Source of the DNA: Collinsella aerofaciens
GTDB lineage: Bacteria; Actinomycetota; Coriobacteriia; Coriobacteriales; Coriobacteriaceae
Assembly: GCF_028207065.1 (NCBI RefSeq)
Contig: NZ_JAQLFP010000044.1
Coordinates: 1-11,517 of the forward strand
Direction of reading: 5' to 3'
Length of the DNA: 11,517 bases
In this document: in pieces, positions 1 through 11,517 of the stretch
Layout: every line of letters begins with the position of its first letter
How positions within the stretch are numbered: position 1 is the first letter of the stretch
Program-made: the position numbers and the translations under genes
Notes under the pieces: model-generated
Seen by the model: only the letters and a program-made list of their open reading frames with translations
What the model was told of the DNA's origin: nothing
Database searches by the model: none

Positions 1-15
1 ATCGGTCGGAGGGGT

Positions 16-129
16 GGCTTTGTAAAGCCGTTTGTCTCCACCCGCGTAGCGGGTGGTTTAAAGCTGGCCGCTGCGCGGCCAGCGGACTAAAGTCTTGAAA
101 TTAGTTCCGCCGTTCTACCGAACGGCGGA
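16..129. repeat. Cluster of four tandem hairpins, possible IS200/IS605-type end or REP-like repeat
   Basis: Four tight inverted repeats follow each other in 114 bases: GGCTTT/AAAGCC (16-29), CCACCCGC/GCGGGTGG with loop GTA (38-56), GCTGGCCGC/GCGGCCAGC with loop TGC (63-83), and TCCGCCGTTC/GAACGGCGGA with loop TACC (106-129). None is followed by a T-run on either strand, so they are not classical intrinsic terminators, although the last could slow transcription leaving the 174-749 gene. Short GC-rich hairpins with 3-4 base loops are typical of REP sequences and of the ends of single-strand-transposed IS200/IS605 elements. No transposase or TnpB gene is visible, so this remains a structural observation. 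Any gene to the left lies outside the window. Confidence 0.6.
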
Positions 130-173
130 CCCGCTGAAAGGCCCCGTCCCAAATTTGCTGCCCCACTCGCAAC

Positions 174-749
174 TTATCCCGCCGATGGAGTTGTTGCCGT
201 TTCATTTGCCTGGGCCGTTTCGGCGTCGTCGCCTTGCTTGTCTTCGTCCTTTTGCGCATCGGCGATGGTGGAGGCCGCCGCAACGATACCACGCTGGGGC
301 GCGACGCCCGTCTGGGTCTGAGCGCCCTCGACAACTTCTGTACCTGCATGCGCGAGCTCGGGCGATTTAAACACTGCGTCCAAGTTGGCGCCACCGCCGG
401 CATAGCCAAGCGCAGCGAGTGCGATGACGATCACTGCAACGGCGGCCACGATCGGCACGTAGCGATGCCAGCCGGCGGGATTGAGCCCGCTGCGGCGAGC
501 CGCCCCGCGGCTGATGTAGCCGAGCGTTCCGTCGTGCTTGAGCTTTGAGCCCACCACGCGTTTGCGGCCCCACAGCGAGGACTCTGCCTGCATTGCCAAG
601 CGGGCGCTTGCCGAAGGATAGCCGTATTTAGTGCGCTTGAACGAGCCATCAAACCCCGAGGCGTGTTTGCCCCACGTCACCGATGTCGTGCGTCGGTTGA
701 CCGGCGCGGCACTCCGCCTTCTGCGGCTCGGTTTTGAAGTCTCAGCCAT
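174..749 (-). CDS. Small single-pass membrane protein, unknown function
   Basis: A 191-residue protein I do not recognise. Residues 1-95 are strongly basic (an Arg-rich start, then many Lys/Arg), residues 97-116 form one hydrophobic membrane segment (valine/alanine/isoleucine-rich), and residues 120-191 are an Ala/Thr/Gln/Glu/Asp-rich, low-complexity acidic tail. By the positive-inside rule the N-terminus should be cytoplasmic and the acidic tail external. No catalytic motif is visible. The frame runs upstream to an ATG at 803, but a promoter-like pair lies at 822-794, so transcription would start after 803. The ATG at 749, preceded by GAGGG, is therefore preferred. It lies 84 bases downstream of the regulator at 834-2051 on the same strand but appears to have its own promoter. 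A DNA-associated or cell-envelope role is possible but unproven. Confidence 0.72.
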   Translation of the reverse strand: MAETSKPSRRRRSAAPVNRRTTSVTWGKHASGFDGSFKRTKYGYPSASARLAMQAESSLWGRKRVVGSKLKHDGTLGYISRGAARRSGLNPAGWHRYVPIVAAVAVIVIALAALGYAGGGANLDAVFKSPELAHAGTEVVEGAQTQTGVAPQRGIVAAASTIADAQKDEDKQGDDAETAQANETATTPSAG

Positions 750-793
750 ATGCCCTCGCACGCCGTAACCAAATCGAAACAATAACGCTTTGG

Positions 794-822
794 ACTGTAG
801 CACACGCGTCGCGCGCGGTCAC
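794..822 (-). promoter_or_regulatory. Putative promoter of the membrane protein gene
   Basis: On the minus strand, GTGACC (822-817) and TACAGT (799-794) are separated by 17 bases, with a TG one base before the -10 (an extended -10, as in the lacI promoter of this window). Transcription would start near 787, leaving a leader of about 40 bases before the ATG at 749. Each hexamer matches the sigma-70 consensus at four of six positions. The element sits in the short gap after the regulator stop codon, so the two genes need not be one operon. Confidence 0.45.
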
Positions 823-833
823 GGGCGCCTCGC

Positions 834-2051
834 TCAACGGTCATCGTCCTTCAGCAAGCGCCACAGAGTTGTACGGCTTATGCCCAGCACCTCCGCCGCA
901 CGGGTTCGGTTGCCGTGGAGATGGTCTACAACCAGATGCGCGATATCTCGCTCGGTATCGGCCAGCGGTCGCAGGATATACAGGTCACTTTCGAGCGTCG
1001 GGGCGCCAAAGGTTGCGGTCTTAATCACGTCCTCTTGGGCGAGCACTTCCTCCGCCACAGCGCGGTCCACCGTGCCCGCCCCCACCAATATATACAGTCG
1101 TTCCGAGACCTCGCGGAGCTGCAGATAGTTGCGCGGCCAGCGGTAAGCATCGAGCGTCTTCGTCGCCGCGGCAGACAGCGCGGGCGTTGCCGTCCCAAAT
1201 GCATCAGCGAGATATTCCAAATAGCGCGCAACCTTCGTCGACGCGGCTCCCTGCTCGGCGATTGCCGGCGCCACGCTCACCGCACAGGCGAAGCGCTCGG
1301 TCACAAAGGCGGCTTGATCACTTTCGCTGCCGCCCGGCATGTCATTCGCCGTCAGCACCACATGGCAGCGCGTCGCCAACGCGGTGTCGGCCATCGTGGA
1401 GACCAGCTCGCGGAGGCGCTGGGGGCCAACCGCGTTCCAGCCCTCAATGCAAAGGGTCAGCCCTGTTTGGAACAACGGCGATTCGGCGCTTTTGAGCACA
1501 TGGCGCCAACCGCGCTCGGTGAGCTCATCGAGCGCAACGGAAACAAAGGGCTGACCGGCAAAAGGACCGTCCAGATAGAGGCGCTTGGCGATCTCGACCT
1601 GACCCGCTCCCAGCTCGCCCTCGAGCATAAGGGGCACACCGCGCGCGTAACTCTCTGCAACCGGCGCAGCCACCGAGGCCGCCCCCTCAGCGATGCCGTA
1701 CGCGCTCGATTCGTAGCGGGCCTCAACCTCGTCGGCGTTGAGCCACTCGATGCCCGCATGCGCCGCGGCGCCGCGCACCTCGCGGACCACGACGGCCCAA
1801 AGGCCCCCGCCCTCTTTGTCGGTGGGGCGAACGGTCAGGCTCAGGCGCGTACCCGCGCGCCCCATAACAAGACGCGCGCCGTCTCCTATACGGTCGAGGC
1901 GTTCGGCAACAAAAGTCGCCACATCCCGCTCAAGCGCCGCGTCATTCATGGTCGAGATCGCGACGTCCCCACGCGCATCGATTGCCAATGCCGAGGCCCC
2001 GGCAGCAGCCAGGGCCTCGGTCAAGATGTTCAGCTTGGCATCGCTATCCAT
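834..2051 (-). CDS. Degenerate NtrC/PrpR-like transcription regulator with Fis-type helix-turn-helix
   Basis: A 405-residue protein with the layout of a bacterial enhancer-binding protein: a small N-terminal sensor-like region (1-110), an AAA+-like middle (about 120-340) and a C-terminal Fis/NtrC helix-turn-helix (about 370-401, with NRTRAAEVLGISRTTLWRLL). The middle domain is eroded. The Walker A position reads GELGAGQV (145-152), with Gln in place of the essential Lys. The Walker B region is LTLCIEGW, and the GAFTGA loop that contacts sigma-54 is absent. The WPRNYLQLREV segment (305-315) still matches the family's WPGNVREL box. It therefore probably binds DNA without ATPase-driven sigma-54 activation. 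The ATG at 2051 has AGAGG seven bases upstream, and I prefer it over the in-frame ATG at 2252, which would begin inside a large hairpin. It lies 266 bases downstream of the transporter on the same strand and may regulate it. Confidence 0.8.
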   Translation of the reverse strand: MDSDAKLNILTEALAAAGASALAIDARGDVAISTMNDAALERDVATFVAERLDRIGDGARLVMGRAGTRLSLTVRPTDKEGGGLWAVVVREVRGAAAHAGIEWLNADEVEARYESSAYGIAEGAASVAAPVAESYARGVPLMLEGELGAGQVEIAKRLYLDGPFAGQPFVSVALDELTERGWRHVLKSAESPLFQTGLTLCIEGWNAVGPQRLRELVSTMADTALATRCHVVLTANDMPGGSESDQAAFVTERFACAVSVAPAIAEQGAASTKVARYLEYLADAFGTATPALSAAATKTLDAYRWPRNYLQLREVSERLYILVGAGTVDRAVAEEVLAQEDVIKTATFGAPTLESDLYILRPLADTERDIAHLVVDHLHGNRTRAAEVLGISRTTLWRLLKDDDR

Positions 2052-2104
2052 GATTCGCCTCTGTCCGCAGCGACGTGCAACCGCCGACGGTCGCACGACC
2101 GAGT

Positions 2105-2119
2105 GTTTCAAAATTGAAC
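2105..2119. promoter_or_regulatory. Small palindrome upstream of the Fis-type regulator
   Basis: GTTTCAAAATTGAAC contains the inverted arms TTCAA and TTGAA around AA, within an AT-rich patch (2105-2145) in otherwise GC-rich DNA, about 55 bases before the regulator start. It could be an autoregulatory operator or part of a promoter. The arms are short and the call is weak. Confidence 0.25.
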
Positions 2120-2176
2120 GATATTGCTCACCAAACACTATAGGGCAGAAAGCGCCGTCCTGCGAGTATAGGTGTT

Positions 2177-2287
2177 GCCCCGCATCGCCATCCTGGCGGG
2201 GCGATAAGAGCTCTTCGGGACTTATAAACCTGCGGACAAGCCATACCCGCAAGAGCTCCTATCGCTCCACCGTGAGAATGCGCTCAC
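2177..2287 (-). other. Three consecutive hairpins between transporter and regulator (candidate structured leader or attenuator)
   Basis: Three inverted repeats abut: GTGAG/CTCAC (2272-2287); a long stem of GCGATAAGAGCTCTT (2201-2215) with AAGAGCTCCTATCGC (2251-2265), 14 Watson-Crick pairs plus one G-T, extended by CGGG/CCCG past a one-base bulge; and GCCCCGC/GCGGGGC (2177-2202). The third competes with an alternative CGCCA/TGGCG stem (2186-2198) and shares bases 2201-2202 with the long stem, so the two cannot both form fully. Such mutually exclusive pairing is seen in attenuators and riboswitches. No T-run follows, so a plain terminator for the transporter is unlikely. I match it to no known RNA class. 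Confidence 0.4.
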
Positions 2288-2317
2288 CAGCACGCAGCAC
2301 GCAAATAAGCTACTTCT

Positions 2318-3352
2318 CTACCAGATTCCCAGCACGTGCTGCATTCCCAAACTCATGCACGCAATGCCAATCCAGCAGCAAAAGCCCAGCGCGATGGGCT
2401 TGCCGCCCTTTTTGACCAGCTCAACGATATCGGTATTAAAACCAATAGCCGCCATGGCCATCACAATAAAGAATTTCGACAGCTCCTTGATGGGCGCCGT
2501 GATGGACACGGGAAGCTGAAACACCGTGGTGATCACACTCGCCAGCACAAAGAACAGCACAAACATGGGAAACGCGCGTTTAAGCGAGAACGTGCTCCTA
2601 GCGTCGCCGCCGGCCTTGCGCGCCAGATGCATCTGCCAGCAAGCAAGCGCCAGCGTGATGGGAATGATGGCCAGCGTCCTGGTGAGCTTGACCACCGTGG
2701 CGCTCTCGAGCACATTGGCGCCGGGATGCATGCTGTCCCAGGCGCTCGCCGCAGCCGTTACGGACGAGGTATCGTTGATGGCGGTGCCGGCAAACAGGCC
2801 AAAGCCCTCGTTGGTCAGCCCGAGCATGCCGCCGAGCGTCGGAAACACGAGCGCCGCGATAACGTTAAACAGGAAGATGACCGAAATAGCCTGGGCAATC
2901 TCGCGATCGTCGGCATCGATGACGGGTGCGGTCGCGGCGATGGCAGAACCGCCGCAAATCGACGAACCCACACCCACAAGCGTCGCGATCTTACCCGGCA
3001 CGTTCATGACGCGGCAGAGCACAAAGGCGATGACAAGCGAGGTCGAGATCGTCGCCACGATAATCGGCAGCGACTGGGCGCCCTTGGACAGGATCTGGGA
3101 GAGGTTCATGCCAAAGCCAAGCAGGATAACCGCGTACTGCAAGACTTTTTTGGACGTATAGGTAACGCCGGCGGTGAGCTGTTCGCGACGATTCTTGGGA
3201 AAGACGAGCGCCAGGACCATGCCAAAAAGGATGGCAAATACCGGACCGCCGACCACCTCAATCTGTTTGCCGAGCAACGTCGCGGGGATAGCGATGATCA
3301 GGCAGAACAAAACGCCTTTCCAGCGCTCGCGTACGATATTTGCCAGTTGCAT
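2318..3352 (-). CDS. yeiH: YeiH-family putative sulfate/sulfonate export permease (Cons_hypoth698)
   Basis: A 344-residue polytopic inner-membrane protein of the YeiH/UPF0324 family (PF03601), of normal length for the family. Hydrophobic segments run throughout (for example 13-28, 35-51, 71-83, 97-115, 154-171, 227-240, 262-279, 295-305, 318-336). Family hallmarks are VGSSICGGSAIAA at 128-140 and GTAINDTSSVTAAA at 189-202, with KLTRT at 222-226. Members are annotated as putative sulfate exporters and are linked in some bacteria to taurine or sulfonate metabolism; the true substrate here cannot be read from sequence. The ATG at 3352 has AAGGA seven bases upstream. The gene diverges from a GntR regulator across a 163-base gap, and a Fis-type regulator follows on the same strand, so its expression is probably tightly controlled. 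Confidence 0.9.
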   Translation of the reverse strand: MQLANIVRERWKGVLFCLIIAIPATLLGKQIEVVGGPVFAILFGMVLALVFPKNRREQLTAGVTYTSKKVLQYAVILLGFGMNLSQILSKGAQSLPIIVATISTSLVIAFVLCRVMNVPGKIATLVGVGSSICGGSAIAATAPVIDADDREIAQAISVIFLFNVIAALVFPTLGGMLGLTNEGFGLFAGTAINDTSSVTAAASAWDSMHPGANVLESATVVKLTRTLAIIPITLALACWQMHLARKAGGDARSTFSLKRAFPMFVLFFVLASVITTVFQLPVSITAPIKELSKFFIVMAMAAIGFNTDIVELVKKGGKPIALGFCCWIGIACMSLGMQHVLGIW

Positions 3353-3515
3353 ATGGGATTCCTTCTTTCTATTTCACGTTTGCGACGGCTTATGATACGG
3401 CAACATTGAGCGCAGCCTTGCGCAAACACAGACTAAGATGCCGCATTAGTTCTCAGGCAACAGCCGAATTACCCACCGCGGAGAGCTGATTCGCGGCATA
3501 ATTAACAACTGACAT
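3353..3515. promoter_or_regulatory. Divergent promoter region of yeiH and gntR
   Basis: This 163-base gap must carry both promoters. For gntR, CATAAT at 3497-3502 is a good -10 but has no convincing -35 and would start transcription only a few bases before the ATG at 3516. For the transporter, TATCAT (minus strand, 3397-3392) is a possible -10. A perfect short palindrome TTGCGCAA (3419-3426) lies between them and could be an operator half. The assignments are tentative. Confidence 0.4.
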
Positions 3516-4247
3516 ATGAGTTTGATAGAACAGTTGCGAGGCGCTATGGAAGAATCGATGCACGTCGGCGAGCAGGAAACGAGTCTACAGGACCAGTCCT
3601 ACCACACCATTCGACGCAAAATCGTCTACCTGGACTACAAGCCGGGCGAAAAGCTGGGCGTCAAGCAACTTTGCGACGACCTGGATATGGGGCGCACCCC
3701 TGTGCGCGAGGCACTGGTGCGTCTGGCGCAAGAGGGCCTGGTGCGCACCGTGCCCCAGAGCGGTACCTACGTCTCACCCATCAACCTCACCCTTGCCGAG
3801 AGTGCCTGTTACATCCGCGAGCATCTGGAAAAGCAGGTGATCGTGGAATGCTGTGCGCGCGCCACGTCGGCCGGCATCGAGCAGCTCGACCGTGCCATCG
3901 CGCTGCAGGAAAAGGCCATGGCCGAAGAGGATCGCATCGGCTTCTTTTTGAGCGACAACCTCATGCATCACATGATTTTTAGCATCGCATGTCGCAGCAC
4001 CGTGTGGTCGTGGCTCGAAGAGACCAATGCCGACCTGGAGCGCTTCCGCTGGCTGCGCGCCGCCACGCAGGTTCTCGACAATCAGGACATCGTGAACGAG
4101 CACAAGCAGATTCGCCGCGCTATCGCCGGTCGCGACCCCATCGAAGCGAGCTTTTTGGTCAGCAAGCACCTGCACATGATGTTCCGCAACCAAACCGAGG
4201 TTCTGGACCAGTTCCCCGAGTACTTCGAGACCAGCAAGCTCCGCTAA
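3516..4247 (+). CDS. GntR-family transcription regulator, FadR/FCD subfamily
   Basis: A 243-residue regulator: winged helix-turn-helix at about 25-90 (LGVKQLCDDLDMGRTPVREAL is the recognition region, and SGTYVSP closes the wing), then an all-helical FCD effector domain at about 92-230. The FCD metal/ligand residues are present: Asp147 and His151 in a D-x3-H motif, His196 in NEHKQIRRAI, and His218. Members usually bind an organic acid or sugar acid and repress a neighbouring transport or catabolic gene; divergence from yeiH makes that the likely target. The start is uncertain. ATG 3516 has no clear ribosome site and could be nearly leaderless, while in-frame ATGs at 3546 (GAGG four bases before) and 3558 would trim 10 or 14 residues without touching the DNA-binding domain. 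The stop codon overlaps a repeat element. Confidence 0.9.
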   Translation: MSLIEQLRGAMEESMHVGEQETSLQDQSYHTIRRKIVYLDYKPGEKLGVKQLCDDLDMGRTPVREALVRLAQEGLVRTVPQSGTYVSPINLTLAESACYIREHLEKQVIVECCARATSAGIEQLDRAIALQEKAMAEEDRIGFFLSDNLMHHMIFSIACRSTVWSWLEETNADLERFRWLRAATQVLDNQDIVNEHKQIRRAIAGRDPIEASFLVSKHLHMMFRNQTEVLDQFPEYFETSKLR

Positions 4248-4302
4248 CCTGCCAAAAAGGGACAGGTTCATTTTGGCAGGTTTTATCTGGTCAAATGCAA
4301 AA
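4246..4302 (+). repeat. ACCTGCCAAAA hairpin repeat, copy 1 (GGGACAGG loop)
   Basis: AACCTGCCAAAA (4246-4257) and TTTTGGCAGGTT (4271-4282) are perfect 12-base inverted arms around a 13-base loop with GGGACAGG at 4259-4266. A tail TTATCTG, then AAATGC, is shared with the copies at 6640-6694 and 11388-11442. The first two bases are the last two of the gntR stop codon. On the plus strand TTTTA after the stem is weakly terminator-like. Confidence 0.85.
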
Positions 4303-4338
4303 AAGGCCCGGCTCCGTCTTGATGCGGAGCCGGGCCTT
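4298..4338 (-). terminator. Intrinsic terminator of glmS
   Basis: AAGGCCCGGCTCCG (4303-4316) pairs perfectly with CGGAGCCGGGCCTT (4325-4338) around an 8-base loop. On the minus strand the stem is followed by a run of six T (ending at 4299), 24 bases after the glmS stop. On the plus strand no T-run follows, so it serves glmS. Confidence 0.92.
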
Positions 4339-4361
4339 AGTCGCTAGAACGGCGGAACCAA

Positions 4362-6209
4362 CTACTCGACCGTGACGCTTTTCGCCAGGTTGCGGGGCTG
4401 GTCGACGTCGCAGCCGCGCAGGATGGCGACCTCGCGGGCGAGCAGCTGCAGCGGGACACTCGCCGTGATGGGGCTGAACACGTCGCGGACTGCCGGCACG
4501 CGGATGATGCAGTCGGCAATCTTGTTGATCTCCTCGTCGCCCTCGGTGGCAACGACGATGACCTTGGCACCGCGCGCCTTGCACTCCATAAGGTTCGACA
4601 CGGTCTTGTCGTAGGTGGCACTCTTGGTGGCCACAGCGATGACAGGGAAGCCCAGGTCGATCAGGGCAATGGGGCCGTGCTTCATCTCACCGGCGGCATA
4701 TGCCTCGGCGTGCAGGTAGCTGACCTCTTTGAGCTTGAGCGCGCCCTCGTAGGAAATAGCGGCACCCATGCCGCGACCCACAAACAGTGCGGACTGCGCG
4801 TCCTTGCACAGCAGGGCGGCCTCATGAACGGCCTCGGTTTGGGTATCCAAAATCCACTGGATCTGCTCGGCCGTATCGGAAAGCTCGCGGAACAGCATGC
4901 GCGCCTGCTTGGTGGTCAAGCGGTACTTGACCTGCGCCAGCAGCAGGGCCAGCAGCGTCAGGCTCACAACCTGGCCGATGAAGCTCTTGGTCGAGGCGAC
5001 CGCGATCTCCTTGTTGGCCTTGGTGTAGATGACGCCGTCGCTCTCACGCGCCACGGGGCTGCCCACCACGTTGGTGATGCCGAAGACCTTGGCACCCTTG
5101 ATGCGCGCATCGCGGATGGCGGCGAGAGTGTCGGCCGTCTCGCCCGACTGGGACACGGCCACGACGAGCGTCGTCGGCGTGATGATGGGGTTGCGATAGC
5201 GGAACTCGCTGGCCGCCTCCACCTCGGTGGGGATGCGAGCCCAGCCCTCAATGAGATTCTTGGCAATGAGGCCAGCGTGATAGCTGGTGCCGCAAGCGAT
5301 CACGTAGACGCGGTCGATGTCGTTGAGTTCCTCGAGCGAAAGGCCCAGCTCGTCGATGTCGAGCTCGCCGGCCGGTGTCATACGACCAACCAGCGTGTCG
5401 CGCACGACGCGCGGCTGCTCGTGAATCTCCTTGAGCATAAAGTCGGGATAACCGCCCTTTTCTGCCATGTCCAGGTCCCAGTCGATGTGGGTGACCTTGG
5501 GCTCGATAACGTTGCCGACCTCGTCGGTGTACTCGACGCCTGCGGGCGTGAGCTTGGCAAACTGACCGTCCTCGAGCACCACGACATCGCGGGTGGCGTC
5601 GATGAGCGCGATGACATCGGAGGCGACATAGGAGCCGGTTTCGCCCACGCCGACTACGATCGGGGAATCCTTGCGGGCCACGGCGATCACGCCGGGCTCG
5701 TCAGCGCACACGGCGGCCAGACCATAGGCACCGACCACGTGGGTGCAAGCCTCGCGCACGGAGGCCATCAGGTCGTGCGTCTCGGCATAGGCCTCTTCGA
5801 TCAGATGCGCGAAGACCTCGGTATCGGTCTCGCTCTTAAAGTGGTGGCCGCGGCCCTCCAGCTCTTCGCGCAGCTCGGCGAAGTTCTCGATGATGCCGTT
5901 GTGGACGATGGCGATACGACCGTCGCAGCTGGTGTGGGGATGGGCGTTAACGACGGAGGGCTTGCCGTGGGTGGCCCAACGGGTGTGGCCGATACCGCAG
6001 GTAGCGTCACTGTCGATGTTGGAAAGCTCGCTCTCCAGGCCCGCGACCTTGCCCACGCGGCGGATGACGTCGAGGTGCGCCGCGGCGCCCTCACCCACCT
6101 CGAGCGCGACGCCCGAGGAGTCATAGCCGCGATACTCCATGCGCTTAAGGCCTGTGACCAGGATGTTCTTTGCAATATCAGAGCCGGTGTAGCCGACAAT
6201 TCCGCACAT
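4362..6209 (-). CDS. glmS: Glutamine--fructose-6-phosphate aminotransferase (isomerizing)
   Basis: A 615-residue cytoplasmic enzyme that converts fructose-6-phosphate and glutamine to glucosamine-6-phosphate and glutamate, the first committed step to UDP-GlcNAc, peptidoglycan and other amino sugars. The N-terminal class II glutamine amidotransferase domain (about 2-230) begins MCGIVGYTG with nucleophile Cys2, exposed once Met1 is removed, and has GHTRWATHG (74-82) and HNGIIEN (103-109). Two SIS domains follow: the first (about 295-430) with ACGTSYHA, SQSGETADT and ASTKS; the second (about 470-605) with EGALKLKEVSYLHAEAY. Glu495, His511 and Lys610 correspond to E. coli Glu488, His504 and Lys603. 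The length is normal and the C-terminus NLAKSVTVE is intact. AAGGGA lies eight bases before the ATG. It is a single-gene unit with its own terminator, and its leader has palindromes but is too short for a glmS ribozyme. Confidence 0.98.
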   Translation of the reverse strand: MCGIVGYTGSDIAKNILVTGLKRMEYRGYDSSGVALEVGEGAAAHLDVIRRVGKVAGLESELSNIDSDATCGIGHTRWATHGKPSVVNAHPHTSCDGRIAIVHNGIIENFAELREELEGRGHHFKSETDTEVFAHLIEEAYAETHDLMASVREACTHVVGAYGLAAVCADEPGVIAVARKDSPIVVGVGETGSYVASDVIALIDATRDVVVLEDGQFAKLTPAGVEYTDEVGNVIEPKVTHIDWDLDMAEKGGYPDFMLKEIHEQPRVVRDTLVGRMTPAGELDIDELGLSLEELNDIDRVYVIACGTSYHAGLIAKNLIEGWARIPTEVEAASEFRYRNPIITPTTLVVAVSQSGETADTLAAIRDARIKGAKVFGITNVVGSPVARESDGVIYTKANKEIAVASTKSFIGQVVSLTLLALLLAQVKYRLTTKQARMLFRELSDTAEQIQWILDTQTEAVHEAALLCKDAQSALFVGRGMGAAISYEGALKLKEVSYLHAEAYAAGEMKHGPIALIDLGFPVIAVATKSATYDKTVSNLMECKARGAKVIVVATEGDEEINKIADCIIRVPAVRDVFSPITASVPLQLLAREVAILRGCDVDQPRNLAKSVTVE

Positions 6210-6279
6210 AGGATAAATCCCTTCGTCCGCGTGACTGCAAAACGCCCACGCACAAGGGGCGCTGAGACGTATAACGTTC

Positions 6280-6343
6280 GAGTATTGTACTCACGCAAGT
6301 GCAAGCTGATATACCAGAAGTGGTATCTCAACTTAGATACCAC
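6280..6343 (-). promoter_or_regulatory. glmS upstream palindromes and candidate promoter
   Basis: On the minus strand TACAAT (6289-6284) is a good -10; no strong -35 is visible. It lies inside a small palindrome GAGTA/TACTC (6280-6292). Farther upstream two overlapping inverted repeats share a half: ATACCA/TGGTAT (6311-6326) and GTGGTATCT/AGATACCAC (6320-6343). TGGTAT/ATACCA half-sites resemble those bound by HutC-type GntR regulators such as NagR/DasR, which control amino-sugar genes, but the spacing differs from the classical site. An operator controlling glmS is a reasonable guess, not a demonstration. Confidence 0.4.
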
Positions 6344-6356
6344 CCGATGCACACAC

Positions 6357-6403
6357 GTCCAAACCACCACGATGGGGACAGGCACCTTTGTGGTGGTTTG
6401 GAC
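6357..6403 (+). repeat. AAACCACCAC hairpin repeat, plus-orientation copy (GGGGACAGG loop)
   Basis: GTCCAAACCACCAC (6357-6370) and GTGGTGGTTTGGAC (6390-6403) are perfect 14-base arms around a 19-base loop containing GGGGACAGGCACC. The loop core is the one found in the ACCTGCCAAAA repeats, but the arms are unrelated. A second copy lies inverted at 6588-6626. Confidence 0.85.
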
Positions 6404-6428
6404 CGGGGCGGCGGCCTATCCCGGCGAA

Positions 6429-6489
6429 AGATCTCAATCTGTAACATCTGGGCCGCAATAAGCCGGCTTAGTGTTACAGATCGAGACAT
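6429..6489 (+). repeat. TGTTACAGATCGAGAC hairpin element, plus-orientation copy
   Basis: An arm with two mismatches at 6430-6446 (reading GATCTCAATCTGTAACA) pairs with TGTTACAGATCGAGAC at 6472-6487 across about 25 bases that include GGCCGCAA and GCCGGC. The element 6510-6569 is a diverged copy in the opposite orientation: on its minus strand the internal spacer aligns with this one (GGxCxGCAA followed by C-rich bases). Confidence 0.75.
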
Positions 6490-6509
6490 TACGGTTCGGC
6501 CCCAGCACT

Positions 6510-6569
6510 ATGTCTCGATCCGTAACAGGTAGAGGCGGTTTTGCCGTCCAGATGTTACAGATCGAGACA
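6510..6569 (-). repeat. TGTTACAGATCGAGAC hairpin element, minus-orientation copy
   Basis: ATGTCTCGATCCGTAACA (6510-6527) pairs with TGTTACAGATCGAGACA (6553-6569), with one mismatch in the arms, around a spacer that contains GGCGGTTTTGCCGT. It faces the copy at 6429-6489, so arms 6472-6489 and 6510-6527 can also pair with each other, giving alternative structures. There is no GGGACAGG core in this family. Confidence 0.75.
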
Positions 6570-6587
6570 ATTGAAGGCCCGGGCGTC

Positions 6588-6626
6588 TCAAACCACCACA
6601 AAGGTGCCTGTCCCCTTCGTAGTGGT
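6588..6626 (-). repeat. AAACCACCAC hairpin repeat, minus-orientation copy
   Basis: Reading on the minus strand, ACCACTAC, then GGGGACAGGCACC, then TTTGTGGTGGTTTG matches the copy at 6357-6403 almost base for base through the loop and right arm. The left arm has decayed (GTAGTGGT at 6619-6626 pairs with ACCACCAC at 6592-6599 with one mismatch) and the outer GTCC/GGAC pairs are lost. Confidence 0.8.
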
Positions 6627-6639
6627 CGCGCTGGCAACG

Positions 6640-6694
6640 GCGTTTTCGCAGATAAAACCTGCCAAAATAAACCTGTCCCTAATTGGCAGGTTTT
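6640..6694 (-). repeat. ACCTGCCAAAA hairpin repeat, copy 2 (minus orientation)
   Basis: AAAACCTGCCAA (6654-6665) and TTGGCAGGTTTT (6683-6694) are perfect 12-base arms. The loop on the minus strand has AGGGACAGGTTTATT, and the tail after the stem reads ATCTGCGAAAACGCC, as in copies 1 and 3. The last two bases of the right arm are the first two of the TTGACA -35 box of the lacI-family gene. Confidence 0.85.
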
Positions 6695-6723
6695 GACACC
6701 CTGGGGGCGGGCGATGCTACAAT
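6693..6723 (+). promoter_or_regulatory. Promoter of the LacI-family gene
   Basis: A consensus -35 TTGACA (6693-6698) and a -10 TACAAT (6718-6723) with an extended TG at 6715-6716 are separated by 19 bases. The spacing is long, but the extended -10 should compensate. Transcription would start near 6730, which rules out the in-frame ATG at 6714 and supports the start at 6759. The -35 overlaps the end of a repeat element. Confidence 0.75.
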
Positions 6724-6734
6724 CGGACTTGTAC

Positions 6735-6748
6735 TTGAAACGCATCAA
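6735..6748. promoter_or_regulatory. Candidate LacI-type operator for autoregulation
   Basis: TTGAAACGCATCAA has TTGA/TCAA arms around a central CG, the layout of LacI-family operators. It sits just downstream of the predicted transcription start, where a bound repressor would block its own gene. Inner positions are not symmetric, so confidence is modest. Confidence 0.4.
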
Positions 6749-6758
6749 AGGGGCCGCC

Positions 6759-7892
6759 ATGGCAAAGGTAAAAATCAGCGACGTCGCGCGCGAGGCCGGG
6801 GTTTCGTTGGGCACGGTTTCCAACGCGCTCAACCACCCCGAAAAGCTGCGCCCCGAGACCCTCAAGCTCATCAACGAGACCATCAATCGCCTTGGCTACC
6901 TGCCCAACCAAAGCGCTCGCCAGCTGGCCGGCGGCACCACTAAGTCCTTTGGCCTTGTCCTCCCCCGTCTCGATCACGGCTTTTCGCTCCAGATTGCCAG
7001 CGGTGCCCACAACGAGGCACGCAAGCACGGCTATGACTTGCTCATCGCCAATGCCGATAACGACGACATTCTCGAGGATCATTACCTGCGCTATTTTATG
7101 GGCACGCAGATGTCCGGCGTCATGGTTCAGCCCATGGCGTCCCTCGATTGGCACCCCGCCATGACCAAGATTCCCGTCCCCATCGTCCATCTGGACGTCC
7201 ATTGTTCAGAACCCGGTTACTACGTGGCCGCCGACAACGAGGCACAGGGGCGCATTATCGCCGAGCTCGCCATCGCCCGCGGCGCACACCGCATCGTCGT
7301 TGTAGGCCGAGCGGCATTTATGCAGCTCACCCTGCGCGTCCTTGGCATCCACAAGGCACTTGCCCTGCATCCCGATATCAAAATTGAGGTCATCGATGCC
7401 GGAGAGTGGAATACCGCAGCCGACGGCTACAGCATCGGTACCCAGATTGCCGAACGCCCTGCTGACGAGCGCCCCGATTTTGTCATCGGCCTGACTGACG
7501 TATTGGCCTCGGGCGTTATCTCGGCGCTGACCGACAAGGGCATTTCCGTCCCCGGCCAGATTCTTGTTGCCGGCTGCGATGGCAACCCGCTTGCCTGGAG
7601 CGGATCGGTACCCCTCACCACGGTTGCACCACCGGGCTACGAGATCGGCCGCAAGGGCGTGCAGCTGCTCATGGAACAAATCGAGGATAAACCTGCCGCC
7701 AAGACCAAACGAGTCCGCATCGGCTCCGCCGCGCGCACCGTCACCACGGTCACGGCCACCGAGGACATTAATCGTCAGGAGCTCGTGCGCCCCTTCTTGC
7801 TCGAGCGTGTGAGCACCCAAAAAGCCGAGCAGCACCCGACGGGCCCATCCGCGGCCCCAATAACCGACATCAACCTGGGCGCCTACTTGTAA
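6759..7892 (+). CDS. LacI-family transcription regulator
   Basis: A 377-residue LacI/GalR-type regulator. The N-terminal helix-turn-helix (5-24, ISDVAREAGVSLGTVSNALN) and hinge (about 50-60) are typical. A periplasmic-binding-protein-like sugar domain follows (about 62-335), with GLTDVLASGV (244-253) at the usual ligand-contacting loop and VAGCDG (270-275) near the end. The last 35-40 residues (from about 338) are a tail beyond the normal family length of roughly 340, ending in a Pro/Ala-rich stretch. AAGGGG lies five bases before the ATG at 6759; longer readings of the frame start upstream of the promoter. No transporter or glycosidase adjoins it, so the controlled genes are probably elsewhere. 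Divergence from glmS over 549 bases makes direct control of glmS possible but unsupported. Confidence 0.92.
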   Translation: MAKVKISDVAREAGVSLGTVSNALNHPEKLRPETLKLINETINRLGYLPNQSARQLAGGTTKSFGLVLPRLDHGFSLQIASGAHNEARKHGYDLLIANADNDDILEDHYLRYFMGTQMSGVMVQPMASLDWHPAMTKIPVPIVHLDVHCSEPGYYVAADNEAQGRIIAELAIARGAHRIVVVGRAAFMQLTLRVLGIHKALALHPDIKIEVIDAGEWNTAADGYSIGTQIAERPADERPDFVIGLTDVLASGVISALTDKGISVPGQILVAGCDGNPLAWSGSVPLTTVAPPGYEIGRKGVQLLMEQIEDKPAAKTKRVRIGSAARTVTTVTATEDINRQELVRPFLLERVSTQKAEQHPTGPSAAPITDINLGAYL

Positions 7893-7893
7893 C

Positions 7894-7935
7894 AAAAAAC
7901 GCCGCAACGGAAACAGGCCCGCTGCGGCGTTTTTT
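7894..7935. terminator. Bidirectional intrinsic terminator after the LacI-family gene
   Basis: AAAAAACGCCGCA (7894-7906) pairs perfectly with TGCGGCGTTTTTT (7923-7935) around a 16-base loop, one base after the lacI-family stop. The run of six T on the plus strand and the matching A-run allow termination in both directions. Confidence 0.93.
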
Positions 7936-7975
7936 ACTGGCCCCATGTGCCCTCCCCGTTTAGCCGGACCTGCAG

Positions 7976-8107
7976 CTACGGATATTTATGGAATGTAATC
8001 CATTTTTCATTAACTTTTTTGTTAGAATAGACTAAATTCCATATTTTTAGATATTTCCTATAAGTATTGATTTTGCTCCAGTTTTTTCTCGCCAAGAAAG
8101 GGGTTTC
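7976..8107 (+). promoter_or_regulatory. AT-rich leader/promoter region of the ATPase gene
   Basis: About 130 bases of sharply AT-rich DNA precede the ATPase gene in a GC-rich setting. It includes a possible -10 TAGAAT (8023-8028) without a clear -35, and inverted repeats TATGGAAT (7987-7994) and ATTCCATA (8036-8043) flanking that -10, which could be an operator or part of a long weak hairpin. AAAGGGG sits four bases before the ATG at 8108. Confidence 0.4.
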
Positions 8108-9313
8108 ATGAATCTGATTGATCGCAAACAGTACCTCGACTGGCTCATTTCGTGGAAAGACTCGCACGTCATCAAGGTCGTTTCGGGCGTGCGAAGGTCC
8201 GGCAAATCAAAGCTATTTGAAATCTACCGCAGCTACCTGCGCGATCATGGAATCACAGGCGGCCAGGTTATATCCCTCAACTTTGAAGACCTGGAGTTCG
8301 AGTCGCTTACGTCGTATAGAGCACTCTACGACTACATTTCCGCCAGACTCGTCCCCGATAAGATGAACTACGTTTTTCTGGACGAGATACAGCACGTCGA
8401 GCATTTCGAAAAAGCCGTCGACAGTCTTTTTATCAAGGACAATGTCGACCTCTACATAACCGGTTCCAACGCCTATCTGCTCTCGAGCGAACTGGCAACT
8501 TTGCTCTCCGGTCGCTACGTAGAGCTCAAGATGCTGCCCCTATCCTTTAAGGAGTTTTGCTCGGCAAAAACCAATGACGGAAAGGCTCCCGCGCAGTTGT
8601 TTGACGAGTACATCACCCGGGGCTCTTTTCCCTTTATCGCCGAGACGGGCATTCAAGGACCCCAGGCGCGCGATTATCTTATGAGTCTCTACGATACCAT
8701 CGTCATACGCGACGTTATCGAACGCCTGAAGGTCTCGGACGTCCCGACCCTGCGCGATATCACCAAGTTCCTACTCCATAGCATTGGAAACCGGATCTCG
8801 ATTAAAAAAATCTCCGACACGCTCTCGTCCAACGGCAACAAAACCGACCAGAAAACCGTAGCCAAGTACCTCAAAGGCTTAACAGACAGCCTTGTGCTGT
8901 ACTTTGCTCCGCGCTATAACGTGCGCGGTCGGCAGCTTCTTTCAACAAACGGCAAATACTACGCCGTTGACCTTGGACTTAGAGGCGCTCTCGTCAAAAC
9001 CCAAAGCAGCGATATCGGTCATATCCTCGAGAATGTTGTTTATCTCGAGCTCCTACGCCGTGGATACGACGTCTACGTGGGCGATATCGACGGCGGGGAA
9101 ATCGATTTTGTTGCCCTAAACTCAGACGAGACAGCCTATTTTCAGGTTTCAGCCACAACGCTCGACGAAACTACCCTCAATCGAGAGCTGGCCCCCTTTA
9201 AGAAAGTCCGAGACAACTATCCCAAGACGCTTCTTACGCTCGACACGCTGTTTGCGGACGCGAACTACGAAGGAGTCCGCAAGCGCAACGTGATCGACTG
9301 GCTCCTGGAGTAA
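8108..9313 (+). CDS. AAA_14/DUF4143-family ATP-binding protein
   Basis: A 401-residue P-loop protein of a large, poorly characterised family common in gut bacteria and archaea. Residues 15-150 form the AAA_14 domain: Walker A GVRRSGKS (27-34), Walker B YVFLDE (88-93), sensor-like ITGSNA (117-122) and SGRY (134-137). A helical/winged middle (about 190-270) leads to DUF4143, whose end resembles the PD-(D/E)xK nuclease fold: ENVVYLELLRRGY (308-320), Glu331-x-Asp333 and Gln346-Val in YFQVS. Cellular function and substrate are unknown; members are scattered, often multicopy and prone to transfer. Compared with its neighbours the gene uses more A/T-ending codons (AAA, TTT, ATA) and has an AT-rich leader, which suggests acquisition. 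It stands alone, convergent with the phosphatase gene. The frame is intact. Confidence 0.9.
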   Translation: MNLIDRKQYLDWLISWKDSHVIKVVSGVRRSGKSKLFEIYRSYLRDHGITGGQVISLNFEDLEFESLTSYRALYDYISARLVPDKMNYVFLDEIQHVEHFEKAVDSLFIKDNVDLYITGSNAYLLSSELATLLSGRYVELKMLPLSFKEFCSAKTNDGKAPAQLFDEYITRGSFPFIAETGIQGPQARDYLMSLYDTIVIRDVIERLKVSDVPTLRDITKFLLHSIGNRISIKKISDTLSSNGNKTDQKTVAKYLKGLTDSLVLYFAPRYNVRGRQLLSTNGKYYAVDLGLRGALVKTQSSDIGHILENVVYLELLRRGYDVYVGDIDGGEIDFVALNSDETAYFQVSATTLDETTLNRELAPFKKVRDNYPKTLLTLDTLFADANYEGVRKRNVIDWLLE

Positions 9314-9380
9314 CTTGTAGCGTCATAACCCTCCGCCAGCTCCTTACCAAGGCCGCAGCCCCAGTCGCTTAAAGCACAAT

Positions 9381-9456
9381 GCCCCTCTTATCGGCCAAAA
9401 CAGCAATCTTGGCGTGATAAGAGGGGCTGACTGCGTCAGCGCCTCCACGCAGGCGC
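9381..9456. other. Strong hairpin group between convergent genes
   Basis: GCCCCTCTTATC (9381-9392) pairs with GATAAGAGGGGC (9416-9427), 12 bases perfect. Inside it GCCAA/TTGGC (9394-9413) extends the stem across an asymmetric internal loop, giving a 47-base stem-loop. Two more hairpins follow: CTGAC/GTCAG (9427-9439) and GCGCCT/AGGCGC (9439-9456). They lie between the stop codons of the ATPase and phosphatase genes, as a bidirectional terminator would, but there is no T-run. A small RNA or a REP-type repeat is equally possible. Confidence 0.5.
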
Positions 9457-9514
9457 CGTTGCCGTCACCGTCCCGCGGGATCGGGCGCGGGGCATGGCGA
9501 CTCGCGTGCGAACG

Positions 9515-10165
9515 CTAACACACGGCCTTGACCGCGGCCGTCAGATTGAACAGCGTATCGAGCACGGCCTCGCAGCCGTCCACCACGTCCTGCGGCAGCG
9601 GCACGATATCGGGGACGGCAAAGACGTGGCAGCCGGCCGTAATGCCCGAGACGCAGCCGTTGCGCGAATCCTCGACCACGGCACACTCCTCGGGAGCAAA
9701 GCCCGCGCGCTCGCAGGCGAGCAGATACATCTCGGGGTCGGGCTTACCGTGCACGACGTCCTCGCCGCAGGTCACCGTCTCAAACTTGTCAAAAAGACCG
9801 ACCATCTTAAGGTTGCGCTCGGCCGTAACGAGACGCGACGACGTCGCTAGGCCCACGTGATAGCCCGCAGCCAGCAGCTCGTCTATGCACTCGGCGGCAC
9901 CGGCCTTAAGCTCCAAATCGGTCTTGACTATCTCGTCGCGAATCTCCTTGTGGCGATGATAGATCGCCTCAGCGGTTTCTCTGCTGCCGTAATGCGCCTC
10001 AAGAATGTCCATGACATCGGGCAGCGTGCGACCGATAAACTGATGGATCAGCGCATCATCAATCGCGACCCCAAGCTCGGCGGCGCCCGCCTTCCACGCC
10101 TTGATGCCCAGACGCTCGGTATCGACCAGCGTTCCGTCCATGTCAAAAATAACAGCCTTAATCAT
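9515..10165 (-). CDS. HAD-superfamily phosphatase (beta-phosphoglucomutase-like, subfamily IA)
   Basis: A 216-residue cytoplasmic hydrolase that removes phosphate from a small metabolite, most likely a sugar phosphate, through an aspartyl-phosphate intermediate. All four HAD motifs are present: DMDGT with nucleophile Asp8 and acid/base Asp10; ATSS with Thr108; Lys141 in GKPDP; and Glu165-Asp166 in VVEDS. A helical cap (about 16-82) is the type seen in phosphoglycolate phosphatases, YniC-type sugar phosphatases and beta-phosphoglucomutase, and these cannot be told apart by eye. The ATG at 10165 is preceded by GAGGGGA five bases upstream and opens directly into the family motif, so the upstream in-frame ATG at 10246 is rejected. 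It diverges from larE. Confidence 0.9.
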   Translation of the reverse strand: MIKAVIFDMDGTLVDTERLGIKAWKAGAAELGVAIDDALIHQFIGRTLPDVMDILEAHYGSRETAEAIYHRHKEIRDEIVKTDLELKAGAAECIDELLAAGYHVGLATSSRLVTAERNLKMVGLFDKFETVTCGEDVVHGKPDPEMYLLACERAGFAPEECAVVEDSRNGCVSGITAGCHVFAVPDIVPLPQDVVDGCEAVLDTLFNLTAAVKAVC

Positions 10166-10194
10166 ATCGGTCCCCTCACCTGATTGCGTTACTG

Positions 10195-10298
10195 CCACTC
10201 TACCGCACTTTACAAACTTGTATATAACGTATATAGCATATTGCACTTTCGTTACATAGGTAGAAATCTTATGACAAGCAGCCCGGTAGGATTATAGT
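10195..10298. promoter_or_regulatory. AT-rich divergent promoter region between phosphatase and larE
   Basis: For larE, ATGACA (10271-10276) and TATAGT (10293-10298) are 16 bases apart, giving a start near 10305 and a leader of about 28 bases. The phosphatase promoter should lie in the AT-rich stretch 10210-10240, which holds a palindrome TATATA-ACG-TATATA (10221-10235) that might be an operator or simply -10-like sequence. No confident minus-strand pair was assigned. Confidence 0.45.
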
Positions 10299-10332
10299 TT
10301 TCGACCGAGTACTCAATGGCAAGGATCGTTTC

Positions 10333-11211
10333 ATGTTTTCAGACACCACCGCACCTGCAGAGGAGCTTCAGGACAAACTCGCAGCGCTCGAGCGGCTGCT
10401 TTTGGCATATGGACGCGTCGCCATCGGCTTTTCCGGCGGCGTCGACAGCAGCTTTTTGGCCGCGGTCTGCGCCCGTATCATGCCCGCCGACACGCTTCTC
10501 GTTCACCTCACCACGCCGCTCATCGGCACGCCCGAACAGACCTCGTTTGAGCGCTCCGTTGATGGACAAGCCAATGAGGGGCCGCATTTTAAGCTCCCCG
10601 TGCTCAATCTTTCGGTCGATCAGCTGCAGCTCCCCCAAGTAGCCTGCAACGATGCCAATCGCTGCTACCACTGCAAGCATGCCGGCTTTACCGCTATCGT
10701 CAACCACGCCAAGTCGCTCGGCTTTTCCACCGTCATCGATGGCAGCAATGCAAGCGATCGCGGTGACTACCGCCCCGGCATGCGCGCGGCAAAAGAGCTC
10801 GGCGTACGCTCCCCTCTCATGGAGGTCGGCTTTACCAAGGACGAAGAGCGCGAGCTGCTGCGCGTATGGGGCTATCCCGTTTGGAACCTGCCGGCGGGAG
10901 CCTGTCTTGCCACGCGCGTCCCCACGGGCGAGGAGCTTACGCGCGATAAGATCGATTTAATCCGTACCTGCGAGGACTACCTGCACGATCTTGACCTGGC
11001 GCAGGTTCGCGCGCGCTTGGTCGGCAGCTGCATGCATATCGAGGCCGCCCCCGCAGATATCACCAAGATTGCCGCCCTCGGCGGCACCGCCGTCGATGCC
11101 GAGGGCAAAACCCCGCTGCCCGCCGCCATCGAGTCCGCGCTGCGCAAGCTGGGCTGCGGTCACATCTCCCCCGAGGTTACCCCCTATATCCACGGCAACA
11201 TGAACCTTTAA
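10333..11211 (+). CDS. larE: LarE, ATP-dependent sulfur insertase for the nickel-pincer nucleotide cofactor
   Basis: A 292-residue cytoplasmic PP-loop enzyme that adenylates the carboxylates of the pyridinium biscarboxylate mononucleotide made by LarB and replaces them with thiocarboxylates, before LarC inserts nickel; the cofactor serves lactate racemase LarA and relatives. The ATP-binding PP-loop SGGVDSS is at 34-40. PAGACLATRVP (187-197) contains Cys191, matching the sacrificial Cys176 of Lactiplantibacillus LarE. A CYHC motif adds Cys111 and Cys114. Three such cysteines are the hallmark of LarE forms that hold a [4Fe-4S] cluster and can use sulfide instead of sacrificing cysteine. AAGGA lies seven bases before the ATG. 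No larA, larB or larC is in the window, so partners must be elsewhere, or the enzyme serves another thiolation. Confidence 0.92.
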   Translation: MFSDTTAPAEELQDKLAALERLLLAYGRVAIGFSGGVDSSFLAAVCARIMPADTLLVHLTTPLIGTPEQTSFERSVDGQANEGPHFKLPVLNLSVDQLQLPQVACNDANRCYHCKHAGFTAIVNHAKSLGFSTVIDGSNASDRGDYRPGMRAAKELGVRSPLMEVGFTKDEERELLRVWGYPVWNLPAGACLATRVPTGEELTRDKIDLIRTCEDYLHDLDLAQVRARLVGSCMHIEAAPADITKIAALGGTAVDAEGKTPLPAAIESALRKLGCGHISPEVTPYIHGNMNL

Positions 11212-11238
11212 GTTACGCCGTTTTACAAACGGCGTAAC
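11212..11238. repeat. Perfect 12-base-pair hairpin immediately after larE
   Basis: GTTACGCCGTTT (11212-11223) pairs with AAACGGCGTAAC (11227-11238) around TAC, starting at the base after the larE stop. There is no T-run, so it may act as an mRNA 3'-end stabiliser or weak terminator rather than a classical one. Its core CGCCGTT-(C/T)TAC-AACGGCG is shared with the hairpin at 106-129, pointing to a repeat family. Confidence 0.6.
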
Positions 11239-11387
11239 CGCTCGGCGCTGCGCAGGCCCCGGGCACGGCAATCTGACGTTCACCTGCACGGGCGCGACCA
11301 AAAGGTCAGCGCCCGCTTGTTTCACGTCACCTTGCCGCACCCGGAGCCCGCTCGCTCGCATATGCACAACCTGGACTGCGTTAACTG
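11239..11387. other. Non-coding stretch with one further hairpin
   Basis: I see no gene here. GGGCGCGACC (11290-11299) pairs with GGTC, one bulged A, then GCGCCC (11304-11314) around AAAA, and an outer TGACGT/ACGTCA pair (11274-11279 and 11324-11329) could close a larger 56-base structure. No T-run follows. The rest is GC-rich sequence with no motif I recognise. Confidence 0.45.
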
Positions 11388-11442
11388 ACCTGTCAAAAAG
11401 GGACAGGTTTATTTTGGCAGGTTTTATCTGGGGAAACGCAAT
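11388..11442 (+). repeat. ACCTGCCAAAA hairpin repeat, copy 3
   Basis: ACCTGTCAAAA (11388-11398) pairs with TTTTGGCAGGT (11412-11422) with one G-T wobble around a 13-base loop carrying GGGACAGG. The tail TTTATCTG, then AAACGC, matches copies 1 and 2. It is nearly identical to copy 1 across about 55 bases, although the two sit about 7.1 kb apart beside unrelated genes. Confidence 0.88.
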
Positions 11443-11445
11443 CAG

Positions 11446-11468
11446 AACCACCCTTAAAAAGGGTGGTT
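11446..11468. terminator. Possible terminator hairpin near the right edge
   Basis: AACCACCCTT (11446-11455) pairs perfectly with AAGGGTGGTT (11459-11468) around AAA. Only short T-rich sequence follows on either strand (TTTGCTCTT on plus). It could end larE transcription or a minus-strand gene beyond the edge. Confidence 0.45.
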
Positions 11469-11517
11469 TGCTCTTAGGGTATAACCCACGGGCCCCGGGC
11501 TCGCGTCTAAAGGCGCG

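Follow-up and report, generated by a model that had tools for sequence, protein, structure and literature searches.

Three dispersed repeat families form a nested mirror-image array between glmS and lacI in Collinsella aerofaciens: a probable REP/BIME-type mosaic

Introduction

The window analyzed here is an 11,517-nt stretch of Collinsella aerofaciens DNA in which positions 6357–6694 hold a mirror-image array of short palindromes between two genes. The locus raises the question of whether such an array is a mobile unit, a regulatory device of the neighboring genes or a patchwork of repeats that occur throughout the genome. According to the initial annotation, it resembles a composite REP/BIME-type mosaic or a non-autonomous mobile element that arose when one element inserted into another. 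The array was compared with 43 genomes of the genus and with an order sample of 297 genomes from 107 genera. The genome closest to the window (G001) has 47% of the sampled words in common with it. Among the named records retrieved, the best glmS match was to a Collinsella sp. record (84% identity).

Architecture and predicted folding of the array

The left neighbor (4362–6209, − strand) is glmS-like, with SIS and glutamine amidotransferase domains, and the right neighbor (6759–7892, + strand) was identified by a domain match as a LacI-family regulator. The two genes are divergent, and the domain matches of both confirm that the array sits between glmS and lacI as annotated. Its elements, here called A, B and C, run in the order A(+), B− B+ B− B+, A(−), C(−).

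The forward A element (6357–6403, + strand) has 19-nt arms and carries GGGGACAGG in its + strand loop, and positions 6363–6397 match the A pattern with 0 mismatches. The first B dyad (6430–6488) consists of a B− site at 6430–6446 (3 mismatches to the B pattern) and a B+ site at 6472–6488 (0 mismatches). It is followed, after a gap of 22 bp, by the second dyad (6511–6569), with B− at 6511–6527 (1 mismatch) and B+ at 6553–6569 (0 mismatches); the spacer within each dyad is 25 bp. The reverse A element (6589–6626, − strand) matches its pattern at 6592–6626 with 1 mismatch and forms a weak hairpin alone. The C element (6654–6694, − strand) has perfect 12-nt arms around a GGGACAGG loop and matches its pattern at 6657–6691 with 2 mismatches. 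Two further C copies lie in the window on the + strand: a pattern match at 11385–11441 and a copy at 4244–4300, which overlaps the end of a GntR/FCD gene at 4247 and supplies its TAA stop codon.

A program search for nested inverted repeats recovered A arms of 38 nt with 95% complementarity enclosing B arms of 58 nt with 78% complementarity. The mirror-image structure is true and non-random. The nested array of three families is thus borne out by pattern matches and inverted-repeat search, and the families and positions in the annotated element list stand; the B elements had been miscounted, as there are four sites (− + − +) forming two dyads rather than one (+) and one (−) element.

Each element had also been said to fold alone. 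When folded as DNA, four of the five hairpins were better than all 200 shuffles, the exception being the right A hairpin, for which the z-score was −1.4 and 19 of 200 shuffles were equally good. The large hairpin or cruciform proposed for the region holds as a folding prediction: the 270-nt A–B–A core is predicted to fold at −93.5 kcal/mol as DNA (z −15) and at −162.4 as RNA (z −16), with 0 of 200 shuffles as good in either case.

Upstream of glmS, positions 6308–6345 contain the overlapping inverted repeats ATACCAGAAGTGGTAT and TGGTATCTCAACTTAGATACCA, the latter at 6324–6345. A similar TGGTAT...ATACCA arrangement is present in G020 and G040, making this a candidate operator.

Copy number and taxonomic spread

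Twenty-two of the 43 genus genomes are rich in all three families, with 14–37 copies of A, 24–61 sites of B and 19–43 copies of C. Counted by presence, A was found in 23 genomes, B in 23 and C in 22; the stray matches outside the rich genomes amount to a lone A (G038), three B sites (G029) and one B dyad (G037). In the order sample, B dyads occurred in 23 of 297 genomes, all from one genus of the 107. The single-contig genome G003 holds 32 copies of A and 31 of C (at most 3 mismatches) and 46 B sites (1 mismatch), which were grouped manually into 18 clusters. Reversed-pattern controls gave 0 among the matches listed. In one dispersal survey, scoring covered at most 16 candidates in each genome. 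No element proved unique to the locus when the segment and its elements were searched for in relatives, and A, B and C are dispersed and lineage-restricted.

The B clusters of G003 are unevenly placed, 5 of the 18 falling inside about 43 kb (1,050,000–1,093,000). Contig 9 of G004 also has several close clusters.

A and C elements and Y1 transposases

A and C follow a common plan, in which a family-specific stem surrounds a loop with GGGACAGG. The A motif is GGGGACAG; that of C is AGGGACAG in most listed copies, one letter off GGGGWSAS, and GGGGACAG in some. By manual count, and with genes called mechanically, 15 of the 25 G003 copies of A without B lie at most 30 bp from a stop codon, 13 of these 15 in the direction of the gene.

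Y1 transposase domains (Y1_Tnp, PF01797) gave 85 matches in 37 of the 43 genus genomes, ordinary IS200-type genes included. A 322-aa Y1_Tnp frame lies between inverted C copies in G034 (L227) and G010 (L229), as does a truncated frame in G004 (L228), so that the C transposase was located in three of the 22 C-carrying genomes, one of them with a truncated gene. At L227–L229, the C copy upstream of the C transposase starts at TAA, as does the copy overlapping the GntR/FCD gene in the window.

More widely, manual reading found repeats whose core is of the GGGAC(A/G)G type on at least one side of 21 of 33 Y1_Tnp loci (8/15 and 13/18); for two loci, L226 and L230, a single side was visible. When 16 further loci (L164, L238 and L411–L424) were scanned for such a core, it was found in seven, one of them MQRVW-like. 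The transposase types differ in the stems of their flanking repeats, and at L149 the palindromes have no core of this type. A Pfam helix-turn-helix was matched in L160, L236 and L159, partly below the cut-off, and is missing from the C transposase of L227.

The flanks of 64 loci were scanned for the A, B and C motifs; they represent 63 places of the 85 Y1_Tnp matches and, in the 22 rich genomes, cover every match except six of ordinary IS200 type. Neither A nor B was found near Y1_Tnp at any of the 64, and C was found at the three loci named above only. Likewise, no A-flanked transposase was present within the stretch examined in G038. Judged by its place around Y1_Tnp genes, C is a new TIRYT-type repeat family, with a motif that is one letter off in most listed copies. 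As no A motif lies around the 64 loci, A is likened to the TIRYT class by motif and plan and is not filed as a member.

Several side observations concern these repeats. No clear flanking repeats were seen at the 11 loci of the MQRVW-type Y1 transposase that were read. In five of these (L233, L234, L235, L236 and L239), one or both HUH histidines are lost with the frame open. Twenty of the 22 repeat-rich genomes have this type, which may be domesticated or decaying. IS-like ends (TGAACTGC...CCC) lie inside A cores at L113 (the glmS–lacI gap of G001), L125, L183 and L303, at the identical point in three of the four loci, and the frame beside the end at L125 matches transposase helix-turn-helix families. 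Targeting of REPs by insertion sequences is described in part of the earlier literature (PMC1525189). At one site in nine genomes (L291, L295, L297, L305, L310, L314, L316, L318 and L319), a C-like left stem and an A right stem are joined at the GGGACAGG core, a chimera that may have arisen at the core by recombination or by transposase-mediated exchange.

Organization of the B arrays

B consists of 17-bp sites in alternating orientation, separated by spacers of near-fixed length. Counting site pairs at most 48 bp apart, 206 of 214 distinct segments have an inner spacer of exactly 25 bp, and six of the remaining eight are overlapping calls. The spacer between dyads measures 21 bp (70 cases), 22 bp (49) or 20 bp (2), so that all 121 fall within 20–22 bp. 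The resulting geometry is 42 bp from site to site in a dyad and a period of about 80 bp. Apart from A/T at the center and TAG/CTA near the ends, the spacer varies in sequence.

The two arms of a dyad vary independently, and among 91 non-redundant dyads, pairing did not rise above shuffles at any arm position. In the larger redundant set, one of the 17 inner positions had a paired double change in 2 of 214 segments (shuffle maximum 1), and at the other inner positions paired double changes were not above shuffles. Because the arms lack covariation, B as a structured RNA was set aside. An apparent avoidance of pairing in the B spacers (z −5.8 for 77 spacers) fell to z −1.2 with the 27 strictly different spacers and was not used, as the signal had gone.

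Fifteen B clusters of G003 were placed relative to genes by manual count: eight lie between convergent, five between tandem and two between divergent frames. The flanking genes are mechanically called open frames, some of which look antisense at the B clusters, and no neighbor common to the 15 was noticed by eye.

One orthologous B locus has one, two or more dyads depending on the genome. Its single dyads (G001, G005, G024 and others) join the left half of dyad 1 to the right half of dyad 2 of the two-dyad relatives G004 and G009. These half-dyad joins suggest that the arrays change by whole periods, and exchange between B copies seems to be placed near the A/T-rich center of the spacer.

BIMEs are bound by gyrase or IHF. 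The B arrays might be sites of a putative sequence-specific DNA-binding protein that aligns them at a set helical phase. This reading, which concerns B only and is compatible with a mosaic origin of the array, is a tentative possibility that we hold to be less likely than not. The near-constant inner and outer spacers, the conservation of single sites with arms essentially free of compensation, and the constant features of the spacer center and ends speak for it; nevertheless, fixed spacing could also come from in-register exchange between copies. A bolder version appears doubtful: B would be a new class of alternating 17-bp sites at fixed helical spacing, kept as sequence and not as hairpin, and would serve as the platform of a putative chromosome-organizing protein specific to this lineage, possibly the MQRVW-type transposase in a domesticated form that has partly lost HUH.

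Junctions between A and B

Junctions were searched for with patterns that ignore the loop and require an exact stem plus the B pattern, which gave 41 and 35 places; 60 loci of these 76 junction places were analyzed. They contain 61 distinct A–B junctions, which sort into 21 linker groups; each side of a B array is counted as its own group. Nineteen groups have one outer-flank family each, representing one orthologous site in several genomes or a single member. One group is split by L303 alone, where an insertion-sequence end forms the outer flank. In the last, with an 11-nt linker (TTTCGGTCTGT), L265, L278 and L286 differ in outer flank from L285 and L269; the linker of L285 is identical and that of L269 merely loosely alike, and a shared A–B unit may exist there.

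These junctions bear on the possibility that A–B–A is a single non-autonomous transposon, with A as terminal inverted repeats, B as cargo and mobilization by an A-specific transposase. A manual tally of 68 junction rows (seven of which repeat places already in overlapping loci) has A pointing to B in 44, away from it in seven and in no clear direction in 17, a bias that resembles inverted repeats around transposase genes. Moreover, G003 has a second site, L253, with A on both sides of B, and the 11-nt linker recurs with unlike outer flanks. Nevertheless, the orientation bias may follow from the preference of A for lying behind genes in gene direction, given that eight of 15 B clusters sit between convergent frames. 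In some linker groups, the orientation of A differs between orthologues (L264 versus L270; L261 and L267 versus L282). Within the stretches examined, 13 of the 18 B clusters of G003 are without an A, and the 64 Y1_Tnp loci include no A-flanked transposase gene. The same ends and junctions at unrelated sites, as a composite transposon would leave, were not found, the short linker being the one exception. We therefore consider a single transposon improbable.

The two assembly routes of the initial annotation fare accordingly. Insertion of one element into another finds no support, as both A copies beside B are complete hairpins and not split halves, and there are 21 linker groups. A single non-autonomous mobile element is disfavored in that, apart from the site altered by an insertion sequence, unlike outer flanks share just one 11-nt linker. 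With 19 of the 21 groups confined to a single outer flank, A and B have been brought together repeatedly and independently, and the three families appear not to travel as one unit.

The glmS–lacI gap in relatives

The gap was compared in 22 sequences, namely the window and 21 genomes of its clade. Five carry the A–B–A composite with alike linkers (the window, G003, G004, G019 and G035), 10 carry a single A(−) and three a single A(+) (G006, G011 and G031). In a further three (G012, G032 and G034), a single A(+)-like element is present and lacI does not start within 1.5 kb, and the gap of G001 is broken at an A-like core, apparently by an insertion sequence. Eighteen gaps extend to lacI, and 17 of them, all but that of G011, contain C. 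In the more distant species G020 and G040, the gap to a lacI-like start has no A, B or C in the glmS stretch examined. Sister strains thus differ by presence or absence of the B-bearing segment, with the composite in 5/22 and a single A of either orientation in 13/22.

The A(+) loops of G006, G031 and G011 contain AAT, as in the left A of the composites of G003 and G004. In G006, the left part and loop of A(+) are joined to the right stem and flank of A(−), which matches the expected deletion product. Both single-A types would be the expected leftovers of deletion between the stems of the composite's A copies. The single A(−) of G013 has a right flank of A(+) type, which suggests that loop inversion may occur too.

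The fewest changes of state are five on the glmS tree and three on the lacI tree. A single clade of composites is rejected by the glmS tree (p 0.0002) and not by the lacI tree (p 0.15). This conflict suggests recombination between the two genes, which is likely, and composites may also have passed between strains by recombination. The trees leave the direction of change undecided, and A(−) alone could be the older state.

The variation among relatives also bears on the possibility that selection keeps the region as a regulatory RNA, an attenuator or an insulator for the gap. The region's position between two genes and near the glmS-side inverted repeat TGGTATCTCAACTTAGATACCA (6324–6345) would suit such a role, as would the frequent location of A hairpins behind stop codons. 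Nevertheless, the composite is absent from 17 of the 22 sequences, G020 and G040 do without any element, and the B arms show no covariation. In Rfam, no family reached the gathering score in the window; at a lax threshold, the window segment and six B loci gave weak, unrelated matches, mostly to microRNA families. Consensus scans found no promoter and, over 6180–6800, no terminator. A selected regulatory function is thus very improbable, and any effect of the composite on glmS or lacI would be conjecture.

Proposed origin of the array

Taken together, the array is probably a REP/BIME-type mosaic, in which A and C are TIRYT-like repeats spread by Y1 transposases, B is a separate array, the families meet in shared niches and the composite decays through its A stems. 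The Y1 (HUH) transposases would probably spread A and C in trans as single-stranded hairpins. B would grow and shrink by whole periods of about 80 bp through in-register exchange, and A, B and C may adjoin because they share intergenic niches. At the base of A–B–A, the A stems would act as direct repeats, deletion between which would leave a single A in either orientation.

The range of GGGGACAG-type transposase-linked repeats now extends to an abundant human gut lineage. The transposase–repeat pairs can be used for asking what the enzymes recognize, stem or loop core, and the glmS–lacI allele series is natural material on the shrinkage of long repeat-built palindromes. As clean and lineage-specific targets, the B arrays could help to identify a new DNA-binding protein.

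Comparison with known systems

Searches of one literature library on Collinsella REPs, on Collinsella aerofaciens palindromes or transposases and on GGGGACAG with RAYT yielded no report of A, B or C. None was found in the parts of PMC7771070 and PMC8040213 drawn on here, and Collinsella is unmentioned in the main texts of PMC3733652 and PMC6006769.

A and C come closest to the TIRYT repeats. In the sections drawn on here, TIRYT genes are described as flanked by repeats, some of which share GGGGWSAS (Di Nocera 2013, PMC3733652; PMC6006769), and TIRYTs or TIRtrons are placed with the subclass 2.1 Y1 transposases (PMC6006769). As far as those descriptions go, the likeness includes the A motif GGGGACAG and the prevailing C motif AGGGACAG, both close to GGGGWSAS, the dispersed copies and the inverted C repeats around a Y1_Tnp gene (L227, L228 and L229). 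A C-terminal helix-turn-helix is matched, partly below the cut-off, in some relatives in the genus and not in the C transposase of L227. The repeats differ in that the motif here lies in the loop of the hairpin and the stem varies by family.

B constitutes a new lineage-specific family with a likeness to both BIME and REPIN. BIMEs are portrayed, in the part of the source used, as mosaics of REPs (PMC2817692), and the array agrees with that portrayal in its adjoining palindrome families, alternating orientation, regular spacing and change in B copy number. In contrast, no GTAG tag marks the foot of a perfect palindrome in B, and its spacers vary in sequence and hardly in length. Like REPINs, as outlined in the portion of Bertels and Rainey (2011, PMC3116915) drawn on, B consists of inverted pairs of conserved sites of about 16–17 bp around a less conserved spacer of set length. 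Compensatory changes are there reported as common in REPIN arms, whereas the 91 non-redundant B dyads show none beyond shuffles. As to a cognate RAYT, the 64 Y1_Tnp loci have no B motif around them, and a distant gene could act in trans.

The composite REP/BIME-type mosaic of dispersed elements that had been proposed for this locus is therefore upheld by the copy numbers, the alternating array and the variation of the gap. The patchwork adds a new case to a known class of genomic repeat and is not a new kind of element.
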